From: Comamonadaceae bacterium
Lineage (GTDB): Bacteria > Pseudomonadota > Gammaproteobacteria > Burkholderiales > Burkholderiaceae_C
Assembly: GCA_009996515.1 (NCBI GenBank)
Contig: JAACZV010000004.1
Coordinates: forward strand, 1-64,000
Direction of reading: 5' to 3'
DNA: 64,000 bases
The translations under genes and the position numbers were made by a program. Within the stretch, counting starts at the first letter, position 1. Each line of letters opens with the position of its first letter. This document shows positions 1 to 64,000 of the stretch, one piece after another. Under the pieces are notes generated by a model, which was not told the origin of the DNA, made no database searches, and saw nothing but the letters and a program-made list of their open reading frames with translations.

Positions 1-119
1 CCGGCGTCAAGCCCCCGGCCACGGCCCGCACGACCGGGCCGGCGGCCAGCACCAGACCGGAGGCCGCCCCCGGCGGGGCGGCCGCAGCGGCAGCCGACGA
101 CGAATGGGCCTCGTTCTAG
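1..119 (+). CDS. Methyl-accepting chemotaxis protein, C-terminal tail (5' partial)
   Basis: Only the last 38 codons are inside the window, read in the frame that begins at base 3 and stops at TAG 117-119. They encode a Pro/Ala/Thr-rich tether that ends in DDEWASF. A flexible linker ending in an acidic-Trp-x-x-Phe pentapeptide (here EWASF) is the usual CheR/CheB docking tail of major chemoreceptors in Burkholderiales. No signalling domain is visible, so the call rests on the tail alone. Other proteins with Ala/Pro-rich ends are possible. Confidence 0.5.
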
Positions 120-246
120 GGCCCTCCTCCGTGCAGCCCGCGGCCTGGCACGGCGTCTTCTCCGCCGTCGCTGCCGAGCGCGAACGCGTCGAGGCGCGCG
201 TCGGGCAGGCCCTGGCCACGCGGCCCGGGCATTGCCGCTGCCTGCC

Positions 247-1191
247 ATGAAGCGCATCCAGGTCATCGACTCCCACACCGGCGGCGAGCCGACGCGCGTC
301 GTCATCGCCGGCTTTCCCGACCTGGGCCACGGCCCCATGGCCCAGCGCCGCGAACTGCTGTGCCGCGAGCATGACCGCTACCGCCGCGCGACGCTGCTGG
401 AGCCGCGCGGCAGCGATGTGCTGGTCGGTGCGCTGCTGTGCGCGCCGCAAGACCCGGCGCATGCGGCCGGCGTCATCTTCTTCAACAACGCCGGGTATCT
501 CGGCATGTGCGGCCACGGCACGATAGGCCTGGTCGCGACGCTGGCCCACCTGGGCCGCATCGGGCCCGGCGCGCATGTCATCGAGACGCCGGTGGGCGAC
601 GTGCTCGCCACGCTGCACGACGACGGCCGCGTCAGCCTGCGCAACGTGCCCGCCTATCGCCTGGCCGCGAGCGTGGGCGTGGTGCTGCCCAGCGGCCAGG
701 TCGTGAGCGGCGACATCGCCTGGGGCGGCAACTGGTTCTTCCTGTGCGCCGACCATGGCCAGGCCATAGAACCGGCCCATGTGGCCGCGCTGACGGACTA
801 TGCGGCGCAGCTGGGCCAGGCCCTGCACGACCAGGGCCACCGCGGCGCGGACGGTGCCGCCATCGACCACATCGAGCTGTTTGCCGACGCCGACCCGGCG
901 CTGGCGGACTCGCGCAGCTTCGTGCTGTGCCCGGGCCGCCAGTACGACCGCTCGCCCTGCGGCACCGGCACCAGCGCCAAGCTGGCCTGCCTGGCGGCCG
1001 ACGCCAAGCTGGCGCCGGGCCAGGTCTGGCGCCAGGCCAGCGTCATCGGCAGCGTCTTCGAGGGCTGGTACGAGCGCGAGCAGGCGGGCGCGGCGCGCAT
1101 CGTGCCCACCATCAGGGGCCGGGCCTTCATCAGCGCGGAGGCCATGCTGCTGGTCGATCCGGCCGACCCCTTGGGCTGGGGGCTGCCCTGA
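247..1191 (+). CDS. 4-hydroxyproline 2-epimerase (proline racemase family)
   Basis: This 314-residue protein belongs to the proline racemase superfamily. The two acid/base cysteines of racemases and epimerases are both visible: Cys88 in MCGHGTIG and Cys238 in [12 protein letters not shown]. The N-terminal [10 protein letters not shown] motif is also typical. Having Cys rather than Thr at the first site argues against the 3-hydroxyproline dehydratase branch. The enzyme would interconvert trans-4-hydroxy-L-proline and cis-4-hydroxy-D-proline in the cytoplasm, the first step of hydroxyproline catabolism. ATG 247 is preferred over an in-frame TTG at 232 because [13 protein letters not shown] matches the family N-terminus. 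No other hydroxyproline genes follow, so any partner would lie upstream of the window. Proline racemase activity cannot be excluded. Confidence 0.85.
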
Positions 1192-1286
1192 AATTTACTC
1201 AGGCGATCGGGGCCATTGACAAACGGAGACACAAGCCCGGCGCGGCGGCGGCAAACTCCACCGAGGACTTCAAGAAATCGCCCTCC

Positions 1287-2450
1287 ATGTCGTCCATCCC
1301 CGCACCGCTGGGCCTGAAGCCGCCCACCGTCCTGAGCGAACTGCTCGCCCGCGCCGACGTGCGCTTCGATGGCGCCAGGCCCTGGGATCTGCGCGTGCAC
1401 CGCCAGCGCCTGTACCGGCGCCTGCTCACGCAGTGGTCACTGGGGGCCGGCGAATCCTATGTCGACGGCGACTGGGACTGCGACCGGCTGGACATGCTGT
1501 TCGAGCGCCTGCTGCGCGCCGACCTCGACCGCAACGCGCCCGGCAGCGCCAGGTTCAAGCTCATGCTCGAGAGCCTGCGCCATCGCCTGTTCAACCTGCA
1601 GAGCGTGGCGCGCGCCCACCAGGTGGGCGAGCGCCACTACGACGTCGGCAACGACGTCTTCGAGGCCATGCTGGACTCCCGCATGATCTACTCCTGCGGC
1701 TACTGGGAGCAGGCGCAAGACCTGGAACAGGCCCAGGAGCACAAGCTCGCGATGATCTGCCGCAAGCTGGAACTGCGGCCCGGCGAGACGCTGCTGGACA
1801 TCGGCTGCGGCTGGGGCGGGCTGGCGCATTACGCGGCCGAGCGGCATGGCGTGACGGTGACCGGCGTGACCATCAGCAAGGAGCAGCTGGCGCTGGCCCG
1901 GCAGCGCTGCGCCGGCCTGCCCGTCACGCTGCTGCTGCAGGACTACCGCTCGCTGCAGGGCCGCTTCGACAAGATCGTGTCGGTGGGCATGTTCGAGCAT
2001 GTGGGGCTGAAGAACTACGCCACCTATTTCGACACCGCGCGCCGGCTGCTGGCGCCCGACGGCCTGTTCCTGCTGCACACCATAGGCGTGGACCGCAGCG
2101 CGCCGCACACCGACCCCTGGATAGAGCGCTACATCTTCCCCAACGGCAAGCTGCCCTCTCCGGCCGAGCTGAGCGGCGCGCTGGAGGGGCGCTTCGTCAT
2201 CGAGGACTGGCACAACTTCGGGCCCGACTACGACCGCACGCTGATGTGCTGGGCCGAACGCTTCGAGGCCGCCTGGCCGCGTCTTTCCGCCCGCTACGAC
2301 GAGGCCTTCTGCCGCATGTTCCGCTACTACCTGCTGAGCTGCGCGGGCTTCTTCCGCTCGCGCCAGGGCCAGCTGTGGCAACTGGTGCTGAGCCGGCCCG
2401 AGCGGCGCGGCGGCTACCGCTCGTTCCGGCCCGGCGGGGTCACAGCTTGA
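1287..2450 (+). CDS. cfa: Cyclopropane-fatty-acyl-phospholipid synthase
   Basis: A 387-residue cytoplasmic, membrane-associated methyltransferase that adds a methylene group from S-adenosylmethionine to unsaturated acyl chains of phospholipids. The SAM-binding glycine-rich loop [13 protein letters not shown] starts near residue 171, and the family motifs [26 protein letters not shown] and [11 protein letters not shown] are intact. The length matches E. coli Cfa (382). ATG 1287 is chosen because upstream codons in this frame are low-complexity Arg/Ala sequence opposite the preceding gene, while [13 protein letters not shown] fits the family. The 3' end overlaps the convergent chemoreceptor gene by 11 bases. 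Cfa usually protects membranes in stationary phase or acid. Confidence 0.95.
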
Positions 2451-3987
2451 AGGTGGCGACCAGCTCGTTGAGCCGCTGAGCCTGTTGCTGCAGGCTGTCG
2501 GCTGCGGACGCGGCCTCCTCCACCAGCGCGGCGTTCTGCTGCGTGACCTGGTCCAGCTGCATGACGGCATCGCCCACCTGGCTGATGCCCGAGCTCTGCT
2601 CGAGGCTGGCGGCGCTGATCTCGCCGATCAGCGTGTGCACCTGGCGCACCTGCTGCACCACGTCGTCCATCGTGCGGCCGGCATCCTGCACCAGCTGCCC
2701 ACCGGCCTCGACCGTCTCCACGCTGGCGTTGATCAGCGACTTGATTTCCTTGGCAGCCTCGGCGCTGCGCTGCGCCAGCGCGCGCACCTCGCTGGCGACG
2801 ACGGCAAAGCCACGCCCCTGCTCACCGGCCCGTGCGGCCTCCACGGCCGCGTTCAGCGCCAGGATGTTGGTCTGGAAGGCGATGCCGTCGATGACGCCGA
2901 TGATGTCGGCGATGCGATGGCTGGCCTCGCTGATGCGGTCCATGGTCTGCACCACCTGGCCCACCACCTCGCCGCCGCGCGTGGCCACGTCCATCGCGCC
3001 GCTGGCCGTCTGCGTCGCGGTGCGGGCCGTCTCGGCGTTCTGCTTCACGGTGGCCGTCAGCTGCTCCATCGTCGCCGCCGTCTCCTCGAGGTTGCTGGCC
3101 TGCTCCTCGGTGCGCTGGCTCAGGTCTGCATTGCCGGTGGCGAGCTGGCCGGTGCCGGTGGCGATGGACTCCGAGCTGTCGCGCACCTGCCTGACGATGT
3201 CCACCAGCTGTGCATTCATGCGACCCAGCGCGCTCATCAGCTGACCGGTCTCGTCGCGCGTGCTGGCGCTGATGCGCGAGCCCAGGTCGCCCTGGGCCAC
3301 GGCCTCGGCCAGCCGCACCGAGGCCTGCAGCGGGCGGGTGATGGAGCGCGCCACCCACCAGGCGAAAGTGGCCGCCGCCAGCACAGCCAGCACCGTCAGT
3401 ACAAGCACTTCCAGGCGACTGGACCTGACCAGCTCATCCGCCTCGCGGGCGGCCAGATTCATCAGCTCGCCCTGATGGCCGGCGAGTTGGTCCAGCATCT
3501 TCAGGTAGTCCAGCTGGGCCAGCCGCATGCGTTCCATCAGGTGGCTGCGGGCCTCGCCCATGCGCTCGTCGCGCACCAGCTTGAGCAGTTGCTCCAGTTC
3601 GCTCGCGAACAGGTCGCGCGTGCGAAGCACCTCGCCGAGCTTCTGGTGGCCGGCGCCCGACTTGTCGATCATGTCGTCGAGCTGCCTGAGGATAGGCGCT
3701 GTCTTGGCCCGCGACGCCTCCATCTGCTGCAACTCGCGCGTGCGGTCCTGGGGCTGGTCGAAGATCAGCAGGTTGCGCGCGATGCGGGCCTGCAGGTTGA
3801 CTTCGTCCTTGACCTGGCCGACCAGCTGCACCTTGACGAAGCGGTCGGCCGTGATCAGCCGGAGGGACTCGTTGATCGTCGATAGCGAGGTCGCCGAAAG
3901 CATGCTGACCACGCACAGCAGCGCGACACAGATGCCGAAGGCCAGCGCGAGACGTCTGGCAATGCGAAGGTTGGATAGAAAGAACAT
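2440..3987 (-). CDS. Methyl-accepting chemotaxis protein (Tar-like, no CheR tail)
   Basis: A 515-residue chemoreceptor. TM1 lies at about residues 9-32, a four-helix-bundle-type periplasmic sensor at 33-190, TM2 at about 191-213, HAMP at about 215-267, and the methyl-accepting signalling domain fills the rest. The hairpin tip is clear ([20 protein letters not shown]). The protein ends in NELVATFKL, so unlike the receptor at the left edge it has no CheR-docking pentapeptide and would depend on assistance from other receptors for adaptation. The start ATG 3987 has a GAGGT Shine-Dalgarno sequence just upstream. The ligand cannot be predicted from sequence. Confidence 0.93.
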
Positions 3988-4302
3988 GTGGACCTCATCT
4001 CAGTGAGCCCTTGTGGGGCGATGGGAAGGGGCGCCTGTACCCCGGCTGCAGGCCGAGCAAGACGCGGGCCAGCTGGCGCTGGCCTTGAGCGAGGCGCGAC
4101 TTTGCCCCCCAGAAACGCCGCACAGAAATTCAGAAGTCCCGCGGACTGCGCATTTTTTACGCCACCCGCCATCGGTTTTCCCCAAGCGGCCATCGACGGC
4201 GCGAACGACAGGCCGGGGCCCTTCGGCCAGGGCGGCATGCTTCATGGGAAGCTGGCACAGGCCCAGGGGTCGGGGCCAGGATGGCCGGACAATCCCCGCC
4301 CC
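3988..4302. other. Divergent intergenic region between chemoreceptor and POT transporter
   Basis: This 315-base gap must hold the promoters of both flanking genes. It contains a slightly AT-richer patch around 4130-4180. I looked for a flagellar sigma-28 promoter (TAAA, about 15 bases, GCCGATAA) facing the chemoreceptor and did not find a convincing one. No RNA motif or strong hairpin was seen. Confidence 0.4.
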
Positions 4303-5766
4303 ATGAACCGACTCCGACAACTCCAGGCCCGCATTCCCGAAGGGTCTGCCGTGCTGTTCATGATCCAGGTCTTCGCGACGCTGGGCTTCGCGGTGCTGCA
4401 GTCCACGCTGGTGCTGTACGCCACCCGCCGCATGGGCTTCAGCAGCGAAGGTGCGGCGCTGATGATGGGCCTGTTCGGCGCCTTCAACTACGGGCTGCAC
4501 CTGTTCGGCGGCTATCTGGGCGGCAGGTTCCTGAGCAACCGCAACCTCTTCGTCGGCGGCATGGCGCTGCAGGTGCTGGGCTGCGGTGCCATCGCCGGCG
4601 GCAGCCTGACGGGCCTGTACTGGGGCCTGGCGCTGTTCCTGACCGGCAGCGGCCTGAACGTGACCTGCATCAACATGATGCTCACGCAGCGCTTCGCGCC
4701 CGAGGACGAGCGCCGCGAGGCCGCCTTCCTGTGGAACTACGCCGGCATGAACGTGGGTTTCTTCATCGGCTTCACGGTGGCGGGTCATTACCAGCTGGAT
4801 GAGCTGTACCACACCATCTTCTGGTTCGCGACGCTGGGCAATGCGATGGCCATCGCGCTGGCGCTGCTGTTCTGGCGCACGCTGGCGGACCGCGACACGC
4901 CGCTGTCGCAGCGCCGCGGCACCGCGTTCTGGGGCCGCTTCGGCGTCGGCGTCGCGGTACTCATCGGCCTGGTGCCGCTGCTGGCCTGGCTGCTGCAGCA
5001 CCCCAGCGACACGGCCATCGGCATGAAGGCGCTGTGCGCCGCCGTGGGCGTGGCGCTGCTGGTCATGACACTGCGCCATCCGGTGCCGGCCGAGAAGCGC
5101 CGCATGCAGGCCTATCTCGTGCTGACGCTGGGCTCGCTGGTGTTCTGGTCGCTGTACCAGATGGCGCCCAGCGGCCTGCAGATGTATGCGGTGGGCAATG
5201 TCTGGATGAATGTGGGCGGCGTGCCGGTGGCGCCGCAATGGGTGCAGAACATCAATACGGTGGTCATCGTCATCGGCGGCCCCTGGCTGGCGGCGCTGTT
5301 CGCACGCTGGCGCGCCAGGGGCTGGCCGGTGGACATTCCGATGCAGTTCTCGGCGTCCCTGGTACTGATGGGCCTGGGCTTTCTCGCGCTACCGCTGGGC
5401 ATCCACTTCGCCGACCCGGCCACCGGCCGCGCGGACTTCTCCTGGCTGTTCCTCAGCTATGTGCTGCAGAGCGTCGGCGAGCTGCTGATCTCGCCGGTGG
5501 GCTACGCCATGATCGGCCGGCTGGCGCCCAAGCAGTACCAGGGCGTCATGATGGGCAGCTGGATGCTGGTGACGGGCCTGGCCTCGCTGTTCGCGGGCGA
5601 CTTCTCGGGCGTCGTGGCCCAGCCGGTGGACGGCTCGCCGCTGAGCACCAACGCGGCCTACGCGACGCTGTTCACGCAGTTGGCGGTGGGCAGCCTGGTC
5701 ACCGGCGCGGTGATGTTCGGGTTGCGGCCGTGGCTGCGGCGCCTGATCGACGGCGGCTCGGCATAG
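4303..5766 (+). CDS. POT-family proton-dependent oligopeptide transporter
   Basis: A 487-residue, roughly 14-helix inner-membrane protein of the proton-coupled peptide transporter (POT/PTR2) branch of the major facilitator superfamily, which imports di- and tripeptides. Family features include the N-terminal segment GFAVLQSTLVLYATRRMGFS, the loop GGYLGGRFLSNR, the signature-like stretch NYAGMNVGFFIGFTVAG, and late-helix segments VLQSVGELLISPVGYAMIGR and GVMMGSWMLVTGLASL. The classical N-terminal ExxER motif is not evident, so substrate range may differ from E. coli DtpA. ATG 4303 begins MNRLRQLQARIPEG; earlier in-frame codons are non-hydrophobic and unlike the family. It appears to be transcribed alone. 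Confidence 0.88.
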   Translation: MNRLRQLQARIPEGSAVLFMIQVFATLGFAVLQSTLVLYATRRMGFSSEGAALMMGLFGAFNYGLHLFGGYLGGRFLSNRNLFVGGMALQVLGCGAIAGGSLTGLYWGLALFLTGSGLNVTCINMMLTQRFAPEDERREAAFLWNYAGMNVGFFIGFTVAGHYQLDELYHTIFWFATLGNAMAIALALLFWRTLADRDTPLSQRRGTAFWGRFGVGVAVLIGLVPLLAWLLQHPSDTAIGMKALCAAVGVALLVMTLRHPVPAEKRRMQAYLVLTLGSLVFWSLYQMAPSGLQMYAVGNVWMNVGGVPVAPQWVQNINTVVIVIGGPWLAALFARWRARGWPVDIPMQFSASLVLMGLGFLALPLGIHFADPATGRADFSWLFLSYVLQSVGELLISPVGYAMIGRLAPKQYQGVMMGSWMLVTGLASLFAGDFSGVVAQPVDGSPLSTNAAYATLFTQLAVGSLVTGAVMFGLRPWLRRLIDGGSA

Positions 5767-5832
5767 GCGAGCCGGGCCGCACCGCCACCGACGCGGGGGC
5801 TAGGCTCACCGCCACCCGCACAGCGGGCGCAT

Positions 5833-8730
5833 TCACCCGCACTGCCCCACGTAGCCACAGGCGGTGCAGAAGTCGCAGCCGTCCTTGTGGATCATGGTCG
5901 CGTTGCCGCATTCCGGGCAGGGCCGGCCGGCCTGCAGCTGCAGCGTGCCGGCCGGCGCGCCGAGCTTGGGCGCCGGCGTCTGCAGCAGGCCCATGTCGGT
6001 CAGCGGCTGGCCTTGCTCGTCGAGGATGCCCAGCATCGCGTAGCGGTGGATGACCAGCCGCGCCACATAGGCCACCGTCGACGGCCAGACCTGCTGGCGG
6101 CGCTCGCCGTTCAGCGACGGCACCGGCGCCATGAAGTGGCCCAGCGGCTCGCCGACGTTGAGCAGCTTGCGCAGCTTCATCGCGATCCAGCCCGGGTCCA
6201 TCACGCGCATGTCCAGCGACAGCAGGCGGGCCAGGCCGTCCAGCGCCTTGGGGTAGTTGCCCGAGAAGCCCATCGCGCAGGGGCGGGTGACCGTGCCGCC
6301 GTCCGGTGTGGGCAGCACCACCTCCTTCAGCGTCAGCGTGAACTGCTCGTTGGTGGCGGGGTTGCTCACGTCCACGGCCCAGGCCAGCGTGCCCGACACG
6401 CCGGTGCGCGGCTCGTTGCGGCTGAACATCGCGTCGACGACCGGCGTCGGGCCGCCCTCGGCCAGCGCGCCGAGCTGCTCGCAGCGCCAGCGGATGACGG
6501 CCGCCGTCGCCGCGACGACGCCGGGGAACAGCCGCTTCTCGCCGCCGGGTGGCATGGGCATCTCGAAGGCGCGCTCCTCGGCCACGGTGGCCAGCGCGTC
6601 GAGCTTGAGGCGCAGCCAAGCGGCATCGTTGGTGCGCAGGTCGGTGGACAGCGTCTTGGCCAGCGCCGCCAGGCCGCGCGGCTGCTCGGCGCCGTTGACC
6701 CAGACCTCGAACGGCAGGTTGCGGCCGAACAGGCCGGCGTCCGGCCCCTCCAGCGGCAGCTCGCCGATGAAGAGGGCGAAGTCGCCATGCGGATGCTGGA
6801 TCAGATAGCTCCAGGCCGGGTTGCCGCCCGGCATCTCGGGCCGGCTGGGCCAGCGCAGCGAGGCGACGACCGCATTAGGCAGGCGCTCCACGCGCAGGCG
6901 CTGGTTGGTGCCGTCGATGTCCGCCTTCAGCGGCTCGGGCTGCTTGACCTCGGGCGTCACGCTGAGCACCGAACCCAGCACGCTGTTGGGCCGGTAGGTG
7001 GCCAGGCCCTTCAATTTGCTCTGCCAGGCCTGGATGTAGAGGTCCTGGAAGTCCTCGTAGGGGTAGTCGGCCGGCACGTTGACGGTCTTGCTGATCGACG
7101 TGTCGATGTAGGGCGCGACGGCCGCGACCATGGCCGCATGGTCGGCCGCGCTCAATTCGAGTGCGGTGACGAAGGCGTCGGACAGCGGCGCGTCGGCGCC
7201 GAACAGGTGGCGGTAGAGGCGCCAGGCATGGTCCTCGACCTGGTACTCCTTGAAGCCGCCGCCCTCGCTCTGCGGCAGCCGCTTCTTGCGCGTGTAGGTC
7301 CAGGAGAACGCCGGCTCGATGCCGTTGGAAGCGTTGTCGGCGAAGGCCAGGCTGATGGTGCCGGTGGGCGCGATGGACAGCAGGTGGGAGTTGCGCAGGC
7401 CTTGCGAACGGATCTTGTCCTTCAGCCCCTGCGGCAGGCGCGACGCGAAGCTGCCGCCGGACAGATACAGGTCGGCATTGAAAAGCGGGAAGCTGCCACG
7501 CTCGGCGGCGAGGTCGCTGCTGGCCGCGTAGGCCGCGTCGCGCATGACTTCGCTGATGCGGCTGGCCATGTCGCGCGCGGCTTGCGTGTCGTAGCGCAGG
7601 TTCAGCATGACCAGGGCATCGCCCAGGCCCGTGAAGCCCAGGCCCACGCGGCGCTTGTTGGCGGCCTCCTGGGCCTGTGCCGGCAACGGCCAGGGCGTCA
7701 CGTCCAGCACGTTGTCCAGCATGCGCGTGGCGACGGCCACCACCTCGGCAAAGCCCGCCTCATCGAACTGCGGCTTGGCCGAGAAGGGGTCGCGCACGAA
7801 GCGCGTCAGGTCGATGGAGCCCAGGCAGCAGCAGCCATAGGGCGGCAGCGGCTGTTCGGCGCAGGGGTTGGTGGCCGCGATGGTCTCGCAGTAGTGCAGG
7901 TTGTTGTCGGCGTTGATGCGGTCCAGGAACAGCACGCCGGGCTCGGCATGGTCGTAGGTGGAGCGCATGACCTGGTCCCACAGCTCGCGGGCGCTCACCT
8001 TGCGGTAGACCCATTGGCCGTCACCGCGCTGGTAGGCGCCGGCCTCGATCTGCTCGGCGCTGGGCCGGGCCTTGTGCACCAGTTCCACCTGGCCATCGGC
8101 CTGCACGGCCTCCATGAAGGCGTCGGTCACGCCGATGGAGATGTTGAAGTTGCGCAGGTCGCCCTCGTCCTTGGCGTGGATGAAGGCCTCGATGTCGGGG
8201 TGGTCGCAGCGCAGCACGCCCATCTGCGCGCCGCGCCGGCTGCCGGCGCTCTCGACCGTCTCGCAGCTGCGGTCGAACACGCGCATGTAGCTGATCGGGC
8301 CGGAGGCATGGCTGCGCGTGCTGCCCACCCAGGCGCCCATGGGGCGGATGCGGCTGAAGTCGTAGCCCACGCCGCCGCCGCGGCGCATGGTCTCGGCGGC
8401 CTCGGTCAGCGCCGTGTAGATGCCGGGCACGCCGTCCTCGGCCGTCGCGATGGAGTCGCCCACCGGCTGCACGAAGCAGTTGATCAGCGTCGCCGACAGC
8501 TCGGTGCCGGCCGCCGACATGATGCGCCCGGCCGGCACGAAGCCGCGCCGCTGGGCATCGAGAAAGGCCGCCGCCCACTTCGCGCGCTCGGCCGGCTTCT
8601 CGGCGGCGGCGAGCGCGCGGGCCACGCGCTCGCGCAGCTCGTCGGGCGTCTGCTCGCCTCCCTTGGCGTATTTCTCGATCAGGACTTCGCTGGAGATGTC
8701 CTGCACGGGCAGGTCGGCGGTGTTGCTCAC
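5833..8730 (-). CDS. nrdJ: Adenosylcobalamin-dependent (class II) ribonucleotide reductase
   Basis: A 965-residue monomeric enzyme that reduces ribonucleotides to deoxyribonucleotides using an adenosylcobalamin-derived radical, with or without oxygen. The active-site set [20 protein letters not shown] supplies the Asn/Cys/Glu residues, and an N-terminal [10 protein letters not shown] cysteine can act in the redox pair. The C-terminus carries a Cys-rich module (CPECG, then CDFCTACG) found in NrdJ proteins, thought to help re-reduce the active site. GTG 8730 ([10 protein letters not shown]) is preferred over TTG 8742 because GAGGG sits 6 bases upstream. No cobalamin riboswitch or convincing NrdR box was recognised upstream. 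Whether this is the only reductase of the cell cannot be told from this window. Confidence 0.95.
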
Positions 8731-8796
8731 GATGGCCCTCAAATACTGGATGAATCAACAGTCTACGCCCTTGGCGCAGCAAACGCCCAGCTTGCC

Positions 8797-8816
8797 GGCG
8801 CGGCCGGTGCCGCGCC
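8797..8816. terminator. GC hairpin between divergently spaced nrdJ start and DUF1134 stop
   Basis: A perfect 8-bp stem (GGCGCGGC / GCCGCGCC) with loop CGGT lies between the end of the DUF1134 gene and the nrdJ promoter region. It has no T-run, so at best it is a weak or Rho-assisted stop for the leftward DUF1134 transcript. Confidence 0.25.
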
Positions 8817-8850
8817 TTGACGCAACGCAGAGCTGCCCCCTGCGAACGGG

Positions 8851-9420
8851 TCAGAAGGGGTTGATGCTCTTCTCGCGGCGGTAATGGATGTAGCCCACGC
8901 TGGCCCCGGCCCGCAGGCCCACGCCCAGGCGGATGGGCGCCAGCGTGATGCCCTTGAGGCGCTGGTAGTTGATGCCGGCGCCGCCGATGTAGTAAAGGCT
9001 GCCGTCCACGCCGGGGAAGCGCTGGTAGATGGCGCTGGCGCGGGGCAGGTGGTAGACCAGCGTGAAGACCTTGGAGGCGTTGGCGCCCAGGTCGAAGCCG
9101 ATCGACGGGCCGGCCCAGTAGACCTTGGCCGAGCCGCCGCTCTTCATCATCAGCTCGCCCTCGCCGTAGCGCAGGCCCACGGTGATGGCGGCCGAGGCCT
9201 CCTCGCCCTTCACATAGGCGTTGGGGCGGCCCTGCTCCTTGAAGGCCTTCTCGATGACCTTGGCCAGGCCCTCGGTGGTCTGGCCGAAGAAGTCGGTGGC
9301 GGCCTTGAGGATGGAGTCCTCGTCGTAGGTGCCGTCCTTGTCGTCCGCGGCGACGGCGGGCAGGGAGACGGCGGCGGCAAGGGCGGCGAGCTGCTGCAGG
9401 TGGTGGCGACGATCGAGCAT
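8851..9420 (-). CDS. DUF1134 (EipA-like) envelope protein
   Basis: A 189-residue protein with an N-terminal signal peptide (MLDRRHHLQQLAALAAAVSL, cleavage likely after AVAA). The remainder matches DUF1134: FGQTTEGLAKVIEKAF, the glycine-rich RYGEGELMMKSGG, VYWAGPSIGFDLGANASKVF, and the C-terminal APIRLGVGLRAGASVGYIHY. The family member EipA of Brucella is a periplasmic protein needed for envelope integrity. By analogy this is an exported envelope protein; its molecular role is unknown. ATG 9420 is supported by AAGGAG nine bases upstream. It is transcribed leftward and divergently from the unknown gene at 9510. Confidence 0.85.
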   Translation of the reverse strand: MLDRRHHLQQLAALAAAVSLPAVAADDKDGTYDEDSILKAATDFFGQTTEGLAKVIEKAFKEQGRPNAYVKGEEASAAITVGLRYGEGELMMKSGGSAKVYWAGPSIGFDLGANASKVFTLVYHLPRASAIYQRFPGVDGSLYYIGGAGINYQRLKGITLAPIRLGVGLRAGASVGYIHYRREKSINPF

Positions 9421-9509
9421 GATGGGCACTCCTTGTGGGGCCAGCATAAACAATGCAGCGTGAAGTTTGGCCGCCCGTTGCCCCTTTACACAACCTAGAC
9501 TCCGCCGCC

Positions 9510-9941
9510 ATGTCCAACCCCGACCTGCAGCGGCTGTCGGCCGCCCTCGAATACGTCGACCTTGCGGCCGGCCTCTATCTCGCTGGCGGCGCCGACCAGG
9601 CCGCCCGGCTGCTGGCGGCCGCGGCCGAACAGCAACTGGGCGACTTGGTGCGCCTCATCGATGCGCCCAGCGCCACGGTGGACACGCGCGAGCTGCTGGC
9701 CCGCGTGGCCCGCGCGCACCGGCCCGCCGTCGTCGCGCCGCGCGAGGCGCCCGAGCGCGACTGGGACGGCCCGCCCATCAGCCCCGACGGCACGCGCGAG
9801 GAAACCATCGCCTTCCTGCGCGCGGCCTGGTTCATGCTGGAAGCCATGGGCCTGGCCTCGCTGGCCCCCGAGCGGCTGCAGCAGGCCGTCGAGCACAGCA
9901 CCGTGTTCGGCAGCGGCAGCGAGCTGGAGCCCTTCGTCTAG
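9510..9941 (+). CDS. Conserved-looking hypothetical protein, 143 aa
   Basis: I do not recognise this protein. It is soluble, has no signal peptide, and is largely helical and Ala-rich in its first half (LEYVDLAAGLYLAGGADQAA, then a repeated-helix region). The second half has an acidic linker and a predicted helix DGTREETIAFLRAAWFMLEA. Codon bias is that of a real gene. It ends at TAG 9939-9941, and the same reading frame continues without another stop into the PilZ protein 36 bases downstream. The two may therefore be co-translated, or could represent one protein split by a stop codon. Confidence 0.6.
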   Translation: MSNPDLQRLSAALEYVDLAAGLYLAGGADQAARLLAAAAEQQLGDLVRLIDAPSATVDTRELLARVARAHRPAVVAPREAPERDWDGPPISPDGTREETIAFLRAAWFMLEAMGLASLAPERLQQAVEHSTVFGSGSELEPFV

Positions 9942-9977
9942 GATGGGGCCGCCCCCGACGGGCCGCCGGAGACCATC

Positions 9978-10361
9978 ATCAGCACCGAACGCCGCCAATT
10001 CGCCCGTGTCGCCTTCGCCTCCGGCGCCGAGCTGATCACCACCCAGCAACATCTGGGCTGCCAGGTGCTGGACGTCTCGCTCAAGGGCGTGCTGCTGCAG
10101 CTGCCGGACGGCCCCACGCCCCAGGTCGGCATGCCCTGCCTGGTCAAGCTGCCGCTGGCCGGCAGCGCGCCGGACACCCCGGTCATCGCGATGGCCGGCG
10201 AGCTGGCCCATGTGCAGGGCCGCCACGCCGGCGTGCTGTGCCGCAGCATCGACCTCGAATCCATCACCCATCTGCGCCGCCTCATCGCGGTCAACCTGGG
10301 CGACCCGGCGGCCTCGGAGCGCGAACTCAAGGCCCTGATTGCCGCGGCCAGCGCCGCCTAG
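9978..10361 (+). CDS. PilZ domain protein with apparent ATC start codon
   Basis: A 127-residue c-di-GMP receptor-type protein. The N-terminal RQFAR motif (R6...R10) and DVSLKG (D32-x-S34-x-x-G37) are the two signatures that bind c-di-GMP, so binding looks intact. In this frame there is no ATG, GTG or TTG between the upstream stop (9939-9941) and GTG 10065, and GTG 10065 would remove both the RxxxR motif and most of the first strand. ATC 9978 is preceded by GGAG with a 6-base spacer, and replacing ATC by ATG would give the typical start MSTERRQFARV. I therefore infer an ATC start, or else a one-base error in the sequence. It follows the unknown gene by 36 bases and precedes the LytS-type kinase operon. 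Confidence 0.75.
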   Translation: MSTERRQFARVAFASGAELITTQQHLGCQVLDVSLKGVLLQLPDGPTPQVGMPCLVKLPLAGSAPDTPVIAMAGELAHVQGRHAGVLCRSIDLESITHLRRLIAVNLGDPAASERELKALIAAASAA

Positions 10362-10407
10362 GCCCGGTTCGTCGCATCCTGCCCCCGGGGCCGGCGGTCC
10401 GCCGAGA

Positions 10408-11511
10408 ATGCCGCGGATGGAGGACCTGAGCCCGCTGCAAGCCTTTCGCCGCGTCTGCAATCTGCGCATGCTGGCGGGCGTCTACTACTTCTGCCTGCTC
10501 TACGCGATCTCGCGCACGCTGACCTGGTACGGCGAAAGCGATGCCGGCCTGAGCGAGGTGCTGTTCGATCTGGTCCGCTTCAGCCGCCAATGCCTGCTGA
10601 CCGGCCTGTCGCTGCTGCTCATGGTGGCGCTGGCCGAGGCGCTGCTGGCCGGCCGGCGCTGGCAGCTGCCCGCCGCGCTGGCGGTGCAGGCCACCGCCGT
10701 GGGCCTGGGGGCCGCGCTGGGCACCTGGCTGCGCTACCTGGCCGCGACGCTGGACAACCCCGGCCTCAAGCTCAAGCCCGCCTGGCTGCTCTCCACCGTC
10801 GCGCTGTGGGCGCTGCTGGGCGGCATGGCCTATGCGCTGCTGCTAATCGGCCGCGCCCAGCGCGCGGGCCGCCACGAGCTGGCCCGGCTGTTCCGCGAGC
10901 GCGAGGCGCTCAAGACCCAGCAGACCGAGGCCCAGCTGTCGGCGCTGAACGCGCAGATCGAGCCGCATTTCCTGTTCAACACGCTGGCCAACGTCAAGCG
11001 CCTGTACGAGACCCGGCCCGAGCGCGGCCGCGACATGCTGGTGGCGCTGATCGCCTATCTGCGCGCCGCCCTGCCCGGCATGCGCCGCCACGAGTCCACG
11101 CTGGCCGAGGAGCTGGAGCTGGTGCGCCACTACCTGGCCATCCTGCAGATGCGCATGGGCGAGCGGCTGACGTTCGACATCGCCGTGCCGCCCGAGCTGC
11201 TGGAGGCCCGGCTGCCCACGCTGGTGCTGCCCACGCTGGTGGAGAACGCCATCAAGCACGGCCTGTCGCCGCTGCCCGAGGGCGGGCGCATCGAGATCCG
11301 CGCGGCCCATGCGGCCGGCGGCCTCACCGTCGAGGTGGCCGACAATGGCCAGGGTTTCGGCACGGCCAGCGGCGGCGCCGGCGTGGGCCTGGCCAACACG
11401 CGGGCCAGGCTGGCGGCCCGCTTCGGCGACGCGGCCGCGCTGGAGCTGGAGGCCGCGCAGCCGCATGGCGTCGTCGCCCGCGTGCGCCTGCCCGCGGAGG
11501 CCTTGGCATGA
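10408..11511 (+). CDS. LytS/YehU-type membrane sensor histidine kinase
   Basis: A 367-residue sensor kinase of the His_kinase (PF06580) class that pairs with LytTR regulators. About four transmembrane segments occupy residues 15-155. The dimerisation/phosphoacceptor box LNAQIEPHFLFNTLANVKR carries His187. The ATP-binding motifs are complete: N-box LVENAIKHGL, G1 box ADNGQGFG and G2-like GVGLANTRARL. ATG 10408 and ATG 10417 are both possible starts; the first is annotated. The gene leads an operon with a second, catalytically degenerate kinase-like gene and a LytTR response regulator. The signal sensed is unknown. Confidence 0.9.
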   Translation: MPRMEDLSPLQAFRRVCNLRMLAGVYYFCLLYAISRTLTWYGESDAGLSEVLFDLVRFSRQCLLTGLSLLLMVALAEALLAGRRWQLPAALAVQATAVGLGAALGTWLRYLAATLDNPGLKLKPAWLLSTVALWALLGGMAYALLLIGRAQRAGRHELARLFREREALKTQQTEAQLSALNAQIEPHFLFNTLANVKRLYETRPERGRDMLVALIAYLRAALPGMRRHESTLAEELELVRHYLAILQMRMGERLTFDIAVPPELLEARLPTLVLPTLVENAIKHGLSPLPEGGRIEIRAAHAAGGLTVEVADNGQGFGTASGGAGVGLANTRARLAARFGDAAALELEAAQPHGVVARVRLPAEALA

Positions 11512-11654
11512 GGCGCCCCCTCGCCCAGTCCCGCCCCGCTGTACGCGGGCCAGCCTGGTCGGTCCCCCGAGGGGACGGCGATGCTTGCCGGATTGACCGG
11601 CAAGCACACGCCCAAGCGGGCCGGCTTGGGAGCGGCCCGGCGCTCGGCCCGCGA
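11509..11654 (+). repeat. Structured intergenic repeat, copy A (146 bp)
   Basis: This element starts at the stop codon of the upstream kinase gene and is closely matched by 29003-29146. It folds into four hairpins: CCCGC/GCGGG (11535-11549), GTCCCC/GGGGAC (11562-11576), a 10-bp stem TGCTTGCCGG/CCGGCAAGCA around loop ATTGA (11582-11606), and CGGGCCG/CGGCCCG (11617-11639). The second and third stems differ from copy B in sequence but keep pairing, which shows selection for structure. It is in the same orientation relative to the flanking genes as copy B. Confidence 0.85.
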
Positions 11655-11674
11655 ATGCAGATGAGGGGCAGCCG

Positions 11675-12748
11675 ATGATCCGCCATGTGCTGCAGTCCTG
11701 GCGCTCGCTGCGCGCCAGCGAGGCGCTGGTCTTCGTCGGCGCGGCGCTGCTGTTCGGCGCCATCGACCTGAGCTCGCTGCTGGAGCTGCGCGTCGGCGAC
11801 CAACTGCCCCAGGTGCTGGCCCGGCACCTGAGCCTGCCGCTGGTCAGCTGCGCCGTGCTGCTGCTGTGCTGGCTGCCGGCCACGCGCAGTAGCGCCGTCC
11901 ATCCGCGGCGGCGCTGGCGGCTGGTGGCGGCCACGGCGCTGGGCTCGGCGCTGGCCATGGCCGTCATCTACCCGCTGGCCGACATGCTGCCCTGGCCGTC
12001 GCTGTGCGACCTCTACGCCCAGGCACATGGCAAGCCCCGCTGCACCATGTTCCGCCCGACGGCCATCGTCGGCGACACGCTGTGGATCTTCATGCCGGCG
12101 CTGATGATCGTGGGCGTGCTGGAGTTCCGCAGCCTGCGCCGCCGCCAGGAGCAGGCCAGCCAGGACCTGCTGCGCGAGCACAGCCAGCTGCGCCGCCAGG
12201 CGCTGGCCGCGCGCCTGGCCGCGCTGCAGGCCCAGGTCGACCCGGCCCTGCTGTTCGATGCGCTGGTGGCCGTCGAGCAGGCCTACGGCCGACAGGATCC
12301 GGACGCCAGCGCAAGGCTGGAGCGGCTGATCCGCCACCTGCGCCTGGCGCTGCCGCGGCTGCCCAGGCATCAGCTGCTGCCGCCCGGCGGCAATGCCGGC
12401 GCCACGCTGGGCGGCGAGGCCGAGCTGATCGCCAGCTACCTGGACCTGCTGCGCGACCTCGGCGGCACGCCGCCGGCCTTCGACAGCGAGCTGGGCGCAC
12501 GCGCCGCCACGCCGCTGCCGCCCATGCTGCTGCTGCCGCTGGTGCAGCGCGCCGTGCGCCTGGGCCATCCGCGGCGCTGCTGGCTGCGCGCCGACGGCCG
12601 CATCACGCTGAGCTTTGACCAGGAGGGCCTGTGCAGCGACGACGCCGACCTCGCGTCGCTGCGCGAGCGCCTGGGCGTGCTGGACGCGAAACTCGTCTGC
12701 GCGAGCGGCGCGGGCCGCACCGAATTCGTGCTGGAAATACCGTCATGA
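11675..12748 (+). CDS. Catalytically degenerate LytS-like kinase homologue (pseudokinase)
   Basis: A 357-residue membrane protein that parallels the preceding kinase but lacks its catalytic residues. The N-terminal half has about four hydrophobic segments (to about residue 155). The phosphoacceptor box aligns as LQAQVDPALLFDALVAVEQ, with Ala191 where the neighbour has the phosphorylated His. The N-box is changed to LVQRAVRLGHP (no Asn), and the ATP-lid region becomes FDQEGLCSDD, without the DxGxG motif. The reading frame is intact over its full length and codon use is normal, so it is a maintained gene rather than a decaying one. Its stop overlaps the start of the response regulator (ATGA). 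A regulatory partner of the active kinase is the likeliest role (inference). Confidence 0.85.
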   Translation: MIRHVLQSWRSLRASEALVFVGAALLFGAIDLSSLLELRVGDQLPQVLARHLSLPLVSCAVLLLCWLPATRSSAVHPRRRWRLVAATALGSALAMAVIYPLADMLPWPSLCDLYAQAHGKPRCTMFRPTAIVGDTLWIFMPALMIVGVLEFRSLRRRQEQASQDLLREHSQLRRQALAARLAALQAQVDPALLFDALVAVEQAYGRQDPDASARLERLIRHLRLALPRLPRHQLLPPGGNAGATLGGEAELIASYLDLLRDLGGTPPAFDSELGARAATPLPPMLLLPLVQRAVRLGHPRRCWLRADGRITLSFDQEGLCSDDADLASLRERLGVLDAKLVCASGAGRTEFVLEIPS

Positions 12749-13515
12749 GCCTGATTGCACCGACCGCCGTGGTCGCCGAGGACGAAGCCGCCCTGCGCGG
12801 CGAACTGGTCGAACAGCTGGGCCGGCTCTGGCCCGAGCTCAGCATCGTCGGCGAGGCCGCCGACGGCCTGGAGGCGCTGCGGCTGCTGGACCGGCACCAG
12901 CCCGACATCCTGTTCCTGGACATCGAGATGCCCGGCGCCACCGGCATCGACGTGGCCCGCCAGGTGGGCGGCCGCGCCCATGTGGTGTTCGTGACCGCCT
13001 ACGACCAGTACGCCATCGCCGCCTTCGACCAGGGCGCGGTGGACTATCTGCTCAAGCCGCTGGCCGGCGCGCGCCTGTTCACGGCCATCTCGCGGCTCAA
13101 GGCCAGGCTGGGCCAGGCCCCGGCCGCGCTGGGCGGCGTGCTGGACCAGCTGGGAGCCCGCCCCGCAGTCGCGGCCACGGCGGCGCGCGCGCCGCTGCGC
13201 TGGATCAACGCCTCGGTGGGCCAGACGCTGCGCCTCATCACCGTCGACGAGGTGATGTTCTTCCAGAGCGACAACAAGTACACGCGGCTGGCGCTGAAGG
13301 ACGGCGAGGCGCTGATCCGCAAGCCGCTGAAGGAGCTCATCGACGAGCTGGACCCACAGCAGTTCTGGCAGATCCATCGCTCCACGCTGGTCAACGTGAA
13401 CGCCATCGCCAGCGTCAGCCGCGACTTCCGCGGCCGCATGCAGATCAAGCTCAAGCATGGCAGCGAGATGCTGCTGGTGGCGGAGAGCTGCGCCCACCTG
13501 TTCCGCCAGATGTGA
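12745..13515 (+). CDS. LytTR-family response regulator
   Basis: A 256-residue two-domain DNA-binding regulator. The receiver (about 1-125) has the acidic pair in AEDEAA, the phosphorylation site in ILFLDIEMPG, the Thr in VTAYDQYA and the Lys in LLKPL. The LytTR domain follows (about 150-256) with DEVMFFQSDNKYT and FWQIHRSTLVNVNAI, the usual DNA-contact segments. The start overlaps the pseudokinase stop (ATGA), so the three genes form a translationally coupled unit. By analogy with AlgR/LytR it binds direct repeats in promoters, probably when phosphorylated by the kinase at 10408-11511. Targets are unknown. Confidence 0.93.
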   Translation: MSLIAPTAVVAEDEAALRGELVEQLGRLWPELSIVGEAADGLEALRLLDRHQPDILFLDIEMPGATGIDVARQVGGRAHVVFVTAYDQYAIAAFDQGAVDYLLKPLAGARLFTAISRLKARLGQAPAALGGVLDQLGARPAVAATAARAPLRWINASVGQTLRLITVDEVMFFQSDNKYTRLALKDGEALIRKPLKELIDELDPQQFWQIHRSTLVNVNAIASVSRDFRGRMQIKLKHGSEMLLVAESCAHLFRQM

Positions 13516-13540
13516 CCGCGCGTTGGGGGCATGATGGGTC

Positions 13541-14626
13541 ATGCCCAGCCCCCAGCACCTGCGCGGCGCCAGCCGCCTCGCCGTGGCCGCTGCCACCGGC
13601 GTCACCGACCTCGTCGAGGCCATGCATGCCGAGATCGCGCGGCTGCCGCTGACCGCGCCGCGCCAGCGCACCGGCGGCCTCACCGGCCTGGTCTACGGCG
13701 GCGTGCGCGGCGTGACGCGGCTGGTGGGCGGCGGCCTGGACCTGGCGCTCGCCACCCTGGCCCCGTTGCTCGGCCAGGCCCGGCCCGAGCGGGCCAGCGC
13801 CGCACTCGCCGCCCTCAACGGCCTGCTGGGCGACTATCTCGAGGAGACCGCCAACCCGCTGGCCACCCCCATGGGCCTGCATCCGCTGATGGACGGCGCC
13901 AGCGGGCCGCCGCTCGTGCTGCTGCACGGCCTGTGCATGAACGAGGCGCAGTGGCGACGTGACGGCGCAGACTTCCCCGCCGCCTTCGCGGCCCTGGGCT
14001 ACCGGCCGCTGGGCCTGCGCTACAACAGCGGCCGCGCCATCTGGCGCAACGGCGCTGAGCTGGCCGAGCTGCTGGACGAGGTGCCGGGGCCGCTGACGCT
14101 GCTGGGCCACAGCATGGGCGGCCTGGTCGCGCGCAGCGCCATCGCCCAGGCCGGGCCGCGGCGCTGGCGCCAGCGCCTGCGTGCCGTCGTCACGCTGGGC
14201 ACGCCGCACCAGGGCGCGCCGCTGGAGCGCGGCGGCCAGCAGCTGCAGCAGCTGCTCGCGCTCAGCGCCTACTCGCGCCCGCTGGCCGGGCTGGCCGCGC
14301 GGCGCAGCGCCGGCATCCGCGACTTGGCGCACGCCAGCCTGCTCGAAGCCGATGCGGGCCGGGCCAGCGTGTTGCCGCTGCCCGCGGGCGTGGCCTGCTA
14401 TGCGGTGGCGGCCACGACGTCCCGGGCGCCCGACGGCACGCGCGCGCGCTGGCTGGGCGACGGCCTCGTGCCGGTGGCCAGCGCGCTGGGCCGGCACCGT
14501 TCGCCGGCCCGGCGCCTGGCCTTCACCGACACCGCGCTCTTCACCGGCCTGGGCCACCTGGGCCTGCAGACCGACGCCGCCGTGCTGGCGCAGCTGCAGC
14601 GCTGGCTGGACCGGCCGCCGGCCTGA
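13541..14626 (+). CDS. Lipase-like alpha/beta hydrolase
   Basis: A 361-residue protein. After about 115 residues of Ala-rich helical sequence there is an alpha/beta-hydrolase fold: oxyanion segment LVLLHGLCMN, nucleophile elbow LLGHSMGGLV with the catalytic Ser, a PGAP1-like LGTPHQGAPLE motif that follows the elbow in many lipases, and a late Asp/His pair in the regions GDGLVP and GLGHLGL. The last motif (DGLVPV...GHLGL) is typical of lipase-class enzymes acting on hydrophobic esters. There is no signal peptide. It lies 25 bases after the response regulator but separate regulation is possible. The substrate is unknown. Confidence 0.8.
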   Translation: MPSPQHLRGASRLAVAAATGVTDLVEAMHAEIARLPLTAPRQRTGGLTGLVYGGVRGVTRLVGGGLDLALATLAPLLGQARPERASAALAALNGLLGDYLEETANPLATPMGLHPLMDGASGPPLVLLHGLCMNEAQWRRDGADFPAAFAALGYRPLGLRYNSGRAIWRNGAELAELLDEVPGPLTLLGHSMGGLVARSAIAQAGPRRWRQRLRAVVTLGTPHQGAPLERGGQQLQQLLALSAYSRPLAGLAARRSAGIRDLAHASLLEADAGRASVLPLPAGVACYAVAATTSRAPDGTRARWLGDGLVPVASALGRHRSPARRLAFTDTALFTGLGHLGLQTDAAVLAQLQRWLDRPPA

Positions 14627-14714
14627 GGCGTCAATGACCCGGCGCATCATGTCGCCGGCTTGACGCCGCGGGCAGGCTGGGCGCCACAGAATCGCGCCCA
14701 ACCAAGGAGACGCC

Positions 14715-16919
14715 ATGCCAGACAGCCACTACCGCATCTGCCCGCTGTGCGAGGCCTGCTGCGGGCTCGAGGTGAAGACCGAGGGCGCCAGGGTCATCGC
14801 CATCCGCGGCGCCGAGAACGACGTCTTCAGCCACGGCTACCTGTGCCCCAAGGGCGTGAGCCTGAAGGACTTGCACGAAGACCCCGACCGGCTGCGCACG
14901 CCGCTGATCAAGCGCGACGGCGTCTTCGTCGAGGCGAGCTGGGACGAGGCCTTCGCCGAGATCGAGCGCCGCCTGCTGCCGCTGCGCCGCGAGCACGGCG
15001 CGGACGCCGTGGCGCTGACCATAGGCAACCCGGCCGCGCACAAGGTCAGCCTGCTGGCCTACACGCCCCGCCTCGTGAAGGCGCTGGCCACGCGCAACGT
15101 GATGAGCGCCTCCACGCTGGACCAGATGCCCAAGCAGCTCAGCGCTGGTCTGATGTTCGGCCACTGGCTCTCCATCCCGCTGCCCGACATCGAACGCTGC
15201 GACTACCTGCTCATCCTCGGCGCCAACCCCATGGTGTCCAACGGCAGCCTGTGGACCCTGCCCGACTACCGCGGCAAGGCCCGCGCGCTGCGTGCGCGCG
15301 GCGGCCGCATCGTCGTCGTGGACCCGCGCCGCAGCGAGACGGCCGCGGCGGCCGACGAGCACCTGGCCATACGCCCCGGCGGCGACGCGCTGCTGCTGGC
15401 CGGCATCGCGCACACGCTGTTCGACGAAGGCCTGGTGAAGCTGGGCCGGCTGGCCGAGCACGTCAACGGGCTGGACGAGGCCCGCGCCGCCCTCGCGCGC
15501 TTCGCGCCCGAGGCCACGGCCGCCGGCTGCGGCATCCCGGCCGACACGCAGCGGCGCCTGGCCCGCGAGCTGGCCGCCGCGCCGCGCGCCGCCGTCTACG
15601 GCCGCATCGGCACCTGCACGACGCGCTTCGGCACCGTGAACTCCTGGCTGGTGGATCTCATCAACGTGCTGACCGGCAACCTCGACCGCGAAGGCGGCGC
15701 GATGTTCGCCAAGGCCGCCGCGTTCGCGGCCAACACGCAGGGGCAGCCGGGCCGCGGCAAGGGCGTGACGACGGGCCGGCGCAAGAGCCGCGTGTCCGGC
15801 GCGCCGGAGGTGTTCGGCGAGCTGCCCATCACCGTGATGGCCGAGGAGATGGAGACCCCCGGCACGGGCCAGGTCCGGGCCCTCATCACCATCGCCAGCA
15901 ACCCCGTGCTGTCGGCCCCGGGCGGCCCGCGCATCGCGAAGGCGCTGCAAGGCCTGGACTTCATGCTGAGCCTGGACATCTACGTCAACGAGACCACGCG
16001 CCACGCGGACATCATCCTGCCGGGGCTGTCGCCGCTGGAAGACCTGCATTTCGACGTCGCCTTCCCGCAGCTCAGCCACCGCAACCACGCCAGGGTCTCG
16101 GGCCCGGTGTTCGACGCCACGCCCGGCACGCCGCAGGAGTGGCAGACCCTCCTGCGCCTGTGCGCGCTGCTGGAAGGCCGCGGCCTCGCCGTGGACGTGC
16201 AGCAGCTGGACGACGAGGCCATCGAGGCCGACGTGCGCCGCTTCGCCGGCGAGCAGACCGCCGCCGTGCTGGCCGCGCTGCAGCCCTGGCGCGGGCCGGA
16301 GCGGCTCATCGACCTGCAGCTGCGCATGGGCCCTTACGGTGATCAGTTCGGCCGCCAGCCTGAGGGCCTCAACCTCGCCAAGGTCAAGGCCGCCAGCACG
16401 CTGGAGCGCGGCGGCGTGGACCTGGGTGCGCTCACCCCGCGCATCCCCGAGCTGCTGCGCACGCCCAGCGGCAGGATAGAGCTGGCGCCGCCGGCCATCC
16501 TGGCCGACCTGGCGCGGGTCCAGGCCCAACCGGCGCCCGCGTTCAGCCTCATCGGCCGGCGCGACACCCGCTCGGGCAACAGCTGGATGCACAACCTGCC
16601 CGTGCTGGCCAAGGGGCCGGAGCGCTGCACGCTGCTGGTGCACCCGGCGGATGCCGAGCGGCTGGGCCTGGCCGAGTTCGCCAGGGTGAGCAGCGCCGCG
16701 GGCGAACTGGTCGCCCGCGTGGAGCGCAGCGCCGACATGAGCCCCGGCGTGGTCAGCCTGCCGCATGGCTGGGGGCACGACCTGGACGGCGTGCGACTGG
16801 GCCTGGCCCGCGAGCGTCCGGGCGTGAACATGAACGCGCTGCTGGACGACGCGGCGCGCGACCCGCTGTCCGGCAACGCGGTGCTGTCGGGCGTCGCGGT
16901 GGTCATCGAGCCGGCCTGA
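14715..16919 (+). CDS. Molybdopterin-dependent oxidoreductase with [4Fe-4S] cluster
   Basis: A 734-residue cytoplasmic oxidoreductase of the DMSO-reductase family. The N-terminal cluster motif CPLCEACCGLEV followed by CPKG provides the four iron-sulfur ligands. Molybdopterin-binding segments include LILGANPMVSNGS, IVVVDPRRSET and the C-terminal NSWMHNLP and PHGWGHD regions. There is no Tat signal. At the position where formate dehydrogenases have Cys/Sec the sequence reads STLDQMPKQL, so the metal ligand is not an obvious Cys. No small or membrane subunit is adjacent, so the electron partner must be encoded elsewhere or be diffusible. The strong Shine-Dalgarno AAGGAGA supports ATG 14715. Substrate not predictable; many such proteins are annotated loosely as formate dehydrogenases. 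Confidence 0.88.
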   Translation: MPDSHYRICPLCEACCGLEVKTEGARVIAIRGAENDVFSHGYLCPKGVSLKDLHEDPDRLRTPLIKRDGVFVEASWDEAFAEIERRLLPLRREHGADAVALTIGNPAAHKVSLLAYTPRLVKALATRNVMSASTLDQMPKQLSAGLMFGHWLSIPLPDIERCDYLLILGANPMVSNGSLWTLPDYRGKARALRARGGRIVVVDPRRSETAAAADEHLAIRPGGDALLLAGIAHTLFDEGLVKLGRLAEHVNGLDEARAALARFAPEATAAGCGIPADTQRRLARELAAAPRAAVYGRIGTCTTRFGTVNSWLVDLINVLTGNLDREGGAMFAKAAAFAANTQGQPGRGKGVTTGRRKSRVSGAPEVFGELPITVMAEEMETPGTGQVRALITIASNPVLSAPGGPRIAKALQGLDFMLSLDIYVNETTRHADIILPGLSPLEDLHFDVAFPQLSHRNHARVSGPVFDATPGTPQEWQTLLRLCALLEGRGLAVDVQQLDDEAIEADVRRFAGEQTAAVLAALQPWRGPERLIDLQLRMGPYGDQFGRQPEGLNLAKVKAASTLERGGVDLGALTPRIPELLRTPSGRIELAPPAILADLARVQAQPAPAFSLIGRRDTRSGNSWMHNLPVLAKGPERCTLLVHPADAERLGLAEFARVSSAAGELVARVERSADMSPGVVSLPHGWGHDLDGVRLGLARERPGVNMNALLDDAARDPLSGNAVLSGVAVVIEPA

Positions 16920-17065
16920 GCGGGGGTGCGGGCGGCGAGGCCATGAAGCCGTCCGCCGCCCTTCGCTGTCGCGGGGCTGTCAGCCTGCGGGGCCTGGCGG
17001 CACGGCGCGGCAGAAGTCACGGGCGCCCCAGCCCCGGCCGCCTAGACTGGCTGCGCTTCACCAAC

Positions 17066-17162
17066 CCTGAGGGCAAACCCGTCGAAAGGCGGGGACGCAA
17101 AGCCACCGGCCTAAAGCGCGCAGGCGCCACGGCAGCGGGGCCGCCGGGACCGACAGGTCCCG
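17066..17162 (+). ncRNA. Cyclic di-GMP-I (GEMM) riboswitch
   Basis: The conserved core is present in order: AGGGCAAACC, a GNRA-like GTCGAAAG tetraloop region, GGGGACGCAAAGCC, ACCGGCCTAA, and then the second stem with AGCGGGG as in the Vibrio Vc2 aptamer. It lies 30-130 bases upstream of the S53 peptidase start, on the same strand. A perfect 6-bp hairpin (GGGACC GACA GGTCCC, 17146-17161) closes the element and may form part of the expression platform. Boundaries are approximate. Confidence 0.9.
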
Positions 17163-17194
17163 ACCGGCGTGGCCCTCGCCCGCGAGAACCGGCC

Positions 17195-19006
17195 ATGCGC
17201 AGTAACCGCCCTCTCTCCCCTCCGTCCCAAACGCTCACCCAGGCCATTGGCCTGCTGGCCGCCGCGGCGCTGACCGGCTGTGGCGGCGGCGGCGGCCCGG
17301 CCGAACCGCCCAGCGCGGTGGTCGCGTTGAGCGTGAACCTCGCTGGCGGCGCCGGCCCCGCCGGCGTCATCGCCCAGCCCAGCTTCCACACCGCGGCCGT
17401 CGACCTCGATGCGCCCGACGACGGCCCCGCCCCGCACCGCGCGCTGGCACTGTCCGGTGTGCCCACCAGAGGCCTGACCCGCGAGCGGCTGGACGAGGCC
17501 GCGGGACGCTCGCGGGCGCTGGCAGCCGGCAGCGGCGACGCCGCCCCCATGGCCACGTCGACCGCCGTGACCACCTACACGCCGGCCCAGATCCGCGCGG
17601 CCTACGGCTGGCCCGCCCTGCCCGCCGGCACCACCGGCCTGACGGCCGCGCAGGCCGCCCAGCTCGGCGCCGGCCAGACGATTTACATCGTCAACGCCAA
17701 GCACGACCCCAACATCGTCACCGAGCTGGCCACCTTCAACGCCAAGTTCGGCCTGCCCGGCTGCGGCTCGCGCACGCTGGCCGCCAACGCCGGCCTGCCG
17801 CTGGCGGCGGCGTCGACATCGGGCTGTGAACTGGTCGTCGCCTACAGCACGGCCGCCGGCGCCCTGACCGCCACGCCGCCCGCCTACGACAGCGGCTGGG
17901 CCACCGAGATCGCGCTGGACGTGCAATGGGCTCATGCCACCGCGCCGCTGGCCCGCCTGGTCCTCATCGAGGCGCCGGACGCCGGCGTGACCAGCCTGTC
18001 CAACGCCGTCGCGCTGGCCAACAAGATGGGCCCGGGCGTGGTCTCCATGAGCTTCGGCGCCAGCGAGGGCAGCTGGACGACGGGCTACGACGGCGTTTTC
18101 TCCGCCGCCGGCATGAGCTATCTCGCCGCCACCGGCGACAACGGCTCGGCCGTGTCCTGGCCCTCGGTGTCGAGCAAGGTGGTGGGCGTGGGTGGCACCA
18201 CGCTGACCTACGGCGGCAGCGGCGCGCGCAGCGAGACGGTCTGGAGCGGCACCGGTGGCGGCACCAGCGCCTATGTGGCGCTACCCAGCTATCAGAGCGG
18301 CACGATCGGCGGCTACGCCAGGCGCGCCGTCGCCGACGTGGCCTTCAACGCCGATCCCAACAGCGGCCAGTACGTCGCCACCCTCGCGCCGGGCGCCACG
18401 ACGGTGCGCTGGGTCAGTGCCGGCGGCACCAGCCTGGCCACGCCGCAGTGGGCCGGCCTGCTGGCCGTGGCCAATGCGATGCGCGCGGCGGCCGCCAAGC
18501 CCCTGCTGGGCCAGCCGCACGCGGCGCTCTACCTGCAGATCGGCGCCGTGCCCACGCAGTACGCCGCCGCCTTCAAGGACGTGGCCAGCGGCAGCAACGG
18601 CAGCTGCAGCGGCTGCAGCGCCAGGAGCGGCTACGACACGCCCACCGGCTGGGGCACGCCCAACGTGAGCGCGCTGCTGACCAGCCTGACCGGCGCCAGC
18701 GTGACGAGCAGCGGCACGTCAACCACCGCCGCCAGCAGCGGCCCGCAGCTGAGCACCGCGAGCCTGACCGGCACCGCCGGCAAGCCCTTCAACGGCACCA
18801 TAGGCTATAGCGCGCCGGGCGCCAGCTCGCTGTCCATCACCATCAGCGGCGCGCCCGGCGGCATGAGCTTCTCGGCCACCAGCGCCGGCCTCAGCGTCGG
18901 CTGGCCCAGCCCGGTGGTGGGCAGCACCCACCTCGTCATCACGCTGAGAGACAACCTCGGACAGACCTCGACGGGCACCGTGAAGGTGACGATCAACGCG
19001 GGCTGA
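17195..19006 (+). CDS. Sedolisin (S53) family serine-carboxyl peptidase, lipoprotein
   Basis: A 603-residue secreted peptidase. The N-terminus has a lipoprotein signal with lipobox LTGC followed by a glycine run. A prodomain-like stretch leads to the catalytic domain: Glu and Asp in TEIALDVQWAHA (ExxxD), the oxyanion Asp in LAATGDNGS, and the nucleophile Ser in SAGGTSLATPQWAG. The calcium site near the end is present (FKDVASGSNG and DTPTGWGTPN). A C-terminal domain of about 110 residues rich in Ser/Thr resembles a cadherin/Ig-like module. S53 enzymes usually digest proteins at acidic pH; here the protein should be surface anchored and controlled by c-di-GMP through the upstream riboswitch. 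ATG 17195 places the lipobox correctly. Confidence 0.9.
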   Translation: MRSNRPLSPPSQTLTQAIGLLAAAALTGCGGGGGPAEPPSAVVALSVNLAGGAGPAGVIAQPSFHTAAVDLDAPDDGPAPHRALALSGVPTRGLTRERLDEAAGRSRALAAGSGDAAPMATSTAVTTYTPAQIRAAYGWPALPAGTTGLTAAQAAQLGAGQTIYIVNAKHDPNIVTELATFNAKFGLPGCGSRTLAANAGLPLAAASTSGCELVVAYSTAAGALTATPPAYDSGWATEIALDVQWAHATAPLARLVLIEAPDAGVTSLSNAVALANKMGPGVVSMSFGASEGSWTTGYDGVFSAAGMSYLAATGDNGSAVSWPSVSSKVVGVGGTTLTYGGSGARSETVWSGTGGGTSAYVALPSYQSGTIGGYARRAVADVAFNADPNSGQYVATLAPGATTVRWVSAGGTSLATPQWAGLLAVANAMRAAAAKPLLGQPHAALYLQIGAVPTQYAAAFKDVASGSNGSCSGCSARSGYDTPTGWGTPNVSALLTSLTGASVTSSGTSTTAASSGPQLSTASLTGTAGKPFNGTIGYSAPGASSLSITISGAPGGMSFSATSAGLSVGWPSPVVGSTHLVITLRDNLGQTSTGTVKVTINAG

Positions 19007-19144
19007 GCGGCCGCCTGCACACCCGCCTCCAGCGGGCCACTGCAGGCGTCCCAGGGCGGCTTTGGCGAGCCTGCGGCCCGCGGGCGATGAATGCGAGGGC
19101 CAGGCCGCGGCGAGGCCGCCCATGCCGGCCCTCACGGCCTGCGC

Positions 19145-19495
19145 TCAGCGCAGCCGGTCCGTCTCGAACGCGATGCGGCTCACCGTGCCGTCGCCGTTGC
19201 GATACAGCCGCACGCGGCGCAGGCCGTCGGGGCTGACCAGCAGCTCGGCGTTCTCGGCCCGCCAGGGTTCCAGCGGGCTCTCGTCCACGCTGACGCCCAG
19301 GCGGCGCGCGCCGACGTGGACCTTCAACGTGCGGCCATCCTCCAGCAGGTACTCGCCCTGGGCGCTGCGCAGCAGGCTGCGCTCGGCCACCGCCGGCACG
19401 GTGGGTTCCTGGGCGCCCGCAGGCGCGGCGAGCGACAGCAGTGCGAGCAGCGGGGCCGTCAGCATCAGGTGGCGCGGATTCGTCCAGATCTTCAT
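19145..19495 (-). CDS. Exported hypothetical protein, 116 aa
   Basis: A small secreted protein that I do not recognise. It has a clear signal peptide (MKIWTNPRHLMLTAPLLALL, cleavage after PAGAQ). The mature part of about 87 residues is beta-rich, with LLRSAQGEYLLEDGRTLKV and a final segment RLYRNGDGTVSRIAFE. AAGGAGT lies eight bases before ATG 19495. It is convergent with the S53 peptidase and separated from the next leftward gene by about 185 bases, so it is probably a monocistronic unit. Short secreted proteins with a similar layout are common beside envelope genes in Burkholderiales, but no function can be assigned. Confidence 0.7.
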   Translation of the reverse strand: MKIWTNPRHLMLTAPLLALLSLAAPAGAQEPTVPAVAERSLLRSAQGEYLLEDGRTLKVHVGARRLGVSVDESPLEPWRAENAELLVSPDGLRRVRLYRNGDGTVSRIAFETDRLR

Positions 19496-19681
19496 GGCGG
19501 GGTACTCCTTGGGTTTCCGAGGCCGGTCGCCTCGTCAAGCCCTCTGGTGCAAGCCGCATGCCAGCCCGTAGCGCCGCTCAAGCCAGCCCGAACGCCGCTT
19601 CTCAGCGGTGCGCGCACCAGCACTGGGCCCGCATGCCCCCGCATCGCGCCGCCCTGCCTTGCGGTGGCGCGGGCCGCCGCC

Positions 19682-20578
19682 TCAGGCGTCGTCCCAGAGC
19701 CCGCTCATCAGCCGTTCGGGCCGCTGCGTCGCCCGGACGAAGGCGCAGCTGGACCAGTGGGCCATGGGAACGTCCAGGCCCGCGAAGATGCCGTAGTCCG
19801 GCCCGGCCTCGATGACGCCCCCCGCGTTCAGGCTCTCGCCGACACGGATGGCCCGTGCGGCGCGGATGTCGCCGCTGGCGCGCACGCCCCAGCCGGCGCG
19901 CAGATGGCCGTCGCACTGCACGGTGCCGGCGACCTCCAGGCCGCGCGCGATGAAGGCGTCGCCGGCGACCAGCAGGTCGCCCTGCAGCTTCAGGCCGGCG
20001 CCGCAGCGCAGCTCGCCCTGGGTCGTGACGTCGCCACCCACCGTGAGCTGGCCCGCCACGCGCACCGCCTCGCCGCCGCGCAAGGCCCCGCCCACGCGCA
20101 GTTCGCCCTCGCAGGCCAGGGCCTGCGACACCTCCAGGCTCCAGCCCACGCGGCCGCCCGAGCCCACGCTGAACTCGCCCTCGCAGCGCAGCCCGCCCTC
20201 CACCTTCAGCTCGCGCCCCACCTGCAGCGCGCCGCCCAGTTGGGCGGCGCCGCCCACCAGCAGGTCGCCACCGGTGCGCAGCAGCCCCGACACCTCGACA
20301 TGGCCGCGGCAACGCAGCGTGCCGGCGAACACCAGCGCGTCGGCGACCAGGTGGTCGACCTCCAGCACCTCGTCCGTGGGCCCCAGCTGGTCCAGCAGCC
20401 AGCAGGCGTCGCTGACCCGCCCCTCGTCCACCAGGTCGTTGAGCAGCGTCTGGTAGTCGCTGACCTGCGCCTGCCGGCGCAGAAACCACCGGTAGCCATC
20501 GCTGCACGGGCGCTTGGCCCGGATCAGCGTGCGGTCCACCTCAATCCTCGCGGCGTTCATCATGTCCAGAATCCCCAT
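19682..20578 (-). CDS. Bactofilin-like beta-helix protein
   Basis: A 298-residue cytoplasmic protein. Residues 1-75 are helical and charged; residues 75-270 form an almost uninterrupted series of short beta-strand turns with a V-x-G/G-x-L rhythm (for example VFAGTLRCRGHVEVSGLLRT and LRVGGALRGGEAVRVAGQLT). This is the right-handed beta-helix pattern of bactofilin/polymer-forming proteins (DUF583 type). Such proteins polymerise into scaffolds. The repeat tract is longer than a canonical bactofilin (about 110 residues). ATG 20578 overlaps the end of the upstream stress-protein gene by 19 bases. The scaffold role is inferred from fold only. Confidence 0.65.
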   Translation of the reverse strand: MGILDMMNAARIEVDRTLIRAKRPCSDGYRWFLRRQAQVSDYQTLLNDLVDEGRVSDACWLLDQLGPTDEVLEVDHLVADALVFAGTLRCRGHVEVSGLLRTGGDLLVGGAAQLGGALQVGRELKVEGGLRCEGEFSVGSGGRVGWSLEVSQALACEGELRVGGALRGGEAVRVAGQLTVGGDVTTQGELRCGAGLKLQGDLLVAGDAFIARGLEVAGTVQCDGHLRAGWGVRASGDIRAARAIRVGESLNAGGVIEAGPDYGIFAGLDVPMAHWSSCAFVRATQRPERLMSGLWDDA

Positions 20579-21552
20579 TGACCTTTCAGCCCCCGCGGGG
20601 GCGTTTCCGCCCGTGCCGCCGAATGCGGAATCACGAGCACGTCGCCGCTCAACCAGCGCGCCAGGTACTGGGCCAGCGCCGGCCAGGGCAGCGGCCACCA
20701 GCGCCTGCGCGCGCCCAGGCCCACCACCACCAGGTCGTGGCGACCGCCGATGTGGCGCCGGCCGACGGCGTCCGGCACCACGCCATGCACCAGCGTGTGC
20801 GTCACGCCCGGCACGGCGTCGCCCAGCCCGGCGGCCAGCGCCGCCAGCCGCTGGCGCAGCACGACCCAGGAACGGCGCCGCATGCGCTCCAGCACCGACG
20901 GCGGCGCCGACGCGCGGTGACCGCCGGCGTGCTCCTGGAGGTCGGTGACGTGCAGCAGCTCCAGCGGCGAGCGCGGCGCCAGCCTGCGGGCCCAGTGCAG
21001 CAGCTCCGCCGAGCCCGGGCCCAGCGAGACGGGCACCAGCACGCTGTCATAGCCGCCCTGGCCGTCCAGGTTGCCGCTGCCCATGACCAGCACGGGCCGG
21101 GCGCGAAGCGCGATCAGCGTGCGCAGCAGGTCGCGCTCGCGCAGGCCCGGGCGCCAGGCGCGTGCCGACCGGGCCATGCAGACCAGCGCGCAATCCTCGA
21201 CCTGCTGGCGCAGCGCCTGCAGGTCCGGCATCTCGGCATCCACCGTCTCCACCGGCCGGCCCAGCATCCGCCCGAGGTGGCGGGCGCGCTGCTTCAGCCG
21301 CGCCAGCGGGCGCTCGAACGGACCGCCGCGGCTGGAGCCATCGGCCAGGCGCAGCCGCGCACCGCTGAAGCGGGCCAGCGCGGCGACCTTCTCGAGGAAG
21401 CCCTCGGCTTCCGCCCCCGGGCTGGTGATGACCAGAATGACGCGGTTGGCCAGCCACGGCAGCGGCTCCGCCGGCTGCGCACCGCTGGCGCGGCCCATGC
21501 CGGGGAAGGGAAGCACCACGCCCGCAGGGGCTTGCCGCTGCAGCTCAGCCAT
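20560..21552 (-). CDS. Universal stress protein family protein (divergent, 330 aa)
   Basis: A two-domain, soluble protein related to tandem universal stress proteins. Segments such as VILVITSPGAEAEGFLEKVA, SVLVPVSLGPGSAELLHWAR and VVVGLGARR resemble UspA strands and helices. The ATP-binding G-2x-G-9x-G(S/T) motif is degenerate in the C-terminal domain, so nucleotide binding is doubtful. It overlaps the gene upstream (21545-22477) by 8 bases and the beta-helix gene downstream by 19 bases, so the three are translationally linked. Stress-protein clusters like this are often induced under oxygen limitation or energy stress; no FNR-type site was recognised here. Confidence 0.7.
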   Translation of the reverse strand: MAELQRQAPAGVVLPFPGMGRASGAQPAEPLPWLANRVILVITSPGAEAEGFLEKVAALARFSGARLRLADGSSRGGPFERPLARLKQRARHLGRMLGRPVETVDAEMPDLQALRQQVEDCALVCMARSARAWRPGLRERDLLRTLIALRARPVLVMGSGNLDGQGGYDSVLVPVSLGPGSAELLHWARRLAPRSPLELLHVTDLQEHAGGHRASAPPSVLERMRRRSWVVLRQRLAALAAGLGDAVPGVTHTLVHGVVPDAVGRRHIGGRHDLVVVGLGARRRWWPLPWPALAQYLARWLSGDVLVIPHSAARAETPPRGLKGQWGFWT

Positions 21553-22477
21553 GGCGGTTCTCCTTGGACGCGGCCAGCGCCAGCAGCGAGGCCCGGCCGC
21601 GCCGCGCGAGCCGCTCGTAGCTGCCGCGCTCGCGCTCCGGGTCGGACAGGAAGGCCAGGTCGCAGGACAGCTCCCGGGTCAGCCGTTCGCGCAGCGAGCG
21701 CCGCAGCAGCCGCTCCATCAGCGTCGGCGGCCGGTAGGGCGCGATGACCAAGTCGGCGCCGCTGAAGTTGGCCTGGTTGCGGATGCGCAGCGCGGTGCTG
21801 GCGGTGTTGAAGGCCAGCACGGAGCGGTTCAGCCGCGTGCTCAGGTAGTTGGAATGCACGACGCGCTCGGTGCCGCCGTCCTGCGGCCCCGGCGGCGGCC
21901 ATTCGCTGCGGCCCGGGGCTTCGGGCCCCGCGGGCCGCGCACGCTGCGGGCCGACGAAGAACATCTCCCGTGCACCGCCCTGCGCCAGCTGGCGGGCCAG
22001 CGCGACCGAGCGCTCGGCGTCGCGCGCCGTGCCATAGGGCAGCAGCGCCATCCTGCCGCCCTCCCCGGCGGGCCGGTTGACGACCAGGGTGGGGCAGGCC
22101 CGCACGTCCAGCAGGCTGCGGCGGCCGAACAGCAGCGCGGCCAGGCCACGCAGCAGCCCCGGCTCGGCCAGCGGCCGGCGTGCCGTGTCGCGGTCCAGCA
22201 CCATGACGAGTTGCTGGGCCCCCTCCTCGAGCAGCGCCAGCAGCTGCACCTCGCTCAGCTCGGGATGCGCCACCTCGACGCCATGCCGCCGCCCCAGTTG
22301 CGCGGCGCGCAGCGCGAGGCGGTGGTGGTAGTCGGAAGGCTGGTCGGCATCGCCCGCGGGGCGGTGCACCACATACAGCAGGGCCTGGTGGCGGGCGGCG
22401 ATCTCCGCGGCCCGCTCGACGGCGTTCTCCGAGGCCTGGGAGAACGTCGCTACGGTCAACACATATTTGATGGTCAC
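21545..22477 (-). CDS. Universal stress protein family protein (divergent, 310 aa)
   Basis: The first gene of a three-gene coupled group. The N-terminal domain begins MTIKYVLTVATFSQASENAV, the usual strand-helix entry of UspA, and continues AAEIAARHQALLYVVH. A second Usp-like domain starts near residue 140 (GRMALLPYGTARDAERSVAL) and ends with a segment ADLVIAPYRPPTLMERLLRR that lacks the glycine-rich ATP loop. It is thus probably of the non-ATP-binding type. The function in stress physiology is inferred from family; no specific partner is known. Confidence 0.7.
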   Translation of the reverse strand: MTIKYVLTVATFSQASENAVERAAEIAARHQALLYVVHRPAGDADQPSDYHHRLALRAAQLGRRHGVEVAHPELSEVQLLALLEEGAQQLVMVLDRDTARRPLAEPGLLRGLAALLFGRRSLLDVRACPTLVVNRPAGEGGRMALLPYGTARDAERSVALARQLAQGGAREMFFVGPQRARPAGPEAPGRSEWPPPGPQDGGTERVVHSNYLSTRLNRSVLAFNTASTALRIRNQANFSGADLVIAPYRPPTLMERLLRRSLRERLTRELSCDLAFLSDPERERGSYERLARRGRASLLALAASKENRHG

Positions 22478-22562
22478 GGTCGGTTCCAGACGAAGCCATG
22501 CCTCCGGGCGAGCGGACTCGCGCGGACGGACGGGTTGAGGGCAGGTGGCGGGGCGCGGTCGA

Positions 22563-22964
22563 CTAGGTCGAGTAGTCGCCGCTGGCCTCGGGCTGGAACA
22601 GGATGGCGTCTATGGTCATGCGCCGTTGCACGCCGGCCGGCGTGGTCCAGTCCACGGTCGTTCCCGCCTCACGGCCCAGCAGCGCCGAACCGACGGGGGA
22701 CAGCACCGAGATGAAGCCCGCCATGGGCTCTGCGTCGCTGGGGTAGCACAGCGTCAGCTTCTGCGGCGCATCGCCGCCGCCGTGCGACACGGCGACCTGG
22801 CTGTACATGGTGACCACCTGCTGCGGAATGGCCGGCGAGGGGACCACCGTGGCCTCCTCCAGCAGTTCCATCAGGGGGTCGGGCAGCACGCCGCCGTTGA
22901 GCTTCAGCAGACGTGCACGGTCGAGTTCGGTAAGCAGCAACTCACCGCTGAGGATGGCAGACAT
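22563..22964 (-). CDS. Rnk-like GreA/GreB-family transcription factor
   Basis: A 133-residue protein with a C-terminal GreA/GreB FKBP-like domain (VTMYSQVAVSHGG..., LTLCYPSDAEPMAGFISVLS, GSALLGREAGTTVDW). The N-terminal part is a short helical region rather than the long coiled coil of GreA. This layout matches Rnk, called regulator of nucleoside diphosphate kinase, which binds RNA polymerase but does not stimulate transcript cleavage. It lies upstream of the stress-protein group, 85 bases away, and may share a transcript with it. The sequence is complete and unremarkable. Confidence 0.8.
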   Translation of the reverse strand: MSAILSGELLLTELDRARLLKLNGGVLPDPLMELLEEATVVPSPAIPQQVVTMYSQVAVSHGGGDAPQKLTLCYPSDAEPMAGFISVLSPVGSALLGREAGTTVDWTTPAGVQRRMTIDAILFQPEASGDYST

Positions 22965-23073
22965 GGCGACTCCTGGAAACGCCGCTGCCCGGCAGGCAGC
23001 GTCGATGGCGCAGAGCTTGTGGGCCCGGCGATAGGAGTGGTGCGCGAAAAGGGAGGGAGGGGTATCGCCGGGC

Positions 23074-23199
23074 TTAGGAATCTGCGTCCGTGGGACGGAC
23101 GCAGCGGTCGCCGGTCTGGAGCGTCGACGTCATGCGCGCAGCCAGGCCGCGCTTCTGGGCGAAGCAGGCGATGGTGGCTGGGATGGCGCGGCTGAACAT
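23074..23199 (-). CDS. Possible small ORF, 41 aa, upstream of the Rnk gene
   Basis: An open frame ATG 23199 to TAA 23074 would encode a 41-residue basic peptide starting MFSRAIPATIACFAQKRGLA. It sits between the response-regulator gene and the Rnk gene on the same strand. Against it: the ATG lies only a few bases after a candidate -10 element with no clear ribosome binding site, and its end runs through a perfect hairpin. It may instead be part of a leader transcript. Confidence 0.3.
   Translation of the reverse strand: MFSRAIPATIACFAQKRGLAARMTSTLQTGDRCVRPTDADS
23082..23104. terminator. Perfect 10-bp hairpin in the Rnk leader
   Basis: CTGCGTCCGT GGG ACGGACGCAG forms a perfect 10-bp stem with a 3-base loop. 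On the leftward transcript it is followed by ATTCCTAAG, not a T-run, so it could be an attenuating or protecting structure rather than a classical terminator. Confidence 0.4.
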
Positions 23200-23206
23200 G
23201 GCCTGT

Positions 23207-23235
23207 ATTCTAAGGCTATAGCTGGATTCGGCCAA
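23207..23235 (-). promoter_or_regulatory. Candidate sigma-70 promoter for the Rnk / stress-protein genes
   Basis: On the minus strand TTGGCC (23235-23230) and TAGAAT (23212-23207) are separated by exactly 17 bases. The -10 matches consensus at five of six positions. It starts 11 bases after the stop of the response-regulator gene and faces the Rnk gene, which has no other obvious promoter. Confidence 0.45.
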
Positions 23236-23245
23236 GGCATAGGGT

Positions 23246-23866
23246 CTAGCCCGGCCGGCCGGCCAGCAGGGTCGCCACCTCCGCCGCCGATCGAACGCCC
23301 AGTTTGGCGAACACGCGCGCCCGGTGCACCTCCACCGTCCGCACCGACACGTTCAGCTCGTCGGCGATGACTTTGTTGAGCTTGCCCGCGGCCACGCGGG
23401 CCATGACCTCGCGCTCGCGTTCCGTCAGGCTAGCCAGCCGTGCGCTGCGCTCGGCGGCCTGGGCGCCTTCGGCCTGCATGGCGGCGTCCACCGCCAGCGC
23501 CTGCTCGATGCGGTCGGCCAGCGCGTTGTCGCTGTAGGGCTTCTCCAGGAAGTCGAAGGCGCCCTTCTTCAACGCCTCGACCACCATGGGGATGTCGCCA
23601 TGACCGGTCAGGAACAGCACCGGGTTCTTCAGCCGGCGCGCCAGCAGCTCGTCGTGCAGCCGCGTGCCGCTCATGGGCTCCATGCGCACGTCGAGCAGGA
23701 ACACGCCCTTGGGCGGCCCTTCGCCGTCCAGCGCCTGCAGCAACGCCGGCCCGCTGGCGAAGGCGCGCACGTCCAGGCCGCGCGAGCGCATCAGAAAGCT
23801 CAGCGCATCGCGCACGCCGGCGTCGTCGTCGACGAGATGGACGGTGCCCAGGCGGGGTTCAGGCAT
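23246..23866 (-). CDS. dctR: FixJ/NarL-type response regulator (DctR-like)
   Basis: A 206-residue regulator. The receiver (1-120) has DDDAG near the N-terminus, the phosphorylation Asp in GVFLLDVRMEPMSG, a Thr in FLTGHGDIP and Lys in FLEKPYSDN. A LuxR/FixJ helix-turn-helix follows (about 142-200): LTEREREVMARVAAGKLNKV and VRTVEVHRARVFAKLGVRSA. The start overlaps the kinase stop by 8 bases. Together with the adjacent PAS kinase and the divergent TRAP operon this matches the DctSR control system for dicarboxylate uptake in Rhodobacter and related bacteria. The symbol rests on this context. Confidence 0.85.
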   Translation of the reverse strand: MPEPRLGTVHLVDDDAGVRDALSFLMRSRGLDVRAFASGPALLQALDGEGPPKGVFLLDVRMEPMSGTRLHDELLARRLKNPVLFLTGHGDIPMVVEALKKGAFDFLEKPYSDNALADRIEQALAVDAAMQAEGAQAAERSARLASLTEREREVMARVAAGKLNKVIADELNVSVRTVEVHRARVFAKLGVRSAAEVATLLAGRPG

Positions 23867-25781
23867 GCACGCTCTCCCGGTGATGTTCGCGGTTCAGCGG
23901 CAGGCTGAAGGAGAACAGCGCGCCGCCACCGGCCGCCTCGCTGGCATCGAGCACGCCCTGGTGGGCCTCGACGATGGAGCGGCAGATGGCCAGCCCCATG
24001 CCCATGCCGTCGGACTTGGTGGAGTAGAACGGCGCGCACAGCTGCTCGATGCGCCGGCCCGCCAGGCCGGGGCCGTTGTCGCGCACGTCGATGCGGACGA
24101 AGTCACCGGCCAGATGGCTGCTGACGGCGATGCGCCGTCCCCCCTGGTCGCGGTCGCGCGCCAGCAGCGCGTCGGCCGCGTTGCGCACCAGGTTGATGAC
24201 GACCTGCTCGATGAGCACCGCGTCGGCCAGCACCGATGGCACATGGGGCGACAAGGCCAGCTCCAGCGTGATCTCGCGCTGCTGGGCCTCGCGGCGCAGC
24301 AGGTCCAGCGCGGCGCGGATGACCTCGTTGAGGTCGCAGGGCTCGTGGCGGGGCTCGCGCCGGGTCAGGAACTCGCGGATGCGCGCGACGATGCGGCCGG
24401 CATGCGCGGCCTGCTGGCCCAGGCGCTGCAGCGCGCCGAGCACGAGCTCGTCCTGCACGCCCAGCTTGGCCAGCGAGTTGCTGATGCCGGCGCCATAGCT
24501 GGCGATGGCCGTCAGCGGCTGGTTGAGCTCATGGGCCAGCGTGGACGCGACCTCGCCCAGCATGGTCAGCCTCGCGTTGTGGGCCAGGGTCTCGACCTGG
24601 CGGCGCTCGCGCTCCTCCAGCCGCTTGGCGCCGGTGATGTCGATGATGCTGCCCATCCAGCCGATCTGGCGGCCCGCGGCGTCCACCAGCGGCGACTCGA
24701 ACACCATCACGTCCACCATGCGGCCGCTGCTGTGCTGCCAGCGCGCCTCGTAGCCCTCGCGCGGCGCCTGGCCGGCGAGGTTGCGGCGGTTGCGCGCGCT
24801 CATCTCCTCGAAGGCGTCCGGCGGCCAGTAGGGCATGGGCGGCAGCAGGCCCACCAGCCGCTCGGCGGGCAGGCCCACCATGTCGCAGAAGGTGCGGTTC
24901 ACATACAGCAGCCGGCCGTCGAAATCGCGCGCGCGCAGCGCCACCAGCGCCGAGTCCTCCATCGCCCGGCGCCAGGCCGCCTCGGTGCGCCCGGCCACCT
25001 CGGCGCGCTGCAGCTGGCGCATCTGGCGGCGCAGCAGCCAGCTCGCGACGGCGATCAGCGGCAGGAAGCCGGCCACCAGCACCCAGGCCAGCGGCCGCAC
25101 GCCGTTGGCGACGGGGTCGCGCACGGTCAGCTCCAGCGCGGCATCGGTCAGCGCCTCCTGCGTCAGCGGGCTGGCGCGCAGCGGGCCGGTCAGCGCGACG
25201 CGGTAGCTGGGCCGCGGCGCCTGGGCCGCGCGCAGCGGCGATTCGGTGCTGGAGGCGATGACCTGGTCGGCGCTGTCCACCAGCTGCACGTCGTACTTGC
25301 GCGCCAGCCACCAGGGCACGCCGCGCTTGAGCAGCAGGGCCGGCGGGTAGCGCACGACCAGCGTGCCCTCGTTGCCCACCGGCGCCGTCAGGTGCAGCGA
25401 CAGGCCGTCGTCCAGCCGCCCGTCGTCGCCGCGGCCCGACACCTCGGCCAGCACGCGGTTGCGCGCGTCCAGCCAGGTCACCGACTGCCACAGCCGCCGC
25501 AGCCCGCCGTTGAGCTCGGCCTGGGCGGCCAGCGCCGCCTCGCCGGGCGCCTGGCCGACCAGGTCTTCCGCGAGCTGGCGCAGATGGCGCTGCTCGTCGG
25601 CGATGCGGTCGCGCAGCTGCGCCTCGGTGCTGAGCGCGTCGGAGATCAGCGTCTGGCGCTGCTGCTCCTGCTCGTCGGCCTCGTTGGCGCGCACCCAGGC
25701 CAGCACGCCCAGCACGAAGACCAGCGACAGGGCCAGCGGGGCCAGCCACAGGCTTCGGTGCAGCAACTCTCGGGGGCTCAT
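23859..25781 (-). CDS. dctS: PAS-containing sensor histidine kinase (DctS-like)
   Basis: A 640-residue membrane kinase. TM1 is at about residues 11-31, a periplasmic DctB/DctS-type sensor region at 32-225, TM2 near 228-247, a PAS domain at about 265-385 (ALVALRARDFDGRLLYVNRT), then HisKA with the acceptor in LAHELNQPLTAIASYG and an ATPase domain with NLVRNAADALL, DNGPGLAG and GMGMGLAICRSI. It likely detects C4-dicarboxylates and phosphorylates the overlapping response regulator. ATG 25781 (MSPRELLHRS) is preferred to GTG 25787. The gene is divergent from the TRAP binding protein, which it presumably controls. Confidence 0.88.
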   Translation of the reverse strand: MSPRELLHRSLWLAPLALSLVFVLGVLAWVRANEADEQEQQRQTLISDALSTEAQLRDRIADEQRHLRQLAEDLVGQAPGEAALAAQAELNGGLRRLWQSVTWLDARNRVLAEVSGRGDDGRLDDGLSLHLTAPVGNEGTLVVRYPPALLLKRGVPWWLARKYDVQLVDSADQVIASSTESPLRAAQAPRPSYRVALTGPLRASPLTQEALTDAALELTVRDPVANGVRPLAWVLVAGFLPLIAVASWLLRRQMRQLQRAEVAGRTEAAWRRAMEDSALVALRARDFDGRLLYVNRTFCDMVGLPAERLVGLLPPMPYWPPDAFEEMSARNRRNLAGQAPREGYEARWQHSSGRMVDVMVFESPLVDAAGRQIGWMGSIIDITGAKRLEERERRQVETLAHNARLTMLGEVASTLAHELNQPLTAIASYGAGISNSLAKLGVQDELVLGALQRLGQQAAHAGRIVARIREFLTRREPRHEPCDLNEVIRAALDLLRREAQQREITLELALSPHVPSVLADAVLIEQVVINLVRNAADALLARDRDQGGRRIAVSSHLAGDFVRIDVRDNGPGLAGRRIEQLCAPFYSTKSDGMGMGLAICRSIVEAHQGVLDASEAAGGGALFSFSLPLNREHHRESVHA

Positions 25782-25892
25782 GGCCACAGTCTAAGAAGCC
25801 GGCCGCAGGTTCGAAATGTGGAACTCCACAACTACCCGCCGCGCCGGCGGCTCGGAAGAATCCAGCCCATACCAAACCCTAGGAGACACACC
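25782..25892. promoter_or_regulatory. dctS-dctP divergent promoter region with inverted repeat
   Basis: This 111-base region must drive both the regulator genes and the TRAP operon. It contains an inverted repeat TGTGG AACT CCACA at 25817-25830, a plausible binding site for the FixJ-type regulator. The dctP Shine-Dalgarno AGGAGA lies near its right end. No sigma-54 GG/GC element was seen. Confidence 0.45.
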
Positions 25893-26903
25893 ATGGCCCT
25901 GCGCCGTCTCGTCCTTGCTTGCGCCGTCGCCGCAGTGGCGACCCTGCCCTTCGCCGCCCGGGCCCAGGCGCCCATCGTCATCAAGTTCAGCCACGTGGTG
26001 GCGCCCGACACGCCCAAGGGCAAGGGCGCGCAGCGCTTCAAGGAACTGGCCGAGCAGCGCACCAACGGCCGCGTGAAGGTGGAGGTCTACCCGAACAGCC
26101 AGCTCTACAAGGACAAGGAAGAGATGGAGGCGCTGCAGCTGGGCTCGGTCCAGATGCTGGCGCCGTCGCTGGCCAAGTTCGGCCCGCTGGGCGCCAAGGA
26201 GTTCGAGGTCGTCGACCTGCCCTTCATCTTCAAGGACACCGGGGCCTTCCGCGCCCTCACCGACGGCCCGCTGGGCGCCGAGCTGTTCAAGAAGCTGGAG
26301 CCCAAGGGCATCAAAGGCCTGGCCTACTGGGACAACGGCTTCCACATCATGAGCGCCAACAAGCCGCTGCACCATGTGGCGGACTTCAAGGGGCTGAAGA
26401 TGCGCATCCAGTCCAGCAAGGTGCTGGACGCGCAGATGCGCGCACTGGGCGCCATCCCGCAGGTGATGGCCTTCTCCGAGCTCTACCAGGCGCTGCAGAC
26501 CGGTGTCGTGGACGGCACCGAGGGCGTGCCCAGCAACTTCTACACGCAGAAGATCTACGAAGTGCAGAAGCACATGACGCTGTCCAACCACGGCCACCTG
26601 GCCTATGCGGTCATCGTCAACAAGAAGTTCTGGGACGGTCTGCCGGCCGACATCCGCAGCCAGCTCGAGAGCGCCATCAAGGACGCCACGGTCTACGCCA
26701 ACGCCATCGCCGCAACCGAGAACGCGACCGCGCTCGACAAGATCAAGGCCAGCGGCCGCGTGACCATCTACACGCCCACGCCGGCCGAGATCAACGAGTG
26801 GAAGAAGGCGCTGATGCCGGTGCACAAGGAGATGGAGGCGCGCGTCGGCAAGGCCACCATCGAGGCCGCCTACAAGGCCACCGGCTTCGTCGCGCCGAAA
26901 TAG
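25893..26903 (+). CDS. dctP: TRAP transporter substrate-binding protein
   Basis: A 336-residue periplasmic binding protein for a tripartite ATP-independent (TRAP) transporter. The signal peptide MALRRLVLACAVAAVATLPF ends at the AARAQ cleavage site. DctP-family landmarks include IKFSHVVAPDTPKGKGAQRF, AYWDNGFHIMSANK and GLKMRIQSS with the conserved Arg that binds the ligand carboxylate, plus LYQALQTGVVDGTEG. Likely ligands are succinate, fumarate or malate, judged from the DctSR pair next door. AGGAGA precedes ATG 25893. The permease genes follow after a 200-base gap that contains hairpin repeats, which may lower permease expression relative to the binding protein. Confidence 0.95.
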   Translation: MALRRLVLACAVAAVATLPFAARAQAPIVIKFSHVVAPDTPKGKGAQRFKELAEQRTNGRVKVEVYPNSQLYKDKEEMEALQLGSVQMLAPSLAKFGPLGAKEFEVVDLPFIFKDTGAFRALTDGPLGAELFKKLEPKGIKGLAYWDNGFHIMSANKPLHHVADFKGLKMRIQSSKVLDAQMRALGAIPQVMAFSELYQALQTGVVDGTEGVPSNFYTQKIYEVQKHMTLSNHGHLAYAVIVNKKFWDGLPADIRSQLESAIKDATVYANAIAATENATALDKIKASGRVTIYTPTPAEINEWKKALMPVHKEMEARVGKATIEAAYKATGFVAPK

Positions 26904-27061
26904 GCCCCCCGTACCGGCTGACGCCGGTCTTGCAGACCGCGCCGAGCCAGTGGCTCGGCTCTTCGCCAGGCACAAGCCGCCCACTGGGCGCCTTGTTTCC
27001 AGGCTCAGCCCCCCAGGGGGCAAGCCCGGCCTGGCGGAGCCAGTGCCGCGGCTTCGCTCGG
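26904..27061 (+). repeat. Hairpin-rich intergenic element between dctP and dctQ
   Basis: The gap holds several perfect stems: ACCGGC/GCCGGT, CCGAGCC AGT GGCTCGG and GCCCCCCAGGGGGC. Its first bases (CCCCGTACCGGCT..CGCCGG) and a CCAGTGGC segment match the minus strand of 35637-35722, suggesting a dispersed repeat family. It may stabilise or attenuate the transcript after dctP. Confidence 0.5.
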
Positions 27062-27104
27062 TCAATACACCGCCCGGCAGCCGCCGGCGCGGTCGGAGGA
27101 ACTC

Positions 27105-27725
27105 ATGTTCAACAAAATGCTGAACCATCTGGAGGAGTGGCTGATCTCCTTCCTGATGGCCGCGGCGACGCTGGTGATCTTCGTCGCCGTCGTGCACCGC
27201 TACCTCGCCGGCGTGCCCTACATCCAGGACCTCGCCCTCAAGATCCACATGAGCTGGGCCCAGGAGCTGTGCATCATCCTGTTCGTCTGGATGTGCAAGT
27301 TCGGCGCGGCCTACGGCGTGCGCACCGGCATCCACGTGGGCGTGGACGTGGTCATCAACCGCATGAGCCCGAAGAACCGCGGCCGCTTCGTCATCTTCGG
27401 CCTGCTGGCCGGCGCTCTCTTCACCGGCTCCATCGCCGTCATGGGCGGCACCTTCGTGTGGGACAACGGCGCGCACTACGCCTTCCTGGACCTCATCGGC
27501 CGCCCCAACCCCGACGTGTTCGAAGGCCCGACGACGCCCGACCTGGAGTGGCCCACCTGGATCGTCTACTCCGCCATCCCGCTGGGCTCCGCGCTGATGT
27601 GCTACCGCTTCCTGCAGGTCTGCTGGAACTTCTGGAAGACCGGCGAACTGCCCAAGCATGACGAGTCCCATGTCGAGGGCATCGACGAGCAGACGCCGCT
27701 GGACGTCCAAGGAGGCAAGCCATGA
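27105..27725 (+). CDS. dctQ: TRAP transporter small permease
   Basis: A 206-residue inner-membrane protein with four transmembrane helices (about 15-40, 50-75, 95-120 and 145-175). Segments HMSWAQELCIILFVWMCKFG and VRTGIHVGVDVVINRM are typical of the DctQ small subunit, which joins the large permease to form the sodium-driven channel. A hydrophilic C-terminal tail of about 30 residues follows. GGAGG sits upstream of ATG 27105. The stop overlaps the start of the large permease gene (ATGA), so the two subunits are translationally coupled. Confidence 0.93.
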   Translation: MFNKMLNHLEEWLISFLMAAATLVIFVAVVHRYLAGVPYIQDLALKIHMSWAQELCIILFVWMCKFGAAYGVRTGIHVGVDVVINRMSPKNRGRFVIFGLLAGALFTGSIAVMGGTFVWDNGAHYAFLDLIGRPNPDVFEGPTTPDLEWPTWIVYSAIPLGSALMCYRFLQVCWNFWKTGELPKHDESHVEGIDEQTPLDVQGGKP

Positions 27726-29005
27726 ACGCCCTCATCATCTTCAGTCTGCTGCTGGCGCTGATGCTGACCGGCATGCCGATCAGCATCTCGCTGGGCCTCA
27801 CCGTGATGACCTTCATCGTCACGATGACCCAGGTGCCCATCGAATCGGTCGCCCTGAAGCTGTTCACGGGCATCGAGAAGTGGGAAATCATGGCCGTGCC
27901 CTTCTTCATCCTGGCCGGCAACTTCCTGACGCACGGCGGCGTCGCGCGGCGCATGATCAACTTCGCGACCAGCATGGTGGGCCACTTCCACGGCGGCTTG
28001 GCGCTGGCCTCCATCCTGGCCTGCTCGATGTTCGCGCTGGTCTGCGGCTCGTCGGTCGCGACGGTGGTGGCCATCGGCTCCATCGTGCTGCCGGCCATGG
28101 TGGCCCACGGCTACCCGATGCGTTTCGGCGCGGGCGTCATCATCACGGCCGGCTCGCTGGGCATCCTGATGCTGCCTTCCATCCCCAAGGTCATCTACGC
28201 GATCTCGACCAACACCTCCATCGGTGCGCTGTTCGTCGCCGGCCTGCTGCCCGGCATCGTGCTGGCGCTGATGCTGGCCGCCGTGACCTGGTGGATCGCC
28301 CGCAAGAACAACTACCCGCGCCTGGCCCGGGCCGGCTGGGGGGCGCGCTTCGCGGCCTTCCGCAAGAGCTTCTGGGGGTTGCTGCTGGTCGTCATCATCG
28401 TCGGCGGCATCTGGTCGGGCGCCTTCACGGCGACGGAGGCCGCGGCGATGGCGGCGGTGTACTCCTTCTTCGTGGCCCTGTTCGTCTACAAGGATCTGAA
28501 GCTGCGCGACGTGCCCAAGGTGCTGAAGGACTCGGCCAACATGTCCGCGATGCTGCTGTACATCATCACGAACGCGGTGCTGTTCTCCTTCGTGCTGACC
28601 AACGAGAACCTGCCGCACCAGCTGGCCGACTGGCTGCTGTCGATGAACCTGGGCCAGCACGGCTTCCTGTTCGTCGTGAACCTGGTGCTGCTGGGGGCCG
28701 GCAACTTCATGGACCCGTCGTCCATCATCCTGATCATGGCGCCCATCTTCTTCCCGGCCGCCATGCAGCTGGGCGTCAACCCGGTGCACTTCGGCATCCT
28801 GATCGACGTGAACATGGAAGTGGGCCTGTGCCACCCGCCGGTGGGCCTGAACCTGTACGTCGCCTCGGGCATCTCCAAGCTGGGCATCACGGAGCTGACC
28901 AAGGCCGTCATGCCCTGGCTGCTGACGATGATCGTCTTCCTGGTCATCGTCACCTACTGGCCGTGGCTGACGCTGGTGGTGCCGCACGCGATGGGCATGT
29001 TGTGA
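27722..29005 (+). CDS. dctM: TRAP transporter large permease
   Basis: A 427-residue inner-membrane protein of about 12 helices, the transport subunit of the TRAP system. Characteristic segments are LMLTGMPISISLGLTVM, PFFILAGNFLTHGGVARRMI, CGSSVATVVAIGSIVLPAM and the late NMEVGLCHPPVGLNLYVASG, which belongs to the ligand and sodium site region. GGAGGCAAGCC precedes ATG 27722. Its stop codon is also the first triplet of structured repeat copy B. The system should import C4-dicarboxylates with sodium. Confidence 0.95.
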   Translation: MNALIIFSLLLALMLTGMPISISLGLTVMTFIVTMTQVPIESVALKLFTGIEKWEIMAVPFFILAGNFLTHGGVARRMINFATSMVGHFHGGLALASILACSMFALVCGSSVATVVAIGSIVLPAMVAHGYPMRFGAGVIITAGSLGILMLPSIPKVIYAISTNTSIGALFVAGLLPGIVLALMLAAVTWWIARKNNYPRLARAGWGARFAAFRKSFWGLLLVVIIVGGIWSGAFTATEAAAMAAVYSFFVALFVYKDLKLRDVPKVLKDSANMSAMLLYIITNAVLFSFVLTNENLPHQLADWLLSMNLGQHGFLFVVNLVLLGAGNFMDPSSIILIMAPIFFPAAMQLGVNPVHFGILIDVNMEVGLCHPPVGLNLYVASGISKLGITELTKAVMPWLLTMIVFLVIVTYWPWLTLVVPHAMGML

Positions 29006-29146
29006 GGCCCCTCGCCCAGTCCCGCCCCGCTGAGCGCGGGCGAGTCTGGTCGGCCCCCCGAGGGGGCGCCGATGCTCGCGGCATCAAGCCGCGAGCACAT
29101 CGCCAAAGCGGGCCGGCTTGGGAGCGGCCCGGCGCTCGGCCCGCGA
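29003..29146 (+). repeat. Structured intergenic repeat, copy B (144 bp)
   Basis: This is a close relative of 11509-11654. It starts on the dctM stop codon and ends 11 bases before the next gene. The stems are CCCGC/GCGGG, GCCCCC/GGGGGC (29053-29067), TGCTCGCGGC/GCCGCGAGCA around ATCAA (29073-29097) and CGGGCCG/CGGCCCG. Compared with copy A the third stem has three compensated base-pair changes and the second has one. Confidence 0.85.
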
Positions 29147-29156
29147 CTGAAGCCAT

Positions 29157-30146
29157 ATGAGCCCCCTCTTCTTCGCACTGGCCCTGCTCCTGGTCGTGCT
29201 GTTCGTCTACATGGGCCGTTACAGCGGCCGCGTGCGGGCCGAGGCCACGCGCTTCATCGCCGCGCCACCCGCGGCCGTGCAGGCCCGCGTGGCCGACCTG
29301 GCGCAATGGCAGGCCTGGAACCCCTGGCTGGAGCATGCGCGCGATGCGCCTGCGACGGTGAACGGCGACACGCTGGCCTGGGATGTGCCGCAGGTCGGCC
29401 ACGGCCAGTTGCGCGCGCTGAAGCCCCCGTCACCCCAGGCGCTGCGCCAGCAGCTGCGCTTCTGGCTGCCGTTCGCGTTCAAGGGCCGCTCCGACTGGCG
29501 CTTCGAGCCGGCGCCGGGCGGCACCCAGGTCACGTGGCGCTTCAAGGGCCGTGTCGCCTTCACGCTGCGCGCCTTCGCGGCGACCGTGCAGGGCGCGACC
29601 CAGCTGGACCTGCGCTTCGGCCTGGACCGCCTGGCCGCCGCGCTGCAGGCCGAGCCTTCGCCCTACGCGCTGGCCTATCTGGGCGTGCAGGACCAGCCCG
29701 CGCGCCAGTACGCCCAGCAGCCCTACCGCGGCCCGCTGGATTCTCTGGCCGCCCAGCTGCCGCCGCGCATAGACCAGGTGCGCGCCGAGCTGGCCCAGGC
29801 CGGGCTGCCGGCGGACGGCACGGCCGTGGCCCATTATCTGAAGACGCACCTGAAGCTGCGCAGCGTCGAATGCCGCATCGGCGTGGAGCTGCCCGGCGAA
29901 ACCGCGCTGCCCGACCTTCCCGATGGCCTGAAGCTGCACGAGCAGCCCGCCCACGCCGCCTACGTGCTGTGCTTCGACGGCTCGCCCGAGGCGCTGGAGC
30001 TGGCCTGGTACCAGGCCATGCAGCGCCTGCGCGTGGAGCTGCGCCAGCCGCATCCGCAGCTGCCGCCCTATGCGCGCTACCTGAGCGCATCCGCGCCGGG
30101 CCGCCGGGGCACGGTGGCGCTGCACCTGCCGCTCAAGGCGGGCTGA
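29157..30146 (+). CDS. SRPBCC-domain protein with GyrI-like C-terminal half, membrane-anchored
   Basis: A 329-residue protein. An N-terminal helix (MSPLFFALALLLVVLFVYMG) anchors it to the membrane. An SRPBCC/START-like domain follows (about 28-150) with the usual FIAAPPAAVQARVADLAQWQ..WNPW opening and FEPAPGGTQVTWRF strand. The second half (about 170-329) resembles a GyrI/effector-binding domain (GPLDSLAAQLPPRIDQV, LPGETALPDLPDGLKLHEQP). This combination occurs as a family of small-ligand-binding proteins; the ligand is unknown. It directly follows structured repeat copy B. Confidence 0.7.
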   Translation: MSPLFFALALLLVVLFVYMGRYSGRVRAEATRFIAAPPAAVQARVADLAQWQAWNPWLEHARDAPATVNGDTLAWDVPQVGHGQLRALKPPSPQALRQQLRFWLPFAFKGRSDWRFEPAPGGTQVTWRFKGRVAFTLRAFAATVQGATQLDLRFGLDRLAAALQAEPSPYALAYLGVQDQPARQYAQQPYRGPLDSLAAQLPPRIDQVRAELAQAGLPADGTAVAHYLKTHLKLRSVECRIGVELPGETALPDLPDGLKLHEQPAHAAYVLCFDGSPEALELAWYQAMQRLRVELRQPHPQLPPYARYLSASAPGRRGTVALHLPLKAG

Positions 30147-30174
30147 CGGCACGGGAATTGCACTGGCCCGGGGC

Positions 30175-30795
30175 ATGAACCCGCCCCCGCCGCCCGCCCT
30201 CCCCGGCCTGCGCGTGCTGCTGGCCGACGCCGGCCAGCGCCGCAGCCCCGTCATCCGCCTGGAACTGATCCGGCTGCGCTGTCAGCTCGTGGACGTCATC
30301 GACCTCGTCGCCCAGCCGGACGCGCTGCCTGCCGCGCTGGAACGCCTGGCGCCGGCACTGCTATTGCTGGACTGCGAGCAGCCCACGGCCGCGCTGCTGG
30401 CCCAGCTGGGCGAGGCCCTGCAACGCCAGCCCCGCCCCGTGCTGCTGGCCGCCGAGCAGATGACGCCGGCGCAGATGCGCGCCGCCGTGGCGGCCGGGGT
30501 CAGCACGCTGCAGCTCGCCGGCCTGCCCCCGCAGCGCCTGGGCCTGCTGCTACAGCTCACCCTGGCCCGCTTCGAACACGACCAGGGCCTGCAGCGCGAC
30601 CTGCGCCAGGCCCAGACCCAGCTCGCCGAGCGCAAGCTCGTCGAGCGCGCACGCGGCATCCTGATGCGGGAGCGGGGTCTGGACGAGGAGGCCGCCTTCC
30701 AGCGCCTGCGCCAGACCGCCATGGACAGCGGCCAGACCCTGGCCGCCGTCGCGGCGCGGCTCATCGAGGCCGACCAGTTGCTGCGTCCGCGCTGA
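30175..30795 (+). CDS. ANTAR-domain antiterminator, NasT-like
   Basis: A 206-residue two-domain protein. The N-terminal half is a receiver-like domain with an Asp in ALLLLDCEQP but no conserved Lys, as in NasT proteins. The C-terminal ANTAR domain (about 150-200, VERARGILMRERGLDEEAAF) binds RNA hairpins and prevents transcription termination. NasT normally works with the nitrate sensor NasS and acts on the leader of nitrate assimilation operons. Here no nasS, nitrate transporter or nitrate reductase gene is present nearby; the gene is instead followed by a sigma-54-type promoter, a leader with two matching hexaloops, and coaX. GCGGGAGC-type domains and length are normal, so the protein looks functional. 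Confidence 0.85.
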   Translation: MNPPPPPALPGLRVLLADAGQRRSPVIRLELIRLRCQLVDVIDLVAQPDALPAALERLAPALLLLDCEQPTAALLAQLGEALQRQPRPVLLAAEQMTPAQMRAAVAAGVSTLQLAGLPPQRLGLLLQLTLARFEHDQGLQRDLRQAQTQLAERKLVERARGILMRERGLDEEAAFQRLRQTAMDSGQTLAAVAARLIEADQLLRPR

Positions 30796-30904
30796 GGGCC
30801 GGCCGCACCAACAAGTGCGCACCGTCACGGCGCACACCGGCCTGCCCGCCCCCCGGCATGCGCCAACTGGGTGCACCACCGGCCTCGGCGGCCCGCGCGG
30901 GTGC

Positions 30905-30921
30905 TGGCACGCAAACTGCGT
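30905..30921 (+). promoter_or_regulatory. Sigma-54 promoter element upstream of ANTAR leader
   Basis: TGGCACGCAAACTGCGT matches the -24/-12 consensus TGGCACG-N4-TTGCW except for one base, with the essential GG (30906-30907) and GC (30918-30919) exactly 10 bases apart. Transcription would begin near 30931, the first base of the leader hairpin. An imperfect inverted repeat GTGCGC/GCGCAC at 30815-30835 upstream could serve an NtrC-type activator. Confidence 0.75.
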
Positions 30922-30930
30922 AGCAGAAGC

Positions 30931-31006
30931 GAGGCCGGCAACGGCGCCGGCCTCTGGTGCCGGCAGACCTCCTCTGCTGCCGGCACCTCGGGACAACGGC
31001 GTCCGA
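30931..31006 (+). ncRNA. ANTAR-target leader RNA with two AACGGC hexaloops
   Basis: The first hairpin is a perfect 9-bp stem GAGGCCGGC/GCCGGCCTC (30931-30954) closed by hexaloop AACGGC. The second is TCGG-AC/GT-CCGA (30988-31006) closed by the same hexaloop AACGGC. ANTAR proteins recognise paired stem-loops whose hexaloops carry A at position 1 and G at position 4, which both loops satisfy. Between them a perfect 11-bp hairpin (30956-30987) spaces the two binding stems. The upstream neighbour encodes the ANTAR protein itself. Confidence 0.8.
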
Positions 31007-31082
31007 CCTCAGCGACCTCTCGTTGGCAGCGCTCCCCCAAGCTCTCGGCGGGCCGTCGGCGCAGGATCGAGGCAGAAACCCG

Positions 31083-31105
31083 CAGCGCCAGGCTCCCTGG
31101 CGCTG
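31083..31105 (+). terminator. Strong hairpin between ANTAR leader and coaX
   Basis: CAGCGCCAGG CTC CCTGGCGCTG is a perfect 10-bp stem 36 bases before coaX. It is the best candidate for the leader terminator that ANTAR binding would bypass, although a T-run is absent (GTAGGCTCTC follows). In such a GC-rich genome terminators often lack long T-runs. Confidence 0.45.
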
Positions 31106-31140
31106 GTAGGCTCTCGGCATCGTTCACGCCACAGCCCCTC

Positions 31141-31905
31141 ATGAGCTTTCTGGCCATCGACATCGGCAATACCCGGCTCAAGTGGGCCGTCTACGCGGAC
31201 GGCGCCCGCCCCGGCGCCCAGCCGCAGCAGCATGGCGCCGTCTTTCTGGAGAACATCGACCGCCTGTCCGACGAGGACTGGCAAGGCCTGGCCGCGCCGA
31301 CGCGCATCCTGGGCAGCAACGTCGCCGGCGACGCGGTGCGCCGCCGCGTCGAGGAGCAGATGGAGCACTGGGAGCTCAGCGCGCGCTGGGTGGTGCCCGC
31401 CGCCGAATGCGCGGGCGTGAGGAACGGCTACGACCACCCCACCCGCCTGGGCGCCGACCGCTGGGTGGCCGTCATCGGCGCCCATGCCCACGCGCGGATG
31501 CGCGGCTTCGACGGGCCGGTGCTGACCGTCATGGTGGGCACGGCGGTGACCGTGGACGCCCTCTCCAGCGACGGCCAGTTCCTCGGCGGCCTGATCCTGC
31601 CCGGCCACGGCATCATGCTGCGCGCGCTGGAAGGCGGCACCGCCGGCCTGCGCGTGCCCACCGGCGAGGTGCGCGACTTCCCCACCAACACCAGCGACGC
31701 GCTGACCACCGGCGGCACCTTCGCCATCACCGGCGCCATCGAACGCATGCACCGGCTGCTGGCCAGGCGCGAGGGCCGCGAGCCGCTGCTGCTGATGACG
31801 GGCGGCGCCGGCTGGAAGGTGGCGCCGGCGCTGGACGCGCCGCACGAGTTGATCGAGGGCCTGATCTTCGACGGCCTGCTGGCCATAGACGCGGCGCGGG
31901 CCTGA
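31141..31905 (+). CDS. coaX: Type III pantothenate kinase
   Basis: A 254-residue cytoplasmic kinase that phosphorylates pantothenate, the first step of coenzyme A synthesis. It has the ASKHA-fold phosphate loop [16 protein letters not shown], the [12 protein letters not shown] motif, the phosphate 2 segment [19 protein letters not shown] and the adenosine segment TGGAGWK. Length and motifs are those of CoaX (type III). ATG 31141 begins [11 protein letters not shown]. The gene lies at the end of the 210-base ANTAR leader and may be expressed from the sigma-54 promoter, from a weaker promoter of its own, or both. In other Burkholderiales coaX usually follows birA; that neighbour is absent here. 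Confidence 0.95.
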
Positions 31906-31929
31906 TCGGGCCGCGCGCCGGGTGGCGCC

Positions 31930-33243
31930 TCAGAGGATGAAGCGGCTCAAGTCCTCGTTGGCCGCCAGCGCGCCCAGCTTGGCATCCACGGCCGCCGCGT
32001 CCAGCGACACGGTCTGGCCCGCGTTGCGAGGCGCGTCGAAGCTGATCTCGTCGAGCAGCCGCTCCATCACCGTCGCCAGCCGCCGCGCGCCGATGTTCTC
32101 GGTGCGCTCGTTGACCTCGTAGGCGATCTGCGCGATGCGGCGTACGGCCTCGGGCTGCAGGTCCAGCTGCACGCCCTCGGTGGCCAGCAGGGCCTGGTAC
32201 TGCTTGACCAGGCTGGCATGGGTACTGGTCAGGATGGCCTCGAAATCCGCCACCGACAGCGAGTCCAGCTCCACGCGGATGGGCAGCCGACCCTGCAGCT
32301 CGGGGATGAGGTCGCTGGGCTTGGCGAGGTGGAAGGCGCCGCTGGCGATGAAGAGGATGTGATCGGTCTTCACCAGGCCGTACTTGGTGGACACCGTGGT
32401 GCCCTCCACCAGCGGCAGCAGGTCGCGCTGCACGCCCTGGCGCGACACCTCCGCGCCGCTGCCCTCCTGGCGCGACGCGACCTTGTCGATCTCGTCGATG
32501 AAGACGATGCCCATCTCCTGCGCGTTGGCCAGCGCCGTCGCGCGGATCTCCTCCTCGTTGACCAGCTTGGCGGCCTCCTCGTCGACCAGCAGCTTCATCG
32601 CCTCGGCGATCTTGAGCTTGCGGGTCTTCTTCTGGTTGCCGCCGAACTGGCTGAACATGCCCTTCAGCTGCTCGGCCATGTCTTCCATGCCGGGCTGGTT
32701 GCCGAAGGGCGTCAGCACCTCCAGGCTGGGCTTGGGCGCGAGCAGGTCCAGCTCGATGTCCTTGTCATCCAGCTGGCCCTCGCGCAGCTTCTTGCGGAAA
32801 TTCTGGCGCGTCGCGTTGTCGGCCTCGGTACCGGGCAGCAGCACGTCCAGGATGCGCTCCTCGGCGGCGTCCTCGGCGCGCGTCTGGCAGCGCTTCATCG
32901 CGAGCTCGCGCTCCTGCTTGACGGCCACCTCGATGAGGTCGCGGATGATGGAGTCCACATCCTTGCCGACATAGCCCACCTCGGTGAACTTGGTCGCCTC
33001 CACCTTGATGAAGGGCGCCCCCGCCAGCCGGGCCAGGCGGCGCGCGATCTCGGTCTTGCCGACGCCGGTGGGGCCGATCATCAGGATGTTCTTGGGCGTG
33101 ATCTCGGCGCGCAGCTTCTCGTCGACGCGCTGGCGGCGCCAGCGGTTGCGCATGGCGATGGCGACGGCGCGCTTGGCGGCCTGCTGGCCGACGATGTGGC
33201 GGTCCAGCTCGGAGACGATTTCCTGGGGGGTCATGGAGCTCAT
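31930..33243 (-). CDS. hslU: ATP-dependent protease ATPase subunit HslU
   Basis: A 437-residue AAA+ unfoldase that feeds proteins into the HslV peptidase. Walker A is [13 protein letters not shown], with [13 protein letters not shown] as the substrate-pore loop, Walker B in [11 protein letters not shown], and the C-terminal sensor segment [18 protein letters not shown]. The I-domain insertion lies between residues 110 and 240. The start ATG 33243 overlaps the hslV stop (ATGA); ATG 33234 is a possible alternative. The protein ends in DLSRFIL, the conserved C-terminal tail that inserts into HslV to activate it. Confidence 0.97.
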
Positions 33244-33809
33244 TCCAGAACCTCCAGCGTGTGGTTCTGGTTGGTGTAGATGCAGATCTCGCCGGCAATC
33301 TCCAGCGAGCGCTTGACGATGTCGGCGGCCGAAAGCTCGGTGTGGTTGAGCAGGCCCTTGGCCGCGGCCAGCGCAAAAGCGCCGCCGGAGCCGATGGCGA
33401 CGATGCCCTGCTCGGGCTCCAGCACGTCGCCGTTGCCGGTGATGATCAGCGAGGCGGTCCTGTCGGCCACGGCCAGCATGGCCTCCAGGCGGCGCAGCAC
33501 GCGGTCGGTGCGCCAGTCGCGCGTCAGCTCGACGGCGGCACGCACCAGATGGCCCTGGTGCTTCTCCAGCTTGGCCTCGAAGCGCTCGAACAGCGTGAAA
33601 GCATCGGCCGTGGCGCCGGCAAAGCCGGCCAGCACCTGGTCGCGGTAGAGCTTGCGCACCTTGCGCGCGCTGGCCTTGACGACGGTGTTGCCCAGCGTGA
33701 CCTGGCCGTCGCCACCGATGGCGACCTGCCAGCCGGTGGGCGTCTGGCGGCGCACCGAGATGATGGTGGTGCCGTGGTAGACGGCGGGGGAGGAGGATTC
33801 GGAAGACAT
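33240..33809 (-). CDS. hslV: ATP-dependent protease subunit HslV
   Basis: A 189-residue threonine peptidase of the proteasome fold. The mature enzyme should start at Thr14 (YHG followed by TTIISVRR) after removal of 13 N-terminal residues, a slightly longer leader than usual. Conserved [20 protein letters not shown] and [15 protein letters not shown] segments are present. It forms a double hexamer and degrades misfolded proteins with HslU. The pair is translationally coupled, and the gene is preceded by the STAS protein gene 39 bases upstream, so cotranscription is possible. Confidence 0.97.
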
Positions 33810-33848
33810 AAGGCGCTCCAGATGGGGGCGGAGGCCCGCGATGCAAGA

Positions 33849-35606
33849 TCAGTTGATCCGCACCTTCACCTTCGCATGCTCGTTGATGCCCATCGCGCCG
33901 AAGAACAGCGCGACCAGGCGGTGGGCGTCGGTGAAGACCACCGTGCGATTCTCGCCACGGCGCTGCAGCACCCAGTTCAGCAGGTCGCCCGCGGCCATGA
34001 AGTCCAGGCGTATCAGCTGGGTGCAGGAGATGTTGATGAGGCTGGCCTCGCCGACCTCGGCCGACAGCGCGCGCAGCTTGTCCGAGATGTCGCCGCTCAG
34101 CTGGCCCATCAACTCGAGCTGGGCCGTGACGCTGGTCGGATCGGTCAGGCCGGTGTCCAGGAAGGTGGACTGGGCCTCGCTCTGCATGGTGCTGGTGACC
34201 GAGCTGTTGGTGGACAGGCCCTCGCCGCCTATGCGCACCCGGCACGTGGCGCGCTCCCAGGAGGGCGGCGACACCTCGTAGGTCACGCAGTAGTCGATGG
34301 CCGCCTCGTCGAACTGGTCGGGCCGGTTGACCAGGCGCAGCGCCTCCAGGCGCAGCATCCACAGCGCGGGGTCGGTGTCGCGCTCGCCAACCGGGGCCAG
34401 TTCCTTGAGCTGGTTCAGGAAGTGCTCGCCGCCCAACCAGCGCTGGTCGACCTGCTGCGCCGCCCAGCTGCGGAACAGCTGGCGCATCTGCATGGCGGCG
34501 TCGATCTCGACCGTCTCCAGCGGACCCCAGTCGAAGACCCAGGGCATGGGCAGGGTCTCGGTGCGCTTGTGCAGCAGGGCCACGGCCTCGGCCGTCAGCG
34601 TGGACGGCGCCGTCCAGCTGACCTGGCTGGCCTTGGCCATGGGGGAGCGGCCGGACTGCCGCGTCGATTCGGCCACCAGCTTGGGCATGGAGAACCATTG
34701 CGGCGCCGACAGGCCGAACTGCTGCGCATATTCGACGGCCAGCGTCTCGAACTTGCCCTGGGCACCGGTGGCGCGGTAATGGTCGAACAGCACCAGCCAG
34801 GTCTCGCCGTGCAGGTTGCGGCTGCCGCCCGGGCGCACCAGCTCGGTCAGCGCGCGCTCGCTGGTTTCGTAGTCGGCGTTCGCGAAGGCGATGACGGCCT
34901 CGTCCAGCTCCGGGTCGTGCACCACCTCCTGCACCTCCAGCTCGGGCAAGCCCCCGGCCGATGCGAAGGACAGGGGCATGTCCAGCGGCGGCAGGTCCGG
35001 CAGGGCGCTGGGCGGCGCGTCGGACAGCGGCGGGATGGCTGCACCCATGGTCACGGCGGCCGGCGGCGCGGGCGCCTGCAGGCGCTGGGCCTCATGCAGC
35101 GAGGAAAACTCGCTGACACGGGCCGGGCCGACGGCCGGCGTCAGCGCGTCCGTGGAGGACAAGGCCACGGGCCGGGTGCTGGTCTCGAAGAAGCCGGAGT
35201 GCTGCTTGGGCACGGCCTGCGTCGTCGCAAAGCTCTCGCCCACCATCTGCTGCTCGATCTCGTCGATCTTGGCCTTCACGCCCAGGTCGAGCTTGGAGCT
35301 GGTCTCGCTGACGCGCTCGTCTTCGCCCATGCGGGACGACGACGAGGCCAGCGCCGCGAGCTGCTCGGGCGTCAGACCCTCGCGGCGGATGCGGCGCAGC
35401 ATGTCCAGCTCGCGCTTGCGCACGAAGTCGTTGCGGCGCTTGCGCTCCACCATGGCGCGCAGCTCGGCCTTGGCCAGATCGCCCTCGGGATCGTCCTGGC
35501 GCGAGTTGATCTCGGCCCAGTCCGTCGTCGGGTTGGCCACGAAGCGCGCCACCTTGCGGAAGAAGCTGTCGCCTTCCTTGGGATCCGCGGGCTTGGAGTC
35601 GGCCAT
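33849..35606 (-). CDS. STAS-like domain protein, 585 aa
   Basis: A large soluble protein without a known catalytic domain. Residues 1-110 are helical and charged. About 110-270 is a low-complexity Pro/Ala/Ser linker. The middle region (270-490) has a helical-repeat character ([20 protein letters not shown]), and the last 90 residues ([40 protein letters not shown]) look like a STAS domain as found in anti-sigma antagonists. ATG 35606 ([15 protein letters not shown]) is chosen over the upstream in-frame codon because of its family fit. The gene sits between dksA and hslV in many Burkholderiales; its function is unknown. Confidence 0.7.
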
Positions 35607-35636
35607 GGATGCTGCCCTTTCCGGAAGCGCCGGGCT

Positions 35637-35722
35637 TACCCAGCGACTGCCGTGGAACCGGCTTTGCCGGGCCACTGGCAGTGCCCCCTCGAGGGGGCCG
35701 GCGAAGCCGGTACGGGGTGGGT
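35637..35722 (-). repeat. Hairpin-rich intergenic repeat between STAS gene and dksA
   Basis: This 86-base element consists of CCGGC TTT GCCGG, a CCCCCTCGAGGGGG palindrome and CCGGC GAA GCCGG, and lies between dksA and the STAS gene. Its minus strand begins with CCCCGTACCGGCTTCGCCGG, related to the start of 26904-27061. It resembles a REP-type palindromic element. Confidence 0.55.
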
Positions 35723-35726
35723 CATA

Positions 35727-36371
35727 TCAGTCGCCGAACATCTTTTGCTTCAGCTCACGGCGCTGCTGCGCCTCGAGCGACAGCGTGGCGGTCGGGCGGG
35801 CGATCAGCCGGCCCAGGCCGATGGGCTCGCCGGTCTCGTCGCAGTAGCCGTAGTCGCCGCTGTCCAGGCGGGCGATGGACTGCACGATCTTCTTCAGCAG
35901 CTTGCGCTCGCGGTCGCGCGTGCGCAGCTCCAGCGCATGCTCTTCCTCGATGGTGGCGCGGTCGGCCGGGTCGGGCACGATGGTGGTGTCCTCGCGCAGA
36001 TGCTCGGTCGTCTCGCCGGCGTTGGACAGCACCTCGTTCTTCAGGCCTTCCAGCTTGGCGCGGAAGAACTCGACCTGCTTGGCGTTCATGTATTCCGAGT
36101 CCGGCATGGCCAGGACTTCGGCGTCGCTGAGCTCGGCGCCGGGCTTGCTCTTCCAGGCGTTGGCGAGCTTGGGGTCGCCCTTGGCCGCCACGCGCGGCGT
36201 CTCGTCGGCCTGGTTGGCACCGCGCACGGGCGGCTTGGGAGGAGCAAAGCGGTCGGCGAAGCGGTTCGCCGGCGCGGGCGCCTCCAGCGTGGCGACGTCG
36301 GCACCGACGTCGGTCTTCTTCGCACCCTTGGCGGGTGCGGCGGCGGTTTTGGGGGCCGGGGTCTTGCTCAC
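35727..36371 (-). CDS. dksA: RNA polymerase-binding transcription factor DksA
   Basis: A 214-residue DksA that modulates transcription initiation with ppGpp. The coiled-coil tip motif DPADRA (DxxDxA) needed for action in the RNA polymerase secondary channel is intact. The zinc-finger region reads CDETGEPIGLGRL followed by TATLSLEAQ, so only one of the four canonical cysteines remains, as in zinc-independent DksA proteins. An N-terminal Ala/Pro/Lys-rich extension of about 80 residues precedes the domain. GTG 36371 is preferred because GAGGAG is 7 bases upstream; ATG 36398 lacks one. It is followed by the STAS protein gene and preceded by a COG0523 GTPase. Confidence 0.93.
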   Translation of the reverse strand: MSKTPAPKTAAAPAKGAKKTDVGADVATLEAPAPANRFADRFAPPKPPVRGANQADETPRVAAKGDPKLANAWKSKPGAELSDAEVLAMPDSEYMNAKQVEFFRAKLEGLKNEVLSNAGETTEHLREDTTIVPDPADRATIEEEHALELRTRDRERKLLKKIVQSIARLDSGDYGYCDETGEPIGLGRLIARPTATLSLEAQQRRELKQKMFGD

Positions 36372-36527
36372 TGTCTTCTCCTCGCTCTGGGCATGCATCG
36401 GCGCGGTGTCAGACCTCGGTCTCACTGCTTTCCAGCCGGCCGGCCCGATTTTGAGCGCGGCGGATTGTAGCCATGAGGACTGAAGCGTCTGCACCTCGCG
36501 AAAAGATGGCCGCCAAGGGCCAAAACA

Positions 36528-37586
36528 TCACGCCAAACAGCCTTCCAAACCCTGCATCAGCACGTCCTTGGGCAGGTCGATGCCGATGAACACCATCTTG
36601 CTCTGCTTTTTCTCTCCCGGCATCCATTTCGGCCCCAGGTCGGAACCCATCATCTGATGCACGCCCTGGAAGATGACTTTCTTGTCCGTGCCCTTCATGT
36701 TCAGCACACCCTTGTACCTGAGCATCTTGGGCCCGTAGACCTGCACGATGGCGCCCAGGAAGTCCTCCAGCTTGGCCGGGTTGAAGGGCTTGTCGGAGCG
36801 GAACACGAAGCTCTTCACGTCGTCCTCATGGGCATGGTGGTGCGGATGGTCGCAGTGCTCGCCATGCTCATGGTCGTGATCGTGGTGATGGTGGTGGTGG
36901 TGGTCGTGCTCGTCCGCCTTCAGGAAGTCGGGGTCGATCTCCAGCTTGGCGTTCAGGTTGAAGCCGCGCAGGTCGAACACCTGGCTGAGCGCCACCTCGC
37001 CGAAATGCGCCGCCTGGACGGGCGCGCGCGGGTTCATGTGCTTGATGCGGTGCGTCAAGGCCTCGACGGCGGCCGGCTCGACCAGGTCGCTCTTGCTGAT
37101 GAAGATCTGGTCCGCGAAGCCCACCTGCATGCGCGCTTCCTGGCGGTTGTTGAGCTGCTCGTCGGCATGCTTGGCGTCCACCAGCGTCAGGATGGAGTCC
37201 AGCAGATAGCTCTCGGCGATCTCGTCGTCCATGAAGAAGGTCTGGGCCACGGGGCCGGGGTCGGCCAGGCCGGTGGTCTCGATGACGACGCGCTCGAAGT
37301 CCAGCTCGCCCTTGCGGCGCTTGGCGGCCAGGTCGCTGAGCGTGGTGCGCAGATCCTCGCGGATGGTGCAGCAGACGCAGCCGTTGCTCATCTGGATGAT
37401 CTGCTCGTTGGTGTCCGACACCAGGATGTCGGTGTCGATGTTCTCCTCGCCGAACTCGTTCTCGATGACGGCGATCTTCTGGCCATGGGCCTCGGTCAGC
37501 ACGCGCTTGAGCAGCGTGGTTTTGCCGGAGCCGAGAAAACCGGTCAGGATGGTCGCGGGAATGAGGCCTTGGGCAGCAGTGGACAT
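36528..37586 (-). CDS. COG0523 (CobW/ZNG-type) metal-chaperone GTPase
   Basis: A 352-residue GTP-binding metallochaperone. The P-loop is TILTGFLGSGKTTLLKR, the metal-binding motif CVCC (within SNGCVCCTIRED) is present, and GTPase motifs ETTGLADP and SKSDLVE follow. Between the GTPase and C-terminal domain is a histidine-rich stretch (about 222-250, many His/Asp), a probable zinc store. The C-terminal domain (about 255-350) ends in a KVIFQGVHQ-type segment. Such proteins deliver zinc or cobalt to client enzymes, often in zinc starvation. It starts at ATG 37586, close to the divergent corC-like gene. No Zur box was recognised in the 114-base gap. Confidence 0.88.
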   Translation of the reverse strand: MSTAAQGLIPATILTGFLGSGKTTLLKRVLTEAHGQKIAVIENEFGEENIDTDILVSDTNEQIIQMSNGCVCCTIREDLRTTLSDLAAKRRKGELDFERVVIETTGLADPGPVAQTFFMDDEIAESYLLDSILTLVDAKHADEQLNNRQEARMQVGFADQIFISKSDLVEPAAVEALTHRIKHMNPRAPVQAAHFGEVALSQVFDLRGFNLNAKLEIDPDFLKADEHDHHHHHHHDHDHEHGEHCDHPHHHAHEDDVKSFVFRSDKPFNPAKLEDFLGAIVQVYGPKMLRYKGVLNMKGTDKKVIFQGVHQMMGSDLGPKWMPGEKKQSKMVFIGIDLPKDVLMQGLEGCLA

Positions 37587-37700
37587 GACGGGGACCGTTT
37601 CGAAAGAAGGCAGCCCAGATGGGGCCTGGGTGCGGGGATGCAAGGGCTTGTCAAAGCAATCGGCTATTCTGTCCCTTCCGCAATACCTTGACAGCTCCCC

Positions 37701-38582
37701 TTGAGCGAACCTCATTCAGGCCGGCCCCCAGTCCGCGGGGCCGCCAAACCACCGCCCGAGGCGCGCAGCCTGCTGGAGCGCATGCTGGAGTTTTTGCATC
37801 CCGGCCCCGACTCCAAGACCGAACTCATCGAAACCCTGGCCGACGCCGAGCAGCGCGAACTCATCGAGCCCGAGTCGCGCCAGATGCTGGAAGGCGTGCT
37901 GCGCATGGCCGAGCTGTCGGCCGGCGACGCCATGGTGGCCGCGCCGCGCATGGACTTGCTGGACATCGACGCGCCCTATGACGAACTGCTGGGCATCGTC
38001 ATCGACAGCGGCCACTCGCGCTTTCCGGTCTTCGAGGGCACGCGCGACAACATCATCGGCATCCTGCTTGCCAAAGACCTGCTGAAGATGCAGCGCGCCC
38101 CCGAGCTCAACGTGCGTGCGCTGCTGCGGCCCACCGTCTTCGTGCCCGAGAGCAAAGGCCTGAACGAGCTGCTGCGCGACTTCCGTTCCAACCGCAACCA
38201 CCTGGCCATCGTCATTGACGAATTCGGCAACACGGCGGGCCTCATCACCATCGAGGACGTGCTGGAGGAGATCGTCGGCGAGATCGAGGACGAGTTCGAC
38301 GAGCAAAGCTCCGACACCGGCATCTACACGCTGGCCGACGGCAGCCAGCGCGTGGCCGGCGACGCCAGCATCGCGGCCGTCAACGGCGCCTTCGACCTGG
38401 CACTGCCGGACAACGATTTCGACACCATAGGCGGCCTGGTCGCTCATGAGCATGGCCGCGTGCCGCGCCGCGGCGAAACGGTCGACGTGGCCGGCCTGCG
38501 CTTCACCGTGATGCTGACCCGCGGTGGTGCGGTGCGCTGGTTCAAGGTCACGCGCGCGCCCGAAGAAGAGACCGCGGCGTGA
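37701..38582 (+). CDS. ybeX: CorC/HlyC-type protein with CBS pair (YbeX)
   Basis: A 293-residue cytoplasmic protein with an N-terminal helical region, two CBS domains (about 65-190; [20 protein letters not shown] and [20 protein letters not shown]) and a C-terminal CorC_HlyC transporter-associated domain (about 205-290, [20 protein letters not shown]). It lacks the DUF21 membrane domain, like E. coli YbeX, which helps ribosome maturation and Mg/Co handling. Translation appears to start at TTG 37701 ([10 protein letters not shown]); no in-frame ATG or GTG is closer. The stop overlaps the GTG start of lnt, the same order as in the ybeX-lnt region of E. coli. Confidence 0.9.
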
Positions 38583-40021
38583 GGGCCGGGACGGCCGCCG
38601 CGGCCGCGCTGGCCGCCGGCCTGCTGCAGACCGCCTCCTTCGCGCCCACCGGGGCCTGGTGGGCCCAGATCGCCGCGCTGGCGCTGCTGTTCGCCCTGGT
38701 GGCCCGTGCCACGCCCGGGCGGGCCGCCGCCTGCGGCGCGCTGTTCGGCTGGAGCTGGCTGGCCTCGGGCCTGTGGTGGCTCTACATCAGCATGCACCAG
38801 TTCGGCCGCATCCCCTCCGTGGCGGCCGCGCTGGCCGTGGGGCTGCTGGCCGCCTTCCTGTGCGGCTACTACGCGCTGGCCCTGGGCCTGACGGCGCGCT
38901 TCATCGCGCCCGGCCGCCGGCGGCTGCTGGCCTTGGCACCGGCCTGGCTGCTGGCCGAGCTGGCGCGGGCCAGCTGGTTCAGCGGCTTCCCGTGGATCGC
39001 CTCCGGCTACGCGCACACGGTGGGCCCGCTGGCCGGCTGGGCGCCGTGGCTAGGCGTCTACGGCATCACGGCGCTGGCCGCGCTGATGGCCACCGGCCTG
39101 GTGCTGCTGCGCGAGCGGGCCTGGAAGCTGGCCGCGCCGGCCCTGCTGCTGCCGCTGGCCGGCGCGCTGCTGCCGCAGGACTTCACGGCGTCGACCGGCC
39201 GGCTGGCCATGTCGCTGGTGCAGCCCAGCATCCCGCAGGACCAGAAGTTCGACGCCGCCCGCTTCGCCGCCAACCTGGACCTGCTGGCCAGCCTGGTCGA
39301 GTCGTCCAGCGGCCGGGTCGTCATCACGCCCGAGTCCGTCGTGCCGGTGCCGCTGGCCGAGCTGGACCGCGCGACGCTGCAGCGCCTGGCCCGCCCCGAC
39401 CGCCCCGTGCTGCTGGGCAGCTTCCTGGGCAACGCGGACGATGGCTTCGTGAACTCCGTCGTCGCACTGGGCGCCGACTACCACTACGGCAAGCGCCATC
39501 TGCTGCCCTTCGGCGAGTTCATCCCACCGGGCTTCGGCTGGTTCGTGCGCGCGATGAACATCCCACTGGACGACCAGGCCCGCGGCGACCACCAGCGCCC
39601 CTGGAGCCTGGCCGGCCAGCGGCTGCGGCCGCTGATCTGCTACGAGGACTTGTTCGGCGAGGACTTCGTGCAGAGCGCCGTCGGGCCCGAGGCCGCCACC
39701 GTCTTCGTCAACGTCAGCAACCTGGCCTGGTTCGGCACCGTGATGATCCAGGACCAGCATCTGCAGTTCTCGCAGATGCGGGCCCTCGAATTCCAGCGCC
39801 CGGTCGTGCGCTCGACCAACACCGGCGCGACCGCCGTCGTCGACCATCGCGGCCGGGTCACGGCCCGCCTGCCGGCGCTCGCGCGCGGCGTGCTGGAGGC
39901 CGAGGTCGAAGGCCGCAGCGGCAGCACGCCCTACGCCCGCTGGCTGGCGGCGCTGGGCCTGTGGCCGCTGTGGGGCATGGCTTTGCTGGCCTGGGTCGGA
40001 CTGAGGAAGGCGGCCCAATAG
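38579..40021 (+). CDS. lnt: Apolipoprotein N-acyltransferase
   Basis: A 480-residue inner-membrane enzyme that adds the third acyl chain to lipoproteins. Six or more helices occupy residues 1-200, followed by a periplasmic nitrilase-like domain with the catalytic triad Glu (ITPESVV), Lys ([12 protein letters not shown]) and Cys ([10 protein letters not shown]). A final helix anchors the C-terminus. GTG 38579 overlaps the ybeX stop (GTGA). Lnt is needed so that mature triacylated lipoproteins, such as the S53 peptidase and the 51.3-kb lipoprotein, can be sorted. The length is near the usual 510. Confidence 0.96.
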
Positions 40022-40050
40022 AATCGGCCACCCCCTTTTCGCCTGATCCC

Positions 40051-40977
40051 ATGCTGACCTTCCAGCAAATCATCCTGACGCTTCAGGACTATTGGTCCCA
40101 ACAGGGCTGCGCCCTGCTCCAGCCCTACGACATGGAAGTCGGCGCCGGCACCAGCCACACCGCCACCTTCCTGCGCGCCCTCGGCCCCGAGCCCTGGAAG
40201 GCCGCCTATGTGCAGCCCAGCCGCCGCCCCAAGGACGGCCGCTACGGCGACAACCCCAACCGCCTGCAGCACTACTACCAGTACCAGGTGGTGCTCAAGC
40301 CCGCGCCAGCCAACATCCTGGAGCTGTATCTCGGCTCGCTGGAGGCGCTGGGCTTCGACCTGAAGAAGAACGACGTGCGCTTCGTCGAGGACGACTGGGA
40401 GAACCCGACGCTGGGCTGCTGGGGCCTGGGCTGGGAGGTCTGGCTGAACGGCATGGAGGTGACGCAGTTCACCTACTTCCAGCAGGTGGGCGGCATCGAC
40501 TGCAAGCCCATCACCGGCGAGATCACCTACGGCCTGGAGCGCCTGGCCATGTATCTGCAGGGCAAGGAGTCGGTCTACGACCTGGTCTACACCGACGGGC
40601 TGACGTATGGCGACGTGTTCCACCAGAACGAGGTCGAGCAGTCCACCTACAACTTCGAGCACAGCGACGTGGACTTCCTGCTGGGCGCTTTTGCCGCGCA
40701 CGAGAAGCAGAGCAAGCACCTGATGGAGCAGCAGCTCGCGCTGCCCGCCTACGAGCAGCTGCTGAAGGCCGGCCACAGCTTCAACCTGCTGGACGCCCGC
40801 AGCGCCATCAGCGTGACCGAGCGCGCCGCCTACATCGGCCGCATCCGCAACCTGGCCCGCGCCGTCGCGCAGAGCTATGTGGACAGCCGCGCGCGCCTCG
40901 GATTCCCGATGGCACCCAAGAACTGGGCGGATGAAGTGATCGCGCAGATCGAACTGAAGAACAAGAAGGCGGCCTGA
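40051..40977 (+). CDS. glyQ: Glycyl-tRNA synthetase alpha subunit
   Basis: A 308-residue catalytic subunit of the alpha2beta2 glycyl-tRNA synthetase. Class II aaRS features include [20 protein letters not shown], the [19 protein letters not shown] segment, the [15 protein letters not shown] loop and [20 protein letters not shown] (motif 3). It forms glycyl-adenylate and charges tRNA(Gly) together with GlyS, whose gene starts four bases after the glyQ stop. No T-box or other leader RNA was seen. It is the fourth gene of the conserved block after ybeX and lnt. Confidence 0.97.
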
Positions 40978-40980
40978 TCG

Positions 40981-43128
40981 ATGAGCGCGAACCTCCTCGT
41001 TGAACTGTTTGTCGAAGAGCTGCCCCCGAAGGCGCTCAAAAAACTGGGCGAGTCCTTCGCCACCGTGCTGGCCGACAGCCTGAAGGCGCAAGGCCTGGCG
41101 GCGGCCGATGCGGCCGTCACGTCGTTCGCGTCGCCGCGCCGGCTGGGCGTGCATGTGACCGGCGTCCTGCCCAAGGCCGCCGACAAGGCGGTGCAGCAGA
41201 AGCTGATGCCCGTCGCCGTGGCGCTGACCGCCGACGGCCAGGCCACGCCGGCGCTGCTGAAGAAGCTCGCGTCCATCGGCGCCGGCCCCGAGGTCGTGCC
41301 CCAGCTCAAGCGCCAGCCCGACCCGACCGGCAAAGGGGCCGAGGCGCTGTTCTGGGACAGCGTGCAGCCCGGCGCCACGCTCGCGCAAGGCCTGCAGAAG
41401 GCGCTGGACGACACGCTGGCCAAGCTGCCCATCCCCAAGGTCATGACCTACCAGCTGGCCGATGGCTGGACCGACGTGAAGTTTGTGCGCCCCGCGCACG
41501 GCCTGGTCGCGCTGCATGGCAGCGAGGTCGTGCCGGTCCAGGCCCTGGGCCTGAGCTCCGGCCGCACGACGCAGGGCCACCGCTTCGAGGCAGTCCAGCC
41601 CACCGTCAGCGTCGATTCCGCCGACAGCTACGCGAAGCAGCTGTTCGAGCAGGGCGCCGTCATCGCCGGCTTCGCCGAGCGCCGCGCCGAGATCTCGCGC
41701 CAGCTCAAGGGCGCCGCCGACGCGCTGAGCCTCACGCCCATTGACGACGAAGCCCTGCTGGACGAGGTGACGGCGCTGGTCGAGCGCCCCAACGTGCTGA
41801 CCTGCGCCTTCGAGCCCGAGTTCCTGGCCGTGCCGCAGGAATGCCTCATCCTGACGATGAAGGCCAACCAGAAGTACTTCCCGCTGCTGGATGCCGCCGG
41901 CAAGCTGACGCGGCATTTCCTGGTCGTCAGCAACATCGCCCCTGCCGACGCGTCTGCGGTGACCGGCGGCAACGAGCGCGTCGTGCGCCCGCGCCTGGCC
42001 GACGCCAAGTTCTTCTTCGACCAGGACCGCAAGAAGAAGCTGGAAGACCGCCTGCCGGGCCTGGCCAAGGTGGTCTACCACGGCAAGCTGGGCTCGCAGG
42101 GCGAGCGCACCGAGCGCGTGACGGCCATCGCCCACGCCATCGTCAACCAGCTCAGCATGGCGACGCTGCCCTACACCGTCGAGGCCGATGACGAGTTCAA
42201 GGTGCTGGACAGCAAGGTCAAGCAGGCCGCGCGGCTCGCCAAGTGCGACCTGCTGACCGACATGGTGGGCGAGTTCCCCGAGCTGCAAGGCATCATGGGC
42301 GGCTACTACGCCCGCCACGAGGGCCTGCGCGACGGCGTCGCGATCGCCATCGAGGACCACTACAAGCCGCGCTTCGCCGGCGATGCGCTGCCGCGCAACC
42401 ACACCGGCACTGTCGTCGCGCTGGCCGACAAGCTGGAGACGCTGGTGGGCCTGTTCGGCATCGGCCAGCTGCCCACCGGCGACAAGGACCCGTTCGCGCT
42501 GCGCCGCCACGCGCTGGGCGTGATCCGCATCCTGGTCGAGAAGAACCTGCCGCTGGAGCTGCCGGCGCTGATCGCCGCGGCGCTGCCGCCGTTCGGCGAG
42601 CTGATCCAGGACCCGAGCGAGGCGCTGCTGTCCTTCTTCGCCGACCGCCTCGCCGTGTCGCTGCGCGACCAGGGCTACAGCGCCCAGGAGGTCGACGCCG
42701 TGCTGGGCCTGCAGCCCACGCGCCTGGGCGACGTGCCCAAGCGCCTGGAGGCCGTGCGCGCCTTTGCCGCGCTGCCCGAGGCGGCCTCGCTGGCCGCGGC
42801 CAACAAGCGCGTCGGCAACATCCTGAAGAAGGTCGAGGGCGAGCTGCCCACCGAGGTGCGGCCCGAGTTGCTGCAGGAAGCCGCCGAGCAGGCGCTCGCG
42901 AAGGCCATCGCCGACGTGCAGCCGCAGGCCGACACCCTGTTCGAGCAGCATGACTACACCGGCTCGCTGCAGCGCCTGGCCGCGCTGAAGGCGCCGGTCG
43001 ACGCCTTCTTCGACGACGTGATGGTCAACGCCGAAGACCCGGCGCTGCGCGCCAACCGCCTCGCGCTGCTGGGCCGGCTGCATGCGGCGATGAACCGCGT
43101 GGCCGACCTGTCCAGGCTCGCGAGCTGA
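40981..43128 (+). CDS. glyS: Glycyl-tRNA synthetase beta subunit
   Basis: A 715-residue subunit that binds tRNA(Gly) through its anticodon-binding and HD-like domains. It begins MSANLLVELFVEELPPKALK, the typical GlyS N-terminus, and contains KANQKYFPLLDAAGKLTRHF, PRLADAKFFFDQDRKKKLED and YARHEGLRDGVAIAIEDHYK. The C-terminal region ends with FDDVMVNAEDPALRANRLAL, a well-conserved signature. It is separated from glyQ by only 3 bases. Nothing unusual is seen. Confidence 0.97.
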   Translation: MSANLLVELFVEELPPKALKKLGESFATVLADSLKAQGLAAADAAVTSFASPRRLGVHVTGVLPKAADKAVQQKLMPVAVALTADGQATPALLKKLASIGAGPEVVPQLKRQPDPTGKGAEALFWDSVQPGATLAQGLQKALDDTLAKLPIPKVMTYQLADGWTDVKFVRPAHGLVALHGSEVVPVQALGLSSGRTTQGHRFEAVQPTVSVDSADSYAKQLFEQGAVIAGFAERRAEISRQLKGAADALSLTPIDDEALLDEVTALVERPNVLTCAFEPEFLAVPQECLILTMKANQKYFPLLDAAGKLTRHFLVVSNIAPADASAVTGGNERVVRPRLADAKFFFDQDRKKKLEDRLPGLAKVVYHGKLGSQGERTERVTAIAHAIVNQLSMATLPYTVEADDEFKVLDSKVKQAARLAKCDLLTDMVGEFPELQGIMGGYYARHEGLRDGVAIAIEDHYKPRFAGDALPRNHTGTVVALADKLETLVGLFGIGQLPTGDKDPFALRRHALGVIRILVEKNLPLELPALIAAALPPFGELIQDPSEALLSFFADRLAVSLRDQGYSAQEVDAVLGLQPTRLGDVPKRLEAVRAFAALPEAASLAAANKRVGNILKKVEGELPTEVRPELLQEAAEQALAKAIADVQPQADTLFEQHDYTGSLQRLAALKAPVDAFFDDVMVNAEDPALRANRLALLGRLHAAMNRVADLSRLAS

Positions 43129-43138
43129 GGTCGCTGCG

Positions 43139-43789
43139 ATGCCGCGCGCCACCGAACACGCCCATGGCATGAAGCTGGTCATCCTCGGCCGCGACGGCAC
43201 GCTCAACCGCTACCGCGACGACCACGTCAAGGCGCCCGAGGAGCTGGACCCGCTGCCGGGCGCCATGGAGGCCGTCGCGCGGCTCAACCATGCCGGCTGG
43301 CACACGGTGCTGGCCACCAACCAGGCCGGCATCGGCCGCGGCCTGCTGGACATGGCCTCGCTGAACGCGGTGCACCTGCGCCTGAACCAGCTGCTGGCGG
43401 AGAAGGGCGGGCGCCTGGACGCCGCCTTCTTCTGCCCGCACACGCCCGAGGAGGGCTGCGACTGCCGCAAGCCCCTGCCCGGCCTGATCCAGCAGATCGG
43501 CGAGCGCTTCGACGTGGAGCTGGATACGGTGCACATGGTGGGCGCCTCGCTGACCGACCTGCTGACGGCGCAGAACGCCGGCTGCATCCCGCACCTGGTG
43601 CTCAGCGGCCCGCTGGGCACGCTGGAGCCGCACCAGCTGCAGGAGGTGCTGGCCCGCGTGCCCGGTGCGCGCGTGCATGCCGACTTGGCCGCCTGCGCCG
43701 AGGCCATCATCCAGGAGGGCCGCCGCCGCGCCGCCGAGCAGCGCGGCCAGCCCCTTGCCCCCGATACCCAGGCCGGAGACCTGAACTGA
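43139..43789 (+). CDS. gmhB: GmhB-like HAD phosphatase lacking catalytic Asp residues
   Basis: A 216-residue homologue of D-glycero-beta-D-manno-heptose-1,7-bisphosphate 7-phosphatase, an enzyme of LPS heptose synthesis. Motif I reads VILGRDGTLN where the family has LDRDG: the nucleophilic Asp is Gly. Motif IV reads MVGASLTDL where the family has VGDS..D: the Mg-binding Asp is Ala. Motif II (LATNQAGIGRG), the zinc site CPHTPEEGCDCRK and the Lys of motif III are intact. Codon bias and frame are normal. It could be a structural or regulatory pseudoenzyme, or the gene may have lost function while a second phosphatase serves heptose synthesis. The N-terminal extension before MKLVILG is supported by GAGG upstream of ATG 43139. 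Confidence 0.85.
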   Translation: MPRATEHAHGMKLVILGRDGTLNRYRDDHVKAPEELDPLPGAMEAVARLNHAGWHTVLATNQAGIGRGLLDMASLNAVHLRLNQLLAEKGGRLDAAFFCPHTPEEGCDCRKPLPGLIQQIGERFDVELDTVHMVGASLTDLLTAQNAGCIPHLVLSGPLGTLEPHQLQEVLARVPGARVHADLAACAEAIIQEGRRRAAEQRGQPLAPDTQAGDLN

Positions 43790-44583
43790 TGTCCACCCTG
43801 CTGAGCGCGCTGCGCTCGCTGATCTTTGTCGCCGTCCTCATCGTGACGGTCATCCCCTGGGCCCTGGGCGTGCTGCTGCTGTCCATCTTCCGCCGCGGCG
43901 ACCCCATCTACTGGGCCTGCGCCGGCTGGCTCAAGGTCGCCATCTGGAGCGCGCGCTGGATCTGCGGCGTCAAGTGGCGCATCCACGGCATGGAGAACCT
44001 GCCCACGGCCTCGGACCGCAAGGCCGGCGTCGTGCTGCTGTCCAAGCACCAGAGCACCTGGGAGACCTTTGCCTACCCGGCCCTGCTCAGCCACCCGCTG
44101 GCCTATGTGTTCAAGCGCGAGCTGCTCTACGTGCCCTTCTTCGGCTGGGCCATGGCGCGCATGGACATGATCCACATCGACCGCAGCCGCCGCACCGAGG
44201 CCTGGAACAAGGTGCTGGCCCAGGGCAAGCGCCTGGGCGCCCAGGGCAACTGGGTCATCATGTTCCCCGAGGGCACGCGCATCGCGCGCGGCCAGGTGGG
44301 CGAGTACAAGACCGGCGGCACCCGCCTGGCCATCGAGGCCGGCCTGCCCGTGGTGCCCATCGCCGCGACGGCCGCGCGCTGCTGGCCGCGCAAGAGCTTT
44401 CTGCTGCGCCCGGGCGTGGTGGACATCTCCATAGGCCGGCAGATCCGCCCCGAGGGCCGCGAGCCGGCCGAGCTGATGCGCGAGGTCAAGGACTGGATCG
44501 AGGCCGAGATGCGCCGCCTGGACCCCGAGGCCTACCAAAACCCTCAGCCCGCCGGCATGGCCGGCGCCGCCCACCCGCACTGA
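43789..44583 (+). CDS. plsC: 1-acyl-sn-glycerol-3-phosphate acyltransferase (PlsC family)
   Basis: A 264-residue inner-membrane acyltransferase. An N-terminal membrane segment (about 8-35) is followed by the acyltransferase domain with SKHQSTWETFAYP, where the acceptor motif is His-x4-Glu rather than the usual His-x4-Asp, and the FPEGTRI motif and the TAARCWP region. It converts lysophosphatidate to phosphatidate in membrane lipid synthesis. ATG 43789 overlaps the gmhB stop (TGATG). The position after gmhB is conserved in many betaproteobacteria. Confidence 0.9.
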   Translation: MSTLLSALRSLIFVAVLIVTVIPWALGVLLLSIFRRGDPIYWACAGWLKVAIWSARWICGVKWRIHGMENLPTASDRKAGVVLLSKHQSTWETFAYPALLSHPLAYVFKRELLYVPFFGWAMARMDMIHIDRSRRTEAWNKVLAQGKRLGAQGNWVIMFPEGTRIARGQVGEYKTGGTRLAIEAGLPVVPIAATAARCWPRKSFLLRPGVVDISIGRQIRPEGREPAELMREVKDWIEAEMRRLDPEAYQNPQPAGMAGAAHPH

Positions 44584-44588
44584 GCGCC

Positions 44589-45398
44589 ATGCCGCCCAAG
44601 CGCCCGGCCCCACTGCTGCAGGACGGCCAGCTGTCGCTGTTCGACGTGGCGCCGGAGATCACGCCGGCTGAAGGCGGCGCACCGCGCTCGCGCCGCGAGC
44701 TGTGGCTGGGCCAGCACCGCATCGGCTACGAACTCAAGCGCGCGCGCCGGCGCAGCATCGGCTTCGTCGTCGGCCCGCAAGGCCTGCGCGTCAGCGCGCC
44801 GCGCTGGGTGCCCATCAGCGAGATCGAACGCGCGCTGCATCACAAGGGTGAGTGGATACTGCGCAAGCTGGTCGAGCAGCGCGAGCGCCAGCAGCGCATC
44901 CAGGCCTCGCGCATCGAGTGGCTGGACGGCGGCAGCCTGCCCTATCTGGGCGCACCGCTGACGCTGGTGCTGGCCGCCGCCGAGCGCGAGGTGGTGTGGG
45001 ACGAAGCCGCGCGTCAGCTGCGCCTGCCACTGCCGCCGGGCGCCTCGGCCGAGCAGATCCGCGACCTGGCCCAGTCCTGGCTGCAGGCCCGGGCGCGCGA
45101 GGACTTCCTGCCGCGCTGCCAGCACTTTGCCGAACTGCTGGGCGTGACGATGAAGACGCTGCGCCTGTCCTCGGCCCAGACCCGCTGGGGCAGCGCCAGC
45201 GCCGACGGCAGCATCCGGCTGAACTGGCGCCTCATCCATTTCGCGCCGGCCATCATCGACTACGTCGTCGCCCATGAGCTGGCCCATCTGCGCGAGATGA
45301 ACCACAGCCCGGCCTTCTGGGACACGGTGCGCTCCGTGCTGCCCGACTTCGAGCGCTCCCGCGACGCGCTGCGCGAGGAATCCATCGTCGTGCACTGA
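44589..45398 (+). CDS. ygjP: YgjP-like metallopeptidase-family protein (DUF45)
   Basis: A 269-residue cytoplasmic protein of the SprT/YgjP group. The zinc motif HELAHLREMNHS (HExxH plus a later His) is intact, with a GFVVGPQGLRVSAPRW start to the domain near residue 55 and an RWGSASADGSIRLNWRLIHF segment before the zinc site. YgjP relatives are putative metalloproteases. It begins at ATG 44589, five bases after plsC, and ends the rightward block that began at ybeX. Substrate unknown. Confidence 0.88.
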   Translation: MPPKRPAPLLQDGQLSLFDVAPEITPAEGGAPRSRRELWLGQHRIGYELKRARRRSIGFVVGPQGLRVSAPRWVPISEIERALHHKGEWILRKLVEQRERQQRIQASRIEWLDGGSLPYLGAPLTLVLAAAEREVVWDEAARQLRLPLPPGASAEQIRDLAQSWLQARAREDFLPRCQHFAELLGVTMKTLRLSSAQTRWGSASADGSIRLNWRLIHFAPAIIDYVVAHELAHLREMNHSPAFWDTVRSVLPDFERSRDALREESIVVH

Positions 45399-45502
45399 GC
45401 CGGCCCTCAGAGCCGGCCCTCAGGCGGCCGTGAATATTCCCGCGGCGCCGTCATCCCGGTGCCTTCACATTCCGCAACACTGCGCCCGACGCTGTCACCA
45501 CA

Positions 45503-45600
45503 GGTATCCAGGGTCTGCCTCAGCCGAAGCGGGCCCACAGGGAGAGAAAGATACCGGGCCCGAGACGCCGCCGCCGGATCCCCGGGGGCGGCGTTTCACT
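45503..45600 (+). terminator. Terminator-like hairpin after the ygjP block, possible small RNA
   Basis: The stem ACGCCGCC/GGCGGCGT (45565-45594) is followed by TTTCACTTT, a plausible intrinsic terminator for the rightward strand. Just upstream are paired GGTATC/GATACC arms (45503-45555) and two GGGCCC blocks, so a short structured RNA ending at this terminator is possible. No promoter was recognised for it. Confidence 0.45.
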
Positions 45601-45611
45601 TTGGGCGCCGC

Positions 45612-46679
45612 TCAGGCCGGCGAGAAGCGGTAGACGCCGTCGGCGCCCAGCTCGCGCCTGAGGTCGCCCTGCAGCCACAAGGCGTTCAGGTGCGCGATGG
45701 CCTCGCCCATCGCGAACGTGGTCTGGTGCAGGTCCAGCTTGCGCTTGAACAGCACCGGCAGCAGGCCCGCCGCATGGGTGGGCGCGGCGGCGCAGGCGGC
45801 CTCCACCTCGGCCAGGCGCTCGTCGTGGTGTTCGCGCAGCTGGTCGATGCGCTGGTGCAGGCCCGTGAAGGGCTTGCCATGCGAGGGCAGCACCAGCGTG
45901 CCGGCCGGCAACGCCAGGTAGCGGGCCAGCGAGTTCAGGTACAGCGTCAGCGGGTCGGCCTCGGGCTCGACGTCCACGACCGACACGTTGGTGGAGATGC
46001 GCGGCAGCACCATGTCGCCGGAGATCAGCAACCCGCCCCCGTCGTCCGTGCCGCAGAACAGGCTGATGTGCTCCGGCGCATGGCCGTAGCCGGCGATGCA
46101 ATGCCAGACCCGCCCGCCGATCTCGATCTCCGTGCCATCCATCAGCCGCCGGAAGCTGGCCGGCACCACCGGCACCATCTTGGGGTAGTAGTCGGCGCGG
46201 GCGCGGATCTTGTCCAGCGACTCGGGGTCGGTCAGCCCGTGGCTGCCGAAGAAGGCCGCGGCCGACGCGCCGCCCATGCCCACCGTGGAACTGCTGGCCA
46301 GGCGCGCGAGGTTGAAGTCGGTCGCGCTCATCCACAGCCGGCAGCCCCAGCGCTCGGTCAGCCAATGCGCCAGGCCCAGGTGGTCGGGGTGGAAATGCGT
46401 CGCGATGACGCGCAGCACCGGCAGGCCGTCCAGGCGTTCGGCGAAGACCTTCTCCCAGTTCGCCCGCGTGTCGTCGCTGGCGATGCCGCAGTCGACGATG
46501 GTCCAGCCGTCGCGGCCATCGAGGTGGTCGCGCAGCAGCCACAGATTGATGTGATCCAGCGCGAAAGGCAGGCCCATGCGCACCCAGCGCACGCCGGGTA
46601 CCAGGTCCAGTGCCTCGCCGGGCTGGGGCAGGACATCGCCCAAGGGATAGTGAAGTTCGGATTCGCGTGCGTTGGCCAT
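45612..46679 (-). CDS. MBL-fold metallo-hydrolase
   Basis: A 355-residue cytoplasmic hydrolase of the metallo-beta-lactamase superfamily. The first metal motif is ATHFHPDHLG, further ligands are in GYGHAPEHISL and SGDMVLPRIS, and the final His is in LVLPSHGKPFTG. A C-terminal domain of about 100 residues follows. It is divergent from a LiuR-like MerR regulator with a strong palindrome between them, which suggests that it takes part in branched-chain amino acid or fatty acid degradation, perhaps as a thioester hydrolase (inference from context). Confidence 0.85.
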   Translation of the reverse strand: MANARESELHYPLGDVLPQPGEALDLVPGVRWVRMGLPFALDHINLWLLRDHLDGRDGWTIVDCGIASDDTRANWEKVFAERLDGLPVLRVIATHFHPDHLGLAHWLTERWGCRLWMSATDFNLARLASSSTVGMGGASAAAFFGSHGLTDPESLDKIRARADYYPKMVPVVPASFRRLMDGTEIEIGGRVWHCIAGYGHAPEHISLFCGTDDGGGLLISGDMVLPRISTNVSVVDVEPEADPLTLYLNSLARYLALPAGTLVLPSHGKPFTGLHQRIDQLREHHDERLAEVEAACAAAPTHAAGLLPVLFKRKLDLHQTTFAMGEAIAHLNALWLQGDLRRELGADGVYRFSPA

Positions 46680-46701
46680 GGCGGGTCGAGTGGTTTTAGA
46701 C

Positions 46702-46715
46702 TGACGTTTACGTCA
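46702..46715. promoter_or_regulatory. Palindromic operator TGACGTTTACGTCA (LiuR-type)
   Basis: A perfect palindrome TGACGT TT ACGTCA lies between the divergent MBL and MerR genes, 22 bases from one start codon and 13 from the other. LiuR/PsrA-type regulators of branched-chain amino acid catabolism in betaproteobacteria bind closely related sites of the TTGACGTNNACGTCAA kind. Confidence 0.8.
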
Positions 46716-46728
46716 ATCGAGTGTAGCC

Positions 46729-47139
46729 ATGCCCCCTCGTCGCCCTGTCGCCGCCGCGACCGAAGCCCCACAGCCGACCTTCACGATCACCGAACTGGCC
46801 GCGGAGTTCGACATCACGCCGCGCGCCATCCGCTTCTACGAGGACATGGGCCTGCTGGAGCCCGGCCGCAAGGGCCGCAACCGCGTCTACACGCCGCGTG
46901 ACCGCACGCGGCTGAAGCTGACGCTGCGCGGCAAGCGCCTGGGGCTGGCGCTGCAGGAGATCAAGCAGCTGGTCGACATGTACGACAGCCAGGCCAGCGC
47001 CGCACCGCAGCTGCGCGCCTTCCTGGCCATCCTGGCCCAGCATCGCGACCAGCTCGAGCAGCAGCGCCACGACATCGAGGTCACGCTGGCCGAGATCCAG
47101 CAGCACGAGAAGCGCTGCCGGGCCTTGCTGGCGGCCTGA
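46729..47139 (+). CDS. liuR: MerR-family regulator, LiuR-like
   Basis: A 136-residue DNA-binding regulator. The helix-turn-helix and wing (about 16-80: FTITELAAEFDITPRAIRFY, LEPGRKGRNRVYTPRDRTRL) match MerR proteins, and the dimerisation helix ends in a short coiled coil (ILAQHRDQLEQQRHDIEV). It lacks the metal-binding cysteines of metal-sensing relatives. The protein size and the TGACGT-TT-ACGTCA operator next to it match LiuR, which represses branched-chain amino acid and isovalerate degradation in betaproteobacteria. It probably controls its own gene and the divergent MBL hydrolase. Confidence 0.8.
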   Translation: MPPRRPVAAATEAPQPTFTITELAAEFDITPRAIRFYEDMGLLEPGRKGRNRVYTPRDRTRLKLTLRGKRLGLALQEIKQLVDMYDSQASAAPQLRAFLAILAQHRDQLEQQRHDIEVTLAEIQQHEKRCRALLAA

Positions 47140-47298
47140 GCGGCCGGACAGCCGCCCAAGCGTGACGCTTTGCCGGCCCTGCCCTAATTTCTGTTTCGAG
47201 CGGGGCAAACCCCGCTGACGCCCCCGCCCAGCCTGACTAGAGTCCGCCGCTCGACCGGGTGCCCCCGCCCCGGCTCGGACCGTCTTTGTGGAGCTGTC

Positions 47299-48018
47299 AT
47301 GACGCCTGGACCGCGCCCCGCCCTGGTGCTCGCCCTGTCTGCCCTCGCCGGCGCCCTGCTGATGCCGGCCCAACCCGCTGCCGCCCAACAAGAACCCGCC
47401 AAGGCGGACGGCATGGCGCGTGCGCAGAAGGCGGCCGATGCGGTCTTCCACTGGATCAAGCTGCACGCCGACAAGCCCGCTCCCAAGCCGTCGCCGGCGC
47501 CAGCACCTGCGCCCGCACCCAAGAAGCCGGCGCCCGCACCCGTGGCTGCGGCGCCCAGGCCGGCAGCGCCTCCCGTGGCGGCTTCGGCAGCCGTGGCCGC
47601 CCCCGTCACCGCCGCCGCCACGCCCGAGCCGGAGCCCGATCACGTGCCGGTGGTGCTGGCTGCCGCCCCACCCACGCCCCAGCCGGCCGCCCCCATGGCC
47701 GCCGCGGCCCAGGCCGTGGAGCCACCGCCTCAGGCCGCGCCGGAAGCGCCCGAGGAGCAGCTGCAGCTGCTGTCCAAGGTCGACCCCACCCTGCCCCGCC
47801 AGCTGCAGCAGAGCAATTTCCGCAACGGCTTCGCCCAGGTGCAGTTCACCGTCGCGCCGGACGGCTCGGTCCGGCAGGCCTCGGTCATCAAGGCCAGCCA
47901 TGCGCGGCTGGGCAATGCCGCGATGGATGCCGTGCGCCAGTGGCGCTTCGCGCCGCTGCGCAAGGCCCGCGACGCGGCCGTCGAGATCGCCTTCAAGAAC
48001 GACAGCGACAGCGACTGA
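47299..48018 (+). CDS. TonB C-terminal domain protein with signal peptide
   Basis: A 239-residue exported protein. A signal sequence (MTPGPRPALVLALSALAGAL, cleavage after AAAQ) is followed by about 120 residues of Pro/Ala linker and a TonB/energy-transducer C-terminal domain (about 155-235; NGFAQVQFTVAPDGSVRQAS and AAMDAVRQWRFAPLRKARDA). Classical TonB has an uncleaved N-terminal anchor; here the cleavage site looks strong, so the protein may be periplasmic. No ExbB/ExbD or receptor gene is adjacent. It ends in a polar SDSD tail. Confidence 0.8.
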   Translation: MTPGPRPALVLALSALAGALLMPAQPAAAQQEPAKADGMARAQKAADAVFHWIKLHADKPAPKPSPAPAPAPAPKKPAPAPVAAAPRPAAPPVAASAAVAAPVTAAATPEPEPDHVPVVLAAAPPTPQPAAPMAAAAQAVEPPPQAAPEAPEEQLQLLSKVDPTLPRQLQQSNFRNGFAQVQFTVAPDGSVRQASVIKASHARLGNAAMDAVRQWRFAPLRKARDAAVEIAFKNDSDSD

Positions 48019-48026
48019 GGCCACGC

Positions 48027-48941
48027 CTAGGCCGGCGGCAGCGGACAGGTCTCCAGCAGCGCCGACATCGCCTCCAGAAACACCCGCGTGCGCAGCGGCA
48101 TCAGCCGCCGCTCCGGGAACACCGCCCAGCAACTGGAACCGGGCAGATGCCAGTCCGGCAGCAGCCGCTTCAGCCGCCCCTGGGCCAGCGCATCGCCCAC
48201 CACCAGACGGTCGATGCCGGCGATGCCCACGCCACGCTCCGCCAGCTGCGCCAGCAGGCTGGGCGCGTTGGCCAGCGTGCGCTGCGCCGGCTGCACCAGA
48301 TAGGGCTCGGCGCCGTCGCGCTGCAGCCGCCAGGGCACGGGCTCGCCGGTGCGGGCCAGCAGCAGCAGCGCATGCATGCTGTCCAGCGCCTGCGGCAGCA
48401 GCGGCTCGCCGACGCGCGCCAGATAGGCCGGTGAGGCGTACAGCCCCCATTGCGTCGTCGCCAGCAGCCGCGCGGCGAGCTGGCTGTCCTCGTCCAGCTG
48501 GCCCATGCGGATGACGAGGTCGAAGCCCTCGCCGATCAGGTCCACGCGCCGCGGCGTCAGGTCCAGCTCCAGCTGCACCTCGGGGTAGTTCAGTGCGAAC
48601 TCGGCCAGCATGCCCGCGGCCACCTGATGGGCGAAGTCCGCCGGCATGCTGACGCGCAGCCTGCCGCTGGGCTTGCGCTGGCGGTGCAGGGCCAGCGCCA
48701 GCGCCCCGTCCACCTCGGCCGCGACGGCCCGCGCATGCTCCAGCACGCCGGCGCCGAAGTCCGTCAGCGACAGCTTGCGCGTGCTGCGCTGCAACAGCTT
48801 CTCGCCCAGCCGCGCCTCCAGCGCCGCGATGCGCCGCGACACGGTGCTCTTGGGCCAGTGCACGCGCTCCGCGGCGCGGCTGAAGCTGCCGGCCTCGATG
48901 ACGCGGGCAAACAGCAGCAAATCGTCGGCGTCGGATTCCAT
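48027..48941 (-). CDS. LysR-family transcriptional regulator
   Basis: A 304-residue regulator with an N-terminal winged helix (FARVIEAGSFSRAAERVHWP, STVSRRIAALEARLG) and a periplasmic-binding-protein-like effector domain. It is divergent from the azoreductase gene, the usual arrangement for LysR control of a neighbour. The ligand is unknown; regulators beside azoR often respond to quinones or other electrophiles. It converges with the TonB-like gene, whose stop codon is only 8 bases away. Confidence 0.88.
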   Translation of the reverse strand: MESDADDLLLFARVIEAGSFSRAAERVHWPKSTVSRRIAALEARLGEKLLQRSTRKLSLTDFGAGVLEHARAVAAEVDGALALALHRQRKPSGRLRVSMPADFAHQVAAGMLAEFALNYPEVQLELDLTPRRVDLIGEGFDLVIRMGQLDEDSQLAARLLATTQWGLYASPAYLARVGEPLLPQALDSMHALLLLARTGEPVPWRLQRDGAEPYLVQPAQRTLANAPSLLAQLAERGVGIAGIDRLVVGDALAQGRLKRLLPDWHLPGSSCWAVFPERRLMPLRTRVFLEAMSALLETCPLPPA

Positions 48942-49052
48942 CAGGCCCCCATTGATCCATCAAAGGAACAATCTTATTCATTTCATCGGCTTCCGGAACC
49001 ATTGGTGCAAATCTAGAGTAGATACATCGCCAACCCCTTACGCAGTCACCGT

Positions 49053-49667
49053 ATGAACATCCTGCAAATCAACTCCAGCGCCCGCCGCCTGCAAGACGAC
49101 CAGGGCTCCATCTCCACCCGTCTGGCCAACGAGCTGACGGCCGGCCTGCGTGCCGCCCACCCCGCCGCCACGGTCACCGTGCGCGACTTCGCCGTCAGCC
49201 CGCTGCCGGTGCTGGACGAGGCCGCGCTGGGCGCGCTGTTCACGCCCGCCGAGGCCCGCAGCGCCGAGCAGGCCGCCCGCGTCGCGCTGAACGACCAGCT
49301 GATCGCCGAGCTGTTGGCCGCCGACGTGGTCGTCCTCGGCGTGCCCATGATCAACTTCAACATCAGCGCCCAGCTGAAGAACTGGATCGATGCCGTCGCC
49401 CGCGCCGGCGTCACCTTCAAGTACGGCGAACAAGGCCCCGTCGGCCTGGTCACCGGCAAGAAGGTCTACGTGGTCAGCGCCCGCGGCGGCATCCACCGCG
49501 ACCAGCCCACCGACCAGGTCGTGCCCTATCTGCGCACCGTGCTGGCCTTCCTGGGCATGACCGACGTGGAATTCATCTACGCTGAGGGCCTGAACATGGG
49601 CCCCGAGATCGCCGACCGCGGCCTGAACGCCGCGCGCGACCAGATCCGCGAACTGCTGGCCGCCTGA
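49053..49667 (+). CDS. azoR: FMN-dependent NADH-azoreductase
   Basis: A 204-residue flavodoxin-fold enzyme that reduces quinones and azo bonds with NADH. Family segments include [40 protein letters not shown] and [12 protein letters not shown]. It probably detoxifies quinones and other electrophiles. The 111-base gap to the divergent LysR gene is AT-richer than the surroundings and should hold the regulated promoter. A pirin gene follows 60 bases later; the two are commonly paired in such loci. Confidence 0.93.
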
Positions 49668-49726
49668 CCCCTCCCCCGCCAGGGCCGGCCGCCGGACGGC
49701 CCTGGCCTCCTCGAAAGGATCCTCTG

Positions 49727-50596
49727 ATGAGCACCGCCGCCACCGTTCTCCTGAACCACCCGCGCGAGGTCGAGCGCCTCGTCGCCGGTCAGCCGACCAG
49801 CGACGGCGCCGGCGTCAAGCTCAACCGCGTGCTGAGCAACAACCTGCAGCGCCGGCTGGACCCCTTCCTGATGCTGGACCATTTCGGCACGGACAACCCC
49901 GACGACTACATCGCCGGCTTCCCCGATCACCCGCACCGCGGCTTCGAGACCATCACCTACATGCTCAACGGCCGCATGCGCCACCGCGACTCGGCCGGGC
50001 ATGAAGGCCTGATCAGCGACGGCGGCGTGCAGTGGATGACGGCCGGCCGCGGCGTCATCCACAGCGAGACGCCGGAGCAGAACGAGGGCCGCATGGCCGG
50101 CTTCCAGCTCTGGCTCAACCTGCCCGCCAAGGACAAGCTGTGCCAGCCCTGGTACCGCGACATCACCAGCGCCGAGGTGCCCGAGTTCGAGCAGGACGGC
50201 GTCAAGGTGCGCGTCATCGCCGGCGAGAGCCATGGCGTGGCCGGCGCGGTGCAGCGCCAGCACACCGAGCCGCTGTACCTGGACCTCAGCCTGGCGCCCG
50301 GCGCGCGCTTCGAGCAGCCGCTGCCGGCCGGCTTCAACGCCTTCGTCTACGTCTTCGAGGGCGGGCTGAAGTTCGAGTCGGGTTGCCAGGTGCCGCCGGG
50401 CCGCATGGCCATCCTGGCCAACACGCCCGGCAGCGATGGCGTGCGCCTGACGGCGGGCGAGCAGCCCACCCGTGCGCTGCTGATCGCCGGCCGGCCGCTG
50501 AACGAGCCCATCGCGCAGTACGGCCCCTTCGTGATGAACACCGAGGCCGAACTGGTGCAGGCCGTGCGCGACTTCCAGGCCGGGCGGCTGGCCTGA
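49727..50596 (+). CDS. Pirin-family protein
   Basis: A 289-residue bicupin. The N-terminal cupin metal site is in FPDHPHRGFETITYM (two His), with a third ligand in QWMTAGRGVIHSETPEQ. The C-terminal cupin (about 180-285) has a pirin_C signature (GFNAFVYVFEGGLKF, MAILANTPG). Some bacterial pirins have quercetin dioxygenase activity and others regulate metabolic enzymes. It follows azoR and may share its LysR control. Its stop overlaps the next start codon (TGATG). Confidence 0.9.
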   Translation: MSTAATVLLNHPREVERLVAGQPTSDGAGVKLNRVLSNNLQRRLDPFLMLDHFGTDNPDDYIAGFPDHPHRGFETITYMLNGRMRHRDSAGHEGLISDGGVQWMTAGRGVIHSETPEQNEGRMAGFQLWLNLPAKDKLCQPWYRDITSAEVPEFEQDGVKVRVIAGESHGVAGAVQRQHTEPLYLDLSLAPGARFEQPLPAGFNAFVYVFEGGLKFESGCQVPPGRMAILANTPGSDGVRLTAGEQPTRALLIAGRPLNEPIAQYGPFVMNTEAELVQAVRDFQAGRLA

Positions 50597-51213
50597 TGAC
50601 GATGCACGGCGAGCAGCGCCGCCACAGCCCCGCGGCCGAGCGCAACGGGCCGCCCATCCTGGCGGCCCTGCAGCGCCTGCTGCCGGCGAGCGGGCTGCTG
50701 CTGGAGATCGCCAGCGGCACCGGCCAGCATGCGGCCTTCCTCAGCGAGGGCCTGCCCGGCTGGCAATGGCAGCCCAGCGACGTGGAGGCCGGCGCGCTGC
50801 CGTCCATCGCGGCCTGGTGTGCAGGCCTGGAGCGCGTGCGCCCGCCGCTGCGGCTGGACGTGCTCGACGACGTCTGGCCCGGCGTGCCTGCGCCCCTCGA
50901 CGCGATCTACTGCGCCAACATGATCCACATCGCGCCGTGGGCCTGCACGGCCGGGCTCATGCAGGGCGCTGCGCGGCAGCTGGCGCCGCAGGGCCTGCTG
51001 ATCACCTACGGCCCCTATCTGCTGGACGATGAGCCCACCGCACCCAGCAACCTCGCCTTCGACGCCGACCTGCGCGCACGCAACCCGGCCTGGGGCATCC
51101 GCCGCCTGAGCGACGTGGCCGGCGAGGCCCAGGCCGCCGGCCTGCGGCTGCGCGAACGCGTCGCCATGCCGGCCAACAACCAGCTGCTGGTCTTCGCCCG
51201 CCCGGCCCCCTAG
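50596..51213 (+). CDS. DUF938 SAM-dependent methyltransferase-like protein
   Basis: A 205-residue protein matching DUF938. A SAM-binding-like loop LLEIASGTGQHAAFLSEGLP is near residue 35, followed by WQPSDVEAGALPSIAAW and ANMIHIAPWACTAGL. The domain family is widely conserved, often beside pirin or glutathione-related genes, and its reaction is unknown. ATG 50596 overlaps the pirin stop; the in-frame sequence further upstream is opposite coding DNA and does not fit the family. Confidence 0.85.
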   Translation: MTMHGEQRRHSPAAERNGPPILAALQRLLPASGLLLEIASGTGQHAAFLSEGLPGWQWQPSDVEAGALPSIAAWCAGLERVRPPLRLDVLDDVWPGVPAPLDAIYCANMIHIAPWACTAGLMQGAARQLAPQGLLITYGPYLLDDEPTAPSNLAFDADLRARNPAWGIRRLSDVAGEAQAAGLRLRERVAMPANNQLLVFARPAP

Positions 51214-51299
51214 ATCGCAGGCCGCTGACTTCCGCCATCCGCCGGCGCCGGGCCTAGCCTGCCGGCACCGCCCCTCGAGAGCGGCAGGGAGAGCCAACG

Positions 51300-52679
51300 A
51301 TGAAGTCAAGGATGATGGGCCGGCCGCTCATGGCGGCCGCATGGCTGGCGCTGTTGACGGCCTGCGGCGGCGGCAGCGGCGACAGCGGTGGCGGCGGCAA
51401 CCCGGCGCCGCTGCAGCTGGCCACGCCGGGCCAGGCGGTGATCAAGGCCCGCAGCCAGGGCATGGCCTGGGTGGCGCTGGCCGAGACCGCACGGACGCTG
51501 GAAATTCCCACCACACCGCAGCGCCGCCTGCTGATCTCGCCGGCCGACGGCCGCGGCCCGGCGGCGGACTATCTGCCGCCCACCGGCTGGTCGCTGCTGG
51601 ACTTCGCGCTGCATCCCTCGGGCCAGATCAGCCTGCTGCTGGGCAGCGACCGCGAGCTGCGCCTGCTGCGGCTGTCGGCCGCCGGCCAGCTGCTGCGCGA
51701 GCAGGACTTCAGCGACCCGCTGGTGGCCGGCGACCCCTTCATCGGCGATGCGCTGAGCGCGCGCGACCCCCAGTCGCTGCTGCCCTACTACACGCGCGAC
51801 GCGGCCCGCCTGGCGCCGCTGGGCGAGGATGTCGCGCTGGCCTTCCGCTCCGGCCGCCATGCGGTGGTGCTGCACCGGCTCGGCTACGCGGCGCCCGGTG
51901 GTTTCTCCAAGCAGTGGCGCAGCCTGGTCGAACCGGGCGTCTTCATCGGCGCGCGCTTCCTGACCGGCGGCAGCTTCGACCCCTTCAAGAGCCTGGACCA
52001 TCAATGGCGGCTGGTCATGGACGCCGATCCGCAGGGCCGCATCGCGGTGGCCGTCTCGCTGGACTACACCGACCTGATCGAGGGCCACAGCCAGCATTTC
52101 GGCGAGCCGCTGGACCCGCGCGTCGCCAACGGCCTGCTGCTGAGCCAGTTCAGCGCCGGCGGCCAGCGCCTGGGCACGGCGCTGATCGACACGCAGCAAC
52201 GCTCGGAGCTGCACGCGCTGCGCTGGGTGGGCGGGCAGGTCGCGGCGGCCGGCCGCGTGCGCAGCCGCCAGACGGCCGAGGGCTGGGACGCCTTCCTCGC
52301 GCTGGTGCCGGCCGGCGCCACCACGGCTTCGGCCTACCGGGTGCTGGATTTCGACGCCGGCGACGTGGCCTTCGACGTGGCGCAGCGCGCCGACGGCCGG
52401 CTGCTGCTGGCCGGCAGCACCGGCTACACGCAGAACCCCACCGGTGCCAGCATCTCCGAGGAGTCCAGGCCGCTGCTGGCGCTGCTGGCGGCCGACGGCC
52501 AGCTGCAGCAGCGCATCACGCTGACACCGGGCGCGCGCCACAACCAGCTGCGCGCGCTGGCCCCGCGCGGCGACGGCTGGCTGACGGGCGGCATGGAGAA
52601 CGGCCCCGGCACGCATTCGGCCGACGCCAACCCAGCGCTGCTGGTCGCCGACGGCTATCTGCGCGAACTGCGTTTCTGA
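51300..52679 (+). CDS. Putative lipoprotein, 459 aa
   Basis: A secreted protein of unknown role. The signal sequence MKSRMMGRPLMAAAWLALLT ends in the lipobox LTAC, followed by a glycine/serine run, so it should be acylated by Lgt/Lnt. The mature part is beta-rich with repeated Trp/Gly-containing strands (LRWVGGQVAAAGRVRSRQTA, DGRLLLAGSTGYTQNP), suggestive of a beta-propeller-like fold. No enzymatic motif was recognised. It is monocistronic and converges with the livF gene. Confidence 0.75.
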   Translation: MKSRMMGRPLMAAAWLALLTACGGGSGDSGGGGNPAPLQLATPGQAVIKARSQGMAWVALAETARTLEIPTTPQRRLLISPADGRGPAADYLPPTGWSLLDFALHPSGQISLLLGSDRELRLLRLSAAGQLLREQDFSDPLVAGDPFIGDALSARDPQSLLPYYTRDAARLAPLGEDVALAFRSGRHAVVLHRLGYAAPGGFSKQWRSLVEPGVFIGARFLTGGSFDPFKSLDHQWRLVMDADPQGRIAVAVSLDYTDLIEGHSQHFGEPLDPRVANGLLLSQFSAGGQRLGTALIDTQQRSELHALRWVGGQVAAAGRVRSRQTAEGWDAFLALVPAGATTASAYRVLDFDAGDVAFDVAQRADGRLLLAGSTGYTQNPTGASISEESRPLLALLAADGQLQQRITLTPGARHNQLRALAPRGDGWLTGGMENGPGTHSADANPALLVADGYLRELRF

Positions 52680-52685
52680 GCGGCA

Positions 52686-52700
52686 CCCGGCTCCACCGGG
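52686..52700. terminator. Weak hairpin between lipoprotein and livF stops
   Basis: CCCGG CTCCA CCGGG forms a 5-bp stem in the 34-base gap between the two convergent stop codons. No T-run is present. It is the only stem seen there. Confidence 0.25.
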
Positions 52701-52713
52701 GCCGGCGCCAGGC

Positions 52714-53445
52714 TCAGTCCTTGCGCCCCGCGCCCAAATAGGTCTCGATGACGCGCGGGTCCGTCGCCAGCTGCTCCGCCGGGCCGCTGAGGCCGAACTC
52801 GCCGGTCTCCAGCACATGGCCATGGTCGGCCACGCGCAGCGCGGCGCGGGCGTTCTGCTCCACCAGCAGGATGCTGACGCCGGTAGCGCGCAGGTCTTCG
52901 ACGATGGTGAAGATCTCGCGCACGATCAGCGGCGCCAGGCCCAGGCTGGGCTCGTCCAGCATCAGCAGCTTGGGCTGGCCCATCAGCGCACGGCCCAGCG
53001 CCAGCATCTGGCGCTCGCCGCCGGACAGCGTGCCGGCCGCCTGCGCCCGCCGCTCCTTCAGGCGCGGGAAGCGCGCGTAGACGCTCTCCAGCCCGTCGCG
53101 CCAGCGCCCGTCGCCCAGCTTCTTCGGGCGCCAACCGCCCAGCAGCAGGTTGTCCTCCACGCTCATGGTGCCGAACAGCTCGCGCTTCTCGGGCACCAGC
53201 GCCAGGCCGGCCAGCACGCGCTCCTCCAGCGTCAGCCGGGCGATGTCCTCGCCGGCGAAGCGCAGCGCGCCGCTGCGCGACGGCAGCAGCCCCATCAGCG
53301 CGCCCAGCAGCGTGGACTTGCCGGCGCCGTTGGGGCCGATGACGGTGACGACGCTCTTCTCGGGCGCCGAGAAGCTCAGGCCATGCAGCACCTCCGCACG
53401 GCCGTAGCCGGCGTACAGATCCTTGACTTCCAGGAGGGCGCTCAT
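52714..53445 (-). CDS. livF: Branched-chain amino acid-type ABC transporter ATPase LivF
   Basis: A 243-residue ATP-binding subunit. Walker A is GPNGAGKST, the ABC signature LSGGERQ, Walker B LLMLDEPSLGLAP and the H-loop LVEQNARAALRVAD. LivF energises uptake of branched-chain amino acids or related amides through LivHM. It overlaps the upstream fused gene by 4 bases. Its C-terminal tail is short and typical. Confidence 0.95.
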   Translation of the reverse strand: MSALLEVKDLYAGYGRAEVLHGLSFSAPEKSVVTVIGPNGAGKSTLLGALMGLLPSRSGALRFAGEDIARLTLEERVLAGLALVPEKRELFGTMSVEDNLLLGGWRPKKLGDGRWRDGLESVYARFPRLKERRAQAAGTLSGGERQMLALGRALMGQPKLLMLDEPSLGLAPLIVREIFTIVEDLRATGVSILLVEQNARAALRVADHGHVLETGEFGLSGPAEQLATDPRVIETYLGAGRKD

Positions 53446-55229
53446 TCGTCCGCTCCCAGGTAGGCCGCGCGCACGGCCGGGCTGGCCTGCACCTCGGCGG
53501 GCGTGCCTTCCATCAGGTGGCGGCCGAATTCCATGACGACGATGCGGTCGGTCAGCTTCATGACGAAATCCATGTCGTGCTCGACGAGCAGCAGCGACAG
53601 GCCCTCGGCCTTGAGCTGCTTCAGCACCTCGGCGAGCGCTTCCTTTTCCTTGTGGCGCAGGCCGGCGGCGGGTTCGTCCAGCAGCAGCAGCGAGGGGTCG
53701 CTGGCCAGCGCGCGGGCGATCTCGACCAGGCGCTGCGGGCCCAGCGCCAGGTTGCCGGCCAGCTCATGCGCCTGCTCGGCCAGGCCGATGCGGCGCAGCT
53801 GGCGCAGCGCCTCGGCGCGGGCTTGGGCCTCCTCGCCGCGGTCCAGGCCCAGCATGGCGGCGGCGGTGCCGCTGCGGGTGCGCAGATAGCAGCCCAGCGC
53901 GACGTTCTCCAGCACCGTCATGTCGGGCACCAGCTTCACATGCTGGAAGGTGCGGCTCAGGCCGGCGCGCGCGATGTCGCGACTGCCGCGGCCGTCCACG
54001 CGCTGGCCCAGCAGCTCGACCTGGCCGCTGGTCAGCGGCAGCACGCCGGAGACCAGGTTGAAGGTGGTGCTCTTGCCGGCGCCGTTGGGGCCGATCAGAC
54101 CGACGATGTCGCCCGCCTTGATCGAGAAGCTGATGTCGTTGACGGCCACCAGGCCGCCGAACTGCTTGCGGATGGCGCGCACGTCCAGCAGCGCCGCGCC
54201 GCGCTCGGGATGGCTGCGCGAGCCCAGGCGCGCGGCGCCCTCGTCGACCGGGCGCGCGGCGCGCGCCGGCAGCCAGCGCGAGATGACGCGCGAAATCAGC
54301 GGCCACAAGCCGTCCGGCGCGAAGCGCAGCACCAGCACCAGCACGACGCCGAACACGATGATTTCGTAGTTGCCCGAGCCGCCGAAGATCATGGGCAGCC
54401 AGACCTTGAGCTGGTCCTCGGCCAGCTTCACCAGCGCCGCGCCGGTGAAGGCACCGCCCACCGTGCCGATGCCCCCCAGCACGGCCATGAACAGGTACTC
54501 GATGCCGAACTTGATGCCGAACGGCGACGGGTTCACGCTGCGCTGCATGTGGGCGTACAGCCAGCCCGACACCGAGGCCAGCAGCGCCGCGACGACGAAC
54601 ATCACCAGCTTGTAGCGGAAGGTGGAGGCGCCCATGGCCTCGGGCATGGTGGCGCCGCCGCCGCGATTGGTGTTGAGCGCGCGCATGATGCGGCCCGGCC
54701 GCGAGTCCAGCAGCCGCGTGATGCCGACGGCGGCCAGCAGCGCCGCCAGCCAGATCAGCAGGTAGATGCGGCGCTCGCTCTGGAAGCTGAAGTCGCCCAG
54801 CGTGATGGCCGGCAGGCCCAGCAGGCCGTCGTACTTGCCCAGGGCCTCCAGGTTGCCGACCAGGTAGTACAGCGCCAGGCACCAGCAGATGGTGGCCAGC
54901 GGCAGGTAGTGGCCCGACATGCGCAGCGTCAGCAGGCCGATGGCCAGCGCCAGCACCAGCGTGAGGGCCAGCCCGGCGACCAGGCCCAGCCAGGGCGACA
55001 GGTGCATCACCGTGCAGATGTAGCCGGTGGCGTAGGCGCCGACGCCGGCGAACGCCGCCTGGCCGAAGGACGTCAGGCCGCCCACGCCGGTCAGCAGCAC
55101 CAGCCCCAGCACGACCAGCGAGAACAGGCCGATGTAGTTGAGCTGCGTGATCCAGAAGTCCGGCACCGGCGCGAAGGGCAGGACCAGCAGCACGACCGCC
55201 GCGGCAATCGACAGATGGGTGCGGTTCAT
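53442..55229 (-). CDS. livMG: Fused LivM-type permease and LivG-type ATPase
   Basis: A 595-residue protein combining a membrane permease (residues about 1-325, nine or more helices, with the LivM segment GVGGLTSFGQAAFAGVGAYA and the LivM loop GGIGTVGGAFTGAALV) and a LivG-type ATPase (about 345-595; GPNGAGKSTTFNLVSG, LALGPQRLVEIARAL, LLLDEPAAGLRHKE, LLVEHDMDFV). A Gly/Arg-rich hinge separates the halves. LivM and LivG are separate polypeptides in E. coli; fusions occur in some Burkholderiales. It lies between livF and livH, with the livH gene ending one base upstream. Confidence 0.93.
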   Translation of the reverse strand: MNRTHLSIAAAVVLLVLPFAPVPDFWITQLNYIGLFSLVVLGLVLLTGVGGLTSFGQAAFAGVGAYATGYICTVMHLSPWLGLVAGLALTLVLALAIGLLTLRMSGHYLPLATICWCLALYYLVGNLEALGKYDGLLGLPAITLGDFSFQSERRIYLLIWLAALLAAVGITRLLDSRPGRIMRALNTNRGGGATMPEAMGASTFRYKLVMFVVAALLASVSGWLYAHMQRSVNPSPFGIKFGIEYLFMAVLGGIGTVGGAFTGAALVKLAEDQLKVWLPMIFGGSGNYEIIVFGVVLVLVLRFAPDGLWPLISRVISRWLPARAARPVDEGAARLGSRSHPERGAALLDVRAIRKQFGGLVAVNDISFSIKAGDIVGLIGPNGAGKSTTFNLVSGVLPLTSGQVELLGQRVDGRGSRDIARAGLSRTFQHVKLVPDMTVLENVALGCYLRTRSGTAAAMLGLDRGEEAQARAEALRQLRRIGLAEQAHELAGNLALGPQRLVEIARALASDPSLLLLDEPAAGLRHKEKEALAEVLKQLKAEGLSLLLVEHDMDFVMKLTDRIVVMEFGRHLMEGTPAEVQASPAVRAAYLGADE

Positions 55230-55230
55230 G

Positions 55231-56268
55231 TCAGTGCTCCTCGTGGTGCGGGTCCACGAAGGACCGCCACAGCAACACGGGGAGGATGACCGTGAACACG
55301 ATGACCTCCTTGAACGCGCTGGCGTAGAACGAGCCGAAGCTCTCGATCAGGCCCACGCCGATGGCGCCGCCCAGCGCCATCGGGAAGCTGGCCAGGCCGC
55401 CGAACACGGCGGCGACGAAGCCCTTCAGGCCGATCAGGAAGCCGGTGTCGTAGTAGATGGTCGTGGACGGCGAGATCAGCAGGCCCGACAGCGCGCCGAT
55501 GAAGGCCGCCATCGTGAAGCTCAGCGAGCCGGCCGCGTCGCCCGAGATGCCCATCAGCCGTGCGCCGGTGCGGTTGACGGAGGTGGCGCGCAGCGCCTTG
55601 CCGGTCAGCGTGCGCTCGAAGAACAGCGCCATCACGGCCAGCAGCGCGATCGAGGCGCCGAAGATGATCAGCGTCTGGCCGGTCAGGCTCAGCGGCCCGA
55701 CATCGAAGCGCGCATCCCAGAAGGCCGGCGTGCGGTAGCCCTCGGCGCCGAAGAACACCAGGCCGATGCCGGTCAGCGCGAAATGCACGCCCACCGACAC
55801 GATGAGCAGCGTCAGCACGCTGGCGCTGGACAGCGCGCGGTAGGCCAGCCGGTACAGCAGCGGGCCCATGGCCGTGACGATGGCCAGCGTCAGCAGCACC
55901 TGCAGCCACAGCGCCGGCTGCTGCGGCACCAGCGGCGGCACGGCGACGGCCAGCACGACGGGGAAGCCCAGCGTGCGCAGCAGGCCCAGCGCCAGGCGGG
56001 CCGGAGGCCGGCGCTCGCGCAGGCCCTGCACCAGGTCCAGCAACGCGGCCGCCACGGCCATCAGCAGCAGCAGCCACACGGTCCCCGGCACCTTGCCCAG
56101 CTGCAGCGAGGCCAGCGTGAGCGCGCCGAAGGCGACGAACTCGCCCTGCGGGATGAAGATGATGCGAGTGACCGAGAACACCAGCACCAGGGCCAGCGCG
56201 ACAAGGGCGTAAATGGCCCCGTTGGTCAGGCCGTCTAGGCCCAGGATGGCGGCAATCGAGAAGTCCAT
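55231..56268 (-). CDS. livH: Branched-chain amino acid-type ABC permease LivH
   Basis: A 345-residue membrane protein of about eight helices. Segments [40 protein letters not shown] and [20 protein letters not shown] are typical of LivH. ATG 56268 ([10 protein letters not shown]) is preferred; additional upstream in-frame codons are non-hydrophobic. No livK/livJ binding protein gene is found next to this cluster, so the cognate binding protein must be encoded elsewhere. The operon probably starts at this gene. Confidence 0.94.
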
Positions 56269-56417
56269 GGCGACAGAAATAAAGGCCTGTCGATGGTAAG
56301 TGCGATTTGTCGACCGCACGGTCGGGAATTATCCCAGGGCGGCGCCGGCCCTGGTCCTACAGGCGCGAGCGGGTCGGTCCCACGTCCGCGGCAGCGGGCC
56401 GGCCCCAGCATGACGAC

Positions 56418-58367
56418 ATGAAAGTCGCCGCCAAAGCCGTCGGCGCCGCCCTGCTGGCCTGCGCCGCCGCCGTGGCCGCCCTGGAATGGGCTGGCTGGCC
56501 CGGCCTCGCGCCCTGGCTGGCCGTGCGGGCCGGGCGCGGGCTGGAGATGGACGGCGGCGCGCGCCTGCATCTGCTGCTGGCTCCCCGCCTCGAGGCCGCG
56601 CGGCTGCGCGTCACCGGCAGCCAGGGCGAGCCGCTGGCCGATGCCCAGGGCCTGCGGCTGCACTGGCAGTGGCGCGACCTCTGGGCCTGGCGCGGCGGCG
56701 CGCCGCTGCGGCTGAGGCGGGTGCAGGCCGACGCGCTGCAGCTGAACTGGCAGCGCGACGCCAACGGCCGCACCGCCTGGCCCGTGCAACCCAGCGGCCA
56801 GCGCCAGGAGCCGGCCGCGCTGCCGCGCATCGACCATCTCGTCATCCACCATGGCACGGCCCATCTGGACGATGCGCCGCTGCTGCTGGCAGGCGACGCC
56901 CGCTTCGCCACCCAGGCCGACGGCCGCTGGACAGCCGAGCTGCAGGGCCGGCTGCGCGGCCAGCAGCTGGCCCTCAAGGCCGAGGCCGGCGCCGGGCTGG
57001 CCCTGCTGGCACCCGCCGAGGCCGGCCTGCCGCCGGTGCGGCTGAGCGCCGAGCTGACCCAGCGCAACGGCCGCCTGAGCTTCGACGGCAGCGCCGCCTC
57101 GCTGCTGGACGCCCGCGCGCTGGACGGCCAGTTGCAGGTGCATGGCCACTCGCTGGCCGACCTCGGCCGCCCCTTCGGCATCACGCTGCCCAACACGCCG
57201 CCGCTGGCACTGAGCGGGCGGCTGCAGCATGCCGCGGGCGTCTGGCAGCTGGGCGGCGCCCGGGCGCGCGTGGGCCGCAGCCAGCTGGGCGGGGACTTCG
57301 CCTTCGACACCCGCCCCAACCCGGCGCGGCGCCCGCTGCTCAGCGGCCTGCTGCGCGGCGGCCCGCTGCGCCTGGCCGACCTGGGCCCGGCCTTCGGCAC
57401 GGACACGCCGCCCAGCCGCCCGGGGCGCGTGCTGCCCGACCGGCCCTGGGACCTGCCCTCGCTGCGCATGATGGACGCCCGCGTGGCCGTGGCCCTGAGC
57501 CAGCTGGACCTGGGCAGCGCCCGCCTGGCGCCGCTGGCGCCCGTCAACGCCAGCCTGGTGCTGGAGGACGGCGTGCTGAGCCTGCAGGGCTTCAATGCCG
57601 GCATCGCGGGCGGCGAGGCCGCGGGCTCGGCGCGTCTGGACACCCGCCCCAGCCCGCCGCGGTGGCGGGTGACCCTGGACGTGCGTGGCATGGCCGTGGA
57701 GCAATGGCTCAGGTTCCAGCCCGCCGGCCTGGCCCGGGATCCGCTGACCGGCCGGCTGCGCGCCGACCTGGACGTGCAAGGCCAGGGCCGCAGCCCCGCG
57801 GAGCTGCTGGGCAGCCTGGACGGCCCGCTGCGCCTGCGGCTGGACCGGGGCAGCGTCTCCCATCTGCTGACCGAGGCCGCCGGCCTGGACCTGGCCCAGG
57901 GCCTGGGCGTGCTGCTGCGCGGCGACCACCGGCTGGCGCTGAACTGCGCGCGCCTGGACGGCCGCTTCAAGGCCGGCGTGCTGCGGCCGCGCTCGGCCGT
58001 CATCGACAACCGCGACAGCCGCATCGACATCGACGGTCGCATCGACCTGGCCGACGAGACGCTGGACCTGCGCGTGGTGGCCCGGCCCAAGGACTTCTCG
58101 CCGCTGACGCTGCGCGCGCCGCTGCGCGTGCAGGGCAGGCTGGCCGAGCCGCGCGTGGCCCTGGAAGGCCGGGCGCTGGGCGGCAAGGCCCTGGCCGCCA
58201 TCGCGCTGGGTGCGCTGACGCCGCCGGCCGCGCTGCTGGCCTTCGTCGACCCCGGCGAGACGCTGCCGCCCGTCCGCTGCGACGGCGCCGCGGCAGCGGC
58301 CGCATCGGCGGCCTCCTACCCGGCCGCGCGGCAGCAGCCGGCAAGCCGGCCGCGGGCCTCGTCCTAG
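56418..58367 (+). CDS. AsmA-family protein
   Basis: A 649-residue protein with an N-terminal anchor helix (MKVAAKAVGAALLACAAAVA) and a long beta-rich body of repeated AsmA/DUF748-type strands, including LDGQLQVHGHSLADLGRPFG, LRADLDVQGQGRSPAELLGS and the C-terminal IDIDGRIDLADETLDLRVVA, which closes typical AsmA_2 domains. AsmA-like proteins bridge the envelope and help lipid transport to the outer membrane. The protein is Arg-rich and GC-extreme but normal for this genome. It is divergent from livH. Confidence 0.8.
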   Translation: MKVAAKAVGAALLACAAAVAALEWAGWPGLAPWLAVRAGRGLEMDGGARLHLLLAPRLEAARLRVTGSQGEPLADAQGLRLHWQWRDLWAWRGGAPLRLRRVQADALQLNWQRDANGRTAWPVQPSGQRQEPAALPRIDHLVIHHGTAHLDDAPLLLAGDARFATQADGRWTAELQGRLRGQQLALKAEAGAGLALLAPAEAGLPPVRLSAELTQRNGRLSFDGSAASLLDARALDGQLQVHGHSLADLGRPFGITLPNTPPLALSGRLQHAAGVWQLGGARARVGRSQLGGDFAFDTRPNPARRPLLSGLLRGGPLRLADLGPAFGTDTPPSRPGRVLPDRPWDLPSLRMMDARVAVALSQLDLGSARLAPLAPVNASLVLEDGVLSLQGFNAGIAGGEAAGSARLDTRPSPPRWRVTLDVRGMAVEQWLRFQPAGLARDPLTGRLRADLDVQGQGRSPAELLGSLDGPLRLRLDRGSVSHLLTEAAGLDLAQGLGVLLRGDHRLALNCARLDGRFKAGVLRPRSAVIDNRDSRIDIDGRIDLADETLDLRVVARPKDFSPLTLRAPLRVQGRLAEPRVALEGRALGGKALAAIALGALTPPAALLAFVDPGETLPPVRCDGAAAAAASAASYPAARQQPASRPRASS

Positions 58368-58439
58368 ATTGGGACTGACGGCAACGGGCCGCATGCCGTC
58401 CCCTGTACAGGCCCGGGCCGCCGGCCCAAGGAGAACCCC

Positions 58440-58601
58440 ATGCTGCGTTACGCCATCATCTTCTTCGTCATCGCCCTGGTGGCCGCCCTGTTCGGCTTCG
58501 GCGGCATCGCCGCCAGCGCGGCGGGCATCGCCCAGCTGCTGTTCTACGGCTTCGTCATCCTGGCCGTCGTCAGCCTCGTCGTGGGCCTGATGCGCCGATA
58601 G
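58440..58601 (+). CDS. DUF1328 small membrane protein (YtjA-like), 53 aa
   Basis: A 53-residue two-helix membrane peptide starting [20 protein letters not shown] and ending VGLMRR. It matches the DUF1328/YtjA family: one helix of small and aromatic residues, a central [12 protein letters not shown] turn, and a second helix. AAGGAGAA lies six bases before ATG 58440. Small proteins of this family are often induced by osmotic or general stress. It is too short to appear in size-filtered gene calls. Confidence 0.9.
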
Positions 58602-58610
58602 CGCAAGCCG

Positions 58611-58635
58611 CCGCGGGCCCGTGAGGGGCCCGCGG
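58611..58635. terminator. Bidirectional GC-rich terminator hairpin
   Basis: CCGCGGGCCC GTGAG GGGCCCGCGG is a perfect 10-bp stem between the convergent DUF1328 gene and the gene at 58656. There is no long T-run. Its location and symmetry suit a two-way terminator. Confidence 0.6.
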
Positions 58636-58655
58636 CGCTCGCCTTCGTTGCGGCT

Positions 58656-59129
58656 TCAGCGACCGCGGTGCGGCTGCTCATGGACCGCGTCGAGGAACTC
58701 GTGCAGCGTCGCCCCGCAAGGCCCCTGCGGGCACAGGAACAAGCCCTCGACCTCGGCAGGCACATCGGCCGGGAAGCCCAGCGTGCGCAGCGAGTGCATC
58801 GCATCGCCGCACAGCAGCACGGTGCGGCCGCAGCGCCAGGCCATCTTCAGCAAGGCCTGCAGCTTGGCGCAGCCGGTGGGCGCGGCCCAGGCGTCGGCGT
58901 TCAGCACGACGAGGCCGTCCGCCCAGTCGGCCGCCACCGGCGGCTCGCCGAACTCGTCGTCCAGGCGCCAGTCCAGCCGGTGCACATGGTGGTCGGCGGC
59001 CAGCGCCGCCAGCTCTGCCTCGGCGCGCTGCAGCACCTCGGCCGTGCCGACGACGCAGATCAGGATCTCGGCCTGCGGCCCGCGGATGCCGGGCTGCAGT
59101 TCGGGCAGACAGTCGGTCGCGGTCGTCAT
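58656..59129 (-). CDS. Hypothetical protein, 157 aa
   Basis: An unrecognised soluble protein of 157 residues. It shows alternating strands and helices (EILICVVGTAEVLQRAEAEL, WADGLVVLNADAWAAPTG, RTVLLCGDAMHSLRTLGFPA), reminiscent of a Rossmann or toxin-domain-like alpha/beta fold, but no motif is certain. The Cys residues in LFLCPQGPCGATLHEFLDA could bind a metal. ATG 59129 is chosen because upstream sequence is Arg/Pro-rich and unlike a gene. It is divergent from the MFS transporter. Confidence 0.6.
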   Translation of the reverse strand: MTTATDCLPELQPGIRGPQAEILICVVGTAEVLQRAEAELAALAADHHVHRLDWRLDDEFGEPPVAADWADGLVVLNADAWAAPTGCAKLQALLKMAWRCGRTVLLCGDAMHSLRTLGFPADVPAEVEGLFLCPQGPCGATLHEFLDAVHEQPHRGR

Positions 59130-59283
59130 GGCGCAGCTCCGCAGTCGAGGATGACGGCAGTCTGGCGCCACGCCGGGGCGGCGCGCGTGAGCCGGCGGCG
59201 CAAGGCCGCGTAGGACGGCATCCCGCGCCGGCCTGCAGGCTGCTGCCAAGGCCGGGCGGGCCGTTGGCGCACACTCCCGGCCC

Positions 59284-60498
59284 ATGTCTGCCGCCGCGCT
59301 TCCCGCCCCCGCCTTCTCACCCTACCAACGGTTCGCGACCGGGCTGCTGACGCTGCTGCAGTTCGCCGTCATCCTGGACTTCATGATCATGTCGCCGCTG
59401 GGCGCGATGATCATGCCGGCCATGGCCATGACGGCCCGGCAGTTCGGCCTGGTCGTGTCGGCCTATGCCTTCAGCGCCGGCCTCTCGGGCATCCTGACGG
59501 CCGGCTTCGCCGACCGCTTCGACCGCAAGAAGCTGCTGCTGTTCTTCTATGGCGGCTTCCTGCTGGGCACGCTGTGGTGCGGCCTGGCGAGCAGCTTCGA
59601 ATCGCTGCTGCTGGCGCGCATCGTCACGGGGCTGTTCGGCGGCGTCATCGGCTCCATCGTCCTGGCCATCGCGGCGGACCTGTTCGAGCCCGCGCTGCGC
59701 GGCCGCGTCATGGGGCTGCTGCAGGGCGGCTTCGCGGCCAGCCAGGTGCTGGGCCTGCCGTTCGGCCTGTACCTCGCCACGCACTGGGACTGGCATGCCC
59801 CCTTCCTGGCGCTGGCGGCCTTCGGCGGTGTCGGCGGCCTGCTGATCGCCTGGCGCATGCAGCCGGTGGACGCCCATCTGAAACTGCAGACCGACCGCGG
59901 CGCCTTCGCCCACCTGTGGCACACGGTGGCCCAGCGCCGGCATCTGCATGCCTTCCTGATCACGGCGCTGCTGACGACGGGCGGCTTCATGATCATGCCC
60001 TTCGCCAGCGCCTTCTCGGTGCACAACGTCGGCATTGCGCTGGAGCAGCTGCCGGTCGTCTACCTCGTCACCGGCATCAGCACGCTGTTCGTCGCGCCGC
60101 TGGTGGGGCGGCTGACCGACCGCCTCGGGCCGCTGCCGGTGTTCTATGCGGGCAGCGCCATCACCGTGAGCATGGTGGCCCTCTACACGCGGCTGGGGCC
60201 GTCGTCGCTGCTGACGCTGATCGCCATCAACGTGGTCATGTTCGCCGGCATCTTCTCGCGCATGGTGCCCTGGCAGGTCATGGTGGCCGGCATCCCGGCG
60301 CCCGAGCAGCGCGGCGCCTTCACGGCCATCAACGCCGCGCTGCAGCAGCTGGCCGGCGGGCTGGCGGCGCTGGTGTCGGGCCACATCGTGACGATCGCGG
60401 CCGACGGCCGGCTGGTGCATTTCCCCTGGGTGGGCAACGTGCTGATCGGCACGACGCTGGTGGTCTGCCTGCTGATCCGCCCCCTGGGCAGGCGCTGA
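59284..60498 (+). CDS. MFS transporter (DHA1-like)
   Basis: A 404-residue 12-helix transporter. The first motif-A-like loop reads AGFADRFDRKKLLL, and the second-half counterpart appears as VGRLTDRLGPLPVFY, as expected from internal duplication in the major facilitator superfamily. The chemistry of the substrate cannot be told; DHA1-type drug/H+ antiporters are the nearest family. It is transcribed alone from a short upstream gap. Confidence 0.85.
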   Translation: MSAAALPAPAFSPYQRFATGLLTLLQFAVILDFMIMSPLGAMIMPAMAMTARQFGLVVSAYAFSAGLSGILTAGFADRFDRKKLLLFFYGGFLLGTLWCGLASSFESLLLARIVTGLFGGVIGSIVLAIAADLFEPALRGRVMGLLQGGFAASQVLGLPFGLYLATHWDWHAPFLALAAFGGVGGLLIAWRMQPVDAHLKLQTDRGAFAHLWHTVAQRRHLHAFLITALLTTGGFMIMPFASAFSVHNVGIALEQLPVVYLVTGISTLFVAPLVGRLTDRLGPLPVFYAGSAITVSMVALYTRLGPSSLLTLIAINVVMFAGIFSRMVPWQVMVAGIPAPEQRGAFTAINAALQQLAGGLAALVSGHIVTIAADGRLVHFPWVGNVLIGTTLVVCLLIRPLGRR

Positions 60499-60534
60499 AC
60501 GGCGCGGCCCCGGCAGCGCGCCGCCCGCGCGCGT

Positions 60535-60726
60535 TCAGCCCGGGGTACGGGCCGACCAGAGCGGCTGCCGGGCCAGCTCCGCCGCGGTGGCGTCGTCGGC
60601 CGTCACCAGGTATTCCTGGCTGCTGCGCTCGACGAAATAGGCCGAGCGGAAGCGCTGCAGCAGCCCGCCCAGCGCCCGGCGAGCCTGGGCGGGAGGGCCG
60701 TTGAAGATGAGGGTCAGCGTGGTCAT
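60535..60726 (-). CDS. Small hypothetical protein, 63 aa
   Basis: A 63-residue protein starting MTTLTLIFNGPPAQARRALG, with a helical middle (ARRALGGLLQRFRSAYFVER) and a Trp near the end. It has no membrane segment or signal peptide. ATG 60726 is preferred over longer extensions, which read opposite DNA. I see no homology that allows a function; codon bias suggests a real gene. Confidence 0.5.
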   Translation of the reverse strand: MTTLTLIFNGPPAQARRALGGLLQRFRSAYFVERSSQEYLVTADDATAAELARQPLWSARTPG

Positions 60727-60877
60727 GGTGAAGCCGTGTGCAGGAAGTGGCGGCGCGTTGCCGCCGGTGCTACTTGAACGGCCAGCCTCGATCGCGGTTG
60801 ACGCGGGCCTGACTTTCGGGTGCCTCGGCGGCGCGCAGGCATAGTGCCCGGCAACATCAACAAAAGCCTGCCTGTCG

Positions 60878-61252
60878 ATGAGCGAGCTCGCGCGTGGTTC
60901 CTGTTTCTGTGGTGCCGTATCCGTCACGACGCCGCGGCCCCTGGGCCGCCCGGTCAACTGCCATTGCGGCGAATGCCGACGCCTCAGCGGCGCGGCCTTC
61001 AGCACCTGGCTCACGCTGCCGCTGGCGCAGGCCGTCATCGCCAACCCCGAGGGGCTGAGCCACTTCGGGCCTACCGCCAACCTGCAGCGCGCCTTCTGCA
61101 AGACCTGCGGCTCGCATGTGTTCACGCTGGACGCCCGCCTGCCCGACGCCCTGGGCTGCCCCGCCGGCCTGTTCGAGGGCGAGGCCATGGAGCCGCCGGC
61201 CAAGGACTATTTCCTCGAGGACCGGGCCGCCTGGCATCGCCCGCCGGCCTGA
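60878..61252 (+). CDS. GFA-family (glutathione-dependent formaldehyde-activating-like) protein
   Basis: A 124-residue zinc-binding protein of the GFA/CENP-V fold. Three Cys clusters are visible: GSCFCGAV, NCHCGECRRLSG and CKTCGSH, which are the structural and catalytic zinc ligands of the family. GFA proteins were named after a glutathione-formaldehyde adduct-forming enzyme, but most members are of unknown activity. It starts at ATG 60878 and converges with the DoxX gene. Confidence 0.88.
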   Translation: MSELARGSCFCGAVSVTTPRPLGRPVNCHCGECRRLSGAAFSTWLTLPLAQAVIANPEGLSHFGPTANLQRAFCKTCGSHVFTLDARLPDALGCPAGLFEGEAMEPPAKDYFLEDRAAWHRPPA

Positions 61253-61262
61253 GCCGGCCGGC

Positions 61263-61706
61263 TCAGCGCGAGCCCGAGATGGCGCGGTCCAGCGACAGCC
61301 GGCCCGCGCCGCTGAACAGCAGCGACAGCGCGGCGGCACACAACGCCAGCGCGTACTCGTAGCCGCCCTTGTCGAGGAAGAAGCCCTTGCCGATGTGCAC
61401 GGCGAAGATGGCCACCAGCATCGCGAAGCACAGGGCCGCCGCGGCCGGCCGCACCAGCAGGCCCAGGACCAGCGCCAGGCCGCCGAAGAACTCGGCCGAG
61501 CCCGCCAGCAGCGCCATGAGCACGCCCGGCTGCAGCCCCAGCGACGCGAAGAACTGGCCGGTGCCTTCGAGGCCATAGCCGCCGAACCAGCCGAACAGCT
61601 TCTGCGCGCCGTGGGCGATGAAGATGACGCCGACCGGCAGGCGCAGCGCCAGTGCGGCGATGCCGTCGTCGGTGGCCAGGACACGGTGGATGAGGGCGTT
61701 GTTCAT
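61263..61706 (-). CDS. DoxX-family membrane protein
   Basis: A 147-residue inner-membrane protein of four helices. Landmarks are GVIFIAHGAQKLFGWFGGYG (with the conserved HGxQKLF) and LGLLVRPAAAALCFAMLVAI. DoxX proteins are linked to redox and thiosulfate-quinone oxidoreductase functions in some organisms, with broader roles unclear. ATG 61706 (MNNALIHRVL) gives the usual family start. No partner subunits are near. Confidence 0.88.
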   Translation of the reverse strand: MNNALIHRVLATDDGIAALALRLPVGVIFIAHGAQKLFGWFGGYGLEGTGQFFASLGLQPGVLMALLAGSAEFFGGLALVLGLLVRPAAAALCFAMLVAIFAVHIGKGFFLDKGGYEYALALCAAALSLLFSGAGRLSLDRAISGSR

Positions 61707-61861
61707 GAAAGACCTCCTGGTGTCGGTGGCGCGGGCCGGAGCCATCGCTGCGGCGGCCTATCCACCGCGCCGCCGCGGATAGGCCCTGCTGAATCTAACC
61801 GCAGAAGGATTCGCGAACGCCGTCCGGGTCGAATGGCCATCCCGCCGACGCCGCGGCCGCC

Positions 61862-62824
61862 CTAAGCCACCGCCCCGCGCGTGTTCACGTACAGCGCGTA
61901 GAGCGAATGCGTGCTGGCCATGAACAGGCGGTTGCCCTTGGCGCCGCCGAAGCACAGGTTGGCGCAGCGCTCGGGCAGGTGGATATGGGCCAGCGCCCGG
62001 CCCTGGGCGTTGTAGACGCGCACACCGTCCAGCTGCGCGGGGTCGGCACCGGCGCTGCCGTCGCTGCCGAAGCCGCACCAGAGGTTGCCCTGCTCGTCCA
62101 CCGCCATGCCGTCGAAGGCGCCGGGGCCGCCGGCATCGATCAGCAGGCGCTTGTTGACCAGCGTGGCGCCCTGCACGTCATAGGCCCAGATCAGCCGGTG
62201 CGGCCGGGCGCGGCTCTCGATGACGTAGAGCACGCGGCCATCGGGGCTGAAGGCCAGGCCGTTGGGGCCTTGCAGGTCGTCGAGCTGCAGCGTGAGCCCG
62301 CCCGTCGCACCGTCGATGCGGTAGACGCCCTGGGCCAGCTCGGGTTCGGCCCGCTCGCCCTCGAAGTCGCTGGCGATGCCGAACAGCGGGTCGCTGAACC
62401 ACAGGCTGCCGTCCGGCGCACAGGTGATGTCGTTGGGCGAGTTCAGGCGCTTGCCCTCGAACCGATCGGCCAGCACCGTGATGCGGCCGTCGTACTCGGT
62501 GCGCGTGATGCGCCGCGTCAGGTGCTCGCAGCTGACCAGGCGGCCTTGACGATCGCGCACATGGCCGTTGGCGTTGTTGCTGGGGTTGCGGAACTCGCTG
62601 ACGGCGCCCGTCGTCTCGTCCCAGCGCAGGATGCGGTTGTTGGGAATGTCCGAGACCAGCAGATAGCGGCCGTCGCCGAACCACACCGGCCCCTCGGCCC
62701 AGGCCAGGCCGGTGGCCAGCTGCTCGACGCCGGCGGCGAACAGCCGCAGCGGCAGGAAGGCCTCGTCCAGCACCTCGATGGCGGGGTCGGGCCGGCGCGC
62801 GTTGGGCGTGAAGGCGATCTTCAT
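61862..62824 (-). CDS. SMP-30/gluconolactonase-family lactonase
   Basis: A 320-residue six-bladed propeller hydrolase. The metal ligands of the SMP-30 family are present: Glu in WAEGPVWFG, Asn in LNSPNDITCAPDG and Asp in FDGMAVDEQGNLW, with DLQGPNGLAFSPDGR as a further blade. Because the start ATG 62824 overlaps the stop of the uronate dehydrogenase gene (ATGA), it probably opens the aldarolactone made by that enzyme. No signal peptide is present. Confidence 0.88.
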   Translation of the reverse strand: MKIAFTPNARRPDPAIEVLDEAFLPLRLFAAGVEQLATGLAWAEGPVWFGDGRYLLVSDIPNNRILRWDETTGAVSEFRNPSNNANGHVRDRQGRLVSCEHLTRRITRTEYDGRITVLADRFEGKRLNSPNDITCAPDGSLWFSDPLFGIASDFEGERAEPELAQGVYRIDGATGGLTLQLDDLQGPNGLAFSPDGRVLYVIESRARPHRLIWAYDVQGATLVNKRLLIDAGGPGAFDGMAVDEQGNLWCGFGSDGSAGADPAQLDGVRVYNAQGRALAHIHLPERCANLCFGGAKGNRLFMASTHSLYALYVNTRGAVA

Positions 62825-63648
62825 TCCGGGTCCTTCTCGAAGGGACCGAGGGTGACGAACTGGCCGCCCTGGCAGCGCACCTCGGGGCGGCTGGGGTCGA
62901 GCCGGGGCTGGGCCGCCTCGACCTCGGCGCGCCAGGGCTCGGAGCTGTCCTGGGGCTTGAAGCCGATGTGGCTGGAGGGTGCGTTGTTCCACCACACCGA
63001 GCGGTTGTCGCTCATGCCGTACACGATGCTGTGGCCGACGACAGGCGCGCTCAGCGCCGCGACGACGAGGCGCTCCAGGTCGTCGTAGCTGAGCCAGCTC
63101 GACAGCATGCGGCGGTCGGTGGGTACGGGCCAGGCCGAGCCTATGCGCAGCGACACCGTCTCCAGGCCGTAGCGGTCGAAGTAGAACTGCGCCAGGTTTT
63201 CGCCAAAGGCCTTGGACAGGCCGTAATAGCTGTCCGGCCGCGGCGCGGCCTGCGGCGTCAGCGTCTCGCCCTGGCTGTAGAAGCCGGTCACATGGTTGGA
63301 ACTGGCGAAGACGATGCGCTTGACGCCGCGCTGGCGCGCCGCCTCGTAGACGTTGTAGGCACCGACGATGTTGGCCGGCAGCACGACGTCGAAGGGCTTC
63401 TCGATGGAGACGCCGCCGAAGTGCAGCACGGCGTCCACGTCCTTCAGCAGCGACTGCATCGCGGCCAGGTCTTGCAGGGGCGCCTGCACCACCTCCTCGC
63501 CCGGGCCGGCCGGGTCCATGGCCGCGAGGTCGGACAGGCGCAGCAGGTCGCAATAGGCCTTCATGCGGGGCCGCAGCACGCGGCCCAGGTTGCCGGCGGC
63601 GCCGGTCAGCAGCAGGCGCTTGAAGCGCGGGGCGGCAAGTGGGGTCAT
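62821..63648 (-). CDS. udh: Uronate dehydrogenase
   Basis: A 275-residue NAD-dependent SDR enzyme that oxidises D-glucuronate or D-galacturonate to the aldaro-lactone. The Rossmann loop LLLTGAAGNLGRV, VLHFGGVSIE, the SSNHVTGFY motif and the catalytic YYGLSKAFGE (Tyr-x3-Lys) match Udh. It lies next to a SMP-30 lactonase and a LacI regulator, a typical oxidative uronate pathway layout. The later enzymes to 2-oxoglutarate are not in the window. Confidence 0.9.
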   Translation of the reverse strand: MTPLAAPRFKRLLLTGAAGNLGRVLRPRMKAYCDLLRLSDLAAMDPAGPGEEVVQAPLQDLAAMQSLLKDVDAVLHFGGVSIEKPFDVVLPANIVGAYNVYEAARQRGVKRIVFASSNHVTGFYSQGETLTPQAAPRPDSYYGLSKAFGENLAQFYFDRYGLETVSLRIGSAWPVPTDRRMLSSWLSYDDLERLVVAALSAPVVGHSIVYGMSDNRSVWWNNAPSSHIGFKPQDSSEPWRAEVEAAQPRLDPSRPEVRCQGGQFVTLGPFEKDPE

Positions 63649-63675
63649 GCAGAAACGGCCCGCAAGGGGCCGGGA

Positions 63676-64000
63676 TCACTTTCTCAAAGGGGGGCGCAGC
63701 CTGGGGGCGGCGTCGGACTGGCGTCGGACCAGTTCGAAGTCCTTGAGCTCATGCTCGCAGGGCAGAGGCTCTCCGGTGCGGCGCGCGCGGATGTGGCGCA
63801 CCAGCAGGTCCACCGCCGCGCCGGCCATCTCCATGATGGGCTGGCGCACGGTGGTCAGTTCGGGCCAGATGGTCGTGGCCAGCGGCGCGTCGTCGAAGCC
63901 GACGACGGTCAGGTCGCTGGGCACGTCCAGGCCCAGGCGATGGGCGATGGCGACGGTGGCGGCGGCCATGTCGTCGTTGCTGGCGAAGATGGCCGTCGGG
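63676..64000 (-). CDS. LacI-family regulator, 5' end outside window
   Basis: The last about 108 codons of a LacI/GalR-type repressor, read from beyond the right edge. Typical C-terminal segments are AIFASNDDMAAATVAIAHRL, VVGFDDAPLATTIWPEL and TTVRQPIMEMAGAAVDLLV. The effector-binding half is therefore present but the DNA-binding domain lies outside. It is 27 bases upstream of udh and probably controls uronate catabolism genes. Confidence 0.85.
   Translation of the reverse strand, partial: PTAIFASNDDMAAATVAIAHRLGLDVPSDLTVVGFDDAPLATTIWPELTTVRQPIMEMAGAAVDLLVRHIRARRTGEPLPCEHELKDFELVRRQSDAAPRLRPPLRK

Follow-up and report, generated by a model that had tools for sequence, protein, structure and literature searches.

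A promoter and ANTAR leader of a nitrate control unit, probably stranded by a deletion, in front of coaX of a Comamonadaceae bacterium

The pantothenate kinase gene coaX of a Comamonadaceae bacterium is preceded by a control unit that in most related genomes stands before a nitrate gene. The unit lies in the stretch of 64,000 nucleotides analysed here (the window), and the order of its parts, all on the forward strand, is a nasT-like gene, a sigma-54-type promoter, a two-hexaloop ANTAR leader, and coaX. Comparison with related genomes shows, at the level of DNA homology, a leader fused to coaX by a deletion: the homology is split in two parts, the promoter, the leader, and nasT are intact, and the nitrate genes are missing. 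The unit is probably an inherited NtrC/sigma-54 promoter from which transcription can extend into coaX, with no functioning nitrate/NasT switch, and so a relic stranded by the deletion. The window belongs to contig C4 (218 kb) of a 4.58-Mb draft genome (G000), which is divided into 48 contigs and is 99.85% complete. The genome was compared with 19 same-genus relatives (Roseateles/Pelomonas), which together with it form a genus set of 20 genomes. The closest nasT genes among named genomes are those of Roseateles and Pelomonas (12 loci, three of which are from MAGs under other names).

The nasT-like gene (30175-30795, +) is intact and encodes a protein of 206 residues with a C-terminal ANTAR domain (residues 144-197; PF03861, 66.7 bits, cut-off 27.3). 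The ANTAR domain is the sole Pfam match at E ≤ 0.01. A receiver-type N-terminal domain was not found by Pfam and no NCBIfam model matched the protein; its N-terminus is conserved in the genus. Matches to nasT that are 57-87% identical by blast occur in 17 of the 19 relatives (all except G005 and G014). The relatives' copies are located beside the leader and NasS in 16/16 nitrate-linked relatives, which identifies the gene as an orthologue of nasS-linked nasT; several kilobases separate nasT from the leader in some of these genomes. A second ANTAR-domain protein of G000, a receiver-ANTAR protein (C1:287245-287373, 28.1 bits), is encoded near genes that we take to be flagellar. The gene behind the leader is coaX (31141-31905, +), which encodes a type III pantothenate kinase of 254 residues (PF03309, 158 bits; TIGR00671 above cut-off).

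The sigma-54-type promoter TGGCACGCAAACTGC has its GG and GC 10 bases apart at 30905-30919 (+), so that the predicted transcription start falls at 30931. The pattern is not significant by itself, since it has one match in the window and at least one match in 24 of 100 shuffles. Its weight therefore comes from its position and conservation: the same element is located 11-13 bases before hairpin 1 in all 16 nitrate-linked relatives and in G017. Three NtrC-like sites precede the promoter. NtrC sites have the consensus GCAC-N6-GTGC, to which GCACCAACAAGTGC (30805-30818, +) corresponds exactly. The sites GCACCGTCACGGCGC (30819-30833, +) and GCGCCAACTGGGTGC (30860-30874, +) have one mismatch each; the former has a counterpart at -111 to -113 in 10/16 nitrate-linked relatives, and the latter is at the same place (-71/-72) in 15/16. 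When up to one mismatch is allowed, 300 random 250-bp stretches of the window contain on average 0.7 NtrC-like sites per 250 bp, and 15% of them contain at least two. Single sites are weak against this background, and the argument is therefore their position. Together with rpoN and ntrC, which are present over the cut-off in G000, the GG-N10-GC element and the upstream enhancer sites make up a predicted sigma-54/NtrC promoter.

The leader begins at the predicted transcription start. Hairpin P1 (30931-30954, +) has nine base pairs and the composition GAGGCCGGC-AACGGC-GCCGGCCTC. Hairpin P2 consists of four pairs at 30991-31004 (GGAC-AACGGC-GTCC, core GGACAACGGCGTCC) and is extended by two more pairs across a bulged G to 30988-31006 (+). 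Both hexaloops are AACGGC, with A at position 1 and G at position 4, as in dual-hairpin ANTAR targets, and the P2 motif GGACAACG[GA]CGTCC is present in 18/18 aligned leaders. A covariance model (R1) built from the leaders of the 16 same-genus relatives, with the window excluded, finds 30931-31004 with 80 bits and an E value of 2.2e-11 over G000. A further match at E ≤ 1 was not found among the best 150 of 14766 first-look candidates scored in this genome. Across the 20 genomes of the genus, with the best 150 candidates scored per genome and a rough calibration, 18 have a single strong R1 match each: 55-105 bits in 16 relatives, 80 bits in G000, and 45 bits (E 5.4e-5) in G017. Two further weak matches occur in G012. 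Among the best 150 candidates, G005 has no match and G014 has matches at E 0.07 and above only.

In the alignment of 14 distinct leaders, the window included, 93.9% of the cells pair, and 7 of the 21 pairs change on both sides (0/500 shuffles, which ignore relatedness). Versions of the structure that were slid along the alignment reach at most 44% paired cells and three pairs changed on both sides. Two double changes that keep stem pairs are found only in the window (columns 7/18 and 35/49). Between P1 and P2 lies a spacer hairpin (30955-30987, +; alignment columns 29-55), which folds with 11 bp in the window. Four of its eight aligned pairs are changed on both sides, and the hairpin is, as judged from this alignment, conserved by structure. 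The single-sequence fold of 30931-31140 has a z-score of -2.84. P2 is absent from the minimum-energy structure, and comparison and ensemble pairing were therefore used instead.

An earlier note, made from the sequence alone, had described this promoter and two-hexaloop leader behind an ANTAR gene and before coaX, and its description agrees with the present analysis base by base. This applies to the ANTAR protein encoded just upstream, the GG and GC spaced by 10 bases with a start at 30931, the 9-bp hairpin at 30931 and the second hairpin at 30988-31006 with identical AACGGC loops that follow the A1/G4 rule, and pantothenate kinase coaX as the next gene. It had proposed a covariance-model search with the ANTAR-target model; the model from the relatives recovers the leader, as given above.

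The leader stands before a NasS/NrtA-type gene in 16 of the 19 relatives. NasS follows it in all 16 relatives that have both, and the NasS match begins about 105-145 bases after the leader. A search with window positions 30900-31300 gives a two-part match across the relatives. The left part, which extends to 31008-31010, matches the nasT leader in 16/19 relatives (34 bases only in G010). The right part matches the coaX region in 19/19 and starts at 31047 in G014, at 31059 in G015, and at 31065 or later in the others. The deletion junction zone between the two parts (31011-31064) matches neither flank in most relatives. A single contig carries both nasT and coaX in eleven relatives. In eight of these, coaX follows nasT on the same strand, at distances of 7.4, 16.3, 16.5, 20.3, 24.9, 28.1, 30.4, and 94.6 kb; in the other three it is on the other side of nasT and on the opposite strand. 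NasS and NasA or another molybdopterin enzyme are positioned between nasT and coaX in 7/8 collinear relatives (not in G017). In G008, coaX is immediately preceded by a chemotaxis-receptor gene (Pfam MCPsignal) in divergent orientation, and a start codon is visible at its place in most other relatives. Given the collinear order in the relatives and the two-part homology, a single deletion that starts behind P2 and ends before the upstream element of coaX gives the order of the window.

G017 is a second lineage in which the control unit is separated from the nitrate genes. It keeps nasT and the two-hexaloop leader (L048:14537-14604), and its nasS is on another contig. The next open reading frame behind the G017 leader is on the opposite strand, and there is no same-strand gene close behind.

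The genes expected behind the leader, of the nitrate types tested, are missing from the whole genome. NasS, the partner in the NasS-NasT system, has 0 matches in G000. The best NirB match (E 1.1e-15) is under the cut-off, and 11/12 same-genus relatives are over it. No ntrCD-type ATPase is over the cut-off among the best 82 of 103 candidates scored in G000 (best 186 vs 291.8 bits), and all 12 relatives searched have one over it. The best NasA match in G000 is 29% identical, and 17/19 relatives have matches of at least 61%; the NasA type is also absent from G008. When a 15-kb stretch of the G006 island was compared with G000, only coaX and the chemotaxis-receptor region were present among the 20 of 56 matches listed. 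The window contains a 734-residue molybdopterin-oxidoreductase-like open reading frame (14715-16919, +) that shares 29% identity with NasA across residues 15-501 and is distinct from the relatives' assimilatory nitrate reductase. Also in the window, a c-di-GMP-I riboswitch aptamer (17062-17148, +; RF01051, 73.1 bits) precedes a long open reading frame ending at 19006, which presumably encodes a secreted serine-type peptidase.

The coaX tree joins G000 with G014 (support 99/96). Neither NasS nor NasA was found in this separately assembled sister. Its homology to the window ends at 30274, roughly 100 bp inside nasT, and begins again at 31047; the two parts are separated in G014 by some 0.85 kb of different DNA. 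G014 thus keeps coaX, has lost the leader, and has nasT reduced to a remnant of about 100 bp. On the coaX side, the homology of G014 to the G006 island reaches 54 bases beyond that of G000. Because the right ends differ, the losses in the two genomes may go back to a single event, trimmed afterwards, or to two separate ones. The dS between G000 and G014 is 0.16-0.41 in three neighbouring genes.

Outside the genus, seven regions downstream of nasT were inspected by eye, and in six of them (not in G026) P2 overlaps a classic terminator that has a T run. Within the genus the arm is weaker, of the CGTT type, and located about 60 bases after P2; one of its pairs is changed on both sides in G016 (AACGAC with GACGTCGTT). 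The attenuator arm of the relatives is not recognisable in the window in the alignment, and no intrinsic terminator is predicted in 30780-31160. A strong hairpin at 31077-31101 has no T run and was rejected as a new terminator. In ensemble folding, the probability of downstream pairing for loop 2 of the window is 0.36 with 90 additional bases, lower than in 14/15 relatives, and 0.34 with 130 additional bases, lower than in 12/15 and above G003, G006, and G008. The longest complement to the P2 region has 7 nt in the window and likewise in 7/16 nitrate-linked relatives, and a longer complement was therefore rejected as a distinguishing mark of the relatives. A diverged attenuator arm may lie within the 54 bases of 31011-31064. 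The conserved upstream element of coaX (31065-31140, +), delimited by comparison with the coaX regions of the relatives, keeps CAGAAACC and the TAGGCTC-CGGCATCG block and lacks ATTGAAG, which is exact in most relatives. The conserved block probably holds coaX's own promoter; a simple sigma-70 scan found no promoter.

The arrangement resembles the NasS-NasT system of nitrate/nitrite antitermination in Paracoccus denitrificans, in which, according to PMC3795266, a NasT-like ANTAR protein adjoins a leader with regulatory hairpins. The resemblance extends to the same-genus relatives, where the leader precedes the NasS/NrtA-type gene. Unlike in that system, the window genome is without NasS and the tested nitrate genes, coaX follows the leader, and the attenuator arm is unrecognisable. 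The same paper describes constitutive expression after the loss of nasS, and this state would be the expectation for the window genome if its leader still worked. The two hairpins with hexanucleotide loops that have A at position 1 and G at position 4 also follow the rule for dual-hairpin ANTAR targets of the EutV system, as given in PMC3369931. Known targets of this kind usually have, by the same paper, an intrinsic terminator that lies beside P2 and competes with it, whereas none is predicted in the window. Further differences from the EutV-type target are the nine pairs of P1 and the conserved spacer hairpin between P1 and P2.

The Rfam search gave no gathering-level match at the leader. 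A weak match to narK RNA (RF03032) at 30906-30973 has 19.2 bits against a gathering threshold of 43.2; the leader is not a member by the Rfam rule, and RF03032 was rejected as its family. The nasT leaders of four out-of-genus relatives (L021, L022, L023, and L026) score 26-33 bits with RF03032, also below gathering. In other taxa, narK RNA may be an ANTAR/sigma-54 leader. The literature search found no study in which coaX is controlled by NasT or another ANTAR protein; its matches, PMC10333789 among them, look unrelated by title and the start of the abstract.

The reading that we consider probable starts from an ancestral order in which nasT would have been followed by the sigma-54/NtrC promoter and leader, the NasS/NrtA-type gene with an ABC transporter, and further nitrate genes; next would have come a chemotaxis-receptor gene that points away from coaX, and finally coaX. 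A deletion, probably of 16-30 kb as judged from the distance in 6/8 collinear relatives, would have removed the DNA from just behind P2 to just before the upstream element of coaX. Under nitrogen limitation, NtrC and sigma-54 RNA polymerase would start transcription at 30931. Since no terminator is predicted before coaX, the transcript could run into coaX and add to the output of coaX's own promoter. Since NasS is absent, NasT should be free at all times, as suggested by the constitutive system of P. denitrificans without nasS (PMC3795266), and its binding to P1 and P2 could persist. As the attenuator arm is either gone or severely damaged in this reading, NasT should not switch coaX. The control unit would be mainly a stranded relic, with extra transcription of coaX when nitrogen is short as a possible side effect.

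Several observations speak against this reading, and some of them would fit a coaX that is truly regulated. The junction rests on one assembly. The 7-nt complement to P2 also occurs in 7/16 relatives, and the pairing of loop 2 is above that of G003, G006, and G008. The two window-only double changes keep the stem pairs of the leader, as if it were still selected. On the G000 branch, nasT has a dN of 0.041-0.061, a dS of 0.173-0.207, and a ratio of 0.21-0.32 by NG86 counts in seven three-taxon sets, a crude method by which paired relatives have similar ratios of 0.19-0.40. An intact gene with such ordinary values would fit either selection or a recent deletion, and a relic would show them only in the latter case. 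If the deletion predates the split of G000 and G014, a neutral nasT is expected to have accumulated more amino-acid changes than are seen on the entire branch; for a recent deletion the ratio says nothing on this point. It is conceivable, though in our estimate unlikely, that the deletion turned the nitrate control unit into a nitrogen-limitation promoter for coaX, that NasT, without its partner, is bound to the leader at all times and influences read-through or the stability of the mRNA, and that selection keeps both nasT and the leader. The NtrC-like sites are retained. The leader is the sole R1 match at E ≤ 1 among the best 150 candidates in G000, so that no other target explains the retention of NasT. 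However, the unit is dispensable in the sister G014, which keeps coaX without the leader and most of nasT. The additional 54 bases of homology in G014 also weigh against this reading: the two losses may be separate, and that of G000 recent. Furthermore, neither an attenuator arm is recognisable nor a terminator predicted, and the nitrate sensor NasS is absent.

We regard it as improbable that NasT and the leader act in trans on a different target, for example a divergent leader, or through a small-RNA role of the leader, with the position before coaX being incidental. The sequences of ANTAR targets are variable enough that R1 could overlook further ones, and G017 keeps nasT and the leader with no same-strand gene close behind and nasS on another contig. 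Nevertheless, R1 gives one match at E ≤ 1 among the best 150 candidates in G000, and no NasS-like or tested nitrate gene remains there to be regulated. An assembly in which the nitrate island was dropped or misjoined, as could happen in a draft of 48 contigs, is very improbable: the genome is nearly complete, the junction is inside a 218-kb contig, the island genes are missing from every contig, and the separate assembly of G014 is likewise without NasS and NasA.

The earlier note had offered two readings. Its first, that the nitrate genes were lost and the control unit remained, is supported by the 16/19 relatives, the split homology, and the missing genes. The absence of nasS, transporter, and reductase that it noticed in the window holds genome-wide for the nitrate types tested (NasS, NirB, the ATPase, and NasA). 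Its second reading, that coaX came under nitrogen/ANTAR control, has partial support only. The NtrC-like sites and the promoter survive and no terminator is predicted, so that transcripts from 30931 could reach coaX; the unrecognisable arm, the loss of NasS, and the retention by coaX of most of its conserved upstream element argue against it. The note had suggested examining what follows nasT in related genomes, and would have abandoned its case if the same leader preceded nitrate genes there and the present arrangement were a single assembly artefact. The relatives do have nitrate genes after the leader, and an artefact is unlikely.

The switch itself is ordinary, and its new wiring before coaX is a natural experiment in how genes gain new control. 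Rewiring by deletion is usually reconstructed long afterwards. Here, the likely before-state, with the leader on NasS, is seen in 16 genomes, the fused state is present in one lineage with everything upstream intact, and the sister shows nasT decayed to a remnant. The locus allows two questions to be tested: what becomes of an RNA-binding antiterminator after the loss of its sensor and targets by deletion, and whether the gene at the landing site recruits a stranded NtrC/sigma-54 promoter. If 30931 does drive coaX, a single step would have placed a housekeeping cofactor gene under the control of nitrogen.
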